Below, piece by piece: positions 1 through 64,000 of a DNA stretch of 64,000 nt; within the stretch, counting starts at the first letter, position 1; the number at the start of each line of letters is the position of its first letter. The stretch covers positions 310,001-374,000 of the forward strand of contig NZ_JACHGW010000003.1 of the NCBI RefSeq assembly GCF_014202505.1, given 5' to 3'. This DNA comes from Armatimonas rosea (GTDB lineage Bacteria; Armatimonadota; Armatimonadia; Armatimonadales; Armatimonadaceae). The notes beneath the pieces were generated by a model. It was given only the letters and a program-made list of their open reading frames with translations, searched no databases and was not told where the DNA came from. Both the position numbers and the translations under genes were made by a program.

Positions 1-7
1 CTCAAGT

Positions 8-28
8 CCGGCCGTTCTGATCGGCCGG
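8..28. repeat. GC hairpin with TTCTGAT loop
   Basis: Arms CCGGCCG and CGGCCGG enclose the loop TTCTGAT, directly after the stop of the neighbouring minus-strand gene. Other copies (5267-5292, 20861-20886, 42321-42348) keep this loop but use C/G stems. No T-run follows on either strand, so it is not an obvious intrinsic terminator. Confidence 0.7.
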
Positions 29-31
29 AGC

Positions 32-622
32 TTACGCCTTCTTGAAGCGCTTTCGAGCCCCAACCAGCGCGACGGGCAGCAGAGCGGGGAGGAGCTGCAT
101 CGTACCGGGAAGCTCCGGGGTGACAGCGGAAGCGGTATACAGCAAGGTCGCTGTGGAGTTCCGATTAAACGTGCCCGTCTCTAGGCTATTCAGCGTGACA
201 CCTACCGTCCCTTGTGAGAAGTGGAAGACCTGGGTGCCTCCACTGGTGATATCAAATGTAGGGGTAACAATGTCATTGACGGTGACACTCTGGCTGAAGC
301 TGTGGGTAACCCCATTGATCGCGACATCATGACTGAGTGTCTTGGACGCCGTGGTGTTGCTAAAGTCAAGCCCTAGGCTCTGGGTGCCACTGACAATGCT
401 GACAGTCTGGGTGACACCCGTGGTGAGCGTGAGATTGCCAGAGAGCCCAAGGAAGTTATAGATATCCTCCGACCAGGGGCTGTTGCCAGGGTTGAACTGA
501 AGGTTTGCGTTGGACGCGTAGCTGATCGTCAAGGTTTGCGCCTGTGCTACGTGGGGCAACACGGCGCTCCCAAGTAGCGTGAGAGCGAGGAGGGGAGTAC
601 GAAACGATTGTGGATCTTGCAT
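32..622 (-). CDS. Exported protein with ELPG-type PEP-CTERM-like tail
   Basis: The 196-residue protein has an N-terminal signal peptide (hydrophobic LLALTLLGSAVLP, cleavage likely after AQA near residue 28). A Thr/Ser/Asn-rich body with alternating hydrophobic residues follows, typical of secreted beta-sheet proteins. The last 30 residues form a sorting tail: PELPG, a hydrophobic stretch rich in Leu and Pro, then the basic end GARKRFKKA. This resembles the PEP-CTERM plan (motif, membrane segment, Arg cluster) with PELPG in place of PEP. The same tail ends three unrelated proteins here (3339-4154, 4388-5128, 43759-44694). By analogy it would be recognised by an exosortase; no sortase gene is visible. 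The body domain is not recognised. The gene diverges from the SARP-type regulator gene. Confidence 0.8.
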   Translation of the reverse strand: MQDPQSFRTPLLALTLLGSAVLPHVAQAQTLTISYASNANLQFNPGNSPWSEDIYNFLGLSGNLTLTTGVTQTVSIVSGTQSLGLDFSNTTASKTLSHDVAINGVTHSFSQSVTVNDIVTPTFDITSGGTQVFHFSQGTVGVTLNSLETGTFNRNSTATLLYTASAVTPELPGTMQLLPALLPVALVGARKRFKKA

Positions 623-677
623 TCTATTTCTCTCACGCCTTCCCTTGGAGAGGGCGTCTTGGTCACTAGTATATATT

Positions 678-683
678 ATTTTA
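678..683 (-). promoter_or_regulatory. -10 box (TAAAAT) of the ELPG-tail gene
   Basis: Read on the minus strand, TAAAAT lies 55 nt before the ATG at 622. Two other ELPG-tail genes have a TAAAAT or TAGAAT box at almost the same distance (about 56 nt). The leader between holds a small hairpin built from ACGCC and GGCGT. Confidence 0.5.
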
Positions 684-719
684 GCTGCTTTTGTAAGGTC
701 CTTAAATGAGAGAGCCCAG

Positions 720-752
720 CTCTATACGAAGTCTGTACTAAGTCTGTACAAG
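720..752. promoter_or_regulatory. Three direct repeats, 11-bp period (candidate SARP operator)
   Basis: The cores TCTATAC (721), TCTGTAC (732) and TCTGTAC (743) repeat exactly every 11 bp in the gap between the ELPG-tail gene and the SARP-type regulator. SARP regulators are known to bind short direct repeats spaced by about one helical turn. The same core recurs at 5200-5237 and 43660-43687. Binding by the adjacent regulator, and autoregulation, are inference. Confidence 0.5.
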
Positions 753-805
753 GGGCGGGATGCTCTATAGGTCGGTGGTATACTGCCTCAGGAGTTTGTT
801 TCTGG

Positions 806-3244
806 GTGTATCAGATTGAGCTTAAGGATGGCGTCCGTGTCCGCTACGAAGCGGTGACGGTTGAAAAGTTTCGCACACAGAAGGCAGTACGCCTACTGGC
901 GTATCTCGCATTTCATCCGGGAATGCACAGCCGGGATAGGCTCCTGGAGCTGTTCTGGCCGGAGCTCGAGCTAGACTCAGCGCGCAATGGGCTCTCGGCG
1001 GCACTGGGACACCTGCGCGTCCCGCTGGAGGATGACCTTGGCCAGCGACGAGGGAGCCTGATCCGGGCGACACGGGACTACGTGGGGCTACTGCCGGGAA
1101 GCTTTACCACGGACTTCGACACGATCCAAGACCCCGAGCGCTTCCTGCCGGGCTACTACGATGACTGGGTGCTGGAGGTCCGCGAGAAGCTCCAAGCGCA
1201 GCTCCGTCGGGTAACTCGTCCTGAGCCACGGGCGGCGGTTCCCACCCCGGAGGATCTCCCCGCCGATATCACGCCGTATCTGGGCCGGGAGGCGCTGCGT
1301 GAGGAGGTTCGTACGGTCTTGGCCCAGACCCGCCTGCTGACTCTGGTGGGGCCTGGGGGGATCGGGAAGACCCGGCTGGCCTTAGAGACCCTCCGGTCGC
1401 AGGTGGCGACGGGGGCACGTGTGGCCTGGGTAGAGCTCTCGTCGCTTACCGACCCGAGCGGGATTCCGGCACGGATCGCCGGGGCACTGGGGCTCAAGAG
1501 TGTCGAGGCGCTCATGCCCGCGCTACGCCAGGGGCCTGTACTCCTGGGACTCGACAACTGCGAGCATCTCATCTTAGGCGTGGCTCGCGAGACGGAGTCG
1601 CTGCTCAAGGCCTGCCCACAGCTCACGGTGCTTGCGACCAGCCGCGAGCCGCTTACCTTGGTGGGGGAGAGTGTCCTGCGCCTCCCAAGCCTCACCGAAG
1701 ACGAGGCTATCGCGCTGTTTTGTGACCGTGCCCAGCGTGCTCAGCGGGGCTGGCAGCTCACGCCTGAGCAGCGCCCACTCCTCACCCAGCTCTGGCGGGC
1801 GCTGGATGGTCTGCCCCTCGCGCTGGAGCTGGCGGCGGCCAAGCTACGCACCCTCCCGCTCCCGGAGCTGGTCGCACGGCTGGAGGCGCGTCTGGCGGTC
1901 CTGACCAGTGGGAGCCGGAGCGCCGAGCCACGCCAGCAGACCCTCCGCGCCGCGATCGCCTGGAGCTACGAGCTCCTCACACCCGAGGAGCGCCTGCTCG
2001 CCGTGCGCCTGGCGGTCTTTCAAGGAGGCTGGAGCCTGGCGCTGGCCGAGGCGGTCTGTGGCGGCGAGGGGATCTTGGAGGAGAGCCTTGCCGCGCTACT
2101 GGATAGCCTGGTGGACAAGAGCCTGGTCCACCTTGATTCTGTACACGAGACGACACGCTACCGGTTTTTGGAGACTGTCCACGAGTTTCTGCGCGGGCAG
2201 CTCGCCGCCCTTCCTACCCCGGAGCAGAACCGCCTGCACCACGCCCACTTTGAGACGCTCTTTGCCCTCGCTGCCGCCTACCCGGGACGCGATGTCGAGC
2301 CGCAGCGGCTCTGGGCACGCCACCTGGACCAAGAGGGCGACAACACGCGCCAGGCGCTGGCTTTCTGCTACGACCACGCGCAGGAGCAGGCGCTGGTGTT
2401 TTGTAACAACCTCCGCATGTACTGGCACCTGCGCGGCTTCTTCCAGGAGGCACGCCAGCAGTACGAGCTCGCCCTCGCGCTTCCGGGAGCGCAGGCACCC
2501 ACCGAAGATCGTGTCACCGCACTGCGCGAGCTCTCTAACTCCTACCAGGGCCTGGGTGACTGGGCCGCGGCGGAGGCGGTTCTCGATAGGCTGGCGGAGC
2601 TGAACCTGGCACTCGGGCAGCCGCTGGATAGCCAGACCTGCCGCGCGATGCTCGCCTTTAACCAGGGGGACCTCGACCGCTCCCGGCGGCTCTTTGAGGA
2701 GGTGCTGGCCTACGCTCGTACCAAGGGAACCCCTGCGGAGCGGGAGCACGCGACCACGAACATGATGCAGCTCCTGATGGCGCTGGGGGAGTACCCGGCG
2801 GTGCACGCGCTCCTCGACGACTACCGAGCGCACTTCAACGATCCCTTGGTCGTGACCCACAACCAGGCGCTCCTCGATTTGCTGGAGGGGAAGATACTGG
2901 CCGCAAGGACGGGGTTCCATGCGGTGTTTCCGATCCACAAGGACCTGGAGAGCCACCGGGATATCGCCTACTTGATTGTCCAGTTTGGGATGCTTGCTTA
3001 CCGGGAGGGGGAGCCCGAGCTAGCGGCACAGTTCTTTGGCGCGAGCGAGGCGTGGTGCGAGCACTACGGCTTCATCATCGAGCAGCCGGAGTTTGGGTTT
3101 CGCGAAAACGACCTCGCCGAGCTGCGGCGTCTACTAGGCGACGACGCCTTTGCGGCCCCCTTTGCACAAGGGCGTGCGCTAAAGCCCGAACACACCCTTG
3201 CGCTGATGGAGAGCAGGCTCTCTCACCGCGGGACGAAGCCATAG
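806..3244 (+). CDS. SARP/AfsR-like regulator with NB-ARC ATPase and TPRs
   Basis: A large (812-residue) STAND-type transcription regulator. Residues 1-100 form a winged-helix DNA-binding domain of the OmpR/SARP type (QKAVRLLAYLAFHPG, RLLELFWPELELDSARNGL). The segment FLPGYYDDWVLEVREKL resembles the start of a BTAD domain, which then looks cut short. The NTPase follows: Walker A GPGGIGKT near residue 182, Walker B-like LLGLDNCEHL, sensor-like LATSREP and GLPLALELAAAKLR. The C-terminal half is helical with degenerate TPRs. The start is GTG with AGGAG about 11 nt upstream. The protein would switch on target genes when ligand or partner binding allows nucleotide exchange. The helix-turn-spaced repeats upstream make it a candidate regulator of the neighbouring sorting-tail genes (inference). 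Confidence 0.85.
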   Translation: MYQIELKDGVRVRYEAVTVEKFRTQKAVRLLAYLAFHPGMHSRDRLLELFWPELELDSARNGLSAALGHLRVPLEDDLGQRRGSLIRATRDYVGLLPGSFTTDFDTIQDPERFLPGYYDDWVLEVREKLQAQLRRVTRPEPRAAVPTPEDLPADITPYLGREALREEVRTVLAQTRLLTLVGPGGIGKTRLALETLRSQVATGARVAWVELSSLTDPSGIPARIAGALGLKSVEALMPALRQGPVLLGLDNCEHLILGVARETESLLKACPQLTVLATSREPLTLVGESVLRLPSLTEDEAIALFCDRAQRAQRGWQLTPEQRPLLTQLWRALDGLPLALELAAAKLRTLPLPELVARLEARLAVLTSGSRSAEPRQQTLRAAIAWSYELLTPEERLLAVRLAVFQGGWSLALAEAVCGGEGILEESLAALLDSLVDKSLVHLDSVHETTRYRFLETVHEFLRGQLAALPTPEQNRLHHAHFETLFALAAAYPGRDVEPQRLWARHLDQEGDNTRQALAFCYDHAQEQALVFCNNLRMYWHLRGFFQEARQQYELALALPGAQAPTEDRVTALRELSNSYQGLGDWAAAEAVLDRLAELNLALGQPLDSQTCRAMLAFNQGDLDRSRRLFEEVLAYARTKGTPAEREHATTNMMQLLMALGEYPAVHALLDDYRAHFNDPLVVTHNQALLDLLEGKILAARTGFHAVFPIHKDLESHRDIAYLIVQFGMLAYREGEPELAAQFFGASEAWCEHYGFIIEQPEFGFRENDLAELRRLLGDDAFAAPFAQGRALKPEHTLALMESRLSHRGTKP

Positions 3245-3266
3245 GGGGTAGAGCCACAAGGGGAAC

Positions 3267-3305
3267 AAAAAAAGCTCCCCGAAGACACTCGCTGTCTCCG
3301 GGGAG
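3267..3305 (-). terminator. Rho-independent terminator
   Basis: A long GC stem (GCTCCCC plus extension, 3274-3305) is followed on the minus strand by seven T (A-run at 3267-3273). It ends the fibro-slime gene just upstream and also lies beyond the stop of the convergent SARP-type gene. Confidence 0.85.
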
Positions 3306-3338
3306 CCTTCAAGGTTTAGTCCACGCTGTGGACGGCCC

Positions 3339-4154
3339 TTAGGCCTTCTTGAAGCGCTTTCGAGCCCCGATCAGCGCGACGGGCAACAGGGCGGGAAGAA
3401 GCTGCATCGCACCAGGAAGCTCAGGGGTCACCGACGAGGGCGTTAGGGAGATATTCGTGGTGATCTTGATGTTCGAGCCCGATGTGTGGCGCTCGGCGGA
3501 GAAGAAGTCCAGCTTGTAGTTATTGCCTGCAATCAGACCCAGAGTATCCAAGTTTACGGAGGCACTTTCTGGTCCGTGCACACCACCCAGATCGATCACA
3601 CGATTGTTATTGATATAGACCCAGACATCGTCATCTCCGGTAAAGTCGAAGACTTGGCCCGTTTGGTAGGTAAAGGTTGTGTGGAGCTCAAACGTGAAGG
3701 CAAAGTTGTGTCCTCCCGACTGGTTGCCAAAACCTAATCCATCGATGGGGAAGAAGCTGGAGTTGTTGTACTCAAAGAGCCCACCACCAATGGGGTTAAA
3801 GAGGAGACTCGTGGAAAGGCTGACATTGACACCCGGCGTGTCGTTGTACCATTGGTTGAATGCCGCTGCGCCCGTGGTGGTAGCAGTGCCAGCAGGGCGG
3901 GTCGCATAGACAGGCTTGCCATCAACACCGAGGGTGCTGGTAACGATGCCATGGTCGTCGCCGAGGAAGCTCTCAAAGTCGGGGTGCCCGACGCCCGCGT
4001 TGCCGTTGTAAGTACCTGCGGCGGTGCCGGCGTAGAGAAAGTCTCGGACAGTTCCCGTGAGAGTAAACTGTGCGTGTGCCGTTGCACTGAGCAGGAGGGA
4101 CAGTGCCCCTAGAGAGCAAACGCGTGAAAATAGCGCAGTCCTGGATAGGTTCAT
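3339..4154 (-). CDS. Fibro-slime-domain exported protein with ELPG tail
   Basis: The 271-residue protein starts at the Met at 4154, which opens a clean signal peptide (MNLSRTALFSRVCSLGALSL, cleavage after AHA). Met further upstream would put a non-signal segment in front. The body matches the fibro-slime / PA14-like plan: residues about 140-230 include FDFTGDDDVWVYINNNRVIDLGG and YKLDFFSAERHTSGSN, the usual Ca/ligand-loop region. Such domains occur in secreted surface and matrix proteins that bind carbohydrate. It ends with the ELPG sorting tail shared by three other proteins here. A strong terminator follows. The likely -10 is TATAAC at 4215-4220 (minus strand). Confidence 0.85.
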   Translation of the reverse strand: MNLSRTALFSRVCSLGALSLLLSATAHAQFTLTGTVRDFLYAGTAAGTYNGNAGVGHPDFESFLGDDHGIVTSTLGVDGKPVYATRPAGTATTTGAAAFNQWYNDTPGVNVSLSTSLLFNPIGGGLFEYNNSSFFPIDGLGFGNQSGGHNFAFTFELHTTFTYQTGQVFDFTGDDDVWVYINNNRVIDLGGVHGPESASVNLDTLGLIAGNNYKLDFFSAERHTSGSNIKITTNISLTPSSVTPELPGAMQLLPALLPVALIGARKRFKKA

Positions 4155-4387
4155 AGAGATTACTTTCAGATAGATACTTTGGGTTTGGGCACTCTGCCCG
4201 GTCATGAGTTTGACGTTATATTCACACCGTGGTGTTTTTTACGGAGCGTACCGCCTCACCGCCCTCTCGGCGTTGATGCTTCCGCCCAGCATAGACTATA
4301 CCAATAATTCTTGGTCGAAACAATAAATATCATTATTAGTTTTGGTTTAGGGTTGGATAGGCTTGTTATTTCTCTGACCGCAGTGCC

Positions 4388-5128
4388 CTACGCCTTCTTG
4401 AAGTGCTTTCGAGCTCCGTTCTTGAAGCGCTTTCGAGCCCCGATCAGCGCGACGGGCAGCAGAGCGGGAAGAAGCTGCATCGCACCCGGAAGCTCAGGAG
4501 TAACGGAGGAGGGGGTGGAGACACCCTGCTGAAAGGCGACCTCACCAAAGCCGGTGAAGAGGCTGTGACCATTGTTCGAGGTGATACTCATGCGGAAGTA
4601 GCGATCTGTAGTGCTGGCAAAGCTAAACACTTGGGCGGGATTTGCAAAGGCAGCTCCGTTGGGGTCCACTGTGAAAGAGCCAAGGCTAGTGGCGCTTGTA
4701 AACGAGGAGTTGTCATCGGAGAACAGATTGAAGCCTGTTAGGCTGACAGGGTCAGAACCTCCCCAGTTCCAGACTGCAATCTTATCTAGGGTAACTAGGG
4801 AACCCATGTCGAAGGTCACGACACCGGTTTTATTCCCAAGGCCAGATGCCCATGAGGCACTACCTGCTGTATTGATAGCGGGTGAGTTGAAGTTGTGGGT
4901 TGCCGTACTCGTGAAGGTGGCAAAGTTGGTGACTCCCGATGTGTAGGTCGCACTCAGCCCCGACTGATTGATCAAAGAGTTTGGGGAGCCGAAGAAGGAG
5001 CCCATGTTTGTGGTGGCACTGGTCGCCCCTAAGATTGCTTGGGCACGGGCGGCTTGGGGGAGCAGAGCAAGGCTGAGTAGGGCTACCACGGGGGTGACAG
5101 GGAAACATTTCAGTCGAGAGATTGGCAT
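4388..5128 (-). CDS. Discoidin-like exported protein with duplicated ELPG tail end
   Basis: The 246-residue protein has a signal peptide (VVALLSLALLPQAARA, cleavage after ARA near residue 29). The body looks like an F5/8-type (discoidin) jelly roll: VTFDMGSLVTLDKIAVWNWGG, then FNLFSDDNSSF and a terminal FGEVAFQ. Such domains bind glycans or lipids outside the cell. The tail reads PELPGAMQLLPALLPVAL, GARKRF, KNGARKHFKKA: the basic end is duplicated, because about 23 nt of the 3' end is repeated in tandem (4391-4437). The upstream region carries the TCTGTAC-repeat promoter shared with the gene at 43759. Confidence 0.8.
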   Translation of the reverse strand: MPISRLKCFPVTPVVALLSLALLPQAARAQAILGATSATTNMGSFFGSPNSLINQSGLSATYTSGVTNFATFTSTATHNFNSPAINTAGSASWASGLGNKTGVVTFDMGSLVTLDKIAVWNWGGSDPVSLTGFNLFSDDNSSFTSATSLGSFTVDPNGAAFANPAQVFSFASTTDRYFRMSITSNNGHSLFTGFGEVAFQQGVSTPSSVTPELPGAMQLLPALLPVALIGARKRFKNGARKHFKKA

Positions 5129-5184
5129 ACGAAGTTCTTTCTTTTTTTGCCTCGCCTTTTCTGCGAGGCTTTAACCTAGTACGT

Positions 5185-5237
5185 ATTTTAGCGAGGTGCT
5201 CTGTACAAAGTCTGAACAAATCTGTATAAGTCTGGAT
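5185..5237 (-). promoter_or_regulatory. Promoter with helix-turn-spaced TCTGTAC repeats
   Basis: On the minus strand the -10 box TAAAAT (5190-5185) is preceded, after 9 nt, by GTACAGA (5206-5200). Related cores follow at 5211, 5221 and 5231 (steps 11, 10, 10). The layout matches that of 43660-43702 base for base in spacing, and both leaders continue with a GCCTCGC hairpin and an AGAAAGAAC stretch before ATG. Overlap of the -35 region by the repeats is how SARP activators typically work. Confidence 0.6.
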
Positions 5238-5266
5238 GTTGCCTCCCCAGCTCGCACCGTTCTCCA

Positions 5267-5292
5267 GTCCCCCCGGTTCTGATCGGGGGGAC
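5267..5292. repeat. GC hairpin with TTCTGAT loop
   Basis: Arms GTCCCCCCG and CGGGGGGAC surround GTTCTGAT. The flank CTCCAG on the left is shared with the copies near 20880 and 42315. The stem differs from the copy at 8-28 while the loop is the same. Confidence 0.7.
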
Positions 5293-5350
5293 AACGCCAA
5301 TCCCGTCGAGGCAGGCAGGATTTTGGGGGGCGATCTCGAAATGCTACGCC

Positions 5351-6640
5351 ATGAGAAATCTTTCCCGATTCTGCCTCGCCGCGCTGACCTGCGGCACGCT
5401 TGCCCTGACCGCTCAGGCACAGACTCCGAGTACCAATGCGCCCTTTGCGCTGAAGAACGGTGACCGCGTGGTGTTCTACGGCGATAGCATCACCGACCAG
5501 CGCATGTACACGCTCCTCACTGAGCAGTACATCGTAACACGCTTTCCCAACCTCAATGTCCGCTTTGTCCACTCCGGCTGGGGCGGCGACCGCGTCACCG
5601 GCGGGGGCGGTGGGCCTATCGACCTGCGCCTGGACCGCGATGTGACCGCCTACAAGCCCAGTGTCGTGACCGTCATGCTGGGGATGAACGATGCCAGCTA
5701 CCGTGCCTTCGATGCGGGCATCTTCCAGACCTACGCCGATGGCTACAAGCACCTGGTCGAGAAGGTCAAGAAAGACAACCCGGGTGTCCGCCTGACCCTG
5801 ATCCAGCCGTCACCGTTCGACGACGTGACACGGCCGGAGAGCTTCCCTGGCGGCTACAACGCCGTGCTCCTGCGCTACGCAAACTTTGTCGGGCAGCTTG
5901 CCGGGGAGCAGGGGGCCGGGGTCGCAGATCTGAACAATCCCGTGGTGGCGATGCTCAAGAAAGCCAACGCGACCGATCCCACCAACGCCGCCAAGCTCAT
6001 CCCTGATCGTGTCCACCCCGGCTGGGGCGGACACCTCATCATGGCCGAGTGCCTGCTCAAGTCCTGGAACGCCCCCGCCCTCGTGTCGTCGGTGCGTGTG
6101 GATGCGGCCAGCGGCAAGAGCTCCGCGCAGAACGCCAAGGTCAGCAAGGTACAGGCCAAGGACGGCACCGTGAGCTGGAGCGCGCTGGAGAGTGCCCTGC
6201 CCTTCCCGCTCGCCTCCCCCGATCCCAACAACGCCGCGCCGTATAACCTCGCCGTGGCCTCGTCGGACTTTGTGCAGGCGCTGGACCAGGAGACCCTCAC
6301 GGTCACCAACCTCGCCGCCCCGCGCTACACGCTCAAGGTCGATGGCAAGGGGGTGGGGGAGTTTACGAAAGAGCAGCTCGCCGCGGGGGTGAACCTCGCC
6401 ACCCTGAACACGCCCATGCTCCAGCAGGCGCTCCTGGTCGGGCGGCTGACCCAGCTACGCTCCAATGTCCACAACAGCCGCTGGCGTGAGTACCAGGTCC
6501 CCCAGGCCAGCGATCCCCAGGCTGCTCAGTTCCTCCCGACCCTGCTGAAGAACCTGGATGCCGCCGACGAGCCCCTCACCAAGGCCCAGCGCGATGCGGC
6601 CAAGCCCCGGGCGCACCAGTTTGTGCTGGAGCCTAAGTAG
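5351..6640 (+). CDS. Exported SGNH/GDSL hydrolase
   Basis: The 429-residue protein has a signal peptide (FCLAALTCGTLALTAQA, cleavage after AQA near residue 24). The SGNH blocks are clear: block I GDSIT with the nucleophile Ser, block II Gly in SGWGGDR, block III GMND, and the block V Asp/His pair in DRVHPGWGGH. The family hydrolyses esters, often acyl groups on polysaccharides or lipids. About 200 residues after the catalytic fold form a beta-rich extension seen in GDSL enzymes of sugar-degrading bacteria. Substrate cannot be read from the sequence; an outer-compartment glycan esterase is likely given the neighbours. The ribosome site before the ATG is weak. Confidence 0.85.
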   Translation: MRNLSRFCLAALTCGTLALTAQAQTPSTNAPFALKNGDRVVFYGDSITDQRMYTLLTEQYIVTRFPNLNVRFVHSGWGGDRVTGGGGGPIDLRLDRDVTAYKPSVVTVMLGMNDASYRAFDAGIFQTYADGYKHLVEKVKKDNPGVRLTLIQPSPFDDVTRPESFPGGYNAVLLRYANFVGQLAGEQGAGVADLNNPVVAMLKKANATDPTNAAKLIPDRVHPGWGGHLIMAECLLKSWNAPALVSSVRVDAASGKSSAQNAKVSKVQAKDGTVSWSALESALPFPLASPDPNNAAPYNLAVASSDFVQALDQETLTVTNLAAPRYTLKVDGKGVGEFTKEQLAAGVNLATLNTPMLQQALLVGRLTQLRSNVHNSRWREYQVPQASDPQAAQFLPTLLKNLDAADEPLTKAQRDAAKPRAHQFVLEPK

Positions 6641-6675
6641 TCCGCCCAATTCCATTGGGTGTCAAAAACGCCGCA

Positions 6676-6725
6676 CCAGTGTGAATTGTAATATAAAAGT
6701 AGTAACACGTCACTATTCACACTGG
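6676..6725 (+). promoter_or_regulatory. Inverted repeat flanking a promoter
   Basis: A perfect 11-bp inverted repeat (CCAGTGTGAAT at 6676, ATTCACACTGG ending at 6725) encloses 28 bp that contain the -10-like TATAAA. This is a plausible operator for the PEP-CTERM gene at 6794. No -35 box is obvious, so an activator may be needed. Confidence 0.45.
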
Positions 6726-6733
6726 GAAGCCTG

Positions 6734-6793
6734 TCCTTCCACACGTAGAATCAGCCCGCACGGCCTGAGGCACGTGTGGAAGGATTTTTGTTT
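6734..6793 (+). promoter_or_regulatory. Leader hairpin that hides the ribosome binding site
   Basis: Arms TCCTTCCACACGT (6734-6746) and ACGTGTGGAAGGA (6772-6784) pair perfectly over 13 bp. The 3' arm contains the Shine-Dalgarno sequence GGAAGGA, and TTTTTGTTT follows before the ATG at 6794. It could act as a translation switch, a leaky terminator, or both. Confidence 0.6.
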
Positions 6794-7522
6794 ATGAAAT
6801 GGATCTCGCAGGGGGCCGTACTCGGTGCACTCACGCTTCTGGCTCTCGTCCCTGCACAGGCGCAGAACCTCAACCCGGTACGCTCCGGCCTCTTTAATAG
6901 CTCCGGCACATCGGTTAACAACACACAGCCCGCCAACCAGTCGTACTTTGTCGGGCTGGAAGAGGGCAGTGAGCGGCGCAACTACTTTGTCTTTAATCTG
7001 ACGGGGATCGCGAGCCCCATTACCTCCGCGACCCTGCGGCTCTACAACCCGATCTTTAATCCTGATTCTGCCAATGGCTACTTTGGCGATGCCACCGAGA
7101 CCTACGAGCTCACCTCCACGACGGCCGATCCCACCGCCATCCAGGGGGCGTTTGGCCCAGGGGCAGCCGGCCAAGCGATCTACAACAGCCTCGGAACGGG
7201 CACGAGCTTTGGGAGCATCACGGCCTCGACCGCGAGCAATGGCCAGACCCTGACCCTGACCTTCAACGCCGCGGGGCTGGGAGCCCTCAATGCGGGAATC
7301 GGGGGGCTTGTTACCTTTGGAGGGCGGATCACCACTATCGTTGGGGGGGGCAACCAGTATCTCTTTAATGCCGTCGATCCCACGGGAGGGCTGCCCATCA
7401 ACGACACGCCGCCGGTTGTGCTGAGTCTGACGACCGGAGGCGGGGCCGCGCCCGAGCCGGGGACGATCGTCTTGCTCTTGGTAGGGGGGACTCTCACGCT
7501 GGTGAACCGCCGCAAGCGCTAG
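6794..7522 (+). CDS. PEP-CTERM exported protein
   Basis: The 242-residue protein starts at the ATG at 6794, with GGAAGGA 10 nt upstream and a direct run into the signal peptide (GAVLGALTLLALVPAQA). The body is beta-rich and Gly/Asn/Thr-rich (YFVFNLTG, SATLRLYNP), resembling DNRLRE-like structural domains. The C-terminus is a textbook PEP-CTERM signal: APEPGT, the hydrophobic segment IVLLLVGGTLTLV, then NRRKR. Exosortase would cut it and tether or release the protein in step with exopolysaccharide export. Its tail differs from the ELPG tails nearby. Expression may be gated by the leader hairpin. Confidence 0.85.
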   Translation: MKWISQGAVLGALTLLALVPAQAQNLNPVRSGLFNSSGTSVNNTQPANQSYFVGLEEGSERRNYFVFNLTGIASPITSATLRLYNPIFNPDSANGYFGDATETYELTSTTADPTAIQGAFGPGAAGQAIYNSLGTGTSFGSITASTASNGQTLTLTFNAAGLGALNAGIGGLVTFGGRITTIVGGGNQYLFNAVDPTGGLPINDTPPVVLSLTTGGGAAPEPGTIVLLLVGGTLTLVNRRKR

Positions 7523-7535
7523 GGAGGGGACATGG

Positions 7536-7541
7536 TAGAAT
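7536..7541 (+). promoter_or_regulatory. -10 box TAGAAT, leaderless-type
   Basis: TAGAAT ends 9 nt before the ATG at 7551. The same box-to-start layout is conserved in front of the paralogue at 10576. Confidence 0.5.
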
Positions 7542-7550
7542 CCTGTGTCA

Positions 7551-8501
7551 ATGACACGGACTCTACCCCCTCATCTCGTCGAGCTTCTGCGTACCTGCCG
7601 TGAGTTTAATACCACCGAGACCAAACCGCTCGCCCAGCAGCTCGGCCTCTCTCCCGCGACGGTCAATGCCTACTTCCAGCGCGCTGCGGAGCTGCTGGGC
7701 ACCACGGATCGTTTCAGCACCGTTCAGAACGCCTTTCGTCTGGGGCTCCTCATCAGCCACGCAGAGAACCTGCTCATCAATGGGAATTTTGTGGAGGGCA
7801 GCCAGGGGCATGGGCCAGGAAACTCCTTACCCTGGACCAGCGTGGTCGGCTGGCTTCCCTTGCGGGGCGGCTCGCCCCAGTGGGTCATGCCCGAGCTGGA
7901 AGGGGGGCCGGGCGCGATCCTAATGTGGGGGGCGAAGGACACGGGCGAGGCGATCTACCAGGCGCTTCCCCCGATCCACCGCATCCTGCCCGGCCGAACC
8001 TACCGCTTCTCTGCCGAGTATCGGTTTGGCCCGGTCAAGCGCGACTGGCCGATGGTGCCGCGCCAGCCGATGTTTGTTGACTTTGTCGTGCGCCTCTCCA
8101 AGAGCGCACTGGAGAACTACACGTCGCCCGATGTCCCCGGTCAGGTCACGACAATGGGGCGCCTGCACTACGCCGCGCGCCCCGCAGAGTCTGTCCTCAC
8201 CGTCCCCGTTGCCCCTCCTACCCCGGAGAAGCTGGAGAGCCTGCGCCTCCGGGGCGGGGAGCACGCGGTCGAGCAGTACTATGCCACGATGCGTGCGGGG
8301 GGAATTAGCCACTGGGCCTGGGAAGCGGGAGTACTCCCGGACTGGACCGCCGACTCCGAGTACTATGTCGTGACCATCCACCCCACCAACGATCTGGTTG
8401 TCGGCACCGACGGCTCCAATAAAGATGCCCCGCTGGAGCTGGCTTGGGGCCAGATCCGGCGGGTCAGCTTGGTCGATGTCACAGATTTGCCACCGGGATG
8501 A
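7551..8501 (+). CDS. HTH protein with carbohydrate-binding-like domain (paralogue 1)
   Basis: The 316-residue protein begins with a helix-turn-helix region (LAQQLGLSPATVNAYFQRAAELLG, residues about 26-50) like LuxR- or sigma-type DNA-binding helices. The rest starts NLLINGNFVEG and includes a conserved GEAIYQ...PGRTYRFSAEYRFGPVKRDWP segment, the pattern of CBM4/9-like (CenC) jelly rolls. There is no signal peptide, so the carbohydrate-binding-like fold would be cytoplasmic. It may be a one-component sensor. A second copy lies at 10576-11508. ATG 7551 is chosen because it aligns with the paralogue start; an in-frame GTG lies 6 nt earlier. The 3' end overlaps the convergent gene by 23 bp. Confidence 0.7.
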   Translation: MTRTLPPHLVELLRTCREFNTTETKPLAQQLGLSPATVNAYFQRAAELLGTTDRFSTVQNAFRLGLLISHAENLLINGNFVEGSQGHGPGNSLPWTSVVGWLPLRGGSPQWVMPELEGGPGAILMWGAKDTGEAIYQALPPIHRILPGRTYRFSAEYRFGPVKRDWPMVPRQPMFVDFVVRLSKSALENYTSPDVPGQVTTMGRLHYAARPAESVLTVPVAPPTPEKLESLRLRGGEHAVEQYYATMRAGGISHWAWEAGVLPDWTADSEYYVVTIHPTNDLVVGTDGSNKDAPLELAWGQIRRVSLVDVTDLPPG

Positions 8502-9795
8502 TCTGGAACGGGTTTTGAGGGCGTGTTCCCGCAGGCGGCACCGAGATACGGGTGCTGAGCTGGTTGCCCTTGAGGTGGTTCTTATAGACCCGGATCGGAT
8601 GGAGGTAGGCGTACTTGCCATCGGGGCTCTTGACGAGGACACTGCAGGAGATACTGGACGCATCGCTCTTCTCCCAGGCCTTGTCAAAGTCGCTCCAGTC
8701 CCACGACGTCCGCCGCGCCCACTGGTCGTAGAAGCGCACCCCGAGCACGGTCTCGCCGGGGTTGTTGTTCTTCCAGATGCTCTTTAAGTAGGTCGAGAGC
8801 TCCGCAACATCAGCGCCAGTGTAGGTGCTGGGCTTGACCCGGTTCTTGGCGATCACTTTCTCCGCGGCCTTATTGACCTCCGCCCGAATCTCCTTGGCTC
8901 GTGCCTCTGCCTTGTCCGCGAGGGCGGTGTCTGCGCCGGGCACACCGGGAGCGAGTAGGCGGTAGTTCTCACAGCTGGTCTTGAGCCAGTGCTCATCGAG
9001 GCTATCGTTGAGGGCCAGGAAGTTCCCCGACTGAACGGCCGCTTTTCCCGCCTCCTCCAGCCGCTTTAAGAGCTCGTTGATCTCGTTGGGGAGGTACTTG
9101 GTAACCGCCTTCTCGTGCTGCTCACGAACGGTCGCCAGGGTGCCCTTGAGAGAGGCCGTGGCGCGCTTCATGTTGATCGCGTCCTCGCTCTTGGCATTCT
9201 TAAGGGGCTCGTAGACCTCGACAAGGCGCTGGGAGTCACGCTCAAAAGGCACGACCGTGGCGGTCTTGGCCGGGCTGTCGCGTGGGGAGAGGTTGCGGAG
9301 CCCATCGGCGAGCTCGGTGAGGGCCTCCATGGTCTTCTTATCCTTCGCGATCCCCGCCTCCAGCGCGTCGTTCTGGTCGCCGGACTTCTTCGCGTCGTCG
9401 AGCAGGCGCTGGCGGTAGTCGCCGAGCTGCTTGGCATCGGCCTTGTAGCGCTCGTGGAGCGAGGCAAACTCCCCGATCGCCGGCACCCCATGGAGCTCCT
9501 CGTCGGCGTCCTTGAGGTACTTCTCGATCTTGGTGAGCGTTGTCTCAATGCGTGTCAGCTCCGCGGGCGTGTTGAGCCCCCCCTTGCCATCGGCGCGCTC
9601 AAAGAGCTCCGCGACATCTTTGAGGTGGCGCTCCACGCGGTCTAGGTGGGTCTTGGCCTTGGAGATGCGAGTCTTGACCTCGTTGGTGACGGTGTTGTTG
9701 CCCAGCTTGGGAGGCTTGGGAAACTGCGCCCGGGCGGGAGCGAGGGGCGCTAGAGGCAGGGCAAGGGCAAGTAGAAGAAGAGAGCGGGTACGCAT
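8479..9795 (-). CDS. Exported coiled-coil protein, unknown
   Basis: The 438-residue protein has a signal peptide (SLLLLALALPLAPLAPARA, cleavage after ARA near residue 23). A long charged helical region follows, with heptad-like Leu/Ile spacing between residues 35 and 300 (ISKAKTHLDRVERHLKDVAELFERA, LTRIETTLTKIEKYLKDADEEL). The C-terminal part (residues 320-438) is more globular, with aromatic residues (FYDQWARRTSWDWSDFDKAW). No enzyme motif is seen. Its ATG overlaps the stop of the PEP-CTERM gene upstream (TAATG), so the two are probably co-translated. A periplasmic or surface structural role is possible. Confidence 0.7.
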   Translation of the reverse strand: MRTRSLLLLALALPLAPLAPARAQFPKPPKLGNNTVTNEVKTRISKAKTHLDRVERHLKDVAELFERADGKGGLNTPAELTRIETTLTKIEKYLKDADEELHGVPAIGEFASLHERYKADAKQLGDYRQRLLDDAKKSGDQNDALEAGIAKDKKTMEALTELADGLRNLSPRDSPAKTATVVPFERDSQRLVEVYEPLKNAKSEDAINMKRATASLKGTLATVREQHEKAVTKYLPNEINELLKRLEEAGKAAVQSGNFLALNDSLDEHWLKTSCENYRLLAPGVPGADTALADKAEARAKEIRAEVNKAAEKVIAKNRVKPSTYTGADVAELSTYLKSIWKNNNPGETVLGVRFYDQWARRTSWDWSDFDKAWEKSDASSISCSVLVKSPDGKYAYLHPIRVYKNHLKGNQLSTRISVPPAGTRPQNPFQIIPVANL

Positions 9796-10418
9796 TAGTT
9801 TTTCCCTCCACGCTTTCTTGCGATAAGTGCAACTCCACCGAGTAGGCCTAGAGCTAGCGCGCCCGGCTCCGGCGCGGCAGAGCCCCCCGACCCCACGGTG
9901 TACTGGAGATTGTCCACATTGAGACCACCCGGGCCGCTGTAGTTGTTGACCGTGAAGCGCAGGACATTGGTGCCCACCACAAAGCCTGAGGTCGTGCTGA
10001 AGCTGGTAAAGACCGTGAAGTTATCGACGGAAATACCAAGGTCGTTGTTGTTCAGAAAGACCGAGCCGATGTTATCGGAGGCAAAGGCACCACTGAGGGT
10101 GATCCCCGCGGCCACCTGAGGGGCAGTGAGGGTAAAGGTGGTGGTGAAATCCCGAACGCCGTCAAGGCTCCCGTCCGCGTTTAGCCATACCCAGCGGGAG
10201 GTGGCGCTCTGGACATAGGGGCCCGGTGTCTGGTTGTTGAGCACACGCGCCTTGGTTCCCTCAAGGTCGGTGTCGTAGTGTGGGTCGAGAGCCCCTCCGG
10301 CAAGAGGCACGCCCGCGGCATCGACGCCGGTACTAAAGAGGCTGATTGTCTGGGCGCTGACAGGGCCAGCTACCAGGCTAAGTACGAGAAGCAGGCTTCC
10401 AAGAGCAGGCTTTTTCAT
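9795..10418 (-). CDS. PEP-CTERM exported protein
   Basis: The 207-residue protein starts at the Met at 10418, preceded by AGGAG at a good distance and followed by a signal peptide (LGSLLLVLSLVAGPVSA). The body is beta-rich (SGAFASDNIGSVFLNNNDLG, FTVNNYSGPGGLNVDNLQY), similar to galactose-binding-like domains. The C-terminus is a standard PEP-CTERM signal: APEPGA, LALGLLGGVALIA, then RKRGGKN. It is the first gene of a two-gene minus-strand unit with the coiled-coil protein downstream. Confidence 0.85.
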   Translation of the reverse strand: MKKPALGSLLLVLSLVAGPVSAQTISLFSTGVDAAGVPLAGGALDPHYDTDLEGTKARVLNNQTPGPYVQSATSRWVWLNADGSLDGVRDFTTTFTLTAPQVAAGITLSGAFASDNIGSVFLNNNDLGISVDNFTVFTSFSTTSGFVVGTNVLRFTVNNYSGPGGLNVDNLQYTVGSGGSAAPEPGALALGLLGGVALIARKRGGKN

Positions 10419-10561
10419 AGTTGATTTTCTCCTGAATGTCACGGTGTGTGAACTGCCAGAGAGTGTAGGGGGAAGCAGACAGGGTGGCCAGTATGAAAAT
10501 TCAAGGGAGCGCTAGAGGGGCGTGGGCGACGTATGAATTCTGATACTGCGGGGTTTCGTGA

Positions 10562-10567
10562 TAGAAT
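10562..10567 (+). promoter_or_regulatory. -10 box TAGAAT, leaderless-type
   Basis: TAGAAT ends 8 nt before the ATG at 10576, mirroring the promoter of the paralogue at 7551. Confidence 0.5.
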
Positions 10568-10575
10568 TTCGGGCA

Positions 10576-11508
10576 ATGACACGGACTCTGCCGCACCACC
10601 TTGCGGAGCTTCTTCGTGCTTGTCGCGAGCTGAACACGACCGAGACAAAGGCGCTCACCCAGCGGCTTGGGCTCTCTTCCGCAACCGTCAATGTCTACTT
10701 TCAGCGGATCGCGGAGGCACTGGGGACCACAGATCGGTTTAGCTCGGTGCAGCAGGCGTTTCGGCTGGGGATGCTCTCCCGCCCGGACAACAACCTGCTG
10801 ATCAATAGCGACTTTACCGAGGGCCACTCAGGGCAGGGGCCGGGGCGCTCGATGCCGTGGACGACCGTGGTTGGCTGGGCTCCTCTGCGTGAGGCGACTC
10901 CCCAGTGGGTGATGCCTGAGAGCGAGGGAGCACCCGGGGCGATCATGATGTGGGGGGCGGGCGACACGGGCGAGGCGGTCTACCAGCGCATGCCCCCCGC
11001 CCACCGGGTCTATGCGGGCCGGACCTACCGCTTCTCTGCCGAGTACCGCTTTGGCCCGGTCAAGCGCGACTGGCCCGCCGTGCCCCGCCAGCCGATGTTT
11101 GTGGACTTTGTCGTGCGCCTCTCCCGTGGGCCACTGCCTACCTACACCGCTCCCGATGTGCCCGGTGAGATCGTGACTCTAGGGCGCCTGCACTACGCAA
11201 CCCGGCCCGCCGAGAGGCTATTTACCCCCGCGAGCCCCCCAACACCGGAGTACCTGGAGCACCTCCGCAAGACCGGCGGCGAGCACGCCGTGCAGCAGGA
11301 GCTCTATACCCACCGCGCGGGTGGGGTGCATCTCTGGGAGTGGGAGTGGGGCACCTTGGAGGACTGGACCTCCGACAATGAGTACGACACGCTGACCATC
11401 CACCCTACCAACGATCTGATCGTCGGCACCGATGGCTCCAACAAAGACGCGCCCCTGGAGCTGGCTTGGGGGCAGATTCGCTCGGTGCGCCTGGTCGAGG
11501 TGGTCTAG
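10576..11508 (+). CDS. HTH protein with carbohydrate-binding-like domain (paralogue 2)
   Basis: The 310-residue protein is a close paralogue of the protein at 7551-8501. The HTH is LTQRLGLSSATVNVYFQRIAEALG. The jelly-roll-like part starts NLLINSDFTEG and keeps YRFSAEYRFGPVKRDWP, PRQPMFVDFVVRLS and the terminal NKDAPLELAWGQIR. There is no signal peptide. The start at 10576 aligns with the paralogue; an upstream ATG at 10558 is less likely because the -10 box would lie inside the gene. The alpha/beta hydrolase begins 3 nt after the stop, so the two are probably one operon and this protein may control or assist the hydrolase (inference). Confidence 0.7.
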   Translation: MTRTLPHHLAELLRACRELNTTETKALTQRLGLSSATVNVYFQRIAEALGTTDRFSSVQQAFRLGMLSRPDNNLLINSDFTEGHSGQGPGRSMPWTTVVGWAPLREATPQWVMPESEGAPGAIMMWGAGDTGEAVYQRMPPAHRVYAGRTYRFSAEYRFGPVKRDWPAVPRQPMFVDFVVRLSRGPLPTYTAPDVPGEIVTLGRLHYATRPAERLFTPASPPTPEYLEHLRKTGGEHAVQQELYTHRAGGVHLWEWEWGTLEDWTSDNEYDTLTIHPTNDLIVGTDGSNKDAPLELAWGQIRSVRLVEVV

Positions 11509-11511
11509 CCG

Positions 11512-13296
11512 ATGCTCCTCGCGGGATTTCACGCAAGCCCCTGGTTTGCCGAGCAAGTCCGCGAGACCTGGCTCGCCCCCGACGTGCGCGTCGTGCTCAA
11601 CGCACCGCTGGCCTACGACCCCGCCAAGCCGACCCGCCTCGTAGTCTACGCGACACCCAATGGCAACACGACCGAGCAGACCCTCGGCTGCCAGCGCTCC
11701 GAGCTTCTCAAGACCGACTGGCACTTCGATATCCAGCATGTCGCCGCCCAAGTCCGACTCCTACGAGAGAGAGGGGCCAAGCGTGTGGACGGTTCCGCAT
11801 TCCTCGACGGTAAACGTCGGGCTATAGGGCCTTCGGCCGCCTCCTCGTGCCTCGTCGGTACAAGCTTATTCCGAGCGGAGCGAGGCGGCGGAGGAACGAC
11901 GCCCTATAGCCGGACGTTCACCGTCCAGGCGGTGCCCAGGGGGGAACGCGATACCAATCTGGTGCTGGCTTGCCTGGAAGCGAGTGGGCTGAGCTGGCCG
12001 GCGTGGCGACAGAAGCACCCTGACAATGCCGTACTCATCCGGCGCATGATCGACACGCTTCGGGCACCCTTCCCCGATGCGAGAGTGGCGCTCACGGGCC
12101 ACAGCGGCGGGGGGAGCTTTCTCTGGGGCTTCGTCAACGGAGGCGAGACAATCCCCGAGTGGGTGGAGACAATCGGGTTTTTGGATGCCAACTACAGCTA
12201 CTCGGACACGGACCGGCATGGGGATAAGCTGCTTGCGTGGCTACGTGGCGGCCGGGAGCGCCGGCTCACCGTGATCGCCTACGACGACCGAGAGATCACG
12301 CTTAATGGAAAAAAGGTGGTCGGCCCCGAGGGCGGGACCTTCCGTGCGACCGAGCGCATGCGCACCCGCTTCGCCCGTGAGCTGACGCTGGTCGAGAGCA
12401 AGGCAGGGCCGGTGACAACCAATACAGCTCTTGCCGGGCAGCTCGTGCTCCGTGTCCACCAGAACCCCAAGAACGCGATCCTGCACACCGCACTTGTGGG
12501 GGAGTGGAACGGGCTCCTGGCGGTGCTGGATCCGTCGCTGCCGTTCTCGGAGCCGCGTCGCTACACGACGTACATCCAGCCCGCGCAGGGGATTCCGCCC
12601 CGCCCCAAGGAAGCGCCCGGCGGCACGGAGCTCTTTGCACGCCTGGAGAAGCTCCCCCTCGCCGAGCGTGAGGTGCTGCTGCTGGCCGAGCTGCTCCGTG
12701 GCAACCTCCCCGAGTTTCTACGCAAGCCCGCCTCGGTCACACTTGGCCCCCTCACGGTCTCTGTCCTGCCCGACTACCTCGCGGTGGGGAGCGACACCGA
12801 CTTTATCCGCACCCCGCTCACTCCCCTGACCGCTCAGAAGCTCGCCGATGCCTTTGGCTGTCTTCTCCCGACCAAGCTCTTGGTGGATGCGATCTACCAG
12901 CAAGCCGCGCTCACGCTAGAGCCACAGCCCCTCACCGAGGCGCGCGAGGCCATGAGCACGTTTGCCCAGCACAGCCGCGGGATCGACGAGCAGCGGGCAG
13001 GAAAGCCGCTGGGCCTGCTGATCGCGGGGATCAAGAAAGATATCGTCTTGACCAACCGGCTGAAAGAGAAGCCTAACCGGGTCGCGATCTACGGCTGGCA
13101 CAAGCGCGACGGCCAGCCGATCCAGCCGCTGACGATTGTCCACAAAGACACCTATGTCGACTACAGCCATGGCATTCGCCTGATCCAGCGCACCGGACTC
13201 CTGAACGGAAAGCCCTGCGACCTCCCGACCCTCCTCCACGATCCCGTGCTCTGCAAGCTCCTCAGCGACGAAGGCACGGTCGAGGGAAGTCTCTAG
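11512..13296 (+). CDS. Alpha/beta hydrolase carrying an in-frame palindromic insert
   Basis: The 594-residue protein has the nucleophile elbow ALTGHSGGGSFLWG near residue 200 and the acidic stretch LDANYSYSDTDRHG that could hold the catalytic Asp, so the fold is an alpha/beta hydrolase. Residues about 98-138 (GKRRAIGPSAASSCLVGTS and onward) come from a 120-bp repeat (11806-11925) with inverted ends. Because 120 is divisible by 3, the reading frame survives. The sequence resumes with the plausible strand TNLVLACLEASGLSW. The C-terminal 270 residues are not recognised. No signal peptide. Whether the insert is tolerated as a surface loop or kills the enzyme cannot be told. The stop shares CTAG with the convergent TauE gene. 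Confidence 0.7.
   Translation: MLLAGFHASPWFAEQVRETWLAPDVRVVLNAPLAYDPAKPTRLVVYATPNGNTTEQTLGCQRSELLKTDWHFDIQHVAAQVRLLRERGAKRVDGSAFLDGKRRAIGPSAASSCLVGTSLFRAERGGGGTTPYSRTFTVQAVPRGERDTNLVLACLEASGLSWPAWRQKHPDNAVLIRRMIDTLRAPFPDARVALTGHSGGGSFLWGFVNGGETIPEWVETIGFLDANYSYSDTDRHGDKLLAWLRGGRERRLTVIAYDDREITLNGKKVVGPEGGTFRATERMRTRFARELTLVESKAGPVTTNTALAGQLVLRVHQNPKNAILHTALVGEWNGLLAVLDPSLPFSEPRRYTTYIQPAQGIPPRPKEAPGGTELFARLEKLPLAEREVLLLAELLRGNLPEFLRKPASVTLGPLTVSVLPDYLAVGSDTDFIRTPLTPLTAQKLADAFGCLLPTKLLVDAIYQQAALTLEPQPLTEAREAMSTFAQHSRGIDEQRAGKPLGLLIAGIKKDIVLTNRLKEKPNRVAIYGWHKRDGQPIQPLTIVHKDTYVDYSHGIRLIQRTGLLNGKPCDLPTLLHDPVLCKLLSDEGTVEGSL
11806..11925. mobile_element. MITE-like palindromic element, copy A (inside a gene)
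   Basis: The 120-bp element has near-perfect 25-bp inverted ends: the left reads GACGGTAAACGTCGGGCTAT plus AGGGC, the right is its complement with two mismatches. The interior shares CCGCCTCCTCGT and CTCGTCGGT with copies at 51980-52117 and 52901-53017. It lies in frame inside the hydrolase gene. It contains no transposase, so it would need one in trans. Confidence 0.75.
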
Positions 13297-14042
13297 TGAA
13301 TGAGGGAACGGCAGAGCATCCACAGGCTACCTAGCGCGGTGAGCGCGAGCGCAAACTGCTCGAAGCGCTGCTGCGAGATACGACTTGCCAGCGGCTTTCC
13401 GGCGAGCCCGCCCAGGATCGCAAAGGGAAAGAGAAGCACCGCAAAGCGCACACTGTCAAGGTCGATATTGTGGCTCAGGAAGATAGCAAAGGGGACCTTG
13501 ATCCAGTTGATGAGGAAAAAGTACACCGCGGCGGTTCCCAGAAACGCTTCCTTGGGAAGGCGCATCGCCAAGAGATAGAGGGTTGTCACCGGGCCGGCGG
13601 CATTGGCGATCATGGTCGTGAAGCCCGCCGCCAGACCCGTGAGCGGCGCGGCCCAGGCAGGAACCCGAGGGGCGTCTTTTTGCTGGCTGCGCCTGATTCC
13701 CAGCAGGCAGATCGCAAACAAGACACCCCCCAAGATCGGCTTGAGTAGCCTATCGTCGATCTTGTTGAGGAAGAGCGCCCCTAGGGCGATCCCGACCACG
13801 CTCCAGGGAAGCAGGCGCGCCACTTGCTTGAGGTCGCCGCTCTTGCGGTGCACGGCCACGGCGAGGAGGTCGGCGCAGATCAGCACCAGAAGCGCCGCTC
13901 CCACCGAGAACTTGGTGGGAAGCAGGAGCGTAAAGATCACCACGCTCACGATGCCCAGCCCCGGGACCCCTGTCTTGGAGACACCGACCGAGAATGCACC
14001 TAAGGCGAGTAGCGCCCACTGCCAGAGAACCGGGTGGGGCAT
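13293..14042 (-). CDS. TauE/SafE-family membrane permease
   Basis: The 249-residue protein has about eight hydrophobic helices in two repeated halves, the normal plan and length of the TauE/SafE (DUF81) family. The first half opens LLALGAFSVGVSKTGVPGLG and the second has LTGLAAGFTTMIANAAGPVT, the two conserved Gly-rich motifs. The family moves sulfite, sulfoacetate or other small anions across the inner membrane. It is the last gene of the minus-strand operon that starts at glyA, 3 nt after the uppP stop. The substrate here is not known. Confidence 0.85.
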   Translation of the reverse strand: MPHPVLWQWALLALGAFSVGVSKTGVPGLGIVSVVIFTLLLPTKFSVGAALLVLICADLLAVAVHRKSGDLKQVARLLPWSVVGIALGALFLNKIDDRLLKPILGGVLFAICLLGIRRSQQKDAPRVPAWAAPLTGLAAGFTTMIANAAGPVTTLYLLAMRLPKEAFLGTAAVYFFLINWIKVPFAIFLSHNIDLDSVRFAVLLFPFAILGGLAGKPLASRISQQRFEQFALALTALGSLWMLCRSLIH

Positions 14043-14045
14043 GCG

Positions 14046-14909
14046 CTAGATTTTATGCATCCCGTGCATCGCTAAGACAAGCACACCAAGCAGCACGCGC
14101 CAGATCACAAAGACCAGGGTGGAGTGCTTGCCCAGGTACTTAAGCATCCAGGCAATCGATGCGTAGCCCACCACGAACGCCACGACGGTCGCCACCAGGG
14201 TCTCGGTCGTGCTGAAGTGGAGCGTCCCCGGCACAGGGGTGATGTCTTTGGGCTTGATCACATCTTTTAGCTCAAAGAGGCCCGAGAGGAGCACCGCGGG
14301 CAGGGAGAGCAAGAACGAGAACTCCAGCGCTGCCTCACGGTTGAGCTTGCAGAGAAACGCTCCGATCAGGGTCGAGCCCGAGCGCGACGAGCCAGGGACC
14401 GCGGCAAGTGCCTGCATCGCCCCGACTAAGAGACCATCTTTCCAGGTGATATCGGTCAGCGGGCGCTCGCGGAGCTTCTCGGTGCCTTTCTCGACCAGCA
14501 AGAGCGCCAGGCCCATCAGGATCAGCATCAGCGCCACGGGCGTGGGCTCGCGCAGGCTGGACTCGATGTACTTCTTCAGCGCCAGCGCGACCAGCGCCAG
14601 GGGAATGGTCCCCACGATCACCGCGAGTAAGAGCTGGATCTCCCAGGGGGACTGCCGGTCTTCCCCAGGAGGAGGAGGGCCGTGCTTGAGCGCCCGAAAG
14701 ATCCCGCTGATGGTCTGTGCGATCCGCTTGCGGAAGTAGACAAAGACGGCCAGGAGGGTGCCGAGCTGGATCACTGCGGTAAAGGCGACACCCGCATCGC
14801 CCCAGCCCAGCATGCGCGGGATCAGGTCGAGGTGCGCCGACGACGACACGGGCAGAAACTCGGTGAGGCCCTGGATGATTCCTAGGACGATGGCTTGAAA
14901 CAGTTCCAA
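14046..14909 (-). CDS. uppP: Undecaprenyl-diphosphate phosphatase
   Basis: The 287-residue integral membrane enzyme is a BacA/UppP. It recycles undecaprenyl pyrophosphate to undecaprenyl phosphate, the lipid carrier for peptidoglycan and surface glycans, and gives bacitracin resistance. Both signature motifs are present: QGLTEFLPVSSSAHL near residue 14 and AAVPGSSRSGST near residue 167 with the catalytic Ser/Arg. Length and helix count fit the family. Co-transcription with wecA-like and wecB genes upstream suits one glycan pathway. Confidence 0.95.
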   Translation of the reverse strand: MELFQAIVLGIIQGLTEFLPVSSSAHLDLIPRMLGWGDAGVAFTAVIQLGTLLAVFVYFRKRIAQTISGIFRALKHGPPPPGEDRQSPWEIQLLLAVIVGTIPLALVALALKKYIESSLREPTPVALMLILMGLALLLVEKGTEKLRERPLTDITWKDGLLVGAMQALAAVPGSSRSGSTLIGAFLCKLNREAALEFSFLLSLPAVLLSGLFELKDVIKPKDITPVPGTLHFSTTETLVATVVAFVVGYASIAWMLKYLGKHSTLVFVIWRVLLGVLVLAMHGMHKI

Positions 14910-14915
14910 GAGGGC

Positions 14916-16244
14916 TTATTCTTTCTGTTTGCCCAGTGCACGGGCAAGGCGCGAGGTGTTGCGGAAGTGCGTGCGCTTGGGATTGACATAGAGGTGGAGG
15001 AGAATGGTGCGCAGGAGCGCGGTAACCGGTGCGGCAAGGAACATGCCCAGCAGGCCGAAGAACTCGCCGCCAATGAGGAGCGCGACAATCACCACGATGG
15101 GGTGGAGGTTGAGCCCCTTACCCAGGATGAAGGGCGTGAGCGCCTTGCTCTCCAGCAGGTGCATCACGGTAAAGAGGGTCATGACCACGACAAGCAGCGT
15201 GTAGTTTCCCTGGCGGCTACACTCCACAAAGACAATCAGCCCCACAGGAATCCCCCCGAGGAGTGGGCCAATAACGGGGACTGCCCGCGTGATCGCTGCC
15301 ACCAAGGCGAGCACAACGGCATAGGGAATGTGGGCGAAGCCAAGCATGGTCCCAACAAAGACCCCCGCGATCGTGGCCAGGATCACTTGGGCAAAGAGAT
15401 AGGCCTGCATGATCCCCGCACTCTCCCGAAGCAGCGCCAGCGTGGTGCGGCGCTTGTCCGTGGGAACAAAGCGTACCAGCTCGTTGCGGAGCGCGTGGCC
15501 CTCGACCAGGAAGTAGAAGGCGAGCACGGGCAGTAGGATCAGCTCCACTACCCCGTTGAGGAGCCCACCAAGCTTGCCCAAGAAGCCGAGTAGGAGCTCG
15601 TTCGTGTTGTTGCCTCCCGTGGGGGCCGCTGCTTCGACATGAGTGACCGCAGGGGCGGGAGAGGGGGAGGGGGTGGGGGTGGCTGCCTGCGGCGTTGGAG
15701 AGGGAATGCCGAGAAATGCCTCGGGGTCGAGCCCGTCGTCGTCGTCCGCAGGCGGTGTCAGCAGGTTGGTCAGCCAGCCGGGAGCTTGCTTGGTCACCAG
15801 ATCGTGGAGCCAGTCGGGCTGGGCGGCGTACCAGTGCTTGGTCTCGTCCATCTTCTTGGCGAGCTCGGGCTGGTACTTGGTAGGCCAGTCCCGGCGCAGG
15901 TTCTTGAGCTCATTCTGGATCGGGTGGAGAAAGAGCGCCCCCGCTCCAAATACCAGCCCCACAATGGTCACCAGAACCAAGGCCGAGGCCAGTGCCCGAC
16001 GCCCGTGTGGTTTGAGGAACTTAAAGAGGCGCAGGCGGCAGAGAAAGTCCACGGGGCCGCTCGCTGCGCAGGCGAGGATGCCCGCCATGATCAGGGTCAC
16101 GACAATACTATGGCTACGGTAGGCAATATAGCCCACGAGCGCGAGGACACCTAGTCGCAGGATGCGCTTTCCTAAGGCGGAGAAACCCGCGTCAAACCAC
16201 GCCTGTGCCTTGTCGCGCTCACTCACACGGTCATCGTTGTTCAC
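14916..16244 (-). CDS. AI-2E family (PerM-like) transporter
   Basis: The 442-residue protein has two N-terminal membrane helices, a large soluble insert and five to six C-terminal helices. The family signature region AITRAVPVIGPLLGGIPVGLIV is clear. These proteins act as exporters or Na/H antiporters; function is family-level only. The soluble insert carries an unusual Pro/Thr/Ser/Ala-rich linker (residues about 175-205). The start is GTG, overlapping the wecB stop by 4 nt (GTGA), which implies translational coupling. Confidence 0.85.
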   Translation of the reverse strand: MNNDDRVSERDKAQAWFDAGFSALGKRILRLGVLALVGYIAYRSHSIVVTLIMAGILACAASGPVDFLCRLRLFKFLKPHGRRALASALVLVTIVGLVFGAGALFLHPIQNELKNLRRDWPTKYQPELAKKMDETKHWYAAQPDWLHDLVTKQAPGWLTNLLTPPADDDDGLDPEAFLGIPSPTPQAATPTPSPSPAPAVTHVEAAAPTGGNNTNELLLGFLGKLGGLLNGVVELILLPVLAFYFLVEGHALRNELVRFVPTDKRRTTLALLRESAGIMQAYLFAQVILATIAGVFVGTMLGFAHIPYAVVLALVAAITRAVPVIGPLLGGIPVGLIVFVECSRQGNYTLLVVVMTLFTVMHLLESKALTPFILGKGLNLHPIVVIVALLIGGEFFGLLGMFLAAPVTALLRTILLHLYVNPKRTHFRNTSRLARALGKQKE

Positions 16245-17365
16245 AATTGGTAGGCCTCAAAGATCCACTCCCGGATACGCCGGGCCGCATCGCCATCGCC
16301 GTAGGGGCTCGCCGCCCGCGCCATCGCCGCATAGGCCGCTTCATCGCCCAGAAGGGTATTCGCCGCCTCAAAGACCACGGTCTCGTCGGTGCCCACCAGC
16401 TTGGCATTGCCTGAGTGCACTCCCTCGGGGCGCTCGGTGGTGAGGCGCAGGATCAGCACGGGCTTGCCCAGCCCGGGTGCCTCTTCTTGCGCCCCCCCCG
16501 AGTCGGTGAGGAGGAAGTGGCTGGCCTTCATCACATGGACAAAGGGGAAGTAGTCCAGCGGCTCGGTGAGCAAGATACGGTCGTGGTCTTTGAGTAACGG
16601 TAGGACGACCTCTCGCACCAGCGGGTTGCGGTGCATGGGAAAGACCACACGGACATCGGGGTAGGTCTCGACAATCCGGCGGATCGCGCGGCACGCACTT
16701 GCCATGCGCTCGCCCCAGTTCTCCCGCCGGTGCGCCGTGACCAGGATCAGCCGCCCCGGACGCGCCACAAACTCGGCCAGTGTTGGATCGTCGAACTGGT
16801 AGTTGAGCTGGCTGACGGTCCGGAGCGCATCCACGACCGTGTTGCCCGTGACACGGATGGTCTCCTCCGCGATTCCCTCCCGCAAGAGGTTCTCTTTGGA
16901 GAGCTCGGTGGGGGCGTAGTGGAAGTTGGTCAGGCGGGTGGTCAGGCGGCGGTTCATCTCCTCAGGGAAGGGATCGAACTTATTGTCGGTGCGCAGACCC
17001 GCCTCCACATGGCCAAAGTCCGCCTGGGCGTAGAAGGCGGCGAGGCTGGCGGCAAAGGTTGTTGTCGTATCTCCCTGCGCGATAACCAGCTTTGGCTTCT
17101 CTTTCTCAAGAACCGGCTCCAGCGCCATCAGGGCACGGCTGGTCAGCTCGGAGAGCGACTGCCCCGGCTTCATGAGCCCAAGATCGTAGTCGGGCTGGAG
17201 GGCGAAGACCGAGAGCACCTGATCAAGCATCTCACGGTGCTGCCCTGTGGAGATGGCGACCGTCCGAATCTGCTCCGGGTAGCGCAGCAGCTCTTTGACC
17301 AAGGGGGCCATCTTGACGGCATCGGGCCGGGTCCCGAAGATACACGCAACTGTTAGCTTACTCAA
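16241..17365 (-). CDS. wecB: UDP-N-acetylglucosamine 2-epimerase
   Basis: The 374-residue enzyme converts UDP-GlcNAc to UDP-ManNAc for surface polysaccharide synthesis. Family motifs are all present: GTRPDAVKMAPLV at the N-terminus, QGDTTTTFA, HVEAGLRT, FPEEMNRRLT, HRRENWG and TDSGGAQEEAPGLGKPVL. No ATG fits the N-terminus. A TTG at 17365 gives the usual short lead-in (SKLTVACIFGTRP), overlaps the upstream TGA and has GGGAGA upstream; another TTG lies at 17383. Overlaps with both neighbours show tight coupling. Confidence 0.93.
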   Translation of the reverse strand: MSKLTVACIFGTRPDAVKMAPLVKELLRYPEQIRTVAISTGQHREMLDQVLSVFALQPDYDLGLMKPGQSLSELTSRALMALEPVLEKEKPKLVIAQGDTTTTFAASLAAFYAQADFGHVEAGLRTDNKFDPFPEEMNRRLTTRLTNFHYAPTELSKENLLREGIAEETIRVTGNTVVDALRTVSQLNYQFDDPTLAEFVARPGRLILVTAHRRENWGERMASACRAIRRIVETYPDVRVVFPMHRNPLVREVVLPLLKDHDRILLTEPLDYFPFVHVMKASHFLLTDSGGAQEEAPGLGKPVLILRLTTERPEGVHSGNAKLVGTDETVVFEAANTLLGDEAAYAAMARAASPYGDGDAARRIREWIFEAYQL

Positions 17366-17961
17366 TGAACCAATTTCTCCCAATCTTCACGGGTGAGCTC
17401 GTAGCGAACGTAGAGCCGTGTGAGCTCCTTGACGGTCCGCCACTCCGTTCCCACCTCCTGCATCCCGATTTTTTCCAGGACCCGCCGCGAGCCGATATTC
17501 TCCTGATCGGCAAAGGCGACCAGCTTAACACGCTTGAGCTCCTGAAAGACATAGTCGCGGCTGAGGGCCGCCGCCTCGGTCATGATACCCTTCCCCCAGC
17601 ACTCCTGTGCGAGGATATAGCCGAGCTCCACGTGCTTGTCCCGTGCCAGCAGCTGCATGATATCGGTGGAGCCAATGACCTTCCCGGTCTCTTTCCAGAT
17701 CACGGCAAAGGCCAGCGACTCCCCACTACGGCGGCGCCCGCGCTGCTGCTCCAGAAAGGCCTGGACGCCACGAACCTCGCGTGCGGGCTGCCAGGGCAGA
17801 AAGTGCACGACCTTAGGGTCGGCGACAAAGGCAAACATGTCCTCGGCATCGCGCAGCTCCACCGGGCGAAGCAAGACCCGCTCGCCCTGCAGCTCGATAG
17901 TGGGCAGCGGGGTGTCGGTCTTGGGTCGCCAGAAAGAGAGTCGTGAGAGCAGCGCCTGCAT
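17362..17961 (-). CDS. GNAT N-acetyltransferase, RimJ/RimL type
   Basis: The 199-residue protein has the GNAT fold of the RimJ/RimL branch. LQGERVLLRPVELRDAEDMFAF opens the domain near residue 25, followed by the strand ELGYILAQECWGKGIMTEAA, whose Gln/Gly-x-Gly loop binds acetyl-CoA, and VKLVAFADQENIGSRRVLEKIGM. These enzymes acetylate the N-terminus of proteins or small amines. The gene sits between wecA-like and wecB genes, so acetylation of a sugar intermediate is possible but unproven. Confidence 0.85.
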   Translation of the reverse strand: MQALLSRLSFWRPKTDTPLPTIELQGERVLLRPVELRDAEDMFAFVADPKVVHFLPWQPAREVRGVQAFLEQQRGRRRSGESLAFAVIWKETGKVIGSTDIMQLLARDKHVELGYILAQECWGKGIMTEAAALSRDYVFQELKRVKLVAFADQENIGSRRVLEKIGMQEVGTEWRTVKELTRLYVRYELTREDWEKLVH

Positions 17962-17969
17962 GGCTCATT

Positions 17970-19037
17970 TTACGGCTTCCTACCCAGCCAGACCAGTAGC
18001 AGGGCGATGAGGCAGGTGACAAAGGTCAGCCCATAGATAATCCAGACCGCTTGCTTGACGGAGAGCCCGCGCTCGGTGAGCCGGTGGTGGAGGTGGGACT
18101 GGTCGGCCTCGGTGAGCTTCTTTCCCTGCACCGCCCGCTTTCGGATGACATAGAGCCCATCGAAGACCGGCACGCCCAGCACGATCCCCGGCAGGAAGAT
18201 CGCCGCGGCCACGGGGACCTTTAACGCCCCAACGACCGCCAGCATGGAGAGCATGAAGCCGAGAAAGTACGAACCGACCGTCCCCATGAAGATCGAGGCG
18301 GGGTTGTAGTTGTAGCGCAAAAATCCCAGTGCCGCGCCAAAGGTCGCCGCCGCGAGCAGGGCAACCGCAGGGTCGGGGTTGTGGGAGAAGGCTGCCATCA
18401 CCCCCATGGTCATGGCCGCAATCGCGCTCACTCCCGCAGCAAGCCCATCCATTCCATCGAGAAAGTCAAAGAACTTGGTCGCCCCCAAGACCCAGACCAT
18501 GGTCAGGGGGATCGAGAGCCAGCCCAGGGAGAGATACGGCCCGACATGGATGAGGTTGGGGAAGGGGTTCGTGACACCCTCAATGCGTGCTCCGAAGAGT
18601 GCTGCGACAAGCCCCGCAAAGAGAAGCCCCAGTATCTGGAGCGTGGGAGAGAGCCCCTTGCTCTTTCCCTCCGCATCCTTAGGACCGATACTGGGCATGT
18701 CGTCGAGCGCTCCAATCACCGAGACAATCAGTGCGCCGAGCAGGATGCCAACAATCGGGTGGCGAAGGAGGTCTGCGCTCCCGCCCACGCTTTTGTCTGG
18801 GGTGGATTTGTCAAACGGGACATTGGTAAAGAGGCGCAGGGCGACATAGGCGGCGAAGAACCCGACCACAATGGCGGTCCCTCCCCACAAGGGGGTTGCC
18901 TTGTGGTGGGCATCGCGGACCCTGGGCACCCGTACGACACCAAAGCGCTCCGCCAGACGCTTGGCGAGAGGAGTGAGGAGGATGGTTACCACGCAGGCGA
19001 GGGCTGTCGCGGATGCCATCAGGGTGAGCAGATTCAT
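17970..19037 (-). CDS. WecA/TagO-like undecaprenyl-phosphate GlcNAc-1-P transferase
   Basis: The 355-residue protein has about eleven membrane helices and belongs to the MraY/WecA family, which attaches a sugar-1-phosphate to undecaprenyl phosphate. Motifs: VRDAHHKATPLWGGTAI, the catalytic Asp cluster KFFDFLDGMDGLAAG, and QSHLHHRLTERGLS, whose His-rich loop is typical of WecA rather than MraY. One Asp motif is less typical (GALDDMPSIGPKDAEG). Together with wecB and uppP it supports O-antigen- or teichoic-like glycan initiation. Confidence 0.9.
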   Translation of the reverse strand: MNLLTLMASATALACVVTILLTPLAKRLAERFGVVRVPRVRDAHHKATPLWGGTAIVVGFFAAYVALRLFTNVPFDKSTPDKSVGGSADLLRHPIVGILLGALIVSVIGALDDMPSIGPKDAEGKSKGLSPTLQILGLLFAGLVAALFGARIEGVTNPFPNLIHVGPYLSLGWLSIPLTMVWVLGATKFFDFLDGMDGLAAGVSAIAAMTMGVMAAFSHNPDPAVALLAAATFGAALGFLRYNYNPASIFMGTVGSYFLGFMLSMLAVVGALKVPVAAAIFLPGIVLGVPVFDGLYVIRKRAVQGKKLTEADQSHLHHRLTERGLSVKQAVWIIYGLTFVTCLIALLLVWLGRKP

Positions 19038-19502
19038 CTACTGCAATAATACCGCGTCCCAGCCCTCGGCGTTACGGCGCGGGGGCTCGGGGAGGCAAAC
19101 AATTTCGACACCCGCGGCCTCCAGTACTTCGTGCGCCCAGCCCTCCGGCGACTCCCCAAAGAAGACAACGCGGACGATCCCCGCCCCGACAATCATCCGG
19201 GCGCAGACATGGCAGGGCCGGCAGGTGGTGTACATGGTCGCGCCCTTGGTATGGACTCCGTGGAGCGCCGCCTGCGCGATCGCGTTCTGCTCGGCGTGGA
19301 GGGTGCGGATGCAGCGCCCCTCCTCCAGCAAGCACCCCACCTCGGTGCAGTGCCTCTGCCCCGGCGGCGAGCCGTTGTAGCCCGTCGTGAGAATCCGCTT
19401 GTCGCGCACGATCACCGCCCCTACATGGCGCCGCTCACAGGTCGAGCGGGTCGCTACCTCACGGGCAATGCTCAGAAAGTACTCATCCCACGACGGACGC
19501 AT
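19038..19502 (-). CDS. dCMP deaminase (ComEB family)
   Basis: The 154-residue zinc enzyme deaminates dCMP to dUMP for dTTP synthesis. Zinc ligands and the proton-shuttling Glu are H69 and E71 (HAEQNAI), C97 and C100 (PCHVC). GYNGSPPG near residue 41 binds substrate, and the 25-residue CTEVGCLLEEGRC insert with extra Cys is usual in ComEB-type enzymes. glyA next door supplies methylene-THF to thymidylate synthase, so the pairing is functional. Only 3 nt separate the two genes. Confidence 0.92.
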   Translation of the reverse strand: MRPSWDEYFLSIAREVATRSTCERRHVGAVIVRDKRILTTGYNGSPPGQRHCTEVGCLLEEGRCIRTLHAEQNAIAQAALHGVHTKGATMYTTCRPCHVCARMIVGAGIVRVVFFGESPEGWAHEVLEAAGVEIVCLPEPPRRNAEGWDAVLLQ

Positions 19503-19505
19503 GAG

Positions 19506-20798
19506 CTAGCCCCACGCGGGGAAGCGGTTGCAGAGCGCCTTGACTTCCTCGCGGATCCCGGCGATCAGGGTGTCGTCGTGGCGCTGCTCCAATGCGCGGT
19601 TGATGAGCTCGGCGATAAGCGGCATCTCGGTCTCGGTCATGCCGCGCGTCGTGACCGCGGGAGTGCCCAGGCGCAGGCCGCTGGTCTTGAAGGGCGGGTT
19701 GGGGTCGTTGGGGATGGCGTTTTTATTGGCCGTGATCCCCGCCAGATCGAGTACCTCTTGGGCGCGCTTGCCATTGAGCTTCTTGGCGCGCAGATCGACC
19801 AGCATCAGGTGGTTGTCGGTGCCGCCGGAGACCAGCCTAAAGCCATGGCTCACCACGGCCTCCGCGAGCGCCTTGGCGTTCTTGCGAATCTGTGCCTGGT
19901 AGGTGGCAAAGCTCGGGTCCATCGCCTCTTTGAAGCAGACTGCCTTGCCCGCAATGACATGCATCAAGGGGCCGCCCTGCATGCCGGGGAAGACCGCCAT
20001 GTTGAGCAGGTCGGAGAGGAGGCGGGTCTCGCCCTTGGCGTTGGTGATTCCCAGCGGGTTCTCGGTGTCCTTGCCAGCGAGAATCAGCCCCCCGCGCGGG
20101 CCACGCAGGGTCTTGTGCGTCGTCGTTGTCACCACGTGGGCGTGGGGCAAGGGCGAGGGATGCTCACCACCGGCGACCAGCCCGGCGATATGGGCCATGT
20201 CCACCCAGAACGCCGCCCCAACCTCGTCGGCGATCTCCCGGAAGATCTTCCAGTCGATAATGCGTGGGTAGACAGTCGCGCCGCCGAGGATCACCTTGGG
20301 CTTGTGCTTCTTTGCCAGGTCACGAATCTGGTCGTAGTCGAGCTGCTCATCGGCACCAAGGCCATACGGGATGGGCTCGTAGATAAAGCCAGAGAAGTTG
20401 ACCGGCGAGCCGTGGGTAAGATGGCCGCCCTGCGCGAGGTCCATGGCGAGGAACTTATCGCCGGGCTTCATCAGGGCAAAAAACACCGCCATGTTGGCAT
20501 TGGCCCCGGAGTGTGGCTGGACATTGGCGTACTCGGCCCCAAAGAGCTTGCAGGCGCGCTCGATGGCGAGGTTCTCGACCACATCGACATGCTCACAGCC
20601 GCCGTAGTAGCGCCGCCCGGGGTAGCCCTCGGCGTACTTGTTGGTCAGGCTGGAGCCCTGCGCCTCACGGACGGCACGGGAGACAATGTTCTCGCTGGCG
20701 ATGAGCTCTAGCTTGTCTTCCTGGCGGTGGTCTTCGGCGGTAATGGCGGCGAAAATCTCGGGATCGGAGTCGGAGAGGGGGGCGCTAAATGTATTCAC
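19506..20798 (-). CDS. glyA: Serine hydroxymethyltransferase
   Basis: The 430-residue PLP enzyme converts serine and THF to glycine and methylene-THF. The PLP-binding Lys sits in [14 protein letters not shown] near residue 227. [31 protein letters not shown] and [13 protein letters not shown] are textbook. The start is GTG at 20798, the first codon of MNTFSAPLS. It heads an eight-gene minus-strand operon down to TauE. A -10 box lies just before the start. Confidence 0.96.
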
Positions 20799-20805
20799 GG
20801 GGAGT

Positions 20806-20811
20806 ATTGTA
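20806..20811 (-). promoter_or_regulatory. -10 box TACAAT, leaderless-type (glyA)
   Basis: Minus-strand TACAAT ends 7 nt before the GTG start of glyA, with no Shine-Dalgarno in between. Confidence 0.55.
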
Positions 20812-20820
20812 CCGCGTCTC

Positions 20821-21035
20821 GTGAGGCGTTTGTCCGGCGAATGCGAACGGCCGGACGGGAGCTCCCCCCGATCAGAACGGGGGGACTGGAGAGCCTGCGG
20901 CTGCGATGGCCGTTCCGGCCATACTCCCGATTAAACTCGGTATGCCCGGGACGGGCTTTGCAGCGCCGCGCTCTCCAGTCCGGCCCCTCCAACGGGCCGG
21001 AACTACAGCCCTCCCGCTCCAACCGGGGGAGAGTT
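20821..21035. repeat. Cluster of GC palindromes
   Basis: The 204-bp gap after glyA holds no gene. It contains a GTTCTGATC-loop hairpin (20861-20886), a second hairpin with CCGGCCC arms and a CTCCAAC loop (20980-21001), and a third, CTCCCGCTCCAACCGGGGGA, that runs into the 3' end of the prepilin-like gene and encodes its last residues. CTCTCCAGTC precedes the hairpins, as at 5260 and 42314. Confidence 0.65.
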
Positions 21036-21575
21036 TTGTTCCCAGCTTAGCTGCTTGGCGTGGCCATCGGCGAAGATAACATTTCCGCGGTTGTGGAATT
21101 TCTGCCAGAAGAGAGAGCCGGTGCTGTGGCCATGTCGCCCGGAGAGGCTTGCCAGCGGGATGCTGTCGAAGGCGTTCCAGGTAATGTTCTCGGAGTCGTA
21201 GAGGAGGGGCGTCGTGCTGGTTGCCTTGGAGGACTTGGTGACGGCGGCATTGCGGGCGTAGCCATAGCCTTTTGTCATGGGGCGACGGTCTTGCCCACAG
21301 CGGAAGAGATAGTCCTGGTGCTGACCAGCCTGTGCCTTGGTGATGTCCATCCAGCGCTCTGCGGGAGGGAAGGTGCCGTCGTTGTCCCACGCGTACATCA
21401 GGTTTGCCGTCCCAAGCTGCTTGAGGTTGGAGAGGCAGCTCGGGCCGCCACGCTCCCTTGCGGAAGCGAAGATAGGGAAGAGGATGCCCACCAGAACGCT
21501 GACGATAATCAAAATAAGAAGCGCCTCGGGAACCGTCACCGACCGCTTCGTTGCCCTGTGTGTTGAGGTTTCCAT
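21003..21575 (-). CDS. Prepilin-like protein with degenerate cleavage site
   Basis: The 190-residue protein has the N-terminus KRSVTVPEALLILIIVSVLVGILFP, a type IV prepilin helix with a degraded cleavage site: Ser replaces the usual Gly, but Glu at +5 is kept. The body includes CLSNLKQLGTANLMYAWDNDGTFPPAERWM and ends NRGNVIFADGHAK, the H-Xn-DG signature, here with eight residues between His and DG. Such proteins are abundant in Planctomycetes and Armatimonadota and their role is unclear. The last residues (SPPVGAGGL) come from an intergenic palindrome. It follows its paralogue by 8 nt. Confidence 0.8.
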   Translation of the reverse strand: METSTHRATKRSVTVPEALLILIIVSVLVGILFPIFASARERGGPSCLSNLKQLGTANLMYAWDNDGTFPPAERWMDITKAQAGQHQDYLFRCGQDRRPMTKGYGYARNAAVTKSSKATSTTPLLYDSENITWNAFDSIPLASLSGRHGHSTGSLFWQKFHNRGNVIFADGHAKQLSWEQNSPPVGAGGL

Positions 21576-21583
21576 AGGATAGT

Positions 21584-22102
21584 TTACCGGCTTTCTTTAC
21601 AAAAATCTTCCCACTTCCGCGCCTTAGCATGGCCATCTGCGAAGACAACATTGCCTCGCTCGCTGTGGCGTGGCGCAAAAGTCTGCCCCGGATCGGTGGC
21701 GTCCCAGTCCGTGCGGGTGGAGTCGTAGAGGAGGACGCGGCTTGTCGGTTCCTTGAGCTTTTCAAGAGGCAGCGCAGAAAGACGCGTGTCCATGGCGTAG
21801 CTAGAAACGGCTTTGGGAGCTTCGTCCAGAGCGGTAGGGCAGCGAAAGAGGGTGTTATTTACTTGGGGGTGGGTGTAGGGCATGGTGAGCGTCATCCACT
21901 TTTCCGCGGGCGGAAAGTGCTCGTCGTAGTCCTGAGCGTACATCAATGCGCTGCGCCCAAGGTCCTTCATGTTCGAAAGGCAGGCGATGCTTTTGGGTTT
22001 GTGGGTGTGCAGGTAGTGGTCGTAGGGAAAGAGAATCGCCGCGAGGATTCCAATGATGACGATCACCACTAGCAGCTCCGCTATTGTAAATGCTCGTTTC
22101 AT
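21584..22102 (-). CDS. Prepilin-like H-X9-DG protein
   Basis: The 172-residue protein starts at the Met at 22102, which places the prepilin motif MKRAFTIAELLVVIVIIGIL at the very N-terminus; an upstream start would overlap the next gene. The cleavage site is Ala/Phe with Glu at +5. The body matches the paralogue next door (CLSNMKDLGRSALMYAQDYDEHFPPAEKWM) and ends H-SERGNVVFA-DG, an exact H-X9-DG. It is probably an inner-membrane pseudopilin-like protein processed by a prepilin peptidase not seen here. Confidence 0.85.
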   Translation of the reverse strand: MKRAFTIAELLVVIVIIGILAAILFPYDHYLHTHKPKSIACLSNMKDLGRSALMYAQDYDEHFPPAEKWMTLTMPYTHPQVNNTLFRCPTALDEAPKAVSSYAMDTRLSALPLEKLKEPTSRVLLYDSTRTDWDATDPGQTFAPRHSERGNVVFADGHAKARKWEDFCKESR

Positions 22103-22133
22103 ACACCAAGAAACGCATGGAGACCCGGGTTGG

Positions 22134-22925
<792 letters not shown>

Positions 22926-23747
22926 CTAGCAAGCCAACCGGAATCCCACTTCCCCCATGCGGGCACTTGGATGGCGTGCGTCACGCTTGAATGTAAGAAA
23001 GCTGATGGGATAGTAGTCGCTCCAGGTGCCGCCCCGGCAGACGCGTAGCGTGCCTGTTTTGGGGGCAGGGTACGTGCCGGGCTTGGGGCCGGGGGGATTC
23101 TGCTCAGGTGAGGTGGTGTAGTAGTGCTTGTCGTAGCGATCCGCACACCAATCCCGGACGTTGCCCGCCAGATCAAGCACGCCGTAGGGAGAGCAGTCGG
23201 TGGGAAAGCTCCCAACAGGCGCGGTGCCGTGAGTTGCGCCCAAAGGTCGGTCACTGCCGTGCACCAGGCTCCGATTAAAGGTGCTGCTCCAGGGAAACAG
23301 GTTACCCTCCAAGCCGCGTGCTGCCTTCTCCCACTCTGCCTCGGTGGGGAGACGTAGTTTGGCCCAGAGACTGAACTGGCGTGCCTCGCTCCAGGTGATA
23401 TTGACAATTGGGTGCTCTTTATACTGCCAGTCGGGATTGAACTCAGGTGCTGGGGGGAGTGCGAACCCCTTGGCCTGTGCAAACTCCTCCCACATACCGA
23501 CAGTAACCGCAGTTCTGCCAATGGTATAGGCATCGAGAAATATCTCTCGGGCTGGGGTATGTGGCTCGGTCATTTGGCGCAACATATCTGCGGGAGGACG
23601 AATATCGCTGTCGGGATACTGTTCTCGAAGGCCGGCACAGACAAGCTCCTCAAAGATGGCAGGGGTGCTGTTGCCGCGCACAAAAGGGCCCGCGGGGATG
23701 GAGACAAGCTGGGCACGGTACTCCTCTATTGTGCGCGGCGCGGTCAT
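22926..23747 (-). CDS. SUMF1-fold (FGE-sulfatase domain) protein
   Basis: The 273-residue protein has the formylglycine-generating-enzyme fold: IPAGPFVRGN near the N-terminus, TVGMWEEFAQAKG, PIVNITWSEARQFSLWAKLRLPTEAEWEKAARG, LDLAGNVRDWCADRY, CRGGTWSDYY and the terminal GEVGFRLAC. The pair of Cys that makes true FGE a copper oxidase is absent from the region after RGGTW. It is therefore more likely a PvdO/EgtB-like or structural relative than a sulfatase activator. No sulfatase lies nearby. Two nt separate it from aroC. Confidence 0.85.
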   Translation of the reverse strand: MTAPRTIEEYRAQLVSIPAGPFVRGNSTPAIFEELVCAGLREQYPDSDIRPPADMLRQMTEPHTPAREIFLDAYTIGRTAVTVGMWEEFAQAKGFALPPAPEFNPDWQYKEHPIVNITWSEARQFSLWAKLRLPTEAEWEKAARGLEGNLFPWSSTFNRSLVHGSDRPLGATHGTAPVGSFPTDCSPYGVLDLAGNVRDWCADRYDKHYYTTSPEQNPPGPKPGTYPAPKTGTLRVCRGGTWSDYYPISFLTFKRDARHPSARMGEVGFRLAC

Positions 23748-23749
23748 GG

Positions 23750-24838
23750 TTACTGTCTTTTCGTGGCTTGTTGCATCAGCGCGTGGTCAGCCAGGACGAG
23801 AAGCACCATGGCCTCGACCGCGGCGACGGCGCGAGGGAGTACACACGGATCGTGGCGGCCCTTGGCCTGGAAGATCGTGGGCTCGCCGTCGATAGTGACC
23901 GTTTCTTGCGCGGCGTGGATCGTGGCGGTGGGCTTGAAGGCGACCCGGAGGACGATATCCTCGCCGTTGGAGATGCCGCCCTGAATGCCTCCCGAGTGGT
24001 TGGTGCGCGTGCGGGTCTTGCCGTCGCGCGTTTCAAAGGCATCGTTGTGGGTCGTGCCGCGCAGGGTCGCCGCACCAAAGCCCTCGCCGATCTCAAAGCC
24101 GCGCGTGGCCGGCAGGGACATCAGAGCGTGCGCGAGGCTCGCGGTGAGCTTATCAAAGACCGGCTCCCCGAGGCCCGCGGGGACATTGCGCACCACGCAC
24201 TCGACAATCCCCCCAAGCGAGTCGCCGTCGCGGCGGGCTTGCTCAATGGCGGCGATCATCTTCTCCGAGGCGCTGGGGTCGGGGCAGCGGGTGATGTGCT
24301 CCTCCACCTGCTCCTGCGTGACGGTTGCTTGGTCGATCTGGCCGCGAATATCGGCCACTTGCAGGACGTAGCCGACAGTCTCCACGCCGTACCAAGAGGC
24401 CAGAAGCTGCCGCGCCACCGCGCCCGCCGCCACCCGCCCGATGGCCTCGCGGTAGGAGGCGCGCCCGCCGCCGCGCCAGTCACGGACACCGCCGTACTTG
24501 GCGTGGTAGGTAAAGTCCGCGTGGCTGGGGCGGAAGAGATCCTTGAGCTCGCTGTAGTCTTTGGAGCGCTGGTCGGTGTTGCGCACCTGCAAGGCGATAG
24601 GGGTTCCCGTCGTGACCCCCTCAAAGACCCCAGAGAGCACCTCGACCGCATCGCCCTCTTTGCGCTGGGTCGTGAGCTTGCTCTGGCCGGGCCGTCGCCG
24701 GTCCAAGTCCTGCTGAACCTGCGCGAGGTCAAAGGGAATCCCTGCGGGGCAGCCATCGACGATACAGCCGACCGCCGGGCCGTGGGACTCACCAAAGGTC
24801 GTGACGCGAAAAAGGGTGCCGAAGCTACTACCTGCCAT
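23750..24838 (-). CDS. aroC: Chorismate synthase
   Basis: The 362-residue FMN-dependent enzyme makes chorismate from EPSP, the last shikimate step. Signatures: [19 protein letters not shown] at the N-terminus, a central [21 protein letters not shown] and the C-terminal [13 protein letters not shown]. It heads the operon that continues with the SUMF1-fold, deaminase and prepilin-like genes. The chorismate-lyase-like gene at 36203 would draw on its product. Confidence 0.95.
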
Positions 24839-24843
24839 CGGGG

Positions 24844-24849
24844 ATTATG
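24844..24849 (-). promoter_or_regulatory. -10 box CATAAT, leaderless-type (aroC)
   Basis: Minus-strand CATAAT ends 5 nt before the ATG of aroC. The rest of the gap to 25012 shows only the MFS ribosome site. Confidence 0.5.
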
Positions 24850-25012
24850 GTATCACGCGCGGGTCGATAGCCCTTTTAAGCCTAAAGACTTGTTCTTAGG
24901 GCTACCACAGGTAACGCCTGGTGCCCGCAAGAGGAAAAACCGCTCAGAGCGCGAAATAGTCTGGTAGAGCGGTGCGCCAACAGGGTAGTCCGGCGCGAGA
25001 GGAGCAACACGG

Positions 25013-26335
25013 ATGTTTGAGGAAAACTCAGAAGAGTCAAAGGCGCTGGAGCGGGCGGTGGTGATCAAGCTGATGACCCGCCTGATCCCGTTTCTGGCGA
25101 TCCTGTATGTCTTTTGTCTGCTGGATCGTGGCAACGTCAGTATCGCCGCGCTGACCATGCAGAGAGACCTCGCCTTCAGCGACAAGGTCTATGGGCTGGG
25201 GGCGGGGATCTTCTTTATCGGCTACTTTCTCTTTGAGGTGCCCTCGAACCTGATCATGGAGCGGGTGGGGGCGCGCAAGTGGATCGCCCGGATCATGGTG
25301 ACATGGGGGGTGATCTCCGCCGCGATGATGTTTGTCAGCACGCCCCTCAGCTTCTACTGCATGCGCTTTCTACTGGGACTGGCGGAGGCGGGCTTCTATC
25401 CGGGGGTACTGCTGTACTTTACGTTCTGGGTGCCGGCCAAGCTCCGGGCGCGGGTGATCTCGCGCTTTCTCGCCCTGACGGCCCTCCTGGGGCTCTTTGG
25501 CGGACCGCTCGGGGGGCTCTTGCTCAAGCTCAATGGCTGGCACGGGCTCCATGGCTGGCAGTGGCTCTTCTTGATCGAGGGGATTCCCTCGGTGCTGCTG
25601 AGCGTGGCGGTCCTCAAGTTCCTCCCAGACTCCCCGCGCCACGCGACCTGGCTGACCGAGCCGGAGAAGCAGTGGCTCGCCAACCAGCTGGAGCACGACT
25701 CCAGAACGCAGAAGCGGGTCGGGCACCTCAGCTGGCGCCAGGCGCTCACGGAGCCGCGTATTCTCCACCTCTGCCTGATCTTTATCATGACCGCCACTGC
25801 GGGAAATGCGATTGGCTTCTTTGGCCCACAGCTCCTCAAGGCGCGGAGCGGTGGCCTCTGGAGCGACTCGTTTGTTGCGAGTGTGGGCATCATTCCGGCG
25901 ATTGTCGGGGCGATCTCCATGGCGCTAGCATCGGCCCACTCCGACCGCACGGGCAAGCGCCAGCACCATGTTGTGCTGGGCTATAGCATCGCGGCGTGTG
26001 GGTTCCTGCTGTGTGCCTTTATGCCGACTTCCTGGGGCGTGATTGTCGCGCTCTCGATCACGGCACTGGGCGAGCGGATCGCGGCGGGCTCGTACTGGGC
26101 GGTGACCACCAACCTCCTCGGGGCGCGCGCGGCGGCAGGGGGGCTGGCCTTCATCAACTCCGTGGGCAACCTGGGCGGCTTTATCGGGCCGTTTCTGATG
26201 GGAGAGCTCAAGACCCGCAGCGGGGGCGCGTTTGGCGCGGGGCTCTCCACCGCGGCGGGGCTCATGCTCTGTGCCGCCCTGATGGCGCTCCTCACGCTCA
26301 AGCCGCCCGCTCCATCGCAACCTACCGTGGCCTGA
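25013..26335 (+). CDS. MFS transporter, anion:cation symporter family
   Basis: The 440-residue protein has twelve predicted helices and the ACS-family signature: LIPFLAILYVFCLLDRGNVSIAAL, then GYFLFEVPSNLIMERVGARKWIARIM between helices 2 and 3. Relatives import organic anions such as tartrate, phthalate, glucarate or 4-hydroxyphenylacetate. Here the substrate is unknown and no catabolic genes adjoin it. GAGAGGAG precedes the ATG. Confidence 0.9.
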   Translation: MFEENSEESKALERAVVIKLMTRLIPFLAILYVFCLLDRGNVSIAALTMQRDLAFSDKVYGLGAGIFFIGYFLFEVPSNLIMERVGARKWIARIMVTWGVISAAMMFVSTPLSFYCMRFLLGLAEAGFYPGVLLYFTFWVPAKLRARVISRFLALTALLGLFGGPLGGLLLKLNGWHGLHGWQWLFLIEGIPSVLLSVAVLKFLPDSPRHATWLTEPEKQWLANQLEHDSRTQKRVGHLSWRQALTEPRILHLCLIFIMTATAGNAIGFFGPQLLKARSGGLWSDSFVASVGIIPAIVGAISMALASAHSDRTGKRQHHVVLGYSIAACGFLLCAFMPTSWGVIVALSITALGERIAAGSYWAVTTNLLGARAAAGGLAFINSVGNLGGFIGPFLMGELKTRSGGAFGAGLSTAAGLMLCAALMALLTLKPPAPSQPTVA

Positions 26336-26411
26336 GAGAGAGCAGGCGACGGAATTTAACCGAAACGAAGGCGGTCGTTGTCGCTCTAACCCGCCTAAGG
26401 AGACGATAACA

Positions 26412-27656
26412 ATGTTTAATGATGCCGAGAGCTTCCTTCAAGAGAGCATGGACCGCCATAAAGCTCTCAAGACCTTCCGGGCGAGAGTGGCTTGGAACCT
26501 GACTTTTAACTACGAGGGCACCTGGCAAGGGAGTGATCCGACACCCCGGACCATTGTCTATGCCGCCCCGAATCGGTTTCGTATCCAGCACGGGGATGCA
26601 CGCCTGAACCATCTCTATCTCTGCGATGGAAAGTCGTACCAGCTCATCATGACAGGGTTCCAGATCCCAGGCGAGCAGAAAGACGTGCCCACAAGCCTTG
26701 CGACCTCGGACCTCGTCGACAGTCACCCGCACTTTGGGGGAAGCTTCCTCTACGCGCTCTTTGGGGGGCGTGAGAACCTGCCGCTACTCTTGGGGAAGAA
26801 GAACCCCGGGACCGTTCGCTTTGAGGCAGACTCCGTGGTGGAGGGCGAGCCCTGCAAGACCGTGGTGTTTGGCGGAGGAACCTACTACAAAGAGCGGCGC
26901 GTCTGGATCAGTGTCAAAGATGGCCTTGTGCGGCAGGTCGAGGGCTCCGATGACCCCAAGCCCTTGGGGCCTGAGGCACTGGAAGAGAACCGGAAGCAGC
27001 TCCGCGAGATCAAGGCGAATCCCGCTTGGAAACATATGACTCCGGCGCAGCAGGCGACTCTCACCAAGCGGTTTACGAAGACCATGACTCCCGCCGCTCG
27101 GACGGTGGAGACGCTCTCGGAGCTGGTGGTGAACCAGCCGATTGCAGACAACGAGTTCACGGTCGAGGTCTCCCCTGAGGCGGCGGCCCGCAACAAGGCC
27201 GAGGCGGAGCGCCTGAGCCGCGGGATTGTCCAGAAACTCGGGGATCCGGCTCCCGCGTTTCGTGCCACCGTGCTGGCCGATGGCAGGCCGCTCAACCTCG
27301 CCGAACTCAAGGGGAAAGTGGTGCTGATCGATCTCTGGGCGACCTGGTGTGGGCCCTGTGTCCGTGGCCTCCCCGAGACCCTGGCGCTCCAGAAGGCCTA
27401 CGAGCGCAAAGGGGTGGTGGTGCTGGCAGTCAGCGACGAGGACAAGGCGACCGTGACAGGGTTTCTGAAGGCCAATAAGAAGCTGGCGGGCCTCAATGCC
27501 GTGCTCTCACCGGATGCGAGCAAGAGCTTTGGGGTGCGGGCGATTCCCACGGTGGTGGTGGTGGGCCGAGACAGCAAGATCGCGGCGGCGTTTGTCGGGC
27601 TCCAGTCGCCCCAGACCCTGCGGGCGGCGCTCGATAAGGCGCTTGCTGCCCGCTAG
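26412..27656 (+). CDS. TlpA-like thioredoxin with LolA-like N-domain
   Basis: The 414-residue protein has residues 1-270 like LolA/LppX-type outer-membrane-lipoprotein carriers (ARVAWNLTFNYEGTW, RFRIQHGDARLNHLYLCDGKSYQL). A thioredoxin domain of the TlpA/ResA type follows (residues about 278-414): GDPAPAF, LKGKVVLIDLWATWCGPCVRGLPE with the redox pair in WCGPC, and the cis-Pro in RAIPTVVVV. No signal peptide precedes it, though both domain types are usually exported. AAGGAGA sits 9 nt before the ATG. The stop shares CTAG with the GGDEF gene. Confidence 0.8.
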   Translation: MFNDAESFLQESMDRHKALKTFRARVAWNLTFNYEGTWQGSDPTPRTIVYAAPNRFRIQHGDARLNHLYLCDGKSYQLIMTGFQIPGEQKDVPTSLATSDLVDSHPHFGGSFLYALFGGRENLPLLLGKKNPGTVRFEADSVVEGEPCKTVVFGGGTYYKERRVWISVKDGLVRQVEGSDDPKPLGPEALEENRKQLREIKANPAWKHMTPAQQATLTKRFTKTMTPAARTVETLSELVVNQPIADNEFTVEVSPEAAARNKAEAERLSRGIVQKLGDPAPAFRATVLADGRPLNLAELKGKVVLIDLWATWCGPCVRGLPETLALQKAYERKGVVVLAVSDEDKATVTGFLKANKKLAGLNAVLSPDASKSFGVRAIPTVVVVGRDSKIAAAFVGLQSPQTLRAALDKALAAR

Positions 27657-29305
27657 GCCGCGACCTGGTTCTTGCCGGAGCGCTTGGCCTGGTAGAGCCG
27701 CTGGTCGGCGCGGTCGAGGAGGTCCTCACTGTCGTTGTGGAGGAGGTCTACCACTCCAATGCTGGCCGTGAGGGCGAGTCCCGGAGCCAGGGTCTCCCAG
27801 GGATGCTCCGCGACCACGCGGCGCAGGCGCTCGGCGAGGGTCTGCGCATCGGGGAGTGTCGTCTCGGGGGCGATCAGGATAAACTCGTCCCCGGAAGGCC
27901 GCACCAGCACATCGCTCTGGCGGCTGGAGAGCCGCAGGAGCGTGGCGAAGGCGAGGAGTACCTGATCGCCAATCCGGTGGGAGTGCTGGTCGTTGACCTG
28001 CTTGAAGTTGTCGATATCGATGAGGATCACGCTCAGGGGAAGTGCGTTGCGGCGTGAGCGGGCGATCTCACGCTCGAGAAACTGATTCAAAAAGCGCCGG
28101 TTGTAGAGCTGGGTGAGGGGGTCTTCCAGGACCTGCTGGCGGAGCTGCTCGGTCTCTTGACGTGCACGCTCTGCCTCTTTGCGGGCGAGCTGGCTCTGCA
28201 TCCGGTGCTGGGCCGACTCCTGGTGGAGCTGGGCGTAGAGGGCATGGAACTGCTGGTAGTGTGTCAGCGCAAGGGCGAGCTCTCCCTGCTGCTCGTAGGC
28301 GGCACTGAGGGCCTGGTGGACCTCGCTCTGGAGAAAGAGACGCTCGCTTGCCTCGGCTTGGACGAGTGCCTGCTGGAGCCAGGGAATGCCCAGGGCGGCC
28401 TTGTTCTGGGTGACATAAAACATCCCCAGAGCCTTGGTCGCGCTCAGGAGTGGCTCAGGGAGACCAAGCTTCTGGGCGAGTCGATGGGCGGCCTGGAGCG
28501 TTTTCTCCGCGTGGGCGGCATGGACAAGTGCCTCCCCTAGAGCCACCAAGGCGGCTGCCTCTAGCGCCTGGTTGTGCTGCTGGTAGGCAAGCTTGAGCGC
28601 ATCCTCGGCCGCGCGCACCGCCCGCTCTTGCTGCCCTGCGGCGCGGAGTGCCTGGGAGTAGCTAATCAGCGTGTGGCAGTGGTAGCTGGCGTGCGGCGTG
28701 AGCGCATCGGTACTGACTGCTTCTTCAAAGTAGCGTAGCGCCTCGTCGAGCTGGCCGCTCTCAAAGTACACCATCGCGATATTGCCCAGCAGCTGCCCTT
28801 GTTCGTCGATAAAGGCCTCTTGGGTAAGCTCGCGTGCCTCGGTCAGGCAGTTGAGTGCCTCTCCGTAGTTGCTGAGGCTCCCGTGGCACGCGGCCAGAGA
28901 GATCAGGCTCAGGCGGAGCCCACGCTCGTTCCCAACCGAGCGCGCGAGCAAGATGGCCTCGTCCAGGGTGGTGATGGCGGTGGTGTAGGCACCTTGGTGC
29001 TTTAGGGCGACCGCTTTCCCATGGAGGCACTGGCTCACCAGTCTGGTATCGTCGGCGCGTCGTGCAAGCGCGAGAGCGGCCTCAAAATCATCGAGAGCGG
29101 CAGTGATGTTACCGGTGGAGCCCTGGGCCATGGCGCGGATACGCAGAGCTTGGGCCAAGGGACGAGGTTCGTCTTGGCGTCGTGCTTTCTTGACCGCGCT
29201 CTCGGCGAGGGTGAGGGCACCCGGTCCATCGTGGCGCATCAGCTCAAGCGTGCGTTCCACGAGAGAGGTGAGAGAGGGGAGTTCATCGGGGAAGGGCGAT
29301 GGCAT
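27653..29305 (-). CDS. TPR-GGDEF diguanylate cyclase
   Basis: The 550-residue protein has about nine TPR units over residues 20-340, a coiled coil (ARKEAERARQETEQLRQQ) and a C-terminal GGDEF domain. Metal and substrate residues are present (ILIDIDNFKQVNDQHSHRIGD). The active-site loop reads RPSGDEF, so Ser replaces the first Gly. The inhibitory site RxxD (RQSD) lies exactly five residues upstream. No membrane or sensor domain is seen, so the TPRs probably receive a protein signal. c-di-GMP output would suit a matrix-forming bacterium. Confidence 0.88.
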   Translation of the reverse strand: MPSPFPDELPSLTSLVERTLELMRHDGPGALTLAESAVKKARRQDEPRPLAQALRIRAMAQGSTGNITAALDDFEAALALARRADDTRLVSQCLHGKAVALKHQGAYTTAITTLDEAILLARSVGNERGLRLSLISLAACHGSLSNYGEALNCLTEARELTQEAFIDEQGQLLGNIAMVYFESGQLDEALRYFEEAVSTDALTPHASYHCHTLISYSQALRAAGQQERAVRAAEDALKLAYQQHNQALEAAALVALGEALVHAAHAEKTLQAAHRLAQKLGLPEPLLSATKALGMFYVTQNKAALGIPWLQQALVQAEASERLFLQSEVHQALSAAYEQQGELALALTHYQQFHALYAQLHQESAQHRMQSQLARKEAERARQETEQLRQQVLEDPLTQLYNRRFLNQFLEREIARSRRNALPLSVILIDIDNFKQVNDQHSHRIGDQVLLAFATLLRLSSRQSDVLVRPSGDEFILIAPETTLPDAQTLAERLRRVVAEHPWETLAPGLALTASIGVVDLLHNDSEDLLDRADQRLYQAKRSGKNQVAA

Positions 29306-29371
29306 AGTGTCTTGTTCTAAAACATTGTCGGCAAGGCGACCGGGCTACAATACCACAACCCGGTTGCGCGG

Positions 29372-29377
29372 TACAAT
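29372..29377 (+). promoter_or_regulatory. -10 box TACAAT, leaderless-type (purL)
   Basis: TACAAT ends 9 nt before the ATG of purL. No ribosome site intervenes. Confidence 0.55.
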
Positions 29378-29386
29378 AGAGGCGCT

Positions 29387-31681
29387 ATGCCAACCCCTGT
29401 CAATGCCCCTGAGTATCCCGAAGTTACCGAGACCGTTGCCCGCGAGATGGGCGTCAATGCCTCCGAGTACGCCCAGATTCAAGACGTCCTAGGTCGTGTC
29501 CCCACCTACACCGAGCTGGGAATGTACGCCGTGATGTGGAGCGAGCACTGCGGCTACAAGTACAGCCGACCCGTGCTGAAGCTCTTCTCGGAGTACAAAA
29601 AAGCCCAGGAGTCGGGTGCACTGGAGAACGCGGGGAGCGTCCCGCTAGGCGATACGGGCTGGGGCGTGGTCTTTAAGATGGAGTCCCACAACCACCCGAG
29701 CGCGGTCGAGCCGTTTCAAGGCGCGGCCACCGGAGTCGGTGGGATCCTGCGCGATATCTTCACTATGGGCGCACGGCCCGTGGCGAGCCTCAACTCCCTG
29801 CGCTTCGGCCCCATCGAGGGCGACGATCCCACGGCGATCCGCAACCGCTATCTGTTTGAGCACGTGGTTTCTGGCGTGGGAAGCTACGGCAACTGTGTCG
29901 GTGTCGCGACCGTGGGCGGCGAGATCTACTTCGATCCCTGCTATAACGGCAACCCGCTGGTCAATGCGATGAGTATCGGGATTGTCAAGCTCGATTCCAT
30001 TGCATCGGCGAAGGCCAAGGGGATCGGCAACCAGGTGCTCTATGTCGGCTCCTCGACCGGGCGCGACGGCATCCACGGCGCGACCTTTGCGAGTGTCGAG
30101 CTGAGCGAGGAGTCCGAGGCCAAGCGTCCCAACGTGCAGTGCGGCGACCCGTTTATGGAGAAGCTCCTCATCGAGGCGACCCTGGAGGCACTGGCGACCG
30201 GCGGGATTGTTGGGATTCAGGACATGGGCGCGGCGGGGCTTACCTGTGGGACGAGCGAGATGAGCGCCAAGGGCTCGCTGGGGATGACCATCGATATCCA
30301 GAAAGTGCCACGCCGCGAGACCGGAATGAACGCCTACGAGGTGCTCCTCTCCGAGAGCCAGGAGCGCATGCTGGCCGTGGTGGAGAAGGGGCGCGAGGAA
30401 GAAGTGGCGGCGGTCTTTCATAAGTGGGGGCTCAACGCGGCCTATATCGGGGTGACCACGGAGACCGGCAACGTGCAGGTCTGGGACGGCGACCGACTCG
30501 AGGCCGATATCCCCGCCAAGTCACTGGCCGACGAGTGCCCGACCTACTACCTGGACGCCGCCGAGCCGGAGTATATCGCCCAGGTGCAGAGCGCGGATTT
30601 TTCGGCGCTGCCCGAGCCGGAGAGCTACGGCGACGTGCTCCTTAAGCTACTGGCGACCCCCAGTATCGCCAGCAAGCGCTGGGTCTGGGAGCAGTACGAC
30701 ACGATGGTGCAGACCCAGACCGAGATCCTTCCGGGGCGCGGCGATGCGGCAGTGCTGGGAATCCGCGAGGCCAACGGGCGCAAGATCGCGGCGACCACGG
30801 ACTGCAACCCACGCTTCTGCTACCTCGATCCGTTTGTGGGGGCGCAGCTTGCCGTGGCCGAGGCGGCGCGCAATCTCAGCTGTGTCGGGGCCGTGCCCGC
30901 CGCCCTCACCGACTGTCTAAACTTTCCGTCGCCGGAGAAGCCTGCGGGGTTCTGGCAGTTTCGGCGCGCGGTTGAGGGAATGGCGCAGGCCGCGGACTTC
31001 TTCAAGACCCCCGTTGTCTCCGGCAATGTCAGCTTCTACAACGAGACTCCCGAGGGCGCGATCTACCCGACTCCCACGGTCGGAATGGTCGGCGTGATCC
31101 CGGAGGGAGTCGAGCCGATGGGGCTGGCGTTCCAAAACGACGGTGACCTGATCTACCTGCTCCGCCCGGTCGGCACCGAGGGCGCGACCGGAATCGCGGG
31201 GAGTGAGTACCTCTACCGCATCCACGGCCGCGCCGAGGGCAAGCCGGAGCTGGACTTAGTTGCCGAAGCGAGTGTGCAGAAAGTGGTCCGCGAGGCCGTG
31301 GCAGGTGCCCTGATCCAGAGCGCCCACGACTGCGCCGAGGGCGGCTTCATGACCGCGGTCGCCGAGAGCTGTCTGGCGGGCAACAAGGGCGCCGAGATCC
31401 GCTTCGCCATCACGGACTTTGTCGCCAACGACGGCAGCGATCTCCCGTGGAGCACCGTGATGTTTGGCGAGTCGCCCAGCCGCATCGTCGTGACCGTCAA
31501 AGAGGGCACCGCTGAGCAGAGCACGCTCCTTGATCTATGTGAGCAAAATAGTGTCGAGGCGGTCTTTATCGGGCAAGTGAAGAACAACAACAAGCTCGAT
31601 GCCGCCGGCCTGCTGGAGCTTTCTCTGGACCAGCTACGCTCGGCCTTTGAGGGGGCCATTCCCAAGATCATGGGGAAATGA
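29387..31681 (+). CDS. purL: Phosphoribosylformylglycinamidine synthase subunit II
   Basis: The 764-residue enzyme is the small-type PurL that works with PurS and PurQ in purine synthesis, converting FGAR to FGAM with ATP. It shows YAVMWSEHCGYKYSRPVLK, SHNHPSAVEPFQGAATG and IQDMGAAGLT, plus a second PurM-like half (TTDCNPRFCYLDPF, SAHDCAEGGF). Length is normal for the Bacillus-like form. No purQ or purS lies next to it. The next gene overlaps by 4 nt. Confidence 0.96.
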   Translation: MPTPVNAPEYPEVTETVAREMGVNASEYAQIQDVLGRVPTYTELGMYAVMWSEHCGYKYSRPVLKLFSEYKKAQESGALENAGSVPLGDTGWGVVFKMESHNHPSAVEPFQGAATGVGGILRDIFTMGARPVASLNSLRFGPIEGDDPTAIRNRYLFEHVVSGVGSYGNCVGVATVGGEIYFDPCYNGNPLVNAMSIGIVKLDSIASAKAKGIGNQVLYVGSSTGRDGIHGATFASVELSEESEAKRPNVQCGDPFMEKLLIEATLEALATGGIVGIQDMGAAGLTCGTSEMSAKGSLGMTIDIQKVPRRETGMNAYEVLLSESQERMLAVVEKGREEEVAAVFHKWGLNAAYIGVTTETGNVQVWDGDRLEADIPAKSLADECPTYYLDAAEPEYIAQVQSADFSALPEPESYGDVLLKLLATPSIASKRWVWEQYDTMVQTQTEILPGRGDAAVLGIREANGRKIAATTDCNPRFCYLDPFVGAQLAVAEAARNLSCVGAVPAALTDCLNFPSPEKPAGFWQFRRAVEGMAQAADFFKTPVVSGNVSFYNETPEGAIYPTPTVGMVGVIPEGVEPMGLAFQNDGDLIYLLRPVGTEGATGIAGSEYLYRIHGRAEGKPELDLVAEASVQKVVREAVAGALIQSAHDCAEGGFMTAVAESCLAGNKGAEIRFAITDFVANDGSDLPWSTVMFGESPSRIVVTVKEGTAEQSTLLDLCEQNSVEAVFIGQVKNNNKLDAAGLLELSLDQLRSAFEGAIPKIMGK

Positions 31682-32295
31682 AGCGCGGAAAGCTCCCGGA
31701 ATCGCAGGGTCAGCGGCGAAAGCAGCTGGCCCAACAGAATCAAGCTCGGGAGAAGGCTGCCAATTGGGTCGAAGAAAATCGGGAGCTGTTTGAGCAGTAC
31801 TGGCGGGCATACAAGCACCGCTTGGAAAGCGACGAAGCGTACGACGAGTTCGAAGCGCTCCGCGCACGGGTTCATGCAGTCTCCCCCGCCCCCCCGATGA
31901 ATGACGACCCTTACCACAGCTGGACAGAGCCGTTGGCATTCTCTGTTGCGCTTCAGAGGGCATCCGATTACCGAGTAACCGACTGGGATATTCTCATTGA
32001 CTACTTGGAGCGCGATCCCTACACCCAGAGCTCAGGCTATACGAAGCAGAAGATTCTGCGGCGACTGAAGCGCGCCCCCTTGACCGAGAGCCAGCGGGAG
32101 CGTCTGCGGGAAATGCTCTTATTGCAGGTCACACGGTCACGGCGACGGGAGTGGCAGGAGTACTCTCGACTGGCGCTGGTGCTCGATACCCCGACCTTCC
32201 GGGAGCGGCTCCGGGAGCTTGTCGAACGTGAGGGGACATGGGCACAGGCGATGCTGGGGGCTCTCCAAACCGTCAATGGGAAGGAACTTTGCTAG
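31678..32295 (+). CDS. Hypothetical helical protein
   Basis: The 205-residue protein overlaps purL by 4 nt (ATGA). It is highly charged and helical: a basic N-terminus (KRGKLPESQGQRRKQLAQQ), Trp/Tyr-rich ENRELFEQYWRAYKHR, and Arg/Glu-rich repeats toward the end. No signal peptide, membrane segment or known motif. The promoter of the next operon begins in its last codons. Function unknown; a small RNA- or nucleoprotein-associated role is only a guess from charge. Confidence 0.6.
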   Translation: MKRGKLPESQGQRRKQLAQQNQAREKAANWVEENRELFEQYWRAYKHRLESDEAYDEFEALRARVHAVSPAPPMNDDPYHSWTEPLAFSVALQRASDYRVTDWDILIDYLERDPYTQSSGYTKQKILRRLKRAPLTESQRERLREMLLLQVTRSRRREWQEYSRLALVLDTPTFRERLRELVEREGTWAQAMLGALQTVNGKELC

Positions 32296-32322
32296 ACAGC
32301 CGGACGCTCTTGTGTTTATAAT
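32293..32322 (+). promoter_or_regulatory. Sigma70-type promoter of the aromatic cluster
   Basis: The -35 box TAGACA (32293-32298) and the -10 box TATAAT (32317-32322) are separated by 18 bp. AGAGGTGA follows as ribosome site 9 nt before the GTG at 32344. It gives the six-gene cluster its own transcript. Confidence 0.65.
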
Positions 32323-32343
32323 CCAAGCAGAGGTGATTTCAAG

Positions 32344-33651
32344 GTGAAAAATCCGGATGTCGTCGTGATCGGTGGAGGGCCAGCAGGCTCGACTGTCTCG
32401 ACCCTGATCGCACAAAAAGGGTACAAGGTTCGGCTCTTTGAGCGTGAGCACTTCCCGCGCTTCCATATCGGCGAGTCGCTGATCCCGGAGACCTACTGGG
32501 TCTTGGAACGCCTGGGGATGCTGGAGAAGATGAAGAAGAGCCACTTTGTGCACAAGCACAGCGTGCAGTTTGTCAACTCCGCCGGCAAGACCAGTGCGCC
32601 GTTCTACTTCTGGGACAACAAGCCCCACGAGTGCTCGCAGACCTGGCAGGTGGTGCGCAGCGAGTTCGACCTGATGATGCTCAACAACGCCCGTGAGCAC
32701 GGGGTCGATGCCCAGGAAGGCGTCCGTGTCCGCGAGGTCCTCTTCGACGGCGACAAGGCCTATGGGGTGAAGATCCAGCTCGAAGATGGAACCCTGGAGG
32801 AGGTGCACGCTCAGGTCGTGATCGATGCGAGTGGGCAGAGCAACCTGCTGGCCAACAAGCTCGGGCTGCGGACCTGGGACCCGGTGCTCAACAAGGGCGC
32901 GATCTGGACCTATTGGAAGGGGGCGTACCGCGACGAAGGCAAGAACGCGGGGGCGACCATGGTGCTCCAGACCGGCAACAAGAAGGGCTGGTTCTGGTAC
33001 ATCCCGCTCCACGACGACCGGATCAGTGTCGGGGTGGTGGGGCCGTTTGACTATCTCTTCAAGGGCCGCGAGAGCCATGAGCAGACCTACGAGGAAGAGG
33101 TCGAGGCCTGCCCTGGCGTGAAGGAGCGGCTTGCCAACGCGACCCGCGACACGGGCTACTTTGCCACCAAGGACTACTCCTACCGCTGCAAGCAAGCGGC
33201 GGGCAACGGCTGGGTGCTGGTGGGGGATGCCTTCGGCTTCCTCGACCCGCTGTACTCATCGGGGGTGCTCCTGGCGCTCAAGTCCGGTCAGCTCGCCGCG
33301 GATGCCGTGGTCGAGGGCCTCCAAAAAGGCGATGTCTCCGAGGCACAGCTAGGTAGCTGGGGCCCCGACTTCAACAAGGGCGTGGACCGCATGCGCCGCC
33401 TGGTCTGTGAGTACTACGAGGGTTTTAGCTTCGGCCAGTTCATCAAGACCTACCCGCACCTGCGCAACACCATGACCGACCTGCTGATCGGCGATCTCTT
33501 CACGGAGCGTGTCGATGAGGTCTGGGAGCCGATGGAGACACTCTACCCGGAGGGCAAGGTTCCGCCCGCGCCCTGGTTCAGTGTCAATCCTGAGCTCGAC
33601 CCGGAGATGAAGGCCAACGAGCTGATGCTCCCTGCGGGATACAAGCCCTAG
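32344..33651 (+). CDS. Flavin-dependent halogenase-like oxidoreductase
   Basis: The 435-residue protein starts GTG with a strong ribosome site. An N-terminal FAD site (VVVIGGGPAGSTVSTLIAQKG) is followed by FPRFHIGESLIPETYWVLERLGM, typical of the halogenase / geranylgeranyl-reductase group. GWFWYIP near residue 215 matches the WxWxIP motif that marks flavin-dependent halogenases. A Lys in FVHKHSVQF sits where many non-tryptophan halogenases keep their key residue. GDAFGFLDPLYSSG closes the FAD domain. It might chlorinate or hydroxylate a phenolic group. A plain monooxygenase or reductase role is not excluded. First gene of the cluster. Confidence 0.75.
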   Translation: MKNPDVVVIGGGPAGSTVSTLIAQKGYKVRLFEREHFPRFHIGESLIPETYWVLERLGMLEKMKKSHFVHKHSVQFVNSAGKTSAPFYFWDNKPHECSQTWQVVRSEFDLMMLNNAREHGVDAQEGVRVREVLFDGDKAYGVKIQLEDGTLEEVHAQVVIDASGQSNLLANKLGLRTWDPVLNKGAIWTYWKGAYRDEGKNAGATMVLQTGNKKGWFWYIPLHDDRISVGVVGPFDYLFKGRESHEQTYEEEVEACPGVKERLANATRDTGYFATKDYSYRCKQAAGNGWVLVGDAFGFLDPLYSSGVLLALKSGQLAADAVVEGLQKGDVSEAQLGSWGPDFNKGVDRMRRLVCEYYEGFSFGQFIKTYPHLRNTMTDLLIGDLFTERVDEVWEPMETLYPEGKVPPAPWFSVNPELDPEMKANELMLPAGYKP

Positions 33652-33652
33652 G

Positions 33653-34873
33653 ATGCCCCTGGCCGATCCCCTGTCACAGGTACTCCTGGCGCTTGCCGCA
33701 GTGATTGTGACAGGGCTTCTCCTGGGGAGAGTCCTTCGGTTTTTCGGCCAGCCCCCCGTCATCGGGGAGATTGTCGCAGGGATTGTCTTGGGGCCGTCCC
33801 TGTTGGGCGCGCGCTTCTCCGGGATGCTCCTGCCCTCGTCGGTGGCCCCGCTTCTGGGGATTATCGCGCAGCTGGGCATCCTGCTCTACATGTTCACGGT
33901 CGGGCTGGAGCTCAGCGGCGAGGCGCTCCGAAAGCGCACCACTACCCTTATCACCACCTCGTTGGCGAGTCTTCTGGTGCCCTTTGTCCTGGGAGCTGGG
34001 CTGGGCGTGCTGCTCTACCCGCGCTACTCGGGGGGAGCAGGCGGCTCGCTAGGCTTTGTCCTCTTTGTCGGAATCTCTCTCTGCGTCACTGCCTTCCCCG
34101 TGCTGGCCCGTATCCTGAGCGAGCGTCAGCTCCTTAAGACCGAGCTCGGCTCCTTGGCCCTGACCAGCGCGGCGGTCGGGGATGGCGCGGCGTGGTGCCT
34201 GCTGGCGCTCGTTGTCGGGGTTGTCCAGGTAAAGGTGGGGGTGGGGCTTCGAGTGGGGCTGCTGGCGGCGGTCTACCTCGGTGTGATGCTCTTTGTGGTT
34301 CGGCCTCTGGTTCGCCGCTTGGTCGCCTCTTGGGAGCGCACGCCGCTCACTCCCACTCGGGGAGCGCTGGTGCTGGTGGGCGTGCTGCTCTCCGCCCTCA
34401 CCACCGAGCAGATCGGGATTCATGCGATCTTTGGGGCATTTTTGTTTGGCGCGATCCTCCCAAGCGAGAGCAAGCTCGCCCACACGCTCACCCAGCAGCT
34501 CCAGCCGGTTGTCACCACCCTGCTCTTGCCGGCATTCTTTGCGCTCACGGGGATGAAGACGCGTATTGATCTGCTCTCGGGGGCAGGAACTTGGCTGGTC
34601 TGTGGTGGAATTATCCTGGTCGCGACCCTAGGGAAGGTCGGGGGGACTTTTTTTGCGGCACGGGGAACTGGAGTGGGGGCGCGCGACGCTCTAGTACTCG
34701 GGGCCTTGATGAATACGCGAGGGCTGATGGAGCTGATCGTCCTGAATATCGGGCTGGATCTGCATGTCCTCTCTCCGGTCCTCTTTGCGATGCTGGTGGT
34801 CATGGCGCTTACCACCACGATGATGACAGCACCGGCGCTAAACGGGCTCTTGCCCACAGGAAGAAAGACCTAA
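33653..34873 (+). CDS. CPA2 monovalent cation:proton antiporter
   Basis: The 406-residue protein has about twelve helices and belongs to the KefB/NapA-like CPA2 family. Landmarks are FFGQPPVIGEIVAGIVLGPSLLG, LGILLYMFTVGLEL, a Thr/Pro-crossed region SLCVTAFPVLARILSE and ALMNTRGLMELIVLNIGLD. No C-terminal TrkA-N domain is present, so it is the short form. Such antiporters often sit inside biosynthetic clusters, where they may aid resistance or ion balance. It starts 1 nt after the flavoprotein stop. Confidence 0.88.
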   Translation: MPLADPLSQVLLALAAVIVTGLLLGRVLRFFGQPPVIGEIVAGIVLGPSLLGARFSGMLLPSSVAPLLGIIAQLGILLYMFTVGLELSGEALRKRTTTLITTSLASLLVPFVLGAGLGVLLYPRYSGGAGGSLGFVLFVGISLCVTAFPVLARILSERQLLKTELGSLALTSAAVGDGAAWCLLALVVGVVQVKVGVGLRVGLLAAVYLGVMLFVVRPLVRRLVASWERTPLTPTRGALVLVGVLLSALTTEQIGIHAIFGAFLFGAILPSESKLAHTLTQQLQPVVTTLLLPAFFALTGMKTRIDLLSGAGTWLVCGGIILVATLGKVGGTFFAARGTGVGARDALVLGALMNTRGLMELIVLNIGLDLHVLSPVLFAMLVVMALTTTMMTAPALNGLLPTGRKT

Positions 34874-34875
34874 CA

Positions 34876-36210
34876 ATGGCAACTACCCGCTTGAAGCTGG
34901 AGATGATCGGGGAGCAGGAGACCAAGGCGGGCAACTACTTTGTCTCGAACTACCCGCCCTACTCGTTCTGGAAGCCCGACAATGTCGCCGAGGCGCTCGC
35001 TGTCCAGGAGCAGCCGCCCGCACCCGGCAACCCGCTGGGGCTCTACCTGCACATCCCGTTCTGCCGCAAGCGCTGCCACTTCTGCTACTTCCGGGTCTAC
35101 ACCGACAAGAACGCTGCGGAGATCCTGCGCTATATCGATGCCGCGATCGCGGAGCTCACCACCTACGCGAGCAAGCCGTTTATCGGGGGACGAAAGCCTA
35201 AGTTTGTCTACTTTGGCGGCGGGACACCGTCGTATCTCTCCACCAGCCAGCTGACCCACCTCACGGACTCGATGAAGGCGCTCCTGCCCTGGGACGAGGC
35301 CGAGGAGGTGACCTTTGAGTGCGAGCCGGGGACCCTCAACGAGCACAAGCTCACGACCATCCGCGATATCGGCGTGACCCGCCTGAGCCTGGGCGTGGAG
35401 CACTTCGACGAGCGCATCCTCAAGCTCAATGGCCGCGCCCACGGTGCCAAGGAGATCGACCGCGCCTACAACTTCGCCCGCTCGGTGGGCTTCCCGCAGA
35501 TCAATATCGACCTGATCGCTGGGATGATGGGCGACACCGACGAGCTCTGGGAGGGCGCGATCGCGAAAGCTGTGGAGCTGCTCCCGGATAGCGTGACGAT
35601 CTACCAGATGGAGATCCCCTACAACACCACGATCTTCGCGGAGATGAAGGAGGGCGGCAACGAGATCGCTCCGGTGGCGACCTGGGCCAAGAAGCGCGAG
35701 TGGGTGCAGTATGCCTTTGGCGAGCTCGAAAAAGCAGGCTACACGGTCACCAGCGGCTACACCGCGGTGCGCGATCCCAAGACCACGCGCTTCTGCTACC
35801 GCGACCAGCTCTGGGCCGGTGCCGATCTGCTGGGCCTCGGGGTTGCGTCGTTCTCGCACGTCGGTGGGGTGCACTTCCAGAACCAGCACAATATCGACCC
35901 CTATATCGAGAAGCTCACCGGCGGCGAGCTCCCGATCTACCGCGCACTGAAGCCCACTGCCGAGGAGAGCCTGATCCGCGAGCTGATCCTCCAGTTCAAG
36001 CTGGGGCACGTGAGTGTCAGCTACTTCCAGGCCAAGTTCGGGGTGGATCTGCGCGAGAGATTCGCCGCGGATCTCGGGGAGCTGACGGCCAATGGCTACC
36101 TGGAAGTCCAGGGCGACGAGCTCCGGCTCAACCGGGAGGGGCTGCTGCGTGTGGATCGTCTCGTCCATGAGTTCTTCCTCCCCCAGCACCGCGATGCGCG
36201 CTATGCATGA
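34876..36210 (+). CDS. HemN-like radical SAM enzyme
   Basis: The 444-residue protein starts at ATG 34876, just after the antiporter stop. The radical SAM cluster motif is HIPFCRKRCHFCYF (CX3CX2C) near residue 60. FVYFGGGTPS, VTFECEPGTL and RLSLGVEHFDE are HemN-type, and a C-terminal helical HemN domain is present (LIRELILQFKLGHVSVSYFQAKFG). Real coproporphyrinogen dehydrogenases stand alone or with haem genes; this one lies in an aromatic cluster. HemN-like methylases and cyclopropanases are known, so a C-methylation or rearrangement is possible. Confidence 0.85.
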   Translation: MATTRLKLEMIGEQETKAGNYFVSNYPPYSFWKPDNVAEALAVQEQPPAPGNPLGLYLHIPFCRKRCHFCYFRVYTDKNAAEILRYIDAAIAELTTYASKPFIGGRKPKFVYFGGGTPSYLSTSQLTHLTDSMKALLPWDEAEEVTFECEPGTLNEHKLTTIRDIGVTRLSLGVEHFDERILKLNGRAHGAKEIDRAYNFARSVGFPQINIDLIAGMMGDTDELWEGAIAKAVELLPDSVTIYQMEIPYNTTIFAEMKEGGNEIAPVATWAKKREWVQYAFGELEKAGYTVTSGYTAVRDPKTTRFCYRDQLWAGADLLGLGVASFSHVGGVHFQNQHNIDPYIEKLTGGELPIYRALKPTAEESLIRELILQFKLGHVSVSYFQAKFGVDLRERFAADLGELTANGYLEVQGDELRLNREGLLRVDRLVHEFFLPQHRDARYA

Positions 36211-36811
36211 GCACCTCTCCTCCCCCCCCGCCCCCTCCTCACCTAAAGGCAAGGCGGGGGAGCCTGAGGGGGTTGGGGGAGAGGTATTCAACCTCTTCTA
36301 CCCGCTGGATCGCCTGCACGAGCACGAGGGGCTCGCGCTGCCGCGGATCGAGCGGGTGGAGTCAGAGGAGCTTCCCCAGCCCTACCGCCAGCTCCTCGAC
36401 CACCTCAACGACATGACCCCGACCGTCGCGGCGTTCCATGGTCAAGAGATCGGGCTGCGCGTGCTGGGCCGCCGCATCCAGGGCGATGTGCTCTTCCGTG
36501 AGGTGGTCCTGCTAGCGGGGGAGCGCCCCGTGGTCTTTGGGGCGATTGCGATCCACCTCGACCAGTACCCCCCCGATGCACGCCGGGATATCGAGGCGGG
36601 GCACCTGCCACTGGGGACGATCCTGGCCAAGCACCACGTTGTCCATGTGAGCTGCCCGCAGGCCTTTCTCAAGATCGAGGCCAATGCCTTCATCAACGAG
36701 GTCTTCGGGCTGGCTGAGGAGTCGCGCACGCTCTACGGGCGGCGCAATATCCACGCCATCCAGAGCGGCGCGGTGATCGCCGATATCCTGGAGATTCTGC
36801 CGCATGCGTAA
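36203..36811 (+). CDS. Chorismate-lyase-like (UbiC/DUF98) protein
   Basis: The 202-residue protein overlaps the radical SAM gene by 8 nt. After a low-complexity N-terminus (residues 4-28, encoded by a GC palindrome) the body resembles chorismate pyruvate-lyase relatives: TPTVAAFHGQEIGLRVLGRRIQGDVLFREVVLLAGERPVVFGAIAIHL, then LPLGTILAKH. UbiC converts chorismate to 4-hydroxybenzoate and pyruvate. The Arg-rich strand and PLG...L loop match the expected active site. No alternative start past the repeat is in frame. If correct, it would supply the aromatic acid for the thioesterase and CoA ligase that follow. Confidence 0.65.
   Translation: MHEHLSSPPAPSSPKGKAGEPEGVGGEVFNLFYPLDRLHEHEGLALPRIERVESEELPQPYRQLLDHLNDMTPTVAAFHGQEIGLRVLGRRIQGDVLFREVVLLAGERPVVFGAIAIHLDQYPPDARRDIEAGHLPLGTILAKHHVVHVSCPQAFLKIEANAFINEVFGLAEESRTLYGRRNIHAIQSGAVIADILEILPHA
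36213..36284. repeat. GC palindrome inside the start of a gene
   Basis: Arms ACCTCTCCTCCCCCCCCG (36213-36230) and GGGGTTGGGGGAGAGGT (36268-36284) face each other across a short loop. The same CCTCTCC / GGGAGAGG arms frame the larger element at 36814-36972. Codons 4-28 of the chorismate-lyase-like gene are encoded by it. Confidence 0.65.
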
Positions 36812-36813
36812 GA

Positions 36814-36972
36814 AACCTCTCCCTCCCCCAGCCCCTCCCCGGGTACCCTCTGGGTGCGGGCGCTCATTCTTCGCTGGGGAAGAGAGGGGAGGCAACCGTT
36901 TCAAGCTCCCCTTTCCCAGTGAGGGACGAACGCCCACACCCAGAGGGTACCCGGGGGGTAGGGGGAGAGGTT
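36814..36972. repeat. 159-bp palindromic element
   Basis: Arms 36814-36862 and 36931-36972 pair over most of their length; the central part of each holds CCGGGTACCCTCTGGGTG or its complement. A smaller hairpin lies in the loop (CTGGGGAAG / CTTTCCCAG). It fills the gap between the chorismate-lyase-like and thioesterase genes, and may affect operon read-through. Confidence 0.75.
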
Positions 36973-36993
36973 ACTCACGGAGAGGTTACCTTC

Positions 36994-37437
36994 ATGCCGC
37001 ATGAGTTCACCCTGCGCCACCGGGTCGAGTTCGCCGACACGGACATGGCGGGGATCATCCACTTCTCCAGCTACTTTCGCTACATGGAGGTCACCGAGCA
37101 CGCGTTTATTCGCTCTCTGGGCTTCTCCGTGGCGGACCGCGATAGCGGGATCGGCTGGCCGCGGGTCGATGTGGGCTGTTCGTTTCGCTCGCCGCTGCGC
37201 TTTGAAGACGAGCTCGATGTGCGCCTGGTGGTGACGGCAAAAAAATCCAAGTCGCTGAGCTATGCCTTTCACATCACAAAAGTCGGCACCGAGCCGCTGC
37301 TGGAGGTGGCGACCGGCCGCATGACCGTGGTCTGTGTGGCGATGGACCACGAGACCGGCACGATGAAGGCCGCCCGAATCCCCGAGGCGCTCGCGGCGCA
37401 GCTCGAGGTTGCGCCCGAGCTAGGCGAGGCACCGTGA
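36994..37437 (+). CDS. Hotdog acyl-CoA thioesterase (4-hydroxybenzoyl-CoA type)
   Basis: The 147-residue protein starts at ATG 36994, behind GGAGAGG; upstream in-frame codons belong to the palindrome. It has the YbgC / 4-hydroxybenzoyl-CoA thioesterase fold: RVEFADTDMAGIIHFSSYFRYME, where Asp in the DTDMAG motif is catalytic, and the central helix follows. It would release an aromatic acid from CoA. Two flanking genes (chorismate lyase-like, CoA ligase) fit aromatic thioester chemistry. The next gene overlaps by 4 nt. Confidence 0.85.
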   Translation: MPHEFTLRHRVEFADTDMAGIIHFSSYFRYMEVTEHAFIRSLGFSVADRDSGIGWPRVDVGCSFRSPLRFEDELDVRLVVTAKKSKSLSYAFHITKVGTEPLLEVATGRMTVVCVAMDHETGTMKAARIPEALAAQLEVAPELGEAP

Positions 37438-38714
37438 GCTTCCCAGACCGCGCGGCGCTGGAGACAGAGCAGCTCGCGCAGCTGAATCGCCTCCTCACAG
37501 CGCTGGTGCCCAGCAATGTGTTCTACGCTCCCAAGCTGAGCGCGGTGGGCTTGTCCGAGGGAGCCGGCTCGCTGGCGGAGTTTTATGAGAAGCTCCCCTT
37601 GACCACCAAGCAGCAGATTGTCGACGACCAGCGCGCAAACGGGCCGTACGGAACGAACCTGACCTACCCTATCGAGCGCTATACCCGCTTCTGCCAGACC
37701 AGCGGCACCAGTGGCTTCACTCTACGCTGGCTGGATACCACGGAGTCGTGGGAGTGGATGGTGGGAAGCTGGAGGGAGGTCTTCCGCGCCGCAGAGGTTG
37801 AGGCCCATGACCGCATCTTCTACGCCTTCTCCTTTGGCCCGTTTCTGGGGTTCTGGACCGCCTTCGCTGCCGGGGAGCGCCTTGGGTGTTTGTGCCTGCC
37901 CGGCGGCGGAATGAGCAGTGCCGCGCGCCTCAAGACGATCTTGGAGAACCGGGTGACAACTCTCTGCTGCACCCCAACCTACGCGATTCGCCTCGGGGAA
38001 GTGGCGCTAGAGCAGGGAATCGACCTTGCCAGCAGTGCCGTTCGTCGTATCATTGTCGCAGGCGAGCCGGGCGCGGGGATTCCGGCGACTCGGGCGCGGA
38101 TCGAGCAGCTCTGGCCGGGGGCGCGGCTCTGGGACCACCATGGGATGACCGAGGTCGGCCCGGTGAGTGTCGAGTGCCCGGTGCGCCCGGGTGTGCTCCA
38201 TATCCTGGAGTCCCGCTACCTCGCCGAGGTGCTCGATCCCGAGACCCTCCAGCCGGTCGCTCCGGGGCAGCGCGGGGAGCTCGTCCTCACGAACCTTGGC
38301 CGCACCGGCTCGCCGCTGCTGCGCTACCGAACGGGTGATCTTGTCCAGCCCAGCCCTGAGGCTGTCTGCGCCTGCGGCCGCTGTGAGCTGGCGCTGGAAG
38401 GGGGAATCCTAGGCCGCACCGATGACATGGTGGTGGTCCGTGGCGTGAACCTCTACCCGTCGGCGATCGAGGCAGTCCTGCGGCGCTTCGACGATGTAGG
38501 GGAGTACCGCGTGACCCTCACCACCATCAACGCCCTGCTGGAGGCCATCGTGGACTTGGAGCCCCTGCCCACCTGCACCGAGCCCGAAGCGCTACGCCTC
38601 ACGGTCGAGGCCGCCCTCCGCTCCACGTTCCATCTGCGCCTCCCCACTCAGCTCGTCCCCTGCGGCACACTCCCCCGCTCCGAGATGAAAGCCCAGCGCT
38701 GGGTGCGTACCTAG
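37434..38714 (+). CDS. Phenylacetate-CoA ligase-like adenylating enzyme
   Basis: The 426-residue protein starts with GTG inside the thioesterase stop region. It is a PaaK-type ANL enzyme: CQTSGTSGFTLRW is the P-loop, PTYAIRLGEVALEQGI and VAGEPGAGIPATR follow, then DHHGMTEVGPVSVEC, RYRTGDLV and GRTDDMVVVRGVNLYPSAIE. It would activate an aromatic acid as acyl-AMP and load it onto CoA or a carrier protein. No carrier gene is seen. Last gene of the cluster. Confidence 0.88.
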   Translation: MSFPDRAALETEQLAQLNRLLTALVPSNVFYAPKLSAVGLSEGAGSLAEFYEKLPLTTKQQIVDDQRANGPYGTNLTYPIERYTRFCQTSGTSGFTLRWLDTTESWEWMVGSWREVFRAAEVEAHDRIFYAFSFGPFLGFWTAFAAGERLGCLCLPGGGMSSAARLKTILENRVTTLCCTPTYAIRLGEVALEQGIDLASSAVRRIIVAGEPGAGIPATRARIEQLWPGARLWDHHGMTEVGPVSVECPVRPGVLHILESRYLAEVLDPETLQPVAPGQRGELVLTNLGRTGSPLLRYRTGDLVQPSPEAVCACGRCELALEGGILGRTDDMVVVRGVNLYPSAIEAVLRRFDDVGEYRVTLTTINALLEAIVDLEPLPTCTEPEALRLTVEAALRSTFHLRLPTQLVPCGTLPRSEMKAQRWVRT

Positions 38715-38768
38715 ACACTCAAGTGGGGTTGGTGCAACCCTTTTGCCGGCTTTGGGGACAAAAGAGAC

Positions 38769-39365
38769 ATGTTGAAACTCAGCTCTCGTAGCTCTCCGAT
38801 AGTGCAGCTGCTCGTTCTCGTTGCTGGGGGAGGGGTGGGGATTGCCTATCTTCAGACATCTCGAAATCGTGAGCAGCGCGGGGAAGACCCTGCGGTCTGG
38901 AAGCGGAACCTACCACGTCTCCTTGCGAAACTTGCGGCGGCAAAGACTGTTTTTCTTTACGAAGGACTGCCTCATCAGGCCTGGGAGAGTGCAGAACTCA
39001 GCCAAGAGAAGCAACAAAAGAAGACGCGCCAGATTCATGGCTTTGATTTTTATGCGGATCCCATCGCGGTAAGTGCCGCAGATGCCAAGCTCCTCTTTCA
39101 ATTTTGCTCTGCTCCCAGTAGCTACGATCGTTATCGTGGAGAGAAGCTGTGTGGTGGCTATCATCCCGACTGGTGTTTGGTATTTGGTTCTGTGGAGGTT
39201 CTGCTCTGTTTCGGCTGCCATGACGCGCGGCTCTACAGTCCTGATGAAGAGATCTACGCCGACCTCCAGGTACCACAGGCACGGGGAGCCTGGAAACAAC
39301 TGGAAAAGATACTCAGAGGCTACCGAAAGAATCGGCCTCTGACGCAACACTACAAAACACACTAA
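38769..39365 (+). CDS. Hypothetical membrane-anchored protein
   Basis: The 198-residue protein has one N-terminal hydrophobic helix (IVQLLVLVAGGGVGIAYL) without a lipobox or clear cleavage site, so it is probably anchored in the inner membrane. The rest is mixed alpha/beta with Cys/Trp-rich GGYHPDWCLVFGSVEVLLCFGCHDARLY. No family is recognised. The base composition is lower in GC than its neighbours, which may mark recent arrival. A bidirectional terminator follows. Confidence 0.55.
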   Translation: MLKLSSRSSPIVQLLVLVAGGGVGIAYLQTSRNREQRGEDPAVWKRNLPRLLAKLAAAKTVFLYEGLPHQAWESAELSQEKQQKKTRQIHGFDFYADPIAVSAADAKLLFQFCSAPSSYDRYRGEKLCGGYHPDWCLVFGSVEVLLCFGCHDARLYSPDEEIYADLQVPQARGAWKQLEKILRGYRKNRPLTQHYKTH

Positions 39366-39366
39366 A

Positions 39367-39398
39367 AGAGCGCCACAGGAAGCTTCCCGTGGCGCTCT
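39367..39398. terminator. Bidirectional terminator
   Basis: The perfect stem AGAGCGCCAC / GTGGCGCTCT is followed by TTTT on the minus strand and GTTT on the plus strand. It separates two convergent genes. Confidence 0.8.
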
Positions 39399-39413
39399 GT
39401 TTATCGGTGAGGC

Positions 39414-40016
39414 TTAGTAACGGCGATCGCGGCAGCGCTCGTCGCGGTCGTGCTCCCGCTCCCAGCTGTGGCCACGGTGCTCGCGCTCCCAGCGGATGCG
39501 TGCCTCCCGCTCCTCACGCTCTCGCTCACGGCGCTCCCGCTCAATTCGCTCACAGCGCTCTCGCTCTAGCCGCTCGCGGAGGAGGCGCTCCCGAAGCTCC
39601 CGCTCTGCTCGCTCGCGGCGCTCTCGCTCGTAGCGCTCCCGCTCCCAGCGCGACGAAAAGCGGTCGTTGTCGTAGCGGTCACGGTCGTAGGCGCTGGTGT
39701 TGTAGCGGTCGTCCCGGCCGTAGCGATCGTCGCGGCCGTAGCGGTTTTCGTCGCGCTGGGCCACGCGGGCGTCCTCGTACTTCTTGCCCGCCAGCGCTGC
39801 GCCTGCTCCGAGGACAATCGCATCGCCGATCCGGCCGTTCTTTGCCGAGCTCAGCGCGGCGGCTCCGAGGCCCGTCCCTAGGTTGCGCATCAGGTTCTTG
39901 TCGTCTTGGCGATCTTGTTTGGTAGCGGGGCGGCCACTCTGCGCCCACGCGGCTCCGGTGCATCCCAGTAGCCCGATCACCGCCAGTCCGGTTAGTGCAA
40001 TCTGTTTGGTATTCAT
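39414..40016 (-). CDS. Exported Arg/Glu-rich protein with Gly-zipper-like segment
   Basis: The 200-residue protein has a signal peptide (ALTGLAVIGLLGCTGAAWA). Residues 45-78 form a Gly/Ala-rich segment (LGTGLGAAALSS, AIVLGAGAALAGKKYEDARV) like YMGG-type Gly zippers of envelope proteins. From residue 90 the chain is almost only Arg, Glu, Asp and Tyr, beginning with YGRDDRYGRDDRY and continuing as long ERER helices. Such helices form stable single alpha-helices. The function is unknown; it may bind acidic polymer. A cysteine near the signal end (LLGCTG) could also be a lipobox. Confidence 0.65.
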   Translation of the reverse strand: MNTKQIALTGLAVIGLLGCTGAAWAQSGRPATKQDRQDDKNLMRNLGTGLGAAALSSAKNGRIGDAIVLGAGAALAGKKYEDARVAQRDENRYGRDDRYGRDDRYNTSAYDRDRYDNDRFSSRWERERYERERRERAERELRERLLRERLERERCERIERERREREREEREARIRWEREHRGHSWEREHDRDERCRDRRY

Positions 40017-40204
40017 CTCCGTAAACTCCTTCTCCTCGTTTGCTTAGGGGAGGCTTCTCAGCGCCCTATGTCCTAAGAAACGCCCGCCCCGGAGCGACTG
40101 TGACAGGAATCGTCGCGCTGCGCAAAAGCTCACAGCGAGCGGCCTCAGATGCGATTTTGGAGGGAGGGCAGGGATTTTCTGTCGCGCTCACGAATGGTAG
40201 CGCC

Positions 40205-42223
40205 ATGAAACGTGAACTTCTCGTGGCGGCGACTCTGGCGGTGGGGGCCAGCACGGCGCAGGCAAATGTGACTCTTCCCAAGCTCCTCTCCGATGGCTGT
40301 GTGCTCCAGCGCAACACGCCCGTGCGGCTCTACGGTACTGCCGATCCCGGCGAGGCCGTGACCCTCACGCTCAAGGGCAAGACCGTCAAGGCAACCGCGG
40401 GCACCGATGGCAAGTGGCTGGTGAGCTTCCCGGCGCAGGGAGCGGGCGGGCCGTTTGTGCTGACCGTCAAGGGCAAGAACACGGTCACGGTCAAGGATGT
40501 CTACTTTGGCGAGGTCTGGGTCTGCTCCGGGCAGAGCAACATGGAGTGGCCGCTCTCGGCGTCGTTTGAGGCCAAGGCCGAGATCGAGACCGCCCCCGAC
40601 CCGCTGCTGCGCATGTTCACGGTGCAGAAGTCCGTGGAGCTGACCCCCCAGGATGAAGTGGCGGGCGGTGGCTGGCAGAGCGCGGCTCCGGCGACCCGTG
40701 GTGGCTTCTCCGCCGTGGGCTACTACTTTGCCAAGCAGCTCCGCAAGGCGCTCGGGGTGCCGATCGGAATGCTGCACACATCGTGGGGCGGCACCCGAAT
40801 CGAGGCATGGATGTCCAAGGACGTCAACCTAGGGCTGGGGATGAGCCCCTCGGAGTTTGCCACCCCCGTGGTCGCTGCGGAGGCAAAGGCACGCTACGAG
40901 CGCCTGGTGGCTCGCTGGAAGGCCGCGGGCTCACCCCAGGCAACCCAGCTCGACAGTGGCCGGGCCGACAAGACCACGGGCTGGGAGCGCGGCACGGGCG
41001 GCGATGCCTGGAAGAGTGTCACGGCACCTGGTGAGTGGGACACGCTGAACAATGAGGAGCTGCTCGGGATCGACGGTGCGGTCTGGTTCAAGAAAGAGAT
41101 TGAGATCCCCGAGGCCATGGCGGGCCAGCCCCTCAAGCTCTCCCTCGGGGCAATCGACGACCACGATGTGACGTTCTTCAACGGCCAGAAAGTCGGCGCG
41201 ACCGGCCCCGAGACCCCCAACTCCTGGATGGCACCGCGCAACTACACCGTGCCCGGCGAGCTGGTGAAAAAAGGCCGCAATGTGATTGTCGTGCGCATCT
41301 TCGACGGTGCGGGCGGCGGCGGCTTTGTCGGCAACCCGGCGGAGATGAAGCTGGGCAAGCCACTGGCATTTGATGGCAACGGCGGGGCATCGTCCGGACC
41401 GGGGAGTGTTATCTCTCTCGCGGGGGAGTGGAGCTACCGTATCGAGAAAGCCGTGCCCTCCAGCCCTGGGATGATGCCCGGCGCGAACCCCAACGCGGCG
41501 AGTGTGCTCTACAACGCCATGCTCCACCCGCTCAAGAACTACACGGTTAAGGGCGGAATCTGGTACCAGGGCGAGTCCAATGTCGGGCGCCACGAGCTCT
41601 ACCAGAAGCAGATGCCCGCGATGATCGCCAACTGGCAGAAAGACTTCGCCGCCGCGAGCTTCCCGTTCTTTATCACCCAGCTCGCCCCGTTTGGCAATGG
41701 CGGCTCGGACCGAATCGAGTACGCCCAGCAGCGCGAGGCACAGTCCGCGGCGATGAAGACGGTCAAGGGTGGCGGGATCGCGGTGATCACGGATGTGGGG
41801 ATGGAGAACGATATCCACCCGAAAAAGAAAGGCCCGGTCGGGGAGCGCCTGGCGTTTCTGGCCCAGAAGATCGCCTACGGCCAGAGTGTCTACGCGGTCG
41901 GCCCCACCTACAAAGAGGCACTGGCAGGCTTCGATAAGATGATTGTCCGCTTTGATAATGTCGGAGCAGGGCTGGAGGCGCGCGACGGTGTCTGCTCCGA
42001 GGTGCCGCTGCCGTCGGGGAAGCTGGTCGGCTTTGAGATCGCGGGCGGCGATAAGGTCTTCTACCCCGCCGATGCCAAGATTCGCAGCGCCAACGAGGTC
42101 GAGGTGTCGTCGAGCAAGGTCTCTGCACCGCGCTATGTCCGCTACGGCTACAAGAACTTCACGCTCACCAACCTCTGGAGCAAGAGCGGCCTGCCCGCTG
42201 ATCCGTTCCGCACGGATAAGTAG
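40205..42223 (+). CDS. Exported sialate O-acetylesterase-like enzyme
   Basis: The 672-residue protein starts at ATG 40205, followed by a signal peptide (LLVAATLAVGASTAQA). The SGNH-like SASA domain has VWVCSGQSNMEWPLS with the nucleophile Ser, the second block GGIWYQGESNVGRHELYQ and the terminal block DIHPKKKGPVGERLA with Asp/His. An inserted galactose-binding-like domain (WFKKEIEIPEAMAGQPLKL, about residues 295-400) is usual for this family. It removes O-acetyl groups from sugars, probably from plant or extracellular polysaccharides. Confidence 0.88.
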   Translation: MKRELLVAATLAVGASTAQANVTLPKLLSDGCVLQRNTPVRLYGTADPGEAVTLTLKGKTVKATAGTDGKWLVSFPAQGAGGPFVLTVKGKNTVTVKDVYFGEVWVCSGQSNMEWPLSASFEAKAEIETAPDPLLRMFTVQKSVELTPQDEVAGGGWQSAAPATRGGFSAVGYYFAKQLRKALGVPIGMLHTSWGGTRIEAWMSKDVNLGLGMSPSEFATPVVAAEAKARYERLVARWKAAGSPQATQLDSGRADKTTGWERGTGGDAWKSVTAPGEWDTLNNEELLGIDGAVWFKKEIEIPEAMAGQPLKLSLGAIDDHDVTFFNGQKVGATGPETPNSWMAPRNYTVPGELVKKGRNVIVVRIFDGAGGGGFVGNPAEMKLGKPLAFDGNGGASSGPGSVISLAGEWSYRIEKAVPSSPGMMPGANPNAASVLYNAMLHPLKNYTVKGGIWYQGESNVGRHELYQKQMPAMIANWQKDFAAASFPFFITQLAPFGNGGSDRIEYAQQREAQSAAMKTVKGGGIAVITDVGMENDIHPKKKGPVGERLAFLAQKIAYGQSVYAVGPTYKEALAGFDKMIVRFDNVGAGLEARDGVCSEVPLPSGKLVGFEIAGGDKVFYPADAKIRSANEVEVSSSKVSAPRYVRYGYKNFTLTNLWSKSGLPADPFRTDK

Positions 42224-42360
42224 CCTCGCCTTACCTCCCCCCGCGCTTTAGCGCGCGACCCCCTCCGGCTCCGCGAAGGGGGTATGGCCGGAACGGCCTT
42301 CGTAGCGCGAAGCGCTCTCCAGCCCCCCCGTTCTGATCGGGGGGGGCTTCTAACTGGGGG
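42224..42360. repeat. Cluster of nested GC hairpins
   Basis: Five hairpins lie in a row: GCGCTTTAGCGC; CCCCCTCC with GAAGGGGG; GGCCGGAACGGCC; AGCGCGAAGCGCT; and the GTTCTGATC-loop hairpin at 42321-42348. No reading frame is credible. Confidence 0.7.
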
Positions 42361-42367
42361 GATCAGG

Positions 42368-42373
42368 TAAAAT
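42368..42373 (+). promoter_or_regulatory. -10 box TAAAAT, leaderless-type
   Basis: TAAAAT ends 5 nt before the ATG of the YbdK-like gene. Confidence 0.55.
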
Positions 42374-42378
42374 AGACC

Positions 42379-43491
42379 ATGCCCACCACCTTTAACATTG
42401 GTATCGAGGAAGAGTATCAGACTATCGACCCGGAGACGCGGGACCTGCGCTCGCATATCGGCACGGAGCTTCTGCCGGAGGGCAAGCGCCAGCTCCAAGA
42501 GTCCGTGAAGGCCGAGATGCACCAGAGCGTGGTCGAGGTGGGGACGGGGGTCTGTGACACCGTGCGCCAGGCGCGCGACGAGCTCTACGAGCTGCGACAG
42601 ACCATTATCCGCCTCGCGGAGAACCAGGGACTCAAGGTTGCTGCCGCAGGGACACACCCCTTTGCCAACTGGCGCGAGCAGGAGATCTACCCCGATGCGC
42701 GCTACGATACGATTGTCGATGACCTCCAGCAGGTGGCGCGGGAGAACCTGATCTTTGGGCTCCATGTCCATGTGGGCATCCCCGACAAAGAGGCGCGGAT
42801 TCGGATCCTCAACTCCGTGCGCTACTTCCTGCCCCATATCCTCGCTCTCTCGACTAACTCCCCGTTCTGGCTGGGCTACGACACGGGTCTCAAGAGCTAC
42901 CGCTGTAAGGTCTTTGATAAGTTCCCACGCACCAATATCCCCGATGCGTTTTCATCGTGGGCCGAGTTTGAGAGCTATGTCGACCTGCTGATCAAGACCG
43001 GCTGTATCGACAATGCCAAGAAGATCTGGTGGGATGTGCGCCCGCACCCGTTCTTTCCGACCATTGAGTTTCGTATCTGCGATGTCCCGCTACGGATCGA
43101 TGAGACCATCGCGCTGACTGCCTTGATGCAGGCGACAGTCGCCAAGCTCCACAAGCTCCACACCCGCAACCAGGACTGGCGGGTCTACAGCCGGGCGCTG
43201 CTGATGGAGAACAAGTGGCGGGCGCTGCGCTACGGGGTCGAGGGCAAGCTGATCGACTTTGGCAAGCAGGAAGAGGTTCCCTTCCGCGACCTGATGCTGG
43301 AGTACCTGGCCTTCGTGGACGACGTGGTCGACGAGCTCGGCTGCCGCCGGGAGCTGGGCTATGTCCAGCGTATCCTGGAGCGCGGCACGGGAGCCGATCG
43401 CCAGCTACGGGTCTTCAAGGAGAGCGGCGGCGATCTCAAGGCGGTCGTGGACTACATGGTCGCCGAGACCCAGCTCCCCCCCGAGCTCTGA
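42379..43491 (+). CDS. YbdK-family carboxylate-amine ligase
   Basis: The 370-residue protein belongs to the glutamate-cysteine ligase 2 (YbdK) family: FNIGIEEEYQTIDPETRDLRSHIG at the N-terminus, MHQSVVEVGTGVCDTV, LHVHVGIPDKEARI and PHPFFPTIEFRICDVPLRIDE. The family joins a carboxylate to an amine using ATP; E. coli YbdK has weak gamma-glutamylcysteine ligase activity. The in-cell substrate is unknown. Length and motifs are intact. Confidence 0.92.
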   Translation: MPTTFNIGIEEEYQTIDPETRDLRSHIGTELLPEGKRQLQESVKAEMHQSVVEVGTGVCDTVRQARDELYELRQTIIRLAENQGLKVAAAGTHPFANWREQEIYPDARYDTIVDDLQQVARENLIFGLHVHVGIPDKEARIRILNSVRYFLPHILALSTNSPFWLGYDTGLKSYRCKVFDKFPRTNIPDAFSSWAEFESYVDLLIKTGCIDNAKKIWWDVRPHPFFPTIEFRICDVPLRIDETIALTALMQATVAKLHKLHTRNQDWRVYSRALLMENKWRALRYGVEGKLIDFGKQEEVPFRDLMLEYLAFVDDVVDELGCRRELGYVQRILERGTGADRQLRVFKESGGDLKAVVDYMVAETQLPPEL

Positions 43492-43659
43492 GCGCCCCCG
43501 TTTCGACCGCCCCCATTAACGCACCCAAGGGGTACCCGGTCTCGCTGTCGTCGCAGGCTTCGACACAAAGGCCTGCGGCCATCCCCCCTCTGGCTTCGCG
43601 AAGGGGGTGGCGCGACACAGCGAGCCGGGGGAGGTAAAAGTGAGCTGGGGGAGGTAGCA
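43492..43659. repeat. Palindromic repeat cluster
   Basis: Outer arms GGTCTCGCTGTCG and CGACACAGCGAGCC enclose CCCCCTCTGGCTTCGCGAAGG-type hairpins and an AGGCCTGCGGCC stretch. GGGGTACCCGG recalls the 36814 element. No gene is seen. Confidence 0.65.
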
Positions 43660-43702
43660 CGACAGATTTGTCCAGACTTTGTACAGAGTGCCTTGCTAGA
43701 AT
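43660..43702 (+). promoter_or_regulatory. Promoter with helix-turn-spaced GTACAGA repeats
   Basis: Cores CGACAGA (43660), GTCCAGA (43670) and GTACAGA (43681) step by 10 and 11 bp and end 9 nt before the -10 box TAGAAT (43697-43702). Spacing and leader sequence match the promoter at 5185-5237. The leader carries a GCCTCGC / GATGAGGC hairpin. Confidence 0.6.
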
Positions 43703-43758
43703 ATATGCTGGGTTATTGGCCTCGCAGAATAGATGAGGCAAGAAAGAAAGAACTTTGT

Positions 43759-44694
43759 ATGCAAATCTCTTGGACAAAACTTCTCGTCTCTGTAAGTGCG
43801 ATTGCCTTGCTTGGCCTTGTCGCACTGCCCAAGATGGCACTGGCACAGGACCTCTACGTTACAACCTTTAACAACGGGACCATCAGCAAGGTCACGCCTG
43901 GGGGAACCGTCAGCACCTTTGTCTCTGGGTTGACTCAACCGAACGGCCTTGCTTTCGATACGAGCGGAAACCTCTACCTAACGACCTATGGTGTTAATAG
44001 CATCTTCAAGTTCACGCCCGCAGGAGTCCAAAGCACTTTTGCCACGGGTGGGGGGCTGAATAACCCGTATGGCCTTGCCTTTGACACGAGTGGAAATCTC
44101 TACGCGGCGAACTTTGGTATTGCCAATGGTACTACCATCAGTAAGATCACTTCCGGGGGAACCGTCAGCACTTTTGCAACGGGATTGAGTGGCCCTGGTC
44201 GCATCGCCTTCGATAGTGCGGGAAACCTCTACGCTGCGAACTGGAACACCAATAGTATCCTCAAGATCACTTCCGGGGGAACCGTCAGTACCTTTGCTTC
44301 AGGGGGTGGGATACTGAGCCCCTATGGCCTTGCCATTGATAGTGCTGGAAACGTTTTTACCTCGAACTTTACTAGCGGCACCATTAGCAAGATCACTTCT
44401 GGGGGAGTGGTCAGTACCTTTGCAACGGGATTAAGTACTCCTGCGGGCCTTACTTTCGATAGTTTAGGAAATCTCTATGAAGCGGACTATGGCAGCAATA
44501 CTATCTTCAAGTTCACTTCTGCAGGAGTCAAGAGCACTTTTGCAACGGGGTTGAACGGCCCTACTGGCCTTGCCTTCCAGAGTGCCATAGGCCCTTCGTC
44601 TGTGACCCCTGAGCTTCCCGGTGCGATGCAGCTCCTTCCTGCCCTGCTACCTGTTGCGCTGATTGGGGCGCGGAAGCGCTTCAAGAAGGCATAA
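43759..44694 (+). CDS. Beta-propeller exported protein with ELPG tail
   Basis: The 311-residue protein starts at ATG 43759, followed by a signal peptide ending ALA-QD. Six repeats of about 40-46 residues share the pattern GTISKITSGGTVSTFATGLS, PxGLAFDSxGNLYAAN, as in NHL / virginiamycin-B-lyase-like propellers. The last 30 residues are the ELPG sorting tail, nearly identical in DNA to those at 4388 and 3339. The protein probably sits on or near the cell surface. Promoter and leader are shared with the discoidin-like gene at 4388-5128. Confidence 0.85.
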   Translation: MQISWTKLLVSVSAIALLGLVALPKMALAQDLYVTTFNNGTISKVTPGGTVSTFVSGLTQPNGLAFDTSGNLYLTTYGVNSIFKFTPAGVQSTFATGGGLNNPYGLAFDTSGNLYAANFGIANGTTISKITSGGTVSTFATGLSGPGRIAFDSAGNLYAANWNTNSILKITSGGTVSTFASGGGILSPYGLAIDSAGNVFTSNFTSGTISKITSGGVVSTFATGLSTPAGLTFDSLGNLYEADYGSNTIFKFTSAGVKSTFATGLNGPTGLAFQSAIGPSSVTPELPGAMQLLPALLPVALIGARKRFKKA

Positions 44695-44696
44695 GC

Positions 44697-44752
44697 GTCG
44701 CCTCCCGGTTGGAGCGGGGGGAGTCCGGCCGCTCCAACCGGCCGGATTCCCC
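44697..44752. repeat. GC hairpins with CTCCAAC loop
   Basis: A hairpin with arms CCGGCCG / CCGGCCGG and loop CTCCAA lies next to a related CCCGGTTGGAGCGGGGG half. The CTCCAAC-loop version also occurs near 20985 and 21015. Confidence 0.55.
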
Positions 44753-44802
44753 CCTTCCTGCTTGCACTTGGCCGCATTGGCGGGTATTTTGGGTCTGCCG
44801 CC

Positions 44803-45828
44803 ATGCACAACGCGTTTCTTCTCGATACCCCTTTCTCTCCCGAGCTGACTCCGGGAGCCCGCAATGCTGTCACGACCTGCCTGCGGATACAGCCCGACGA
44901 AAAAGTGACCCTGATCTGCGACGAGGCCTGCCTGACAATTGGGGCGAGCCTGGCGCGGGAGCTGGAGAGCCGGGGGCTTGCCTGGAGCGGGTTTATTCTA
45001 GAGAGAGTCGCGACGCGCCCCGTAACCGACATGCCCGCGCCGGTTCTCGACGATATGGAGAGCAGCGGGGTCTCGATCTTTGCCGTGCAGGTCCAGACCG
45101 GGGAGCTGCAGAGCCGCCGGCAGATGACCGATGTGGTCAACCGCCGCGGGATGCGCCACGCCCACATGGTCAATATCACCGAGGAGATCATGTGCGAGGG
45201 AATGCGCGCCGACTTCAACGCGGTCGATACCCTCAGCCAGAAAGTGATCGAGATTGTCCGCGCCGCCAAGGTCATCCGCGGCACCACCCCCGCCGGCACC
45301 GAGATCGAGGTTCAGCTCTCCCCCGACTACCACTGGCTCAAGACCAGCGGGATTATCTCGCCCAAGAAATGGGGCAATCTCCCCGGCGGCGAGATCTTCA
45401 CCACCCCCGGCGAGCTCAACGGCACCTTCGTGGTTGATGGTGTGGTCGGGGACTACCTCTGCGCTCGGTATGGGCTCCTGCAAGCCACCCCGCTCACCCT
45501 CACGATTGAGAAGAACCGGCTCACGGGGGCGCGCTGCGCCAACAAGGCCCTGGAGACCGAGTTCTGGGAGTACTGCCACACCGACCAAAACTCCGACCGG
45601 GTGGGGGAGTTTGCCATTGGGACCAATATCGGGCTCACGCGGGTGATCGGCAATATCCTCCAGGACGAAAAATTCCCCGGGATTCATATCGCCTTTGGCG
45701 ACCCCTACGGCTTCCACACCGGGGCAGACTGGCAGTCTCGGACACATATCGATGTGGTGGGGCTGGGCTTTGATATCTGGGCCGATGGGCACCAGCTCAT
45801 GAAACGCGGAACCTTTTTGGTGGAATAG
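44803..45828 (+). CDS. M29-type aminopeptidase-like protein
   Basis: The 341-residue protein resembles the thermophilic aminopeptidase (M29) fold. Metal ligands are expected in NLPGGEIFTTP, VGEFAIGTNIGL and HIAFGDPYGFHTGADWQSRTHIDVV, which match the family's Glu/Glu/His/Asp set. The N-terminal Rossmann-like part (VTLICDEACLTIGASLAREL) is family-typical. Some members are ring-cleaving dioxygenases (NicX), so peptidase activity is likely but not certain. No signal peptide. Confidence 0.82.
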   Translation: MHNAFLLDTPFSPELTPGARNAVTTCLRIQPDEKVTLICDEACLTIGASLARELESRGLAWSGFILERVATRPVTDMPAPVLDDMESSGVSIFAVQVQTGELQSRRQMTDVVNRRGMRHAHMVNITEEIMCEGMRADFNAVDTLSQKVIEIVRAAKVIRGTTPAGTEIEVQLSPDYHWLKTSGIISPKKWGNLPGGEIFTTPGELNGTFVVDGVVGDYLCARYGLLQATPLTLTIEKNRLTGARCANKALETEFWEYCHTDQNSDRVGEFAIGTNIGLTRVIGNILQDEKFPGIHIAFGDPYGFHTGADWQSRTHIDVVGLGFDIWADGHQLMKRGTFLVE

Positions 45829-45850
45829 AACTCTGAAAACTCGTAGGGTC

Positions 45851-45889
45851 TGTGATCCAAGTCACGGAAAAACTGTGATTTCTATCACA
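45851..45889. promoter_or_regulatory. Two CRP/FNR-like sites
   Basis: TGTGA-N6-TCACG (45851-45866) and a perfect TGTGA-N6-TCACA (45874-45889) lie 23 bp apart, centre to centre. Both fit the CRP consensus. They lie more than 100 bp upstream of the TATAAT at 46007. Confidence 0.55.
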
Positions 45890-46006
45890 TCCTTTTTGAA
45901 TTTCTCGTTGTCCAATAGGGTCAGTGGGACAACGGGGTGAGCCTACCCTAAGGATATAACCCCTGTGACCGAATAATCGAAGCAGGTAGTTTTGTCGGGG
46001 GATGGG

Positions 46007-46062
46007 TATAATCTGGCAAAACCTGGTAATTTTGCGGAGGTGCTCCCTCCGCGACTGAGGAG
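46007..46062 (+). promoter_or_regulatory. -10 box, leader hairpin and ribosome site of the TPR gene
   Basis: TATAAT (46007-46012) is followed by a 7-bp hairpin (GCGGAGG / CCTCCGC, 46034-46052) and then GAGGAG 7 nt before the ATG. No clear -35 box is present, which fits an activator-dependent start. Confidence 0.55.
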
Positions 46063-46068
46063 TTCTTC

Positions 46069-48573
46069 ATGAGTCGTTTGGTAACTGTTGGGGCGGTGAG
46101 CGCCCTGGTGCTGGTATTAGGCGCAAATGCAACTGCGTGGGCCCAGGAAGATATTGGAACCGCTCGTGCCTATATCACCCAGGGAAAGTTCGCCGAGGCG
46201 ATCAAGATCCTGGATAAGCTCATCAAGGAGCGCCCAGAGGCGGTTCAGCTCTACTTTGACCTGGGACGTGCCTACTTTGGGATGAAGAACCTCCCGCAGG
46301 CCGAGACCGCCTTTGGGAAGGTGATCGCTGGGAAGCCCCTGGTCGCGGACTCGTACTTCAACCGGGGGGTCGTGCGGATTCAGTCTAACAACTGGGCAGG
46401 CGCGATCGAGGACTTCTCCAAGGTGATCGAGCTCAACCCCAAGCCTAAGCAGGGAGCGCCCGATCTGGTGCTGGAGTCCCGTGACAACCGCGTGGGGGCC
46501 TACCTCCAGGTGAATAAGTTCGCCGAGGCAATCCAAGATGCCACCACGGTCCTTACTGCCGATCCCAAGCGTGGCTTTACGCTCCTCAACCGGGGCTATG
46601 CCTACGAGAAGATCAACCAGTTCGACAAGGCGGTCGCCGACTACGGTGCCGCGATTCCGCTCCTGAGCGGCGCCGATCAGGCTTCGACCTACTTCTCCAA
46701 GGCCGATCTAGAGTTCCTAAAGCTCACCCAGCTCCAGCCCGCCGTCGATGACTACACCAAGGGGCTGGCGCTCGATAAGAACAATGTCGGAGCGCTCCTC
46801 AACCGCGCCGCGTGCTACTTCCAGCTCAAGAGCTTCCAGCCCGCCCTCGCCGACTACAGCGCCGCGCTGGCGCTCAAGCCCGGCGATGGGGAGATCCTCA
46901 AGAACCGCGCCGCGGTCTACCTGCAGCTCAAGGACTATAAGTCGGCGATCGTGGACTACTCGGGCTACCTGCAGAAGGCCGGGGCCACCGCCGATGTCAG
47001 TGTCTACCGCCTGCGTGCGGCCTGCTACCTCAATGTCGATCCCAAGAACTACGCCGGTGCGGTGGGGGACCTGAAGAACTACCTGGCCAAGAACGCAACC
47101 GACGCGGTGGGCTGGAAGGACCTGGCGCTGGCACAGTACAACAGCATTGTCCCGCCGGGCACGACGATCACCAAGGCCCAGGCCGGCGGGCTCACCGATG
47201 CGATTACGTCCGCGACCAAGGCCACGACACTGGACGCCAAGCAGGCCGATGCCTTCATTATCCTGGGCGACTCCTACAGCTTCCAGGAGAAGTACAAAGA
47301 GGCCGTCCCGCCCTACACCAGCTATATCGCGCTGGCCCCCGACAAGCCCTTCGGCTACGAAGGCCTAGGCCGTGTGCAGTACAACCTCCAGGACTACAAG
47401 GGCGCGATTGCCAACTTTGAGAAGTACCTCAAGCTCAAACCCAACGATGCTGAGATCAAGAAGCTGCTCAACCTCGCCAAGGCCAGCGGCGGCGGCGGGA
47501 GCGCCACCGAGAAGATCGCGGCGCTGACCGAGGCGATCAACGCCGACCCCAAGGACCCGGTCGCCTACACCAACCGCGGTGTCGCCTACTTTGAGATGCA
47601 GGACTTCGACAAGGCAATCGCGGACTTCCAGAAGGCCCTCGACCTCAAGCCCGGCGAGCTCCAGTACATCAGCAACCTGGCGAGCGCGAGCTACAGCAAG
47701 GCCAGCAAGACCAAGGCCGAGGCTGACTACAAGGCCGCCAGCGCGATCTACACCCAGTGGCTCGCCAAGGCCCCCAGCAACGCCGATGTCCTCCTGACCA
47801 TGGGCGATATCTCGCTGAACCTGAAGCAGTGGGATGCGGCGATCTCCAGCTACACCAAGTACCTGGCGACCAACCCGACCGATGCCAAGAACCAGCAGGC
47901 CGTGCTCACCAACCGTGCCTACTGCGCCCTGCAGAAGACCCCACCGGACCTGACCAGCGCGATCGCGGACTACACCAAGCTGATCGGGATGAACCCCAGC
48001 GAGCCCAAGTTCTACGATCTGCGTGGCCGTGCCTACCAGGACCAGCAGAACCTGGCCGCCGCTGCCGCCGACTTTGAGAAGTTCGCCCAGCTCTCAGGGA
48101 GCAAGGACCCCGACGCTCTCAAGAACACGGCGATCCTCTACTTCAACACGGGAGAGAAGAAGCGCAAGGCCAACGATCCCAGCAAGGGCCTCCCCGAGTT
48201 TGAGAAGGCGATCTCCAACTACACCGCCTACCTGGCGCTGAAGGCAACCGATGCCCAGGCACTCTACGGCCGCGGGCTGGCGATCTACCGCAAGGCGAAG
48301 GCCTCGACCGATGTCAAGGTGAAGCTGGCGGAGCTGAAGAAGGCAATCGCGGACTTTGAGGCCGCCACCAAGGCCGATGCGAAGCTGGCCGACGCCTGGT
48401 ACTACCTGGGCCTCTCCTGCGACGACTACGGTGTGGCCGATGAGCTCTCGGCGGAGACCATGTTCCCCAAGGCAATCGCTGCCTACGAGAAGTATGTCTC
48501 CCTGCCCGGTGTCTCTGCCGCCGATGCCGATGCGATCAAGAAGCGTATCGCGCAGCTCAAAGAAGCCCTGTAA
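46069..48573 (+). CDS. Large exported TPR protein
   Basis: The 834-residue protein has a signal peptide (VSALVLVLGANATAWA, cleavage after AWA near residue 24) and about eighteen TPR units across the whole length, with the usual Gly/Ala/Pro spacing (AIADFQKALDLKPG, YTNRGVAYFEMQDFDKAI). No other domain. Such proteins act as periplasmic or surface scaffolds for secretion or matrix assembly. Two CRP-like sites upstream suggest control by carbon or oxygen state. Confidence 0.85.
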   Translation: MSRLVTVGAVSALVLVLGANATAWAQEDIGTARAYITQGKFAEAIKILDKLIKERPEAVQLYFDLGRAYFGMKNLPQAETAFGKVIAGKPLVADSYFNRGVVRIQSNNWAGAIEDFSKVIELNPKPKQGAPDLVLESRDNRVGAYLQVNKFAEAIQDATTVLTADPKRGFTLLNRGYAYEKINQFDKAVADYGAAIPLLSGADQASTYFSKADLEFLKLTQLQPAVDDYTKGLALDKNNVGALLNRAACYFQLKSFQPALADYSAALALKPGDGEILKNRAAVYLQLKDYKSAIVDYSGYLQKAGATADVSVYRLRAACYLNVDPKNYAGAVGDLKNYLAKNATDAVGWKDLALAQYNSIVPPGTTITKAQAGGLTDAITSATKATTLDAKQADAFIILGDSYSFQEKYKEAVPPYTSYIALAPDKPFGYEGLGRVQYNLQDYKGAIANFEKYLKLKPNDAEIKKLLNLAKASGGGGSATEKIAALTEAINADPKDPVAYTNRGVAYFEMQDFDKAIADFQKALDLKPGELQYISNLASASYSKASKTKAEADYKAASAIYTQWLAKAPSNADVLLTMGDISLNLKQWDAAISSYTKYLATNPTDAKNQQAVLTNRAYCALQKTPPDLTSAIADYTKLIGMNPSEPKFYDLRGRAYQDQQNLAAAAADFEKFAQLSGSKDPDALKNTAILYFNTGEKKRKANDPSKGLPEFEKAISNYTAYLALKATDAQALYGRGLAIYRKAKASTDVKVKLAELKKAIADFEAATKADAKLADAWYYLGLSCDDYGVADELSAETMFPKAIAAYEKYVSLPGVSAADADAIKKRIAQLKEAL

Positions 48574-48601
48574 AACAACAACGAAGAGAAAAGGAAAACA
48601 C

Positions 48602-48635
48602 AGCCCCCACCAGAGCACTCTGGTGGGGGCTTTTT
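48602..48635 (+). terminator. Rho-independent terminator
   Basis: GCCCCCACCAGA and TCTGGTGGGGGC pair perfectly with a four-base loop, followed by TTTTT. Ends the TPR gene. Confidence 0.9.
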
Positions 48636-48645
48636 CGTGAAGTGA

Positions 48646-48651
48646 TAAAAT
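48646..48651 (+). promoter_or_regulatory. -10 box TAAAAT, leaderless-type
   Basis: TAAAAT ends 9 nt before the ATG at 48661. Confidence 0.5.
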
Positions 48652-48660
48652 ACGGGCACT

Positions 48661-48930
48661 ATGAGCCTACTTACCCTGGAAGTCTCCGACGAGATTCTGA
48701 CGCTAACGGCTACCCCGGAAGGCATGGCCCGCGCCCAAGCCGCGGTGCTGGCAGCCTTTGGAATCACGCCTGTAAACACAGAGTCCCATCTTGTCTCCGA
48801 TACTTTGTACGACTCATTCCTTGACATTATCGATGGGGTGGAAGCCGGTACGATCAAGACGAAGCCACACGATTCTAAGGCCGCAATGGCGCGAGCCGAA
48901 GTGCTTCTGTGCCAGATAAGCGGTCAGTGA
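48661..48930 (+). CDS. Small hypothetical protein (89 aa)
   Basis: The 89-residue protein has an N-terminal beta-alpha region (LTLEVSDEILTLTATPEGMARAQAAVLAAFG) and an acidic helix (YDSFLDIIDGVEAGTI). No known motif. It begins behind a leaderless-type promoter and is followed 15 nt later by the coiled-coil gene, which has its own ribosome site. It lies upstream of an HNH nuclease and may be part of a small module. Confidence 0.5.
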   Translation: MSLLTLEVSDEILTLTATPEGMARAQAAVLAAFGITPVNTESHLVSDTLYDSFLDIIDGVEAGTIKTKPHDSKAAMARAEVLLCQISGQ

Positions 48931-48945
48931 TCTAGGAGGTAGGTA

Positions 48946-49188
48946 ATGCACGAAGAAAGTACCACACAGGAAGAGGCGATCAGCGCGACAGAGTTTGATG
49001 CCCGTCTCATGCGGGCCAATCAGGATGCTCTTGCCAAACTTGAAAAGGACGAAGAGCGTCTTAAGCACCTTGAGGAACTTGTGGCAGAGAAAGAAGCGCT
49101 CGCTCAGCGGCTCGAAATGATTTGGCAAGAAGCACAACGGGAGCGTAAACGCCTCAATACCGAGATTCGTCGTTTGATGGCTGCCTAG
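48946..49188 (+). CDS. Small coiled-coil protein (80 aa)
   Basis: The 80-residue protein has an acidic N-terminus and a long amphipathic helix (LAKLEKDEERLKHLEELVAEKEALAQRLEMIWQ) with heptad spacing from about residue 25 to the end. AGGAGGT lies 6 nt before the ATG. It is followed by the HNH gene 7 nt downstream, so the two are probably co-transcribed. Confidence 0.6.
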   Translation: MHEESTTQEEAISATEFDARLMRANQDALAKLEKDEERLKHLEELVAEKEALAQRLEMIWQEAQRERKRLNTEIRRLMAA

Positions 49189-49195
49189 AATCGTT

Positions 49196-49675
49196 ATGGT
49201 TTCTGCACAAGTTCGTCAACAAGTACGTACATTTTTCCAGTTTCGCTGTGGGTACTGTGGCGTCTCGGAAGCTGAGTACGGTGCGAGTCTGACGATAGAT
49301 CACTATCAACCCGTCTCGCGAGGTGGGAGTGATGACAGTGAAAACTTGGTGTACTGTTGCCATGCCTGTAACGAATTCAAGAGCGACTACTGGAACCCAG
49401 ACAGCTCTCAGCGTATCCTCAACCCCCGGCATGATGACATGAGCTTTCATCTGCGAGAAAATGACAATGCGGAGCTGGAAGGACTGACTGAGACGGGGAT
49501 TTTCCATCTCACACGCCTACAGCTCAACCGATCTGCTCTTCTGTTGCAACGTCAAATCCGCCGTAGGCAACAGCAATGGGAAGCACGAATGCTTGCTGTC
49601 GAAGCCCGTCTTGCCACTGCCGAAGCGCAACTCGCAAGGCAACGCCGCCGCCAACGTCGCTCTCGCCGGAACTAG
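49196..49675 (+). CDS. HNH endonuclease
   Basis: The 159-residue protein has the HNH nuclease core: CGYCG, LTIDHYQPVSRGGSDDSENLVYCCHACNEFKSDYW, with two CxxC-type zinc pairs and the catalytic His in DHYQP. The C-terminal third is a basic Arg/Gln-rich helix (LLLQRQIRRRQQQWEARM), ending in RRRQRRSRRN, likely to bind DNA or RNA. It may be a solitary nuclease or part of a defence or toxin module with the two small genes before it. Confidence 0.8.
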   Translation: MVSAQVRQQVRTFFQFRCGYCGVSEAEYGASLTIDHYQPVSRGGSDDSENLVYCCHACNEFKSDYWNPDSSQRILNPRHDDMSFHLRENDNAELEGLTETGIFHLTRLQLNRSALLLQRQIRRRQQQWEARMLAVEARLATAEAQLARQRRRQRRSRRN

Positions 49676-49680
49676 CACGA

Positions 49681-49686
49681 TACAAT
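49681..49686 (+). promoter_or_regulatory. -10 box TACAAT, leaderless-type
   Basis: TACAAT ends 6 nt before the GTG start of the helicase gene. Confidence 0.55.
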
Positions 49687-49692
49687 ACCGGC

Positions 49693-51978
49693 GTGAACCC
49701 CGATGCCTTTCTGGATCGCCTCCGCCAGCACCCCGACTATAAAAAACAGATTGTCCATATCGAGCATATCCCGGCGCGGCCTGCGGTCTATGGCGAGCTG
49801 GACGCGCCACTTCCGGAGCGGCTGAGCAAGGCGCTGAGGGAAAAACTCGGGGTGGCGCGGCTCTTTCGCCACCAAGCCGAGGCCATCGATCTGGTGCGCT
49901 TGGGGTTTCAGGTGATTGTCACGACCCCCACGGCGTCGGGGAAGTCGCTGTGCTACAACGCGCCGGTCTTGGAGACGCTTCTTCTAGAGCCCAAGGCGCG
50001 GGCGCTGTACTTGTTTCCCACCAAGGCGCTGGCGCAAGACCAGCAGAGCAAGCTGAGGAGCTTGGACTTGTGGCCGGACATCATCTCGGCGACCTACGAC
50101 GGTGACACGCCCAAGGACGAGCGCCTGCCGATCCGGCGCACGGCGCGGCTCTTGGTCACCAACCCGGACATGCTCCACATGGGAATCCTGCCGCAGCACA
50201 ACGGCTGGGCGACTTTCTTTCGCAACCTACGCTATGTCGTGATTGATGAGGCCCATGTCTACCGCGGGGTCTTTGGGGCGCATGTGGGCAATATCCTGCG
50301 GCGCTTGCTTCGCGTGGCGGAGCTCTACGGGGCGCGCCCACAGATCATCGCCTGCTCCGCGACTATCGCCAACCCGGAGGAGCTCTTTACCAAGCTGACG
50401 GGGCTCCAGGCCGAGGTGGTCTCGGCGGAGAGTGGGGGAGCCCCGACCGGTAAGCGGCGCTTTGTCTTCTGGAACCCGCCGGTCCTCGACCCCGCCACGG
50501 GCTCGCGGCGCTCGACCAACGCGGAGGTGACCCATGTCTTCACCGAGCTGCTCGAAGACGATGTACGGACCCTGGCCTTCACCCGCTCCCGCAAGACTGC
50601 AGAGCTGCTGCTGACCTACGCTCGCCGCGCTCTGGAGGGAAAGCCCCAGCACGATAAGGTCATGAGCTACCGCGCGGGCTACACCCCGGAGCAGCGGCGG
50701 GAGATCGAGCGGAAGTTATTCACGGGCGAGCTAACCGGTGTCACCGCGACCAATGCGCTGGAGCTGGGGGTGGATATCGGGGGAATGGACGCTGTTGTAA
50801 TGACGGGCTACCCCGGGACGGTGGCGAGTACCTGGCAGCAAGCTGGGCGCGCAGGGCGTCGGCAAGGGGAGTCTCTCGCCGTGCTCGTGGCCGCCGACAA
50901 CCCGCTGGACCAGTTTCTCATGCGCCAGCCCGACTACTTCTTCGAGCGCCCCGCCGAGCATGCCGCCCTTGATCCGACCAACAAGCACATCCTCGGGGGG
51001 CACCTGCTCTGCGCCGCCTACGAAGCGCCGCTCACCGACGACGACGCAGAGCTGTTTGGGGGGGAGCGTGCCCGCTGGGTCGCCCATCGCCTGGTGGAAG
51101 AGGGGGCGCTGGCGGCACGCGGCGATAGGCTACACTACGCCGGTTCGGAATACCCCGCGACCCTGATCAATATCCGCTCGGCATCGGCGAACCAGTACCA
51201 GATCGAGGAAAATGGCAAGACCCTGGGCACGGTCGAAGAGGCCAAGGCCTTTGAGACCATCCACCCTGGTGCGATCTACCTGCACATGGGCGAGAGCTAC
51301 GTGGTCGAGGAGCTGGACACGGTCAGTCGCCGCGCCACCGTCCGCCGCGCCGCCGCCAGCTACTTCACCGAGCCCAAGACCGACTCACATATCGAGATTA
51401 TCGCCACGGGCGGCTCCAAAGAGTTCGGGGATACCGTCGCCTACTTCGGCGAGGTGCGTGTCACGAGCTGGGTGACGGGCTTTCGCCAGAAACAGCTCTT
51501 CTCCGATGAGGTCCTGGGCCTCTACGACCTCGACCTCCCCGAACAAACTTTCGAGACCGAGGCGGTCTGGTACCCGCTACCGCAGTACCTGGTCGAAGAG
51601 CTCGCTGAGGCAGGGCTGGACCTTGCGGGCGGTGTTCATGCGGTCGAGCACGCCAGTATAGGCCTGCTCCCGCTCTTTGCCCTCTGCGACCGCAACGACA
51701 TCGGCGGCGTCTCCACCGCGCACCATCCCCAGGTCGGGGCCCCGACGATCTTCGTCCACGATGCCCACCCCGGCGGGGTCGGGATCGCCGAGACCGGCTT
51801 TCGTATCATCGAGCAGTGGCTCACCGCCACCCTCACCCTAATCGAAGAGTGCCCCTGCGACGACGGCTGTCCCAGCTGCATCCAGAGCCCCAAGTGTGGC
51901 AACAACAACGAGCCCCTCGACAAAAAAGCCGCCGCCCTAATCCTCCGGCGCCTGCTGCACGGCGAGCCGACTTCCTAG
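49693..51978 (+). CDS. MrfA-like DEAH-box helicase with DUF1998 domain
   Basis: The 761-residue protein starts at GTG 49693; the open frame upstream overlaps the HNH gene and lacks a start signal. Helicase motifs: TPTASGKSLCYNAPVLE (Walker A), VVIDEAHVYRG (DEAH box), SATIANP and QAGRAGRRQGESLAVLV. The C-terminal DUF1998 domain has the Cys set in CPCDDGCPSCIQSPKCG. B. subtilis MrfA acts in repair of mitomycin-C damage, and this protein has the same domain order. Palindromic element B starts just after the stop. Confidence 0.93.
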   Translation: MNPDAFLDRLRQHPDYKKQIVHIEHIPARPAVYGELDAPLPERLSKALREKLGVARLFRHQAEAIDLVRLGFQVIVTTPTASGKSLCYNAPVLETLLLEPKARALYLFPTKALAQDQQSKLRSLDLWPDIISATYDGDTPKDERLPIRRTARLLVTNPDMLHMGILPQHNGWATFFRNLRYVVIDEAHVYRGVFGAHVGNILRRLLRVAELYGARPQIIACSATIANPEELFTKLTGLQAEVVSAESGGAPTGKRRFVFWNPPVLDPATGSRRSTNAEVTHVFTELLEDDVRTLAFTRSRKTAELLLTYARRALEGKPQHDKVMSYRAGYTPEQRREIERKLFTGELTGVTATNALELGVDIGGMDAVVMTGYPGTVASTWQQAGRAGRRQGESLAVLVAADNPLDQFLMRQPDYFFERPAEHAALDPTNKHILGGHLLCAAYEAPLTDDDAELFGGERARWVAHRLVEEGALAARGDRLHYAGSEYPATLINIRSASANQYQIEENGKTLGTVEEAKAFETIHPGAIYLHMGESYVVEELDTVSRRATVRRAAASYFTEPKTDSHIEIIATGGSKEFGDTVAYFGEVRVTSWVTGFRQKQLFSDEVLGLYDLDLPEQTFETEAVWYPLPQYLVEELAEAGLDLAGGVHAVEHASIGLLPLFALCDRNDIGGVSTAHHPQVGAPTIFVHDAHPGGVGIAETGFRIIEQWLTATLTLIEECPCDDGCPSCIQSPKCGNNNEPLDKKAAALILRRLLHGEPTS

Positions 51979-51979
51979 A

Positions 51980-52117
51980 TTGCCCTCGACGGTAAACCTC
52001 GGGGCTGTAGGGCGCTTCGCGCCGCCTCCTCGTTCCTCGTCGGTAGTCGGTGAAACGAGATCGCGAAGCGCGGCGACTTGCTCGCCCCATAGCCCCGAGG
52101 TTTACCGTCGAGGGCAA
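51980..52117. mobile_element. MITE-like palindromic element, copy B
   Basis: Arms 51980-52012 and 52085-52117 match over 31 of 33 positions: TTGCCCTCGACGGTAAACCT, then CGGGGCT. The element begins 2 nt after the helicase stop. The inner part shares CCGCCTCCTCGT and GTCGGT with copy A. Confidence 0.8.
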
Positions 52118-52175
52118 TGAAGCGATAAAATCAGTCATCGGACGAATGTAAACAGACAATGAGGAGATAATATCA

Positions 52176-52871
52176 ATGGATGAGGCAAGAAAAACAAACC
52201 GCGAGCCGGGGGCGCTGAACTATGCTCAAGTGCAATCACTCGATGTTGCGGCGCAGATAGCCGCGACGGCTCGAAAATCGGAGTACCGTGCGACCTTGCT
52301 TGCCCGAGGGATCACCGACGAGACCCTCGATGCGCTCGACACCGCCGTGAGCGAGGGGAGAAAAGAGCAGGCGATTGCGGTGGAGAACGACACGGGCCAG
52401 CGGGTCTCGACTCAGGAAGAGAAGCAGGCGCGCAAGGAGCTACTCGCCGGACTGCGCGAGGTGCAGACCGCCGCGCGGCAGAAGTGGGCACGTACCGAGC
52501 CTGCGGCGCTCAAGGACTACTACATCGGGGAGAACCTACCCAACATGAGCCGCGCGACCCTCTTGCAGGTGACCGAGGGGATTCTCCAGCGCCTTGCCAC
52601 CCAGAGCTTGCCTGGCATCACGCCCGAGACTGTCGCGGCTCTCACGGAGAAGCGCGATGCCTATGTCGAGGCCAACAAGAACCAGCTTGGGTTTATCGCG
52701 GGGGCGAAAGCACGCCGTGCCGCTACTCTAGAGCATCTCAAGACCGCCACCGACCTGCGGATCGAGGTGCAGTTCGCCGCCGATGCCGCCTACTCGTTCG
52801 ACGACCCCAAAAACGCTCCTGCCCGCACCGAGTTCGCCCTGCCCTCCAACCGGCGCTTCGTCACACGGTAA
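52176..52871 (+). CDS. Hypothetical helical protein between two palindromic elements
   Basis: The 231-residue protein is mostly alpha-helical and charged (ARKTNREPGALNYAQVQSLD, EEKQARKELLAGLREVQTAARQKW, LLQVTEGILQRLATQSLPG). No signal peptide, membrane segment or motif. GAGGAGA lies 9 nt before the ATG. It sits between copy B (58 bp upstream) and copy C (29 bp downstream) of the same palindromic element. Function unknown. Confidence 0.6.
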   Translation: MDEARKTNREPGALNYAQVQSLDVAAQIAATARKSEYRATLLARGITDETLDALDTAVSEGRKEQAIAVENDTGQRVSTQEEKQARKELLAGLREVQTAARQKWARTEPAALKDYYIGENLPNMSRATLLQVTEGILQRLATQSLPGITPETVAALTEKRDAYVEANKNQLGFIAGAKARRAATLEHLKTATDLRIEVQFAADAAYSFDDPKNAPARTEFALPSNRRFVTR

Positions 52872-52900
52872 CCGCACGCCGACGGCACCACCGCCGCGTG

Positions 52901-53017
52901 GACGGTGAACGTCCCGCTATAGGGCGAGCAAGTCGCCGCCTCGCTTCGCTCGGAAATCTTAACCGACGAGGCACGAGGAGGCGGCGCGAAGCGCCCCATA
53001 GCCGGATGATCTCCATC
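52901..53017. mobile_element. MITE-like palindromic element, copy C
   Basis: The left arm GACGGTGAACGTCCCGCTAT (52901-52920) plus AGGGCG is close to copy A. The right arm (52992-53017) is degenerate, with about six mismatches. The inner CGAGGCACGAGGAGGCGGCG is the complement of the block seen in A and B. Probably an older copy. Confidence 0.65.
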
Positions 53018-53034
53018 CTGGCTGGGGTGGGTTC

Positions 53035-54459
53035 CTACGTCCCACAAAACGTCTTGTACCCACACGCGCTGGCCGGAGCGGGCTCGTGGTACTTCGACGG
53101 GGCAGAGCTGTAGTCGTAGGGCTGAGCCAAGACTTCCAGCAAAGCGTGCAAGGGCTCTAGGTTGTTGTCGTTCTCGGCGGCGGAGAGTGCCTCTTCGACC
53201 AGGTGGTTCCGGGGGATGACCGCAGGGTTGGTGGCGCGCATCAGAGCGAGAGCGTCGGCGTCGGAGGTGCCTTCGTGCTGGAGTCGGGCTTGCCAGCGGG
53301 CGTGCCAAGCGGCGAAGGTGGCGTCTTTGCTCGTGGGATCATCGAGCGTGCGGAAGGTATTGGTAAAGTCCGCCTCGCTCGCCTCCATCCAGGAGACCAG
53401 GTCCGCGATCAGCTCGGAGTCGCTCTCCTCTGCGCTGTGGAGCCCAAGCTTGTGGCGCATGCGGGTGAGCCAGGCGTCTTCGTAGAGGTCGGGGAAGGTG
53501 TTGAGCGCCTCGACGGCGATACCGACCGCGTCCTCTTCGGTTGGCGCGAGTAGGGGGAGAAGCGTCTCCGCGAAGCGGGTGAGGTTCCAGTGGGCCATCC
53601 CCGGCTGGTTGCCAAAGGCGTAGCGCCCCTCGGTGTCGATGGAGCTAAAGACCGTGCCGGGGTGGTAGGTGTCCAGAAACGCGCACGGGCCGTAGTCGAT
53701 CGTCTCCCCCGAGAGCGCCATGTTATCCGTGTTCATCACCCCGTGGATAAAGCCCACGCACTGCCACTGGGCGATCAGCGCCGCTTGGCGGGCGAGCACG
53801 GCGCGGAGAAACGCAGCGTACTTGTCCTCTGCCTCCGTTAGTTCGGGGTAGTGGCGCGCGATCGTGTAGTCGGCGAGCAGGCGCAGGTTGGTGTCGTCGC
53901 GGCGTGCGGCGGCGTACTGGAACGTCCCGACCCGGAGATGGCTGGCGGCGACACGCGTGAGGATCGCGCCGGGCCGGAGCGTCTCGCGGTAGATCCTCTC
54001 CCCGGTCGTCACCACCGCGAGGCTGCGGGTGGTGGGGATGCCGAGGGCGTGCATCGCCTCGGAGATAATGTACTCGCGGAGCATCGGGCCGAGCGCTGCG
54101 AGGCCATCGCCGCGTCGGGAGTAGGGCGTGCGCCCCGAGCCCTTGAGCTGGATATCAAAGCGCGTGCCGCTCGGCGTGAGATGCTCCCCAAGCAGGATTG
54201 CTCGCCCGTCGCCGAGCATGTTGAAGCCGCCGAACTGGTGCCCCGCGTAGGCCTGCGCGATCGGCTCCGCGCCCTCGGGGAGTGCTTGGCCGGCAAAGAG
54301 CGCCGCAAGGTCACCGTCGAGGTCGGCAAGCCCCAGCGCCTCGGCGAGGCGCTGGTTGAAGAGCACGAGCTGGGGGGCACTTGCCGGGGCGGGCGTGGCT
54401 CTCTCAAAGAAGACCGCCGGGAGGCGGGTGTAGGTGTTATCAAACTGCCAGGGGTTCAT
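53035..54459 (-). CDS. selO: SelO-family protein adenylyltransferase
   Basis: The 474-residue protein is a YdiU/SelO pseudokinase that transfers AMP to Ser/Thr/Tyr of proteins under redox stress. ATP-binding features: GDGRAILLGEHL, RFDIQLKGSGRTPYSRRGDG, IPTTRSLAVVTTGE and VMNTDNMALSGETIDYGPCAFLD. The conserved C-terminal Cys in YKTFCGT is the residue replaced by selenocysteine in other bacteria. The ATG at 54459 overlaps the DUF2239 stop (TGATG). Confidence 0.93.
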   Translation of the reverse strand: MNPWQFDNTYTRLPAVFFERATPAPASAPQLVLFNQRLAEALGLADLDGDLAALFAGQALPEGAEPIAQAYAGHQFGGFNMLGDGRAILLGEHLTPSGTRFDIQLKGSGRTPYSRRGDGLAALGPMLREYIISEAMHALGIPTTRSLAVVTTGERIYRETLRPGAILTRVAASHLRVGTFQYAAARRDDTNLRLLADYTIARHYPELTEAEDKYAAFLRAVLARQAALIAQWQCVGFIHGVMNTDNMALSGETIDYGPCAFLDTYHPGTVFSSIDTEGRYAFGNQPGMAHWNLTRFAETLLPLLAPTEEDAVGIAVEALNTFPDLYEDAWLTRMRHKLGLHSAEESDSELIADLVSWMEASEADFTNTFRTLDDPTSKDATFAAWHARWQARLQHEGTSDADALALMRATNPAVIPRNHLVEEALSAAENDNNLEPLHALLEVLAQPYDYSSAPSKYHEPAPASACGYKTFCGT

Positions 54460-55037
54460 CAGTCGAGTGTACCCGGTTCTTGCGGCAGGCCTCCCAGGAG
54501 CATGAGGGCGTGCTCGCGGATATCGACGGGCCAGGCGGCGGTATGGGTGAGGAAAGTCTCGGTGTTGTCGGCAAAGAGCGCACGCGTTGCCTCCTCGAAG
54601 CCGGGCAGGTCCCCCGCAATCGCCGAGAGAAAGCGGTAGGCCACCTCGTGCTGCTGGCGTCGCGCATCTTCCCAGGCACTGGCCTTGCGTGCCTCCTCGA
54701 CGAGCTTGCGGAGCGCGACCGAGGCCCCTCCGGGTTGGGTGGCGAGCCACTCCCAGTGCCGGGGCAGGAGCGTCACCTCCCGTGCAACCACGCCGAGCTT
54801 AGGCCGTCCCGGCGTGGCAGGCGGCACAGAGGGCAAAGCCAGTCGTGCAAGGACCTCCTCCATGCTTCCGCGCAGGTCCAGCTCCACCTGCTGGCTGGTC
54901 GTGTTGTCGAAGACCAGGATCGTGGCGGTCGGGTCGGTGTCGAGCGTCGTTTTTACCGCCCGTGCAACAGTCGCGAGCGCACCGGTGGCGAGCCGGGTCA
55001 TGCCGGAAAAGGCGGTGCAGGAGGTTGTGGTTGTCAT
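54459..55037 (-). CDS. DUF2239 family protein
   Basis: The 192-residue protein starts at the Met at 55037. It carries the DUF2239 core: TILVFDNTTSQQVELDLRGS, GRPKLGVVAREVTLLPRHWEWLATQPGGASVALRKLVEEA and YRFLSAIAGDLPGFEEATRALFA. Function is unknown. Coupling with selO by a one-base stop-start overlap suggests a joint role, perhaps in redox stress. Confidence 0.88.
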   Translation of the reverse strand: MTTTTSCTAFSGMTRLATGALATVARAVKTTLDTDPTATILVFDNTTSQQVELDLRGSMEEVLARLALPSVPPATPGRPKLGVVAREVTLLPRHWEWLATQPGGASVALRKLVEEARKASAWEDARRQQHEVAYRFLSAIAGDLPGFEEATRALFADNTETFLTHTAAWPVDIREHALMLLGGLPQEPGTLD

Positions 55038-55044
55038 AGTGGAG

Positions 55045-55050
55045 ATTTTA
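55045..55050 (-). promoter_or_regulatory. -10 box TAAAAT, leaderless-type
   Basis: Minus-strand TAAAAT ends 7 nt before the ATG at 55037. Confidence 0.5.
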
Positions 55051-55104
55051 TCCGGGTAAAAATAACTTGGCAACTCGGGCAATGAATGACCCGGCTGGGA
55101 GGAG

Positions 55105-55192
55105 GGAGCGCCCCGTGGGCGCGTGAAACACAGCGTTCTCCGCGCCCACGGGGCGCTCCTTGCCTTCTGCCGAGGCTTTCAATCCCCGGCTC
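55105..55192. repeat. 19-bp perfect palindrome plus TTTCAATCCCC tail
   Basis: GGAGCGCCCCGTGGGCGCG (55105-55123) and its exact complement (55141-55159) face across 17 nt. A CTTTCAATCCCCGG block follows. The same two blocks recur at 59205-59415 and 59785-59850. Confidence 0.75.
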
Positions 55193-55195
55193 TGG

Positions 55196-55201
55196 TACAA
55201 T
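55196..55201 (+). promoter_or_regulatory. -10 box TACAAT, leaderless-type
   Basis: TACAAT ends 9 nt before the ATG at 55211. Confidence 0.55.
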
Positions 55202-55210
55202 TAGGACAGT

Positions 55211-56398
55211 ATGAACAACACTCTCCAGGACTTTCTCAAAGGTCAGCTCGACACGCTGCATGCGGAGCACCTCTACAAGCCTCTCACCACGGTCACGAGC
55301 GCGGTGGGGGCGCGCGTTAAGATCGCGGGCAACGACCGAGAGCTGATCAATCTCTCGTCGAACAACTACCTCGGGCTGGCGGGCGACCCGCGGCTGCGCC
55401 AAGCGGCATCGGAGGCCGCGCTGGCCATTGGCGCGGGCGGCGGTGCGGTGCGGCCCATCATCGGGAACCTCCAGCTTCACGACGACCTGGAAAAACTGAT
55501 TGCGAGCTTTAAGCATGTCGAGGATGTCCTGGTGTTTCAGAGTGGCTTCACCGCCAACGCCGGAACCATCCCGACAATCACCGATGCCGACGATGCGATT
55601 ATCACCGATAGCCTGAATCATGCGAGCATTATCGACGGCTGCCGGCTCTCCAAGGCCAAGCGCGCGATCTACCAGCACTGCGACATGGACTCGCTCGAAG
55701 AGGCACTCAAGGCGGCGATGGGGGCCAAGAAGCGCCTGGTGATCACCGATGGGGTGTTCTCCATGGACGGCGATGTCGCGCCGCTGGACCAGATCTGTGC
55801 CCTGGCGGAGCGCTACGATGCGGCGGTGATGGTCGACGATGCACACGGCTCGGGGGTGATGGGGGCCAATGGGCGTGGGACTGCCTATCACTTTGGTGTC
55901 CACCAGAAGATCGACATCCAGCTCGGAACCCTCTCCAAGGCCGTGGGCGTGGTTGGCGGCTATATCGCGGGCTCATCGGCGCTGATTGATTTTCTCAAGC
56001 AGCGTGCCCGTCCGTTTCTCTTCTCCACCGGCTGCCCGCCCGCCGTGGCCGCAGCCTGTATCAAGGGAATTGAGCTGATGCGCGACGAGCCCGAGCTCTC
56101 GGCGCGGCTCTGGGCCAACACGAAGTACTGGCAAGAGGGGCTCCAGAAGCTCGGCTTCGATACCGGAGTCACCCAGACCCCGATCACGCCGGTGATGATC
56201 GGCGACGAGGCCAAGACCCAGGAGGCACAGCGCCTGCTCCGCGATGAAGGCATCCTGGCGCTGGCGATTGTCTTCCCGACAGTCGGGCGGGGCAAGGCAC
56301 GCCTGCGCACCATGCCCACCGCTGCCCACACCCAAGCCGACTTCGACGAAGCCCTGGCCGCCTTTGAGCGTGTCGGAAAGAAGCTCGGACTGATCTAG
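55211..56398 (+). CDS. Alpha-oxoamine synthase (Kbl/BioF family)
   Basis: The 395-residue PLP enzyme condenses glycine or alanine with an acyl-CoA. The PLP Lys is in QLGTLSKAVGVVGGYIAG. NLSSNNYLGLAGDPRL, FQSGFTANAGTIPTI, SLNHASIIDGCRLSKA and VDDAHGSGVMG are family motifs. It may be glycine C-acetyltransferase (threonine degradation) or 8-amino-7-oxononanoate synthase (biotin). No biotin or threonine dehydrogenase gene is adjacent, so the choice is open. Confidence 0.88.
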   Translation: MNNTLQDFLKGQLDTLHAEHLYKPLTTVTSAVGARVKIAGNDRELINLSSNNYLGLAGDPRLRQAASEAALAIGAGGGAVRPIIGNLQLHDDLEKLIASFKHVEDVLVFQSGFTANAGTIPTITDADDAIITDSLNHASIIDGCRLSKAKRAIYQHCDMDSLEEALKAAMGAKKRLVITDGVFSMDGDVAPLDQICALAERYDAAVMVDDAHGSGVMGANGRGTAYHFGVHQKIDIQLGTLSKAVGVVGGYIAGSSALIDFLKQRARPFLFSTGCPPAVAAACIKGIELMRDEPELSARLWANTKYWQEGLQKLGFDTGVTQTPITPVMIGDEAKTQEAQRLLRDEGILALAIVFPTVGRGKARLRTMPTAAHTQADFDEALAAFERVGKKLGLI

Positions 56399-56402
56399 AA
56401 GC

Positions 56403-56442
56403 AAAAAGTCCCCCGTGGGCAGGTGCCCACGGGGGACTTTTT
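56403..56442. terminator. Bidirectional terminator
   Basis: The stem GTCCCCCGTGGGC / GCCCACGGGGGAC is flanked by AAAAA and TTTTT, so it can serve both convergent genes. Confidence 0.9.
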
Positions 56443-56455
56443 CGTTTTTCCGTCG

Positions 56456-57991
56456 CTAGTTCTTGCCGTCGCCACCCACGAGCTTGATCGCGATGGGGTA
56501 CTCGACACTGGCGATTGTCACGTAGAGATTGCCCGCCAGACCGGGGACATCGTCGGTGCCACCCGAGGCATTGGGAAGCTTCCAGATCACCTTGCTGAGG
56601 ATACCGCGAATCGGGTACCACGCGTTGTCGTTGCCCAGGAGCTGACCCACGGCACGGCCGTCGTTGGTCACGCGACCGTCGAAGCGGTGCGAGCCAAGGC
56701 TTCCCAGGATCGAGCCCTGCTTGTCGATCGCAATCTCCGGGTTGTTGGTCGTGGTGAACTTCCCGCCGGGAACCAGGTTGGCATTGAAGCCGGGCGCAAG
56801 CGCAGAGTTCCAGGTATAGGCCGCACGGTAGCTGCTGTTCACCTCAGAGCCACCGATGCTCGCTTCAAAGTTGCCGGGGACGGTGTTGCCATTGATGATC
56901 ATGGTGTAGTCGCCCGAGACACCGCTGCCGCCCACACGCGCTCCCAGCTTGCCCTGGATATTGCGTGTTGTGTAGAGCGCACGCTCTGCTGCGGGGAGCG
57001 CAGCAACCTCGGTGGCGTTGTAGGTAATCGAACCGGAGAAACCACCATCGTTCTCGACCGAGCCGACAAAGGTTCCCACGGGCTTGTTGAGTGCCTGATT
57101 GAAGAAGCCGATGATCGAGCCCGACGGATCAATCGTATAGCTGATCGTCCCGTTCTCGCCGTCTTGCGGGTTGCCGTAGGTGCCGCGGTAGGAGCCCTTG
57201 TAGGGGCTATCGCCACCGGCCACTACGGAGGTACTCTTGCTGAACTGCGCGGGGTAGAGCTTGCTCCCTGAGGTAAACGTGAAGTTGCCTTGGGCCGAGC
57301 CATCGCTAGTCTTGATGAGGGTGCCTGCCAGAGGAAGGGTTACGGTGGCGAAGCGCACGGAGGCTTGGAACGCCCCGGTATTGCCCACGGTTCCGGTGAG
57401 AAGGCCGGTCTCGGCACCACGGGTTAGGGAGCCGATGATGTTGCCCTTGCTATCGACACTGTAGCTGGCGAGGCCGTTGAGGGTCTTGCCATCGACCAGC
57501 AGGGACGTATCCGCGCCGTAGACACCGCTGTAGATCCCCATGAAGTCGCTATTGACCGTGGTGAGGGTGCCGCCGATCGTGAAGTAGCCGCGCTGCTCCG
57601 TACCACTCCGGGTAACACTAAAGTCGCCGCCCGAGCCTGTACTGCCCGCGCCGCTTGCACCGCCGCCCTTCACCACAAGAAGACCTGTCAGCGGGGAGGT
57701 TGTCGCGCCGTTCTTCATCGTCCCCGTGAACTTTCCGGTGTTCTCCACGGTGCCATCGAAGGCATAGACAAGGTTGGAGCTGGCATCCGTGAAGGAGCCG
57801 ACCATCCGGCCCTTCTGCTCGACCGTGAAGGAGAAGGTCCCATTCTCCCCGATGCCCGGAAGGGTGTAGGTGGAGCTGTACGTGCCCACGAAAACACTAT
57901 CGGGTGGGGCGCCACCAGCGCAGCCGCTCAGCGCTGCGAGAGAGAGAGCCCCAAGGCTCACGAGAAACTTTGCACGGGTCTGCTTGCCCAT
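56456..57991 (-). CDS. Putative lipoprotein with repeated beta domains
   Basis: The 511-residue protein starts at the Met at 57991, with GAAAGG 9 nt upstream. The N-terminus has a lipobox-like LAALSGC, so it is likely anchored by lipid at Cys near residue 23. Four weak repeats of about 110 residues share patterns such as GTYSSTYTLPGIGENGTFSF, GSYRGTYGNPQDGENGTISY and GxVENxGxFxG. This suggests extracellular beta-sandwich or beta-barrel modules. Nothing catalytic seen. Confidence 0.7.
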   Translation of the reverse strand: MGKQTRAKFLVSLGALSLAALSGCAGGAPPDSVFVGTYSSTYTLPGIGENGTFSFTVEQKGRMVGSFTDASSNLVYAFDGTVENTGKFTGTMKNGATTSPLTGLLVVKGGGASGAGSTGSGGDFSVTRSGTEQRGYFTIGGTLTTVNSDFMGIYSGVYGADTSLLVDGKTLNGLASYSVDSKGNIIGSLTRGAETGLLTGTVGNTGAFQASVRFATVTLPLAGTLIKTSDGSAQGNFTFTSGSKLYPAQFSKSTSVVAGGDSPYKGSYRGTYGNPQDGENGTISYTIDPSGSIIGFFNQALNKPVGTFVGSVENDGGFSGSITYNATEVAALPAAERALYTTRNIQGKLGARVGGSGVSGDYTMIINGNTVPGNFEASIGGSEVNSSYRAAYTWNSALAPGFNANLVPGGKFTTTNNPEIAIDKQGSILGSLGSHRFDGRVTNDGRAVGQLLGNDNAWYPIRGILSKVIWKLPNASGGTDDVPGLAGNLYVTIASVEYPIAIKLVGGDGKN

Positions 57992-58098
57992 AGAATCCAT
58001 CCTTTCGCCCTAGCGGACTGAGCCGCCGTGTACGTCTGAATTTGTTATCGGTATTTTCGCGGGAGGTTTTCAGGGGAAAAAAAGAGAAACTAGAGGCC

Positions 58099-59196
58099 AT
58101 GTCAAAGCTAAGATTTGCAATTGTTGGCTGCGGCGTCATCCATACCTCCCATGTTGAGGCCATTCGTGCTTTGGGGGACGACGCGGAGCTGGTGGCGGTT
58201 TGCGACGAAGTAGGGGATCGCGCCAAGGAAGTCGGGGAGAAGCTAGGGGTACGCTCTTTTAATGACCTCACGGCCATGCTGGACTGGGGCCAGTTCGAGG
58301 TTCTGAATGTCTGTACCCCCTCGGGCCTCCACGGTTCCTGTGGCGTTCTGGGGGCAAAGGCGGGCAAGCATATCGTCTCGGAGAAGCCTATCGATGTGAC
58401 CCTGGCCGCCGCCGATGCCCTGATCGCGGCCTGTAAAGAGAACAATGTCAAGCTGGAGGTGATCTCCCAGCACCGGTTCTCGTCGGGGATGCGCCTGCTC
58501 AAGGGCTGGCTCGATGAGGGCAAGCTGGGCAAGCTGGTCTACGGTGAGTCCGTCACCAAGTGGTACCGCACCCAGGCCTACTACGACTCGGGCGGCTGGC
58601 GTGGCACCTGGGAGCTCGATGGCGGCGGTGCGCTGATGAACCAGGGTGTCCACTATGTCGATCAGCTCCGCTGGATCATGGGGCCGGTGAAGTCCGTGGC
58701 CGCGACCATGGGGACGATCGCCCACGAGCGGATTGAGGTGGAGGATATCGTCTCGGCGACCATTGAGTTCCAGAACGGCGCAGTCGGCACCCTGCTGGCG
58801 TCCACCGCGATGTTCCCTGGCTACAAGCAGTCGCTGGAGATCTACGGCACCCACGGCACGGTTCAGATCGACAACTCCCGTGTGCGCCACGCCCAGTTTG
58901 CCAGCGGCGACGAAGAGCAGAGCATGTTTGGGGTTAAGGCCGCCGAGCCGATTGTCAAGGATGGTGTCTTCACCGCGACGGGCGAGAAGGCCGATGTCGC
59001 GCAGTCCCAGGGGGCTGGCGATCCCCGCGCCATCTCCAACAGCGGTCATGTCGCCCATCTCCAAGACCTGATCCACTGCATCCGTACCGATAGCGAGACC
59101 TTCATGAACGGCCAAGAGGCACGCAACGCCTTGGAGCTGATCGTGGGAATCTACCAGTCCGCCAAGACCGGTAAGCGAGTCGAGTTCCCGCTGTAG
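58099..59196 (+). CDS. Gfo/Idh/MocA-family dehydrogenase
   Basis: The 365-residue protein starts at ATG 58099, after AGAGG. The Rossmann NAD site is FAIVGCGVIHTSHVEAI, then CTPSGLHGSCGVLGAKAGKHIVSEKPIDV with the conserved EKP, and GGGALMNQGVHYVDQLRWIMG, whose His is the usual catalytic residue. Members oxidise or reduce sugars and inositols, including UDP-sugars. The substrate here is unknown. Confidence 0.92.
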   Translation: MSKLRFAIVGCGVIHTSHVEAIRALGDDAELVAVCDEVGDRAKEVGEKLGVRSFNDLTAMLDWGQFEVLNVCTPSGLHGSCGVLGAKAGKHIVSEKPIDVTLAAADALIAACKENNVKLEVISQHRFSSGMRLLKGWLDEGKLGKLVYGESVTKWYRTQAYYDSGGWRGTWELDGGGALMNQGVHYVDQLRWIMGPVKSVAATMGTIAHERIEVEDIVSATIEFQNGAVGTLLASTAMFPGYKQSLEIYGTHGTVQIDNSRVRHAQFASGDEEQSMFGVKAAEPIVKDGVFTATGEKADVAQSQGAGDPRAISNSGHVAHLQDLIHCIRTDSETFMNGQEARNALELIVGIYQSAKTGKRVEFPL

Positions 59197-59204
59197 TCGG
59201 GGAT

Positions 59205-59415
59205 GAGCGGGGGATGGAAAGCCCCGGCAGAAGCCAAGGAGCGTCCCGAGGACGCGGGAAGCGCTGGGTTTCCCGCGCCCACGGGGCGCTCTTTTCGGGA
59301 GGCGGGTAATTCATCGCCCGTCCTGCCGGGGATTGAAAGCCCCGGCAGTAGAGAGGGAGCGTCCCGGGGACGCGGAGAACGATGTGGGGTCCGCGCCCAC
59401 AGGGCGCACAGTGCA
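59205..59415. repeat. Array of GC hairpins (two units)
   Basis: Two units each combine an AAAGCCCCGGCAG block and a GGAGCGTCCC...CGCGCCCACGGGGCGC block. A perfect 9-bp hairpin, CTGCCGGGG / CCCCGGCAG with loop ATTGAAAG, lies at 59323-59348. No gene is seen in the 253-bp gap. Confidence 0.7.
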
Positions 59416-59437
59416 TTGAGTTTCGGAAAGAAGCGCC

Positions 59438-59443
59438 GATAAT
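59438..59443 (+). promoter_or_regulatory. -10 box GATAAT, leaderless-type
   Basis: GATAAT ends 6 nt before the ATG at 59450. Confidence 0.45.
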
Positions 59444-59449
59444 TCGTTC

Positions 59450-59827
59450 ATGAAGCAATGGTCGATGGAGGCACGAATTGTCACCCTCTTTTTCCTCAAT
59501 GTCCTCGTCTATGCCATCTTTGTAGCGAGGCTCTGGACAACAGAATTCTGGGTTTGGAGTGGCGAAGTAAATTCCTATGCCATCGCCAAAGGCATCAATG
59601 TCCTCATAAGTCTCGCGTTTCTTGGGAAGCCACAAGCCATCTATCGGTTTGTGATTGCCTATGTCGGAATTGCCGTACTTGCAGCAAGTGTCGGTCCACT
59701 GGCGTACTACCACATGGGAGTGCTTGGTTTGTGGAGGTACCTCGCGCTTGAACTTCTCTTTCTTGGGAGTGTTTGCTACTTAGGACGCTCTGTGTTTCCC
59801 GCGCCCACGGGGCGCTCCTTGCATTGA
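59450..59827 (+). CDS. Small membrane protein (125 aa)
   Basis: The 125-residue protein has about four hydrophobic helices (IVTLFFLNVLVYAIFVARLW, INVLISLAFLG, YRFVIAYVGIAVLAASVGPLAYYHMG, YLALELLFLGSVCYLG). No motif. Its last residues (VFPAPTGRSLH) are encoded by an intergenic palindromic repeat (59785 onward), which seems to have replaced the original 3' end. Lower GC than its neighbours. Confidence 0.55.
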   Translation: MKQWSMEARIVTLFFLNVLVYAIFVARLWTTEFWVWSGEVNSYAIAKGINVLISLAFLGKPQAIYRFVIAYVGIAVLAASVGPLAYYHMGVLGLWRYLALELLFLGSVCYLGRSVFPAPTGRSLH

Positions 59828-59850
59828 GACGGGGATTTCAATCCCCGGCC
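59785..59850. repeat. GC repeat overlapping a gene end
   Basis: TCCCGCGCCCACGGGGCGCT followed by GATTTCAATCCCCGGCC matches the blocks at 55105-55192 and 59205-59415. It supplies the stop of the small membrane gene. Confidence 0.65.
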
Positions 59851-59852
59851 CG

Positions 59853-61064
59853 TCAATCCGGCCGGAAGAAGTCGCCCAGGAGCCAGCCGACCACGAAGCT
59901 GACAAAGATCACGTTGCCGCCCAGGAGCATCGTGTGCTGTGGGCCATAGGGAGCGGTCCAGACCATGGCAAAGAGGCCCGTGAGCACGGCGACCGTGCCG
60001 TAGAGCTTGAGGAGCGAGGGAGTCAGCGCCTCTTGGACAACGGCCACTGCGATGTGGACGAGAGCTGCGGCCCAGAAGAACAGAGCACCGATCGCGATCA
60101 CCAGGAGGCCAAAGGGGGCGGAGCGCGGTCCGGTCGAGCCCGTGAGGATCAGATCGTCCTCGATGCGCCGGATCATCCCCGTGATGGTCATGGTCGCGCC
60201 CATCAGCGCTCCCGCGGCGGACATGCACGCGATAAACGGCCAGCTCCAGGAGAAGACAATCGGAAGCTGCTGGGTGGAGGCCGACGACTTATCCAGAAAG
60301 AGCGCGGAGAGCAGCAGCAGGAGGAACGTCCCGAAGAACCCAAAGAATCCCGCTAAGACAACGGCCAGCGAGCGCTTCTCCTCGGGGAGCTGCGACGTCA
60401 CCGTGGGGCCGGAGCGTGCACTGGGGCGGGGGCTTGCGTGGCGGATGGGCGTGCTAGGAGTGTAGCCGCCGGCGGTGCTGCGCCCGCTCGCCGACGGTGT
60501 CCGGGCGATCCGCTCAATCTTTTGCTGGACTGTCGCGCTCCGGGGATCGAGCTGGCTCGCCATCGTGTAGTGCCGCAGGGCATCGTCGTAGCGCTCCTGG
60601 TTGCGGCAGACATCGCCCAGAATCTCCCAGCCCGCCGCGTTCTTACGGTTGTAGCGCAGCGACTGCTCCGCGAGGCTCCGCGCCTCGGCCATCCGGTTGC
60701 GGGTAAAGGCGATCTGCGCCTGCTGGACAAGGCGCTCAGACTCCTGGGAGGCGGTGGTCGGAGGCGGCTTCGGTGGGGTGCTTGCCGCAGGGCGCGGCCC
60801 CGCCGGATGGTTGACCGGCCCGGCGGATTTGTAGTTGGCCTGGCGCTGCTGCAGAGCACGCTCGGCATCGTAGGTGCGCCGGGACTCGGTGTCGCTCAGG
60901 ACACGGTAGGCCTCCGCGATACGGGTGAACTGCTGCGCTGCCTGCGGCCCCGGGTTGACATCGGGGTGGAACTTACGAGCAAGAGACCGGTACTGCTTCT
61001 TGATCTCTTCCAGGGAAGCTGTCTCAGGGATTCCAAGAACGTGGTAGTGCGTTTGCTCCGGCAT
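59853..61064 (-). CDS. DnaJ-domain membrane protein with TPR-like region
   Basis: The 403-residue protein begins with a J domain ([36 protein letters not shown] at residues 33-35). A Pro-rich linker follows, then a TPR-like unit ([44 protein letters not shown]). Four to six membrane helices fill residues 230-403. It probably recruits DnaK to the inner membrane. No Gly/Phe or zinc-finger domain, so it is not a classic DnaJ. A TATAAT box lies 16 nt before its ATG. Confidence 0.88.
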
Positions 61065-61070
61065 AGATCG

Positions 61071-61093
61071 CTCAGGGGGTATTATACCCTGAG
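61071..61093 (-). promoter_or_regulatory. -10 box inside an inverted repeat
   Basis: CTCAGGG and CCCTGAG (7-bp arms) flank the minus-strand TATAAT (61086-61081) of the DnaJ-like gene. A repressor dimer could bind there. Confidence 0.45.
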
Positions 61094-61119
61094 ACGCTCG
61101 TAATCTTTAGGGGGGAGGG

Positions 61120-61218
61120 CGTGGTGCAGGACACTCTGCACTGCGACACGCGGGCCGTACTCCTTATGGCTGCTGCTTCCGCCCTGACCAGGTTCGAAGC
61201 CGACCCGCTGCCGTGCAG
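61120..61218 (-). ncRNA. ffs: Signal recognition particle RNA (small type)
   Basis: On the minus strand, GGTCAGGGCGGAAGCAGCAG with the GGAA tetraloop (61180-61177) matches the universally conserved apex of SRP RNA, helix 8, which binds Ffh. The outer stem pairs CTGCAC (61218-61213) with GTGCAG (61141-61136). A TAGAAT -10 box lies 2 nt before the stem. The 3' end is uncertain. No reading frame competes in this 263-bp gap. Confidence 0.8.
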
Positions 61219-61327
61219 TAATTCTATCGCCCTTATTGAACTTTTTCCAGCACCCGTTTGTTGCAGAGGACAGGAGCGATCTAAGCAAGGAAATGCCCCG
61301 CCCTGTAGAGAAACCTAGAAAAACACC

Positions 61328-62224
61328 ATGCCACGTATCGTCAAGAAACACCCCCTCGCTCTGCGCTGGTTCCACTGGATCAACTTTCCGGTTCTGGCCG
61401 TGATGATCTGGTCGGGGACTCTGATCCTCTGGGCCAACGATACCTACGCGACCCAGCTCTGGCAGAGCGGCTACCGGGTGCTGCACGCGGGCAAGGACGA
61501 TGAAAACCCGCCCAAGTGGCTCCGCGTGCCGGATAGTATTGTCGTGAAGCCCGATTTTCGGGTGGTCTACAACGGCGACACGCTCCCCGAAGACTACCCC
61601 GAGCCGGAGAAACGCACCGAGCTCGCTATCTACAAGCGCCTCGCGGAGGGAATGGCCTGGCACTTTTTGCTCGCCTGGTTCTTTGCGCTCAATGGCCTCG
61701 CCTACGTGATCTTTCTGCTGGCGAGCGGTCAGTGGCGGCACCTTGTCCCTAAGAAGAACTCCTTCGTTGAGGCGATAAAAGTCGCGCTCAAGGACCTCGC
61801 GTTCTGGAAGAAGCTGGAGCCCGCTCCCGAGGGCGAGAAGTACAACCATGCCCAGAGAATCGCCTACTCCAGTGTCTCGGTGCTGGGGGCGCTGATGCTG
61901 GTGACGGGCCTGGCGATCTCCAAGCCCGCACAGCTGGCCTGGCTCTCGGCACCCTTTGGCGGCTACCAGGGGGCGCGCTTGGTCCACTTTCTCGTGACCT
62001 GTCTCTTTGTGGCGTTTTTCTTTGTCCATGTGAGCCAGGTGGTGCGTGCGGGCTGGAACAACTTCCGCGCCATGGTCACTGGCTGGGAGCAGCTGCCCGA
62101 TACGGAGGAAACCATTGTCCCCGAAACAGCGTTAATAGAAGAGGAAGAAGAAATTGTCGATGAACCCGAACCAACCACCACCGAGCAGCCCACCGACACA
62201 AGAGCTGACACCAGCGGAGCTTAA
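61328..62224 (+). CDS. Cytochrome b561-type membrane subunit
   Basis: The 298-residue protein has four to five membrane helices with His residues suited to haem b: HPLALRWFHWINFPVLAVM, MAWHFLLAWFFALNG and LVHFLVTCLFVAFFFVHVSQV. It resembles the cytochrome b subunit of formate dehydrogenase or thiosulfate reductase. The tail is acidic and Thr/Glu/Pro-rich. It overlaps the molybdoenzyme gene by 65 bp and probably feeds it electrons from quinol. Confidence 0.85.
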   Translation: MPRIVKKHPLALRWFHWINFPVLAVMIWSGTLILWANDTYATQLWQSGYRVLHAGKDDENPPKWLRVPDSIVVKPDFRVVYNGDTLPEDYPEPEKRTELAIYKRLAEGMAWHFLLAWFFALNGLAYVIFLLASGQWRHLVPKKNSFVEAIKVALKDLAFWKKLEPAPEGEKYNHAQRIAYSSVSVLGALMLVTGLAISKPAQLAWLSAPFGGYQGARLVHFLVTCLFVAFFFVHVSQVVRAGWNNFRAMVTGWEQLPDTEETIVPETALIEEEEEIVDEPEPTTTEQPTDTRADTSGA

Positions 62225-62927
62225 GCGCCTCTCACGCCGCTCGTTTCTCTGGGCGGGTGCGGGGGTAGCAGGGAGCCTGAGCCTGCTGTCGCTCTTCAAC
62301 CACAAGGCCAAGGACGATGGCACGGGGATCAAGCAGGTCTTCCGGTCGGCGCACCTGACCAATGAAGCGCTGGCGCAGAGCCTGCTCTCGGGACGCCTCG
62401 CCCCGGAGTTTCCCGCCTCGCTTGCGGTCGAGCCGCGCAACAACTACCACGGTGCGACCCCCGAGATCGACCAGGCGGCCTGGCGGCTCCAGCACGGGGA
62501 GCTCTCGCTCTCGCTGGACGACCTCAAGACCCTCCCCGAGGTCTCGCTGACCACGGAGCTCAAGTGTGTGGAGGGCTGGAGCGCGATTGTCACCTGGACC
62601 GGCTGCCGCTTTGCGGACTTTGCCAAGAAGTACCCGCCGCTGCCGGGGAGCAAGTATGTCGCCCTGCGCTCCGAGCCCGCGGGCTTTGAAGACGAGTGGT
62701 ACTACGTGGGTCTAGATATCGAGAGTGCGCTCCACCCCCAGACCCTCTTGGCGTGGTCGATGAACGGCCAGCCCCTCACGGCGGAGCACGGCGCACCGCT
62801 ACGCCTCGCCATTCCGATCAAGTACGGCATCAAGAACATCAAGCTCATCACCCACCTGAGCTACGAGACCGAGCGGCCCCGTGACTACTGGGCCGATAGT
62901 GGGTACGATTTTTACGCAGGACTCTAA
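62160..62927 (+). CDS. Tat-exported sulfite-oxidase-family molybdoenzyme (MsrP-like)
   Basis: The 255-residue protein has a twin-arginine signal ([20 protein letters not shown]). The sulfite-oxidase fold follows; the Cys ligand of molybdenum is in [19 protein letters not shown], and [29 protein letters not shown] with the terminal [12 protein letters not shown] are family-typical. MsrP reduces periplasmic methionine sulfoxide; the next gene, MsrB, supports that reading. ATG 62160 is preferred to the TTG 6 nt upstream. Confidence 0.88.
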
Positions 62928-62931
62928 GACC

Positions 62932-63465
62932 ATGAAAACAACACAGCTGATTGTGATCGCAACCCTCGCCTTGGGCGGCGCTGTCTGGGCACAGCAGAAG
63001 CCCACGGCCCCGGCTGCCCCCGCCCCGGCGCAGAAAGAGATCGACTGGAAGAAGCTCAGCGATGCCGAGTGGCGCAAGCGGCTCACCACAACCCAGTTCA
63101 ATATCCTCCGTCGTGCCGCCACCGAGTACGCCTTCCGTAACGCCTACCACGACAACCACAAGCCCGGGACCTACCAGTGCGCAGGCTGTGCCCAGGAGCT
63201 CTTCTCCAGCGAGACCAAGTTCGACTCCGGCACCGGCTGGCCCAGCTTCTACCAGCCCGTCAAGAAGACCGCCGTGGTCGAGAAGCGCGACCCCGATGGC
63301 GAGCGCTCTGAGGTGGTCTGTAGCCGCTGCCTGGGGCACCTAGGCCATGTCTTCAACGATGCCGACGGCAACTACGGCATCCCCAAGACCCCCACCGGCC
63401 TGCGCTACTGCATGAACTCCGGCGCAATGAAGTTCATCCCCAAGGCTACCGGATCCGGGCATTAA
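62932..63465 (+). CDS. msrB: Exported methionine-R-sulfoxide reductase
   Basis: The 177-residue protein starts at ATG 62932, followed by a signal peptide ([15 protein letters not shown]). The MsrB domain has the zinc pairs CAGC and [25 protein letters not shown] and the catalytic Cys in [13 protein letters not shown], where Gly replaces the common Ala. It reduces R-methionine sulfoxide. Four nt after the molybdoenzyme stop, so all three genes act as a periplasmic repair unit. Confidence 0.93.
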
Positions 63466-63476
63466 AACAGCAGCTC

Positions 63477-64000
63477 ATGTCCGTTCTTGAGCTAACAAAA
63501 GAGCTAAAATACCAGTTGCTCCAGGCACATCCCGGCCTGGAGCAACGTCTTCGACCGGGCCTGCCTCCACGCGACGCAGTCGCCCTGGCCGCCCGCTACG
63601 GTGTCACCCTCACCGACGAAGCCCTCGATTTTTTTTCTGTCCTCAATGGTTTTTATGACCCTTATGCGGAACCTCAACAAGAGACGCATCTCTACCAGGG
63701 ACGGTTTTTAGAGAGCTTAGAGGATGCCCTGGAGCACTATCACGAGCTGTGGCGCCGCGGGGAAGATAAAGAAGAGCAGGCTCTGATCTTCAATGCCTAC
63801 CAAGGTGAGTTCTTCCTGTTTGACTCGCAGGCTCTCCCACCACTACGTTTTTTGGGAGAGGACTCTCTGTTTTTCTACGCCTTCGATCTTCGAGGCGAAG
63901 GCAAACCGGTTTGGGACATGGATGACCTGAGCGGGTTGTCCGTTGTATTTGAAAATCTTGAGGCAATGCTTCGCACGTTGACTACCTTACTTGCCGAAGG
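63477..64000 (+). CDS. SMI1/KNR4-like protein, 3' end missing
   Basis: The frame starts ATG 63477 and is still open at the window end (174 codons seen). The sequence (DEALDFFSVLNGFYDPYAEP, ALIFNAYQGEFFLFD, PVWDMDDLSGLSVVFENLEAML) resembles the SMI1/KNR4 (SUKH) fold used by many immunity proteins against polymorphic toxins, but the match is moderate. No toxin gene is seen in the window. Lower GC than its neighbours. Confidence 0.55.
   Translation, partial: MSVLELTKELKYQLLQAHPGLEQRLRPGLPPRDAVALAARYGVTLTDEALDFFSVLNGFYDPYAEPQQETHLYQGRFLESLEDALEHYHELWRRGEDKEEQALIFNAYQGEFFLFDSQALPPLRFLGEDSLFFYAFDLRGEGKPVWDMDDLSGLSVVFENLEAMLRTLTTLLAE

Follow-up and report, generated by a model that had tools for sequence, protein, structure and literature searches.

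An in-frame REPIN-like palindromic element in an alpha/beta-hydrolase gene of Armatimonas rosea

A gene for an alpha/beta hydrolase of Armatimonas rosea contains, in frame, a palindromic element that belongs to a repeat family of the same genome. The gene lies in a stretch of 64,000 nucleotides (positions 310,001 to 374,000 of contig NZ_JACHGW010000003.1) that we refer to as the window, and the coordinates of the features are collected in Table 1. We think it likely that the insert is a REPIN-like, non-autonomous element, probably spread by a Y1 transposase, which came into the gene as a composite adding 57 codons and is tolerated as a disordered loop. In-frame mobile palindromes are already well documented in other bacteria; what is new here is the repeat family.

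The extent of the insertion is given by homologues of the hydrolase collected from a search of 41 genomes and a species-level genome collection, which come from Planctomycetes, Armatimonadetes, Ignavibacteria, Bacteroidetes, and other groups. At the position where the window protein has 61 residues, the alignment shows exactly 4 in 74 of the 74 homologues, so that 57 codons (171 nt) have been added, with borders that are ambiguous by a few codons. The added residues follow a conserved helix (DIQHxAAQxRxLR..) and precede the strand that comes after it (NxVL..). On both sides of them, the reading frame and the homologues are collinear, no homologue carries the segment, and the alignment reveals no other window-specific insert of at least 5 residues in the hydrolase. 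A preliminary description of this DNA had reported a 120-bp element with 25-bp inverted ends at 11806-11925, adding exactly 40 codons. There is indeed a 120-bp palindrome at this position, in frame and free of stops within an ORF of 594 codons, and its 25-bp ends are present, although they are complementary at 23 of 25 positions rather than perfectly; the palindrome, however, accounts for 40 of the 57 added codons. Judged from comparison with L005 and other copies, the remaining codons are a degenerate extra REP unit at the left (11781-11801) and about 20 nt of filler at the right. Could the whole segment instead be native protein sequence that turned palindromic by chance or through selection on the mRNA? 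The open reading frame is the one point in favor of this idea, which we consider extremely improbable given the absence of the segment from all 74 homologues and the presence elsewhere in the genome of about 65 copies, mostly intergenic, the best of them 89-96% identical.

The arms of the larger palindrome run from 11802 to 11853 and from 11878 to 11929, and the element has the layout of a REPIN, in which inverted REP hairpins on the two sides of a spacer fold into one long hairpin. Folded as RNA, positions 11801-11930 reach -81.8 kcal/mol on the plus strand, compared to -50.8 ± 3.8 kcal/mol for shuffled sequences (z = -8.1), and the minus strand gives z = -9.1. The window palindrome is open in one of its six frames, and this is the frame of the hydrolase ORF. 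On our reading, a REPIN together with one additional REP unit would have entered the hydrolase gene as a composite, and the 57 codons would have been gained in frame and without a stop by chance.

Table 1. Features of the hydrolase gene and of the palindromic repeats in the window
Feature	Position	Strand	Sequence or basis
Host gene, 594-aa alpha/beta hydrolase (GHSGGGS nucleophile elbow, Ser198)	11512..13296	+	ORF
Inserted region, codons 87-148, including 57 additional codons	11770..11955	+	Alignment; the 74 homologues have 5 residues in this span
Putative degenerate extra REP hairpin unit	11781..11801	+	GCGTGTGGACGGTTCCGCATT, compared with GCGTGGACGGTAAACGTCCCGCATT of copy L005
REPIN-like palindromic element	11801..11930	+	REP hairpin, structured spacer, inverted REP hairpin
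Left REP hairpin	11802..11826	+	CCTCGACGGTAAACGTCGGGCTATA
Right REP hairpin, inverted orientation	11909..11930	-	GCCTGGACGGTGAACGTCCGGC on the minus strand
Second window copy, intergenic, directly after a helicase stop codon	51979..52118	+	
Third window copy, between convergent genes	52893..53024	-	
Second-family copy	55073-55192		GGGCAATGAATGACCCGGCTGG...GCCGAGGCTTTCAATCCCCGGC

The repeat family is much larger than the three related copies implied by the preliminary description. A DNA search of the genome found about 40 copies, and a covariance model built from 30 of them found about 65 at full length; 67 family loci of this genome were fetched and inspected. The two further window copies that had been described at 51980-52117 and 52901-53017 are real relatives of the element, and both are intergenic. 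Three copies are present in the one genome searched of a congeneric sister species, and none were found in 10 other genomes of the same taxonomic family, so that by sequence search the family is restricted to the genus. The copies have an invariant core, GCCTCCTCGTGCCTCGTCGGTA, flanked on both sides by exchangeable hairpin segments (GGGCCTTCGGCC, GGGCGCTTCGCGCC or GGGCGAGCAAGTCGCC; CCGAGCGAAGCGAGGCGGC or CCGCCGAAGGCGCGGC). The terminal unit, AGCC-N-GGACG-GTAAA-CGTCC-GGCT, varies through compensatory swaps (G-C/C-G and C-G/T-A): among 132 distinct units, and with the kinship of the copies ignored, complementarity beats that of all 500 column shuffles at five stem pairs, namely, (9,17), (7,19), (6,20), (4,21), and (2,23), and for three of the stem pairs RNAalifold reports 10, 7, and 3 double changes. 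These compensatory changes indicate that the terminal hairpin is maintained, as expected for a substrate recognized in the form of folded single-stranded DNA or of RNA.

Seven matches to Y1_Tnp are present in the genome, six of them intact tnpA genes (L079-L084), each flanked by its own, different inverted repeat of 26-105 nt, and one of them a remnant (L085). The ends of the hydrolase-element family were found on none of the six intact genes, but they do flank the remnant, a decayed Y1 gene (positions 1268-1840 of L085; G000 C1, about 923.5-924.1 kb) that has suffered a mid-protein in-frame loss of about 38 residues. The flanking arms are 31 nt long and 94% complementary; a full element sits upstream of the gene, and a half element is fused to its 3' end, where it supplies the stop codon. 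The layout corresponds to that of published REPtrons (PMC6006769). Three intact tnpA proteins scanned against NCBIfam score above the IS200 cut-off and below the REP_Tyr_transpos cut-off, and the remnant matches the IS200 model only, below its cut-off. In view of these scores, the name that we use for the element is REPIN-like, and we make no case for a canonical RAYT. The family would have spread in the past, probably by means of an IS200/IS605-type Y1 (HUH) transposase whose cognate gene now appears to be decayed.

The six intact tnpA genes have a common upstream motif, TTTATCAGATTTGG...CCGTTATAGGGG. From the repeat next to L079 we recognized a second family of palindromes, with about 40 copies and a like architecture, and ends of this family flank an intact IS200-type tnpA at G000 C1:1548188-1548529. 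Aside from the palindromic copies, the window contains the gene for the bacterial small SRP RNA (Rfam RF00169; 61130-61221, minus strand), which was the only hit in an Rfam scan of the window.

Exact flanking direct repeats are seen at 5 of the 67 copies (L007, 22 bp; L009, 12 bp; L015, 13 bp; L017, 14 bp; L066, 17 bp), separated from the element ends by a few filler bases, and two copies, L197 and L199, have decayed flanking repeats. Repeats of 12 bp are reached in 4 of 4,422 mismatched flank pairs, so that about 0.06 such copies would be expected. We know of no target duplication in Y1 transposition, which would therefore not be expected to leave the direct repeats of the five copies. Their excess over the mismatched pairs, together with the filler bases and with the second family, which sits beside an intact tnpA and has no flanking direct repeats of at least 10 nt, would suit movement of a MITE by an ordinary DDE transposase, or its capture in staggered-break repair, with the link to the Y1 tnpA being accidental. 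The repeat lengths of 12, 13, 14, 17, and 22 bp vary, unlike DDE duplications, and the fixed-length target site duplication that is the criterion for a DDE-type MITE was not found among the 67 copies. Terminal hairpins with compensatory changes, such as those of this family, are typical substrates of Y1 enzymes, and the family ends flank a tnpA remnant; a DDE or repair origin thus appears unlikely. It also seems doubtful that the family inserts by duplicating 12-22 bp of target with filler, for example through staggered-break capture or primed repair synthesis, rather than by the duplication-free single-strand transposition assumed for Y1/RAYT systems, and that the hydrolase copy arrived in the same way. 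At the hydrolase copy itself, the flanks give no significant sign of a target duplication (P = 0.32). Spread by a Y1 transposase remains the explanation that we favor.

The host hydrolase matched no family in Pfam or NCBIfam, and its best Foldseek matches are a polyhydroxybutyrate depolymerase and esterases (E = 2e-6). Its own family, of about 580 aa, is widespread, with at least 308 matching loci, and has no Pfam or NCBIfam model. The window protein retains all 85 of the 85 positions conserved in at least 95% of the homologues, compared to 92-100% for other members. The AlphaFold model, built with 60 aligned sequences, has a mean pLDDT of 88 and a pTM of 0.82; pLDDT falls below 50 only at residues 89-144, between helix 77-89 and strand 149-157, and is mostly >90 elsewhere, so that the inserted residues are modelled as a low-pLDDT loop in an otherwise confident alpha/beta hydrolase. 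In the canonical topology of this fold, loops that run from helix to strand lie on the face opposite the active site. The insert would thus extend as a disordered loop from helix A to the strand that follows, and it may be tolerated because this loop would face away from the active site. The hydrolase seems to tolerate the mobile-DNA insert, and the conserved residues and the model together suggest that the protein is made and active. Alternatively, the insertion may have inactivated the hydrolase, in which case the open frame would mark a young pseudogene that has yet to decay. Predicted disorder of the insert fits such a history, as does the finding that this is the sole clear in-gene copy among the 67 loci, which suggests that coding insertions are normally purged. 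We nonetheless give inactivation a low probability, since every one of the conserved positions is intact, the frame is open across 594 codons, and the extra REP unit at the left is apparently about 6 nt, a multiple of three, shorter than its counterpart in L005.

The family as a whole is repetitive and predominantly extragenic, as REPINs are. Flanks were scored by codon usage, with the score trained on the window (sensitivity of 85% and false rate of 7% per flank), and the hydrolase copy is the only one of the 67 loci with both flanks coding in one open frame. One composite copy, L071 (G000 C8:158276-158423), joins the 5' end of a gene for a secreted protein in frame; the fusion reads ATG-KLSR, then the element, then VLGILGALLVTLPATAQ. 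The stretch from the element to the hydrophobic core lacks a usual start codon, and the signal peptide would come after about 55 element-encoded residues. Where a large open frame runs through one of the other copies, it nearly always belongs to a gene that starts downstream of the element; for this reason, L002, L003, L004, L006, L012, L016, L018, L061, L064, and L066 were not accepted as coding insertions. We likewise rejected the possibility that the element is shaped for coding: copies have on average 2.74 of six frames open, compared to 2.30 in Markov shuffles, which is a weak effect at most, and their lengths show no preference for multiples of three.

Palindromes that add codons inside genes without a stop are known as Rickettsia palindromic elements (RPE), which are often genic. 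The likeness to the window element, drawn from descriptions rather than from sequence, lies in a palindrome that adds stop-free codons, and the difference is that here there is one clear genic case among 67 loci. What the preliminary description had said of a mobile-type palindrome in frame in the hydrolase, absent from its homologues, holds, but its emphasis on Rickettsia finds no support. In-frame intragenic REPs have been catalogued in many free-living bacteria, in a set that includes Opitutus (O. terrae), R. conorii, and Thauera, and intragenic GTAG/CGTC REP clusters encode up to 43-82 aa (PMC3733652, Di Nocera et al. 2013). These resemble the present case as in-frame REPs in genes, although repeat family and host are different here; in the hairpins that we inspected, CGTC lies within the stem and no GTAG tag was seen, so that neither is present as an unpaired tag. 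The QMITE1 and QMITE2 elements of Coxiella burnetii are short inverted-repeat elements that sometimes lie in frame in ORFs (PMC5896051), but they are described as MITEs without a REP-doublet structure, again a comparison of descriptions and not of sequences. Close counterparts are REPINs, in which short inverted REP hairpins surround a spacer in elements of about 120 bp that occur in many copies, nearly all extragenic, and have ends adjoining a Y1 transposase gene (PMC3116915, PMC6006769). The family of the window element shares the paired hairpins, size, copy number, and extragenic bias, and its ends flank a Y1_Tnp remnant. It differs from REPIN/RAYT systems in that no 5' GT[AG]G tag was seen, the tnpA genes match IS200 and not REP-associated transposases, the cognate tnpA has decayed, and long direct repeats flank a few of the copies.

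This genome bears on the question of how REPINs move through its compensatory hairpins, its decayed cognate tnpA, and its second family with an intact tnpA; the few copies with direct repeats may preserve a trace of insertion. Because the 74 empty homologues set the insert at exactly 57 codons, the hydrolase offers a clean natural test of loop tolerance in an otherwise intact enzyme. What the present case adds is therefore an exact, homologue-defined insertion in a conserved enzyme, combined with evidence on the movement of the element.

Follow-up and report, generated by a model that had tools for sequence, protein, structure and literature searches.

Why four genes with unlike bodies should end in almost the same C-terminal tail, and which enzyme might act on it, is the question raised by the window, i.e. 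the whole stretch of 64,000 nucleotides analysed (C3:310001-374000), which lies within the 6.3 Mb genome of Armatimonas rosea (98% complete). The tail carries PELPG where PEP would be expected, ordinary PEP-CTERM tails occur nearby, and an earlier note on this DNA had suggested that the two tail types are sorted by different exosortases. The window genes concerned are as follows.

32..622, minus strand: secreted protein of unknown fold with ELPG tail; tail module 32-133, tail match E 3e-14; signal-peptide-like start; no Pfam family above cut-off
3339..4205, minus strand: fibro-slime/PA14 protein with ELPG tail; tail module 3339-3440, tail match E 4.5e-16; TIGR02148 E 9e-36, PA14 E 6e-11
4388..5128, minus strand: F5/8 type C (discoidin-like) protein with ELPG tail; tail module 4388-4513; PF00754 E 3e-5, 24.5 bits, slightly below the cut-off of 28.2
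6776..7522, plus strand: ordinary PEP-CTERM protein, for contrast; tail 7448-7519; TIGR02595 28.4 bits (cut-off 16), 23.7 bits in another search
9795..10442, minus strand: ordinary PEP-CTERM protein, for contrast; tail 9810-9875; TIGR02595 16.2 bits, cut-off 16
43759..44694, plus strand: NHL/SBBP beta-propeller protein with ELPG tail; tail module 44593-44694, tail match E 4.5e-16; NHL E 1e-15, Vgb_lyase E 1e-21

The tail and the proteins that carry it

The same tail of 33 residues (PSSVTPELPGAMQLLPALLPVALIGARKRFKKA or close to it) consists of VTPELPG, a hydrophobic stretch and RKRFKK, and ends the genes at 32, 3339 and 4388 on the minus strand and at 44694 on the plus strand, the last of which starts at an ATG at 43759 nested in a longer TTG frame. 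Three of the four tails are identical across 29 residues and that of the gene at 32 shares 90% with them; nucleotide identity between pairs is 85-93%, with the same codon at 15-22 of 25-28 agreeing residues, which bears out the near-identity in residues and codons claimed for these four genes. The gene at 4388 shows a tandem duplication of the basic end of the tail. The bodies are as unlike as had been described, the only match among them being a weak one (4388/43759, E 6e-5). A fifth ELPG protein, encoded outside the window, is truly related to 4388 (33% across 195 aa). The PEP-CTERM tails reported at 6776/6794 and 9795 are likewise real. Between two of the ELPG genes (window positions 806-3244) lies a large regulator-like gene (winged-helix, NB-ARC, TPR).

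Genome-wide, nine PE[LM]PG C-termini were found as against 63 PEP-CTERM tails, so that the set of four in the earlier note, which had proposed collecting all such proteins, grows to nine genes: the four in the window, a tandem pair (C5a, C5b) at C5:38-39.5 kb, and more diverged copies at C2:1464353, C4:607204 and C5:106645, the last of which (C5x) reads PEMPG. The replacement of PEP by PELPG holds in a refined form, since in register the motif is PE-L-PG, i.e. PE-PG with one inserted residue. The DNA pattern PE-[ILMFV]-PGA gave 14 sites, eight of them tails and six dropped as being in the wrong frame or not C-terminal; the gene at 32, with PGT, falls outside the pattern. With a tail profile, ten sequences matched at E up to 0.1, of which C2:1284503 was dropped and the other nine are real. 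The E values of the six strong copies in this genome range from 3e-14 to 5e-16.

The model TIGR02595 (PEP_CTERM) yielded 68 matches at E up to 10 in the genome, 63 of them above the cut-off of 16, and none of the nine PE[LM]PG tails was among the 68. With five tail peptides as queries, neither TIGR02595 nor PF07589 matched at E up to 10, whereas a PEP control did match. By motif and by model the ELPG tail is thus no member of PEP-CTERM (TIGR02595/PF07589), the Pro-Glu-Pro being absent. Regarding architecture, a hydrophobic helix and a basic C-terminal cluster follow the motif in all nine tails (the basic end of C5x, RKHMGVA, is weak), and an N-terminal hydrophobic stretch with an AxA-type site was recognised in all nine proteins by eye and hydropathy (for the propeller, from the ATG at 43759). 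The composition of the nine bodies (S 10.1, T 12.1, N 8.0 and C 0.3%) equals that of 30 PEP proteins (S 9.6, T 11.7, N 6.8 and C 0.2%). The predicted features of the ELPG proteins, namely a signal-peptide-like N-terminus, a low-Cys, Ser/Thr/Asn-rich body and a PEP-CTERM-like tail, therefore appear to be those of PEP-CTERM proteins, and the tail is very probably an exosortase-type tail distinct from PEP-CTERM.

A paralogue of the window propeller, encoded at C3:73565 and sharing 47% identity across 296 aa, ends in IPEPGTLALLCLGLAGGAVVRRRRK. A search of 12 family genomes with the propeller gave 11 matches including the query itself; among the ten others, all six readable ends were PEP tails (A. 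rosea 1, G001 1, G007 3, G011 1) and none was ELPG. Of the remaining matches, that in G009 was a frame without a tail near a contig end, two represented a single A. rosea frame without a tail, and that in G006 was left unread. ELPG and PEP tails thus substitute for each other on one type of body, and the tail is a swappable module.

Exosortases and the probable pairing of E1 with the tail

The earlier note had regarded a genome with only one exosortase as speaking against its proposal. This is not the case in A. rosea: five exosortase-like genes are present, three of them with an intact Cys-Arg-His triad as read from an alignment of 74 sequences.

E1, C5:102499-103443: 315 aa; PF09721 148.7 bits (cut-off 25.7), TIGR04178 60.7 (cut-off 23)
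E2, C11:19.9 kb: fused to EpsI, triad intact
E3, C1:563.7 kb: triad intact
E4 and E5, beside E2: Cys and His lost

The triad of E1 stands in the contexts CSG, NAVR and VHD; the exosortase motif His-x-x-x-Gly, as published in PMC1569441, reads HDNEQ/HDNEE at E1, the Gly not being kept. E1 scored 100.7 with TIGR02602, below the cut-off of 105.55, and reached the cut-off of none of the exosortase subtypes named in NCBIfam (XrtA, B, C, D, V and W among them), the best scores being 109.4 with XrtA (cut-off 208), 104.3 with XrtW (425) and 103.5 with XrtV (313). The same was true of the named subtypes for its orthologue in G032. From family model and triad, E1 is predicted to be an exosortase belonging to no named subtype. 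An AlphaFold2 prediction for the G032 orthologue, made with one 94%-identical relative, had a mean pLDDT of 38.2 and was unusable; no solved relative was found by sequence (best E 0.7).

E2 has an orthologue of 76% identity in G001, a genome of the same genus, and belongs to a family clade of ten (support 100/100); this family-wide conservation suggests E2 as the natural PEP enzyme. Three PEP-tailed genes lie within about 8 kb of E3. In L019:5814-10633 (C11:13.8-18.6 kb), both E4 and E5 have behind them a smaller gene, EpsI-like or without a match, and then one of lipoprotein-like type. The two exosortase-like genes sit in a clade of eight, two members of which (G008, G010) still have the triad, and the active site seems to have been lost repeatedly in this clade.

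The E1 locus is ordered epimerase, E1, EpsI, PMT-like membrane protein, PEMPG-tailed protein, Exo_endo_phos protein and SLBB export protein. E1 lies among exopolysaccharide genes (epimerase, SLBB/Poly_export) with an EpsI partner (E 1.5e-22), as looked for in an exosortase. The PEMPG gene C5x is 2.5 kb, or two genes, downstream of E1; no other tail gene was seen in the 19 kb around E1. Among 291 genomes of the phylum, close relatives of E1 were found only in A. rosea (G000), in G031 and G032 (51%) and in G057 (two genes, 42 and 51%), the next-best relative being 35% identical; the five E1-type genes form one clade (99/91). In G031 and G032, which belong to a distant genus, a PELPG gene lies directly upstream of the E1 orthologue and is the one credible tail match of each genome, beside 11 and 10 PEP matches, respectively, at E up to 0.3. 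Comparing the E1-neighbouring proteins of A. rosea with those of G031 and G032, the tails match, but the bodies do not. The partner genes that recur are the epimerase (49%) and EpsI (37%) in G032, and the PMT-like (39%) and SLBB (34%) genes in G057.

A tail search of the 291 genomes, with at most 27 candidates scored per genome, gave matches at E up to 0.01 in 19 of them, and on inspection a C-terminal PE[LM]PG was present only in A. rosea, G031 and G032. Of the matches dropped, some lacked the motif at a C-terminus (L087, L094, L097, L102), some had an internal APELPGA at a distance from the stop codon (L095, L098), some were PEP tails that the ELPG profile had picked up (L070, L071, L072, L074, L075, L089, L096), and L073 had only FLPALLPVAIMT without the motif. 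A candidate for the co-occurring exosortase that the earlier note had proposed to look for is therefore at hand: E1 is present in all three PE[LM]PG genomes, with a tail gene close by in each. In G001 neither E1 nor an ELPG tail was found, and there were 16 PEP matches. The chance that, in A. rosea, a tail among the nine would fall no further than 3.3 kb from E1 was 0.011, the corresponding figure for the tail neighbour in G032 was 0.0004 and that for co-occurrence by genus was 2.5e-4, all of these being rough, calculated after the fact and subject to the tendency of targets to sit near enzymes anyway. A wider search for E1 in 84,980 species with two short patterns returned three loci only, corresponding to G032, G031 and G057, which indicates limited sensitivity. 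A plasmid search gave 19 records, all below 60% identity (the five listed at 23-30%).

From neighbourhood and co-occurrence in only two independent genera, E1 is probably the enzyme of the ELPG tail. The reasoning is that made for the dedicated system of rhombosortase, for which PMC3237569 describes enzymes adjoining their target in most single-target genomes, and members of one protein family carrying different sorting tails. The GlyGly-CTERM/rhombosortase system resembles the present one in its many-to-one pairing and differs in its motif and in its enzyme, an unrelated rhomboid protease. Closer is PEP-CTERM/exosortase (EpsH) (TIGR02595, PF09721; PMC1569441), with the same signal peptide, C-terminal motif, hydrophobic stretch and basic end, many unrelated Ser/Thr/Asn-rich bodies, and a Cys/Arg/His exosortase with EpsI in an exopolysaccharide locus. 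That source also describes species-specific tail clades and rapid expansion of tail families. In contrast to PEP-CTERM, the present system has PE[LM]PG, matches no PEP-CTERM model, has an exosortase under all named subtype cut-offs and has one tail copied at codon level among unrelated genes. As in XrtC/VPDSG-CTERM and XrtD/VPLPA-CTERM (NCBIfam names), one exosortase subtype would go with its own tail spelling; E1, however, scores 42 and 102 bits against the XrtC and XrtD cut-offs of 300 and 400, and the tail motif differs. By analogy, E1 and the ELPG tail may work like these known variant pairs. No paper on a PELPG tail or on PEP-CTERM in Armatimonas was found in a literature search with most subscription journals outside its coverage.

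One or two channels

A second exosortase channel, in which E1 would cut PE[LM]PG tails and E2 and/or E3 would cut PEP tails, is given a probability of roughly 70%. The suggestion that two tail types are sorted by different exosortases has thereby gained a candidate partner, and is limited by two sets of facts. G057 has two E1-type genes, yet two profiles found no credible PE[LM]PG tail there. Conversely, tails reading PELPP, PELPS, PELSS or PELSP occur in G253, G254, G256 (f41), G270 (f43), G276, G277, G282 and G283 (f45), all of which lack E1. Exosortases of six of these eight genomes (G253, G254, G256, G270, G276, G282) were included in the tree: each of the six has one in a clade of its own kind with 13 members (100/98), and G253, G276 and G282 have second copies that group with E3. 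Either several enzyme lineages go with Leu after Pro-Glu, or the enzymes are less choosy than proposed.

The PELPP/PELPS/PELSS-type tails (L083, L084, L088, L091, L092, L093, L099-L101, L103-L106, L082, L085), also apart from the PEP-CTERM spelling, are possibly further unmodelled tail types. The E1-type exosortases of G057 (L186, L187) are fused to EpsI, and neither PEP nor ELPG tails were found in that genome.

Another reading is that ELPG is a relaxed spelling of PEP-CTERM, with the housekeeping exosortase E2 (or E3) processing both tails, near-identity reflecting recent tail duplication, and E1 serving at most its neighbour. The PEL-type tails without E1 suggest that other exosortases may accept Leu after Pro-Glu; ELPG and PEP genes are intermixed in one C5 cluster; and the tail that belongs to the E1 cassette (C5x) shares only 44% identity with the main ELPG form, the eight tails outside the cassette not being specially close to it. 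Such a reading is nevertheless unlikely, given that E2 is family-wide and that ELPG tails are absent from G001, which has E2 and 16 PEP tails, that PE[LM]PG was found only alongside E1, and that even at E 10 none of the tail models in NCBIfam matched the main ELPG tail, although the PEP control did find a match.

That the tail is a plain uncut membrane anchor spread by recombination, the proteins being kept in the inner membrane, is improbable. A hydrophobic stretch and a basic end suffice for anchoring, but an anchor needs no conserved PE[LM]PG, and the motif is kept in the diverged C2, C4 and C5x copies and in G031 and G032; moreover, the same body swaps ELPG for PEP tails, a tail gene adjoins E1, and body composition matches that of PEP proteins.

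Under the two-channel reading, the signal peptide would export the protein, the hydrophobic tail and basic end would hold it in the inner membrane, and the PE[LM]PG motif, placed at the outer face of that membrane, would be cut by E1 with its EpsI partner. The freed protein would move on towards the exopolysaccharide or the cell surface, while the 63 PEP tails would be served by the family-wide fused exosortase E2 and/or by E3.

Spread of the tail and origin of the cassette

At agreeing residues, the six near-identical copies of the tail share their codons with a frequency of 0.667, whereas 0.343 is expected from codon usage (sd 0.029, maximum 0.449 of 2000 simulations) and 0.361 was observed in 15 PEP pairs of at least 75% residue identity, drawn from 30 of the 63 PEP tails. 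Within the module, nucleotide identity averages 0.87 over the pairs of copies; it drops to 0.32 in the 16 codons upstream. Because codon agreement exceeds chance and identity ends at the linker, the tail was copied as DNA; it has spread between genes as a DNA piece. Convergence by selection on residues, without DNA copying, is highly improbable: the diverged copies do conserve residues as well, but synonymous codons would not be kept at the agreement observed, nor would C5a and C5b share 171 nt at 89%, running through the terminator.

In the seven genes of the cassette, GC is 46-53% and GC3 is 0.40-0.55, whereas the two flanking genes have a GC of 0.61 and 0.64 and a GC3 of 0.66 and 0.84; other A. 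rosea loci taken for comparison have 61-65% GC. E1 was not found in 11 other family genomes. The low-GC exopolysaccharide cassette with E1 was probably gained laterally. GC3 of the tailed-gene bodies was 0.54 (43759), 0.58 (C5a), 0.49 (C5b), 0.46 (C5x) and 0.62-0.76 (other five); 30 PEP genes had a GC3 of 0.746 (sd 0.093). E1 probably arrived in this cassette along with one dedicated PEMPG client, and the PELPG form would have spread onto unrelated resident genes, the propeller included, by in-frame copying of the 3' end. The further proposal, that the acquired cassette opened a parallel sorting channel and drew resident proteins off the PEP channel by tail copying, the swap of one 34-codon module giving a new address, is tentative, the odds being somewhat against it.

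If the proposal is true, one genome combines two tail types on homologous propellers with three intact exosortases, and in another genus the same enzyme-tail pair exists in a natural form with a single target. Tail swaps could then test directly how the exosortases that share a cell distinguish their clients, and a sorting signal would have been seen moving between genes as a DNA module.

An insertion sequence was considered as carrier of the tail and rejected: one IS-like element abuts the C5a start codon and not the tail, so that the spread of the tail is not explained by it. This element (L017:6447-7489) has inverted repeats of 25 nt and a DDE transposase that is split, and its right end reaches the C5a start codon; it parts C5a from an upstream stretch still present at C5b (68 nt repeat, 84%). 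In the surrounding region (L017:3682-9518), three genes with PEP tails and two with ELPG tails are clustered in tandem, and their signal-peptide regions are similar.
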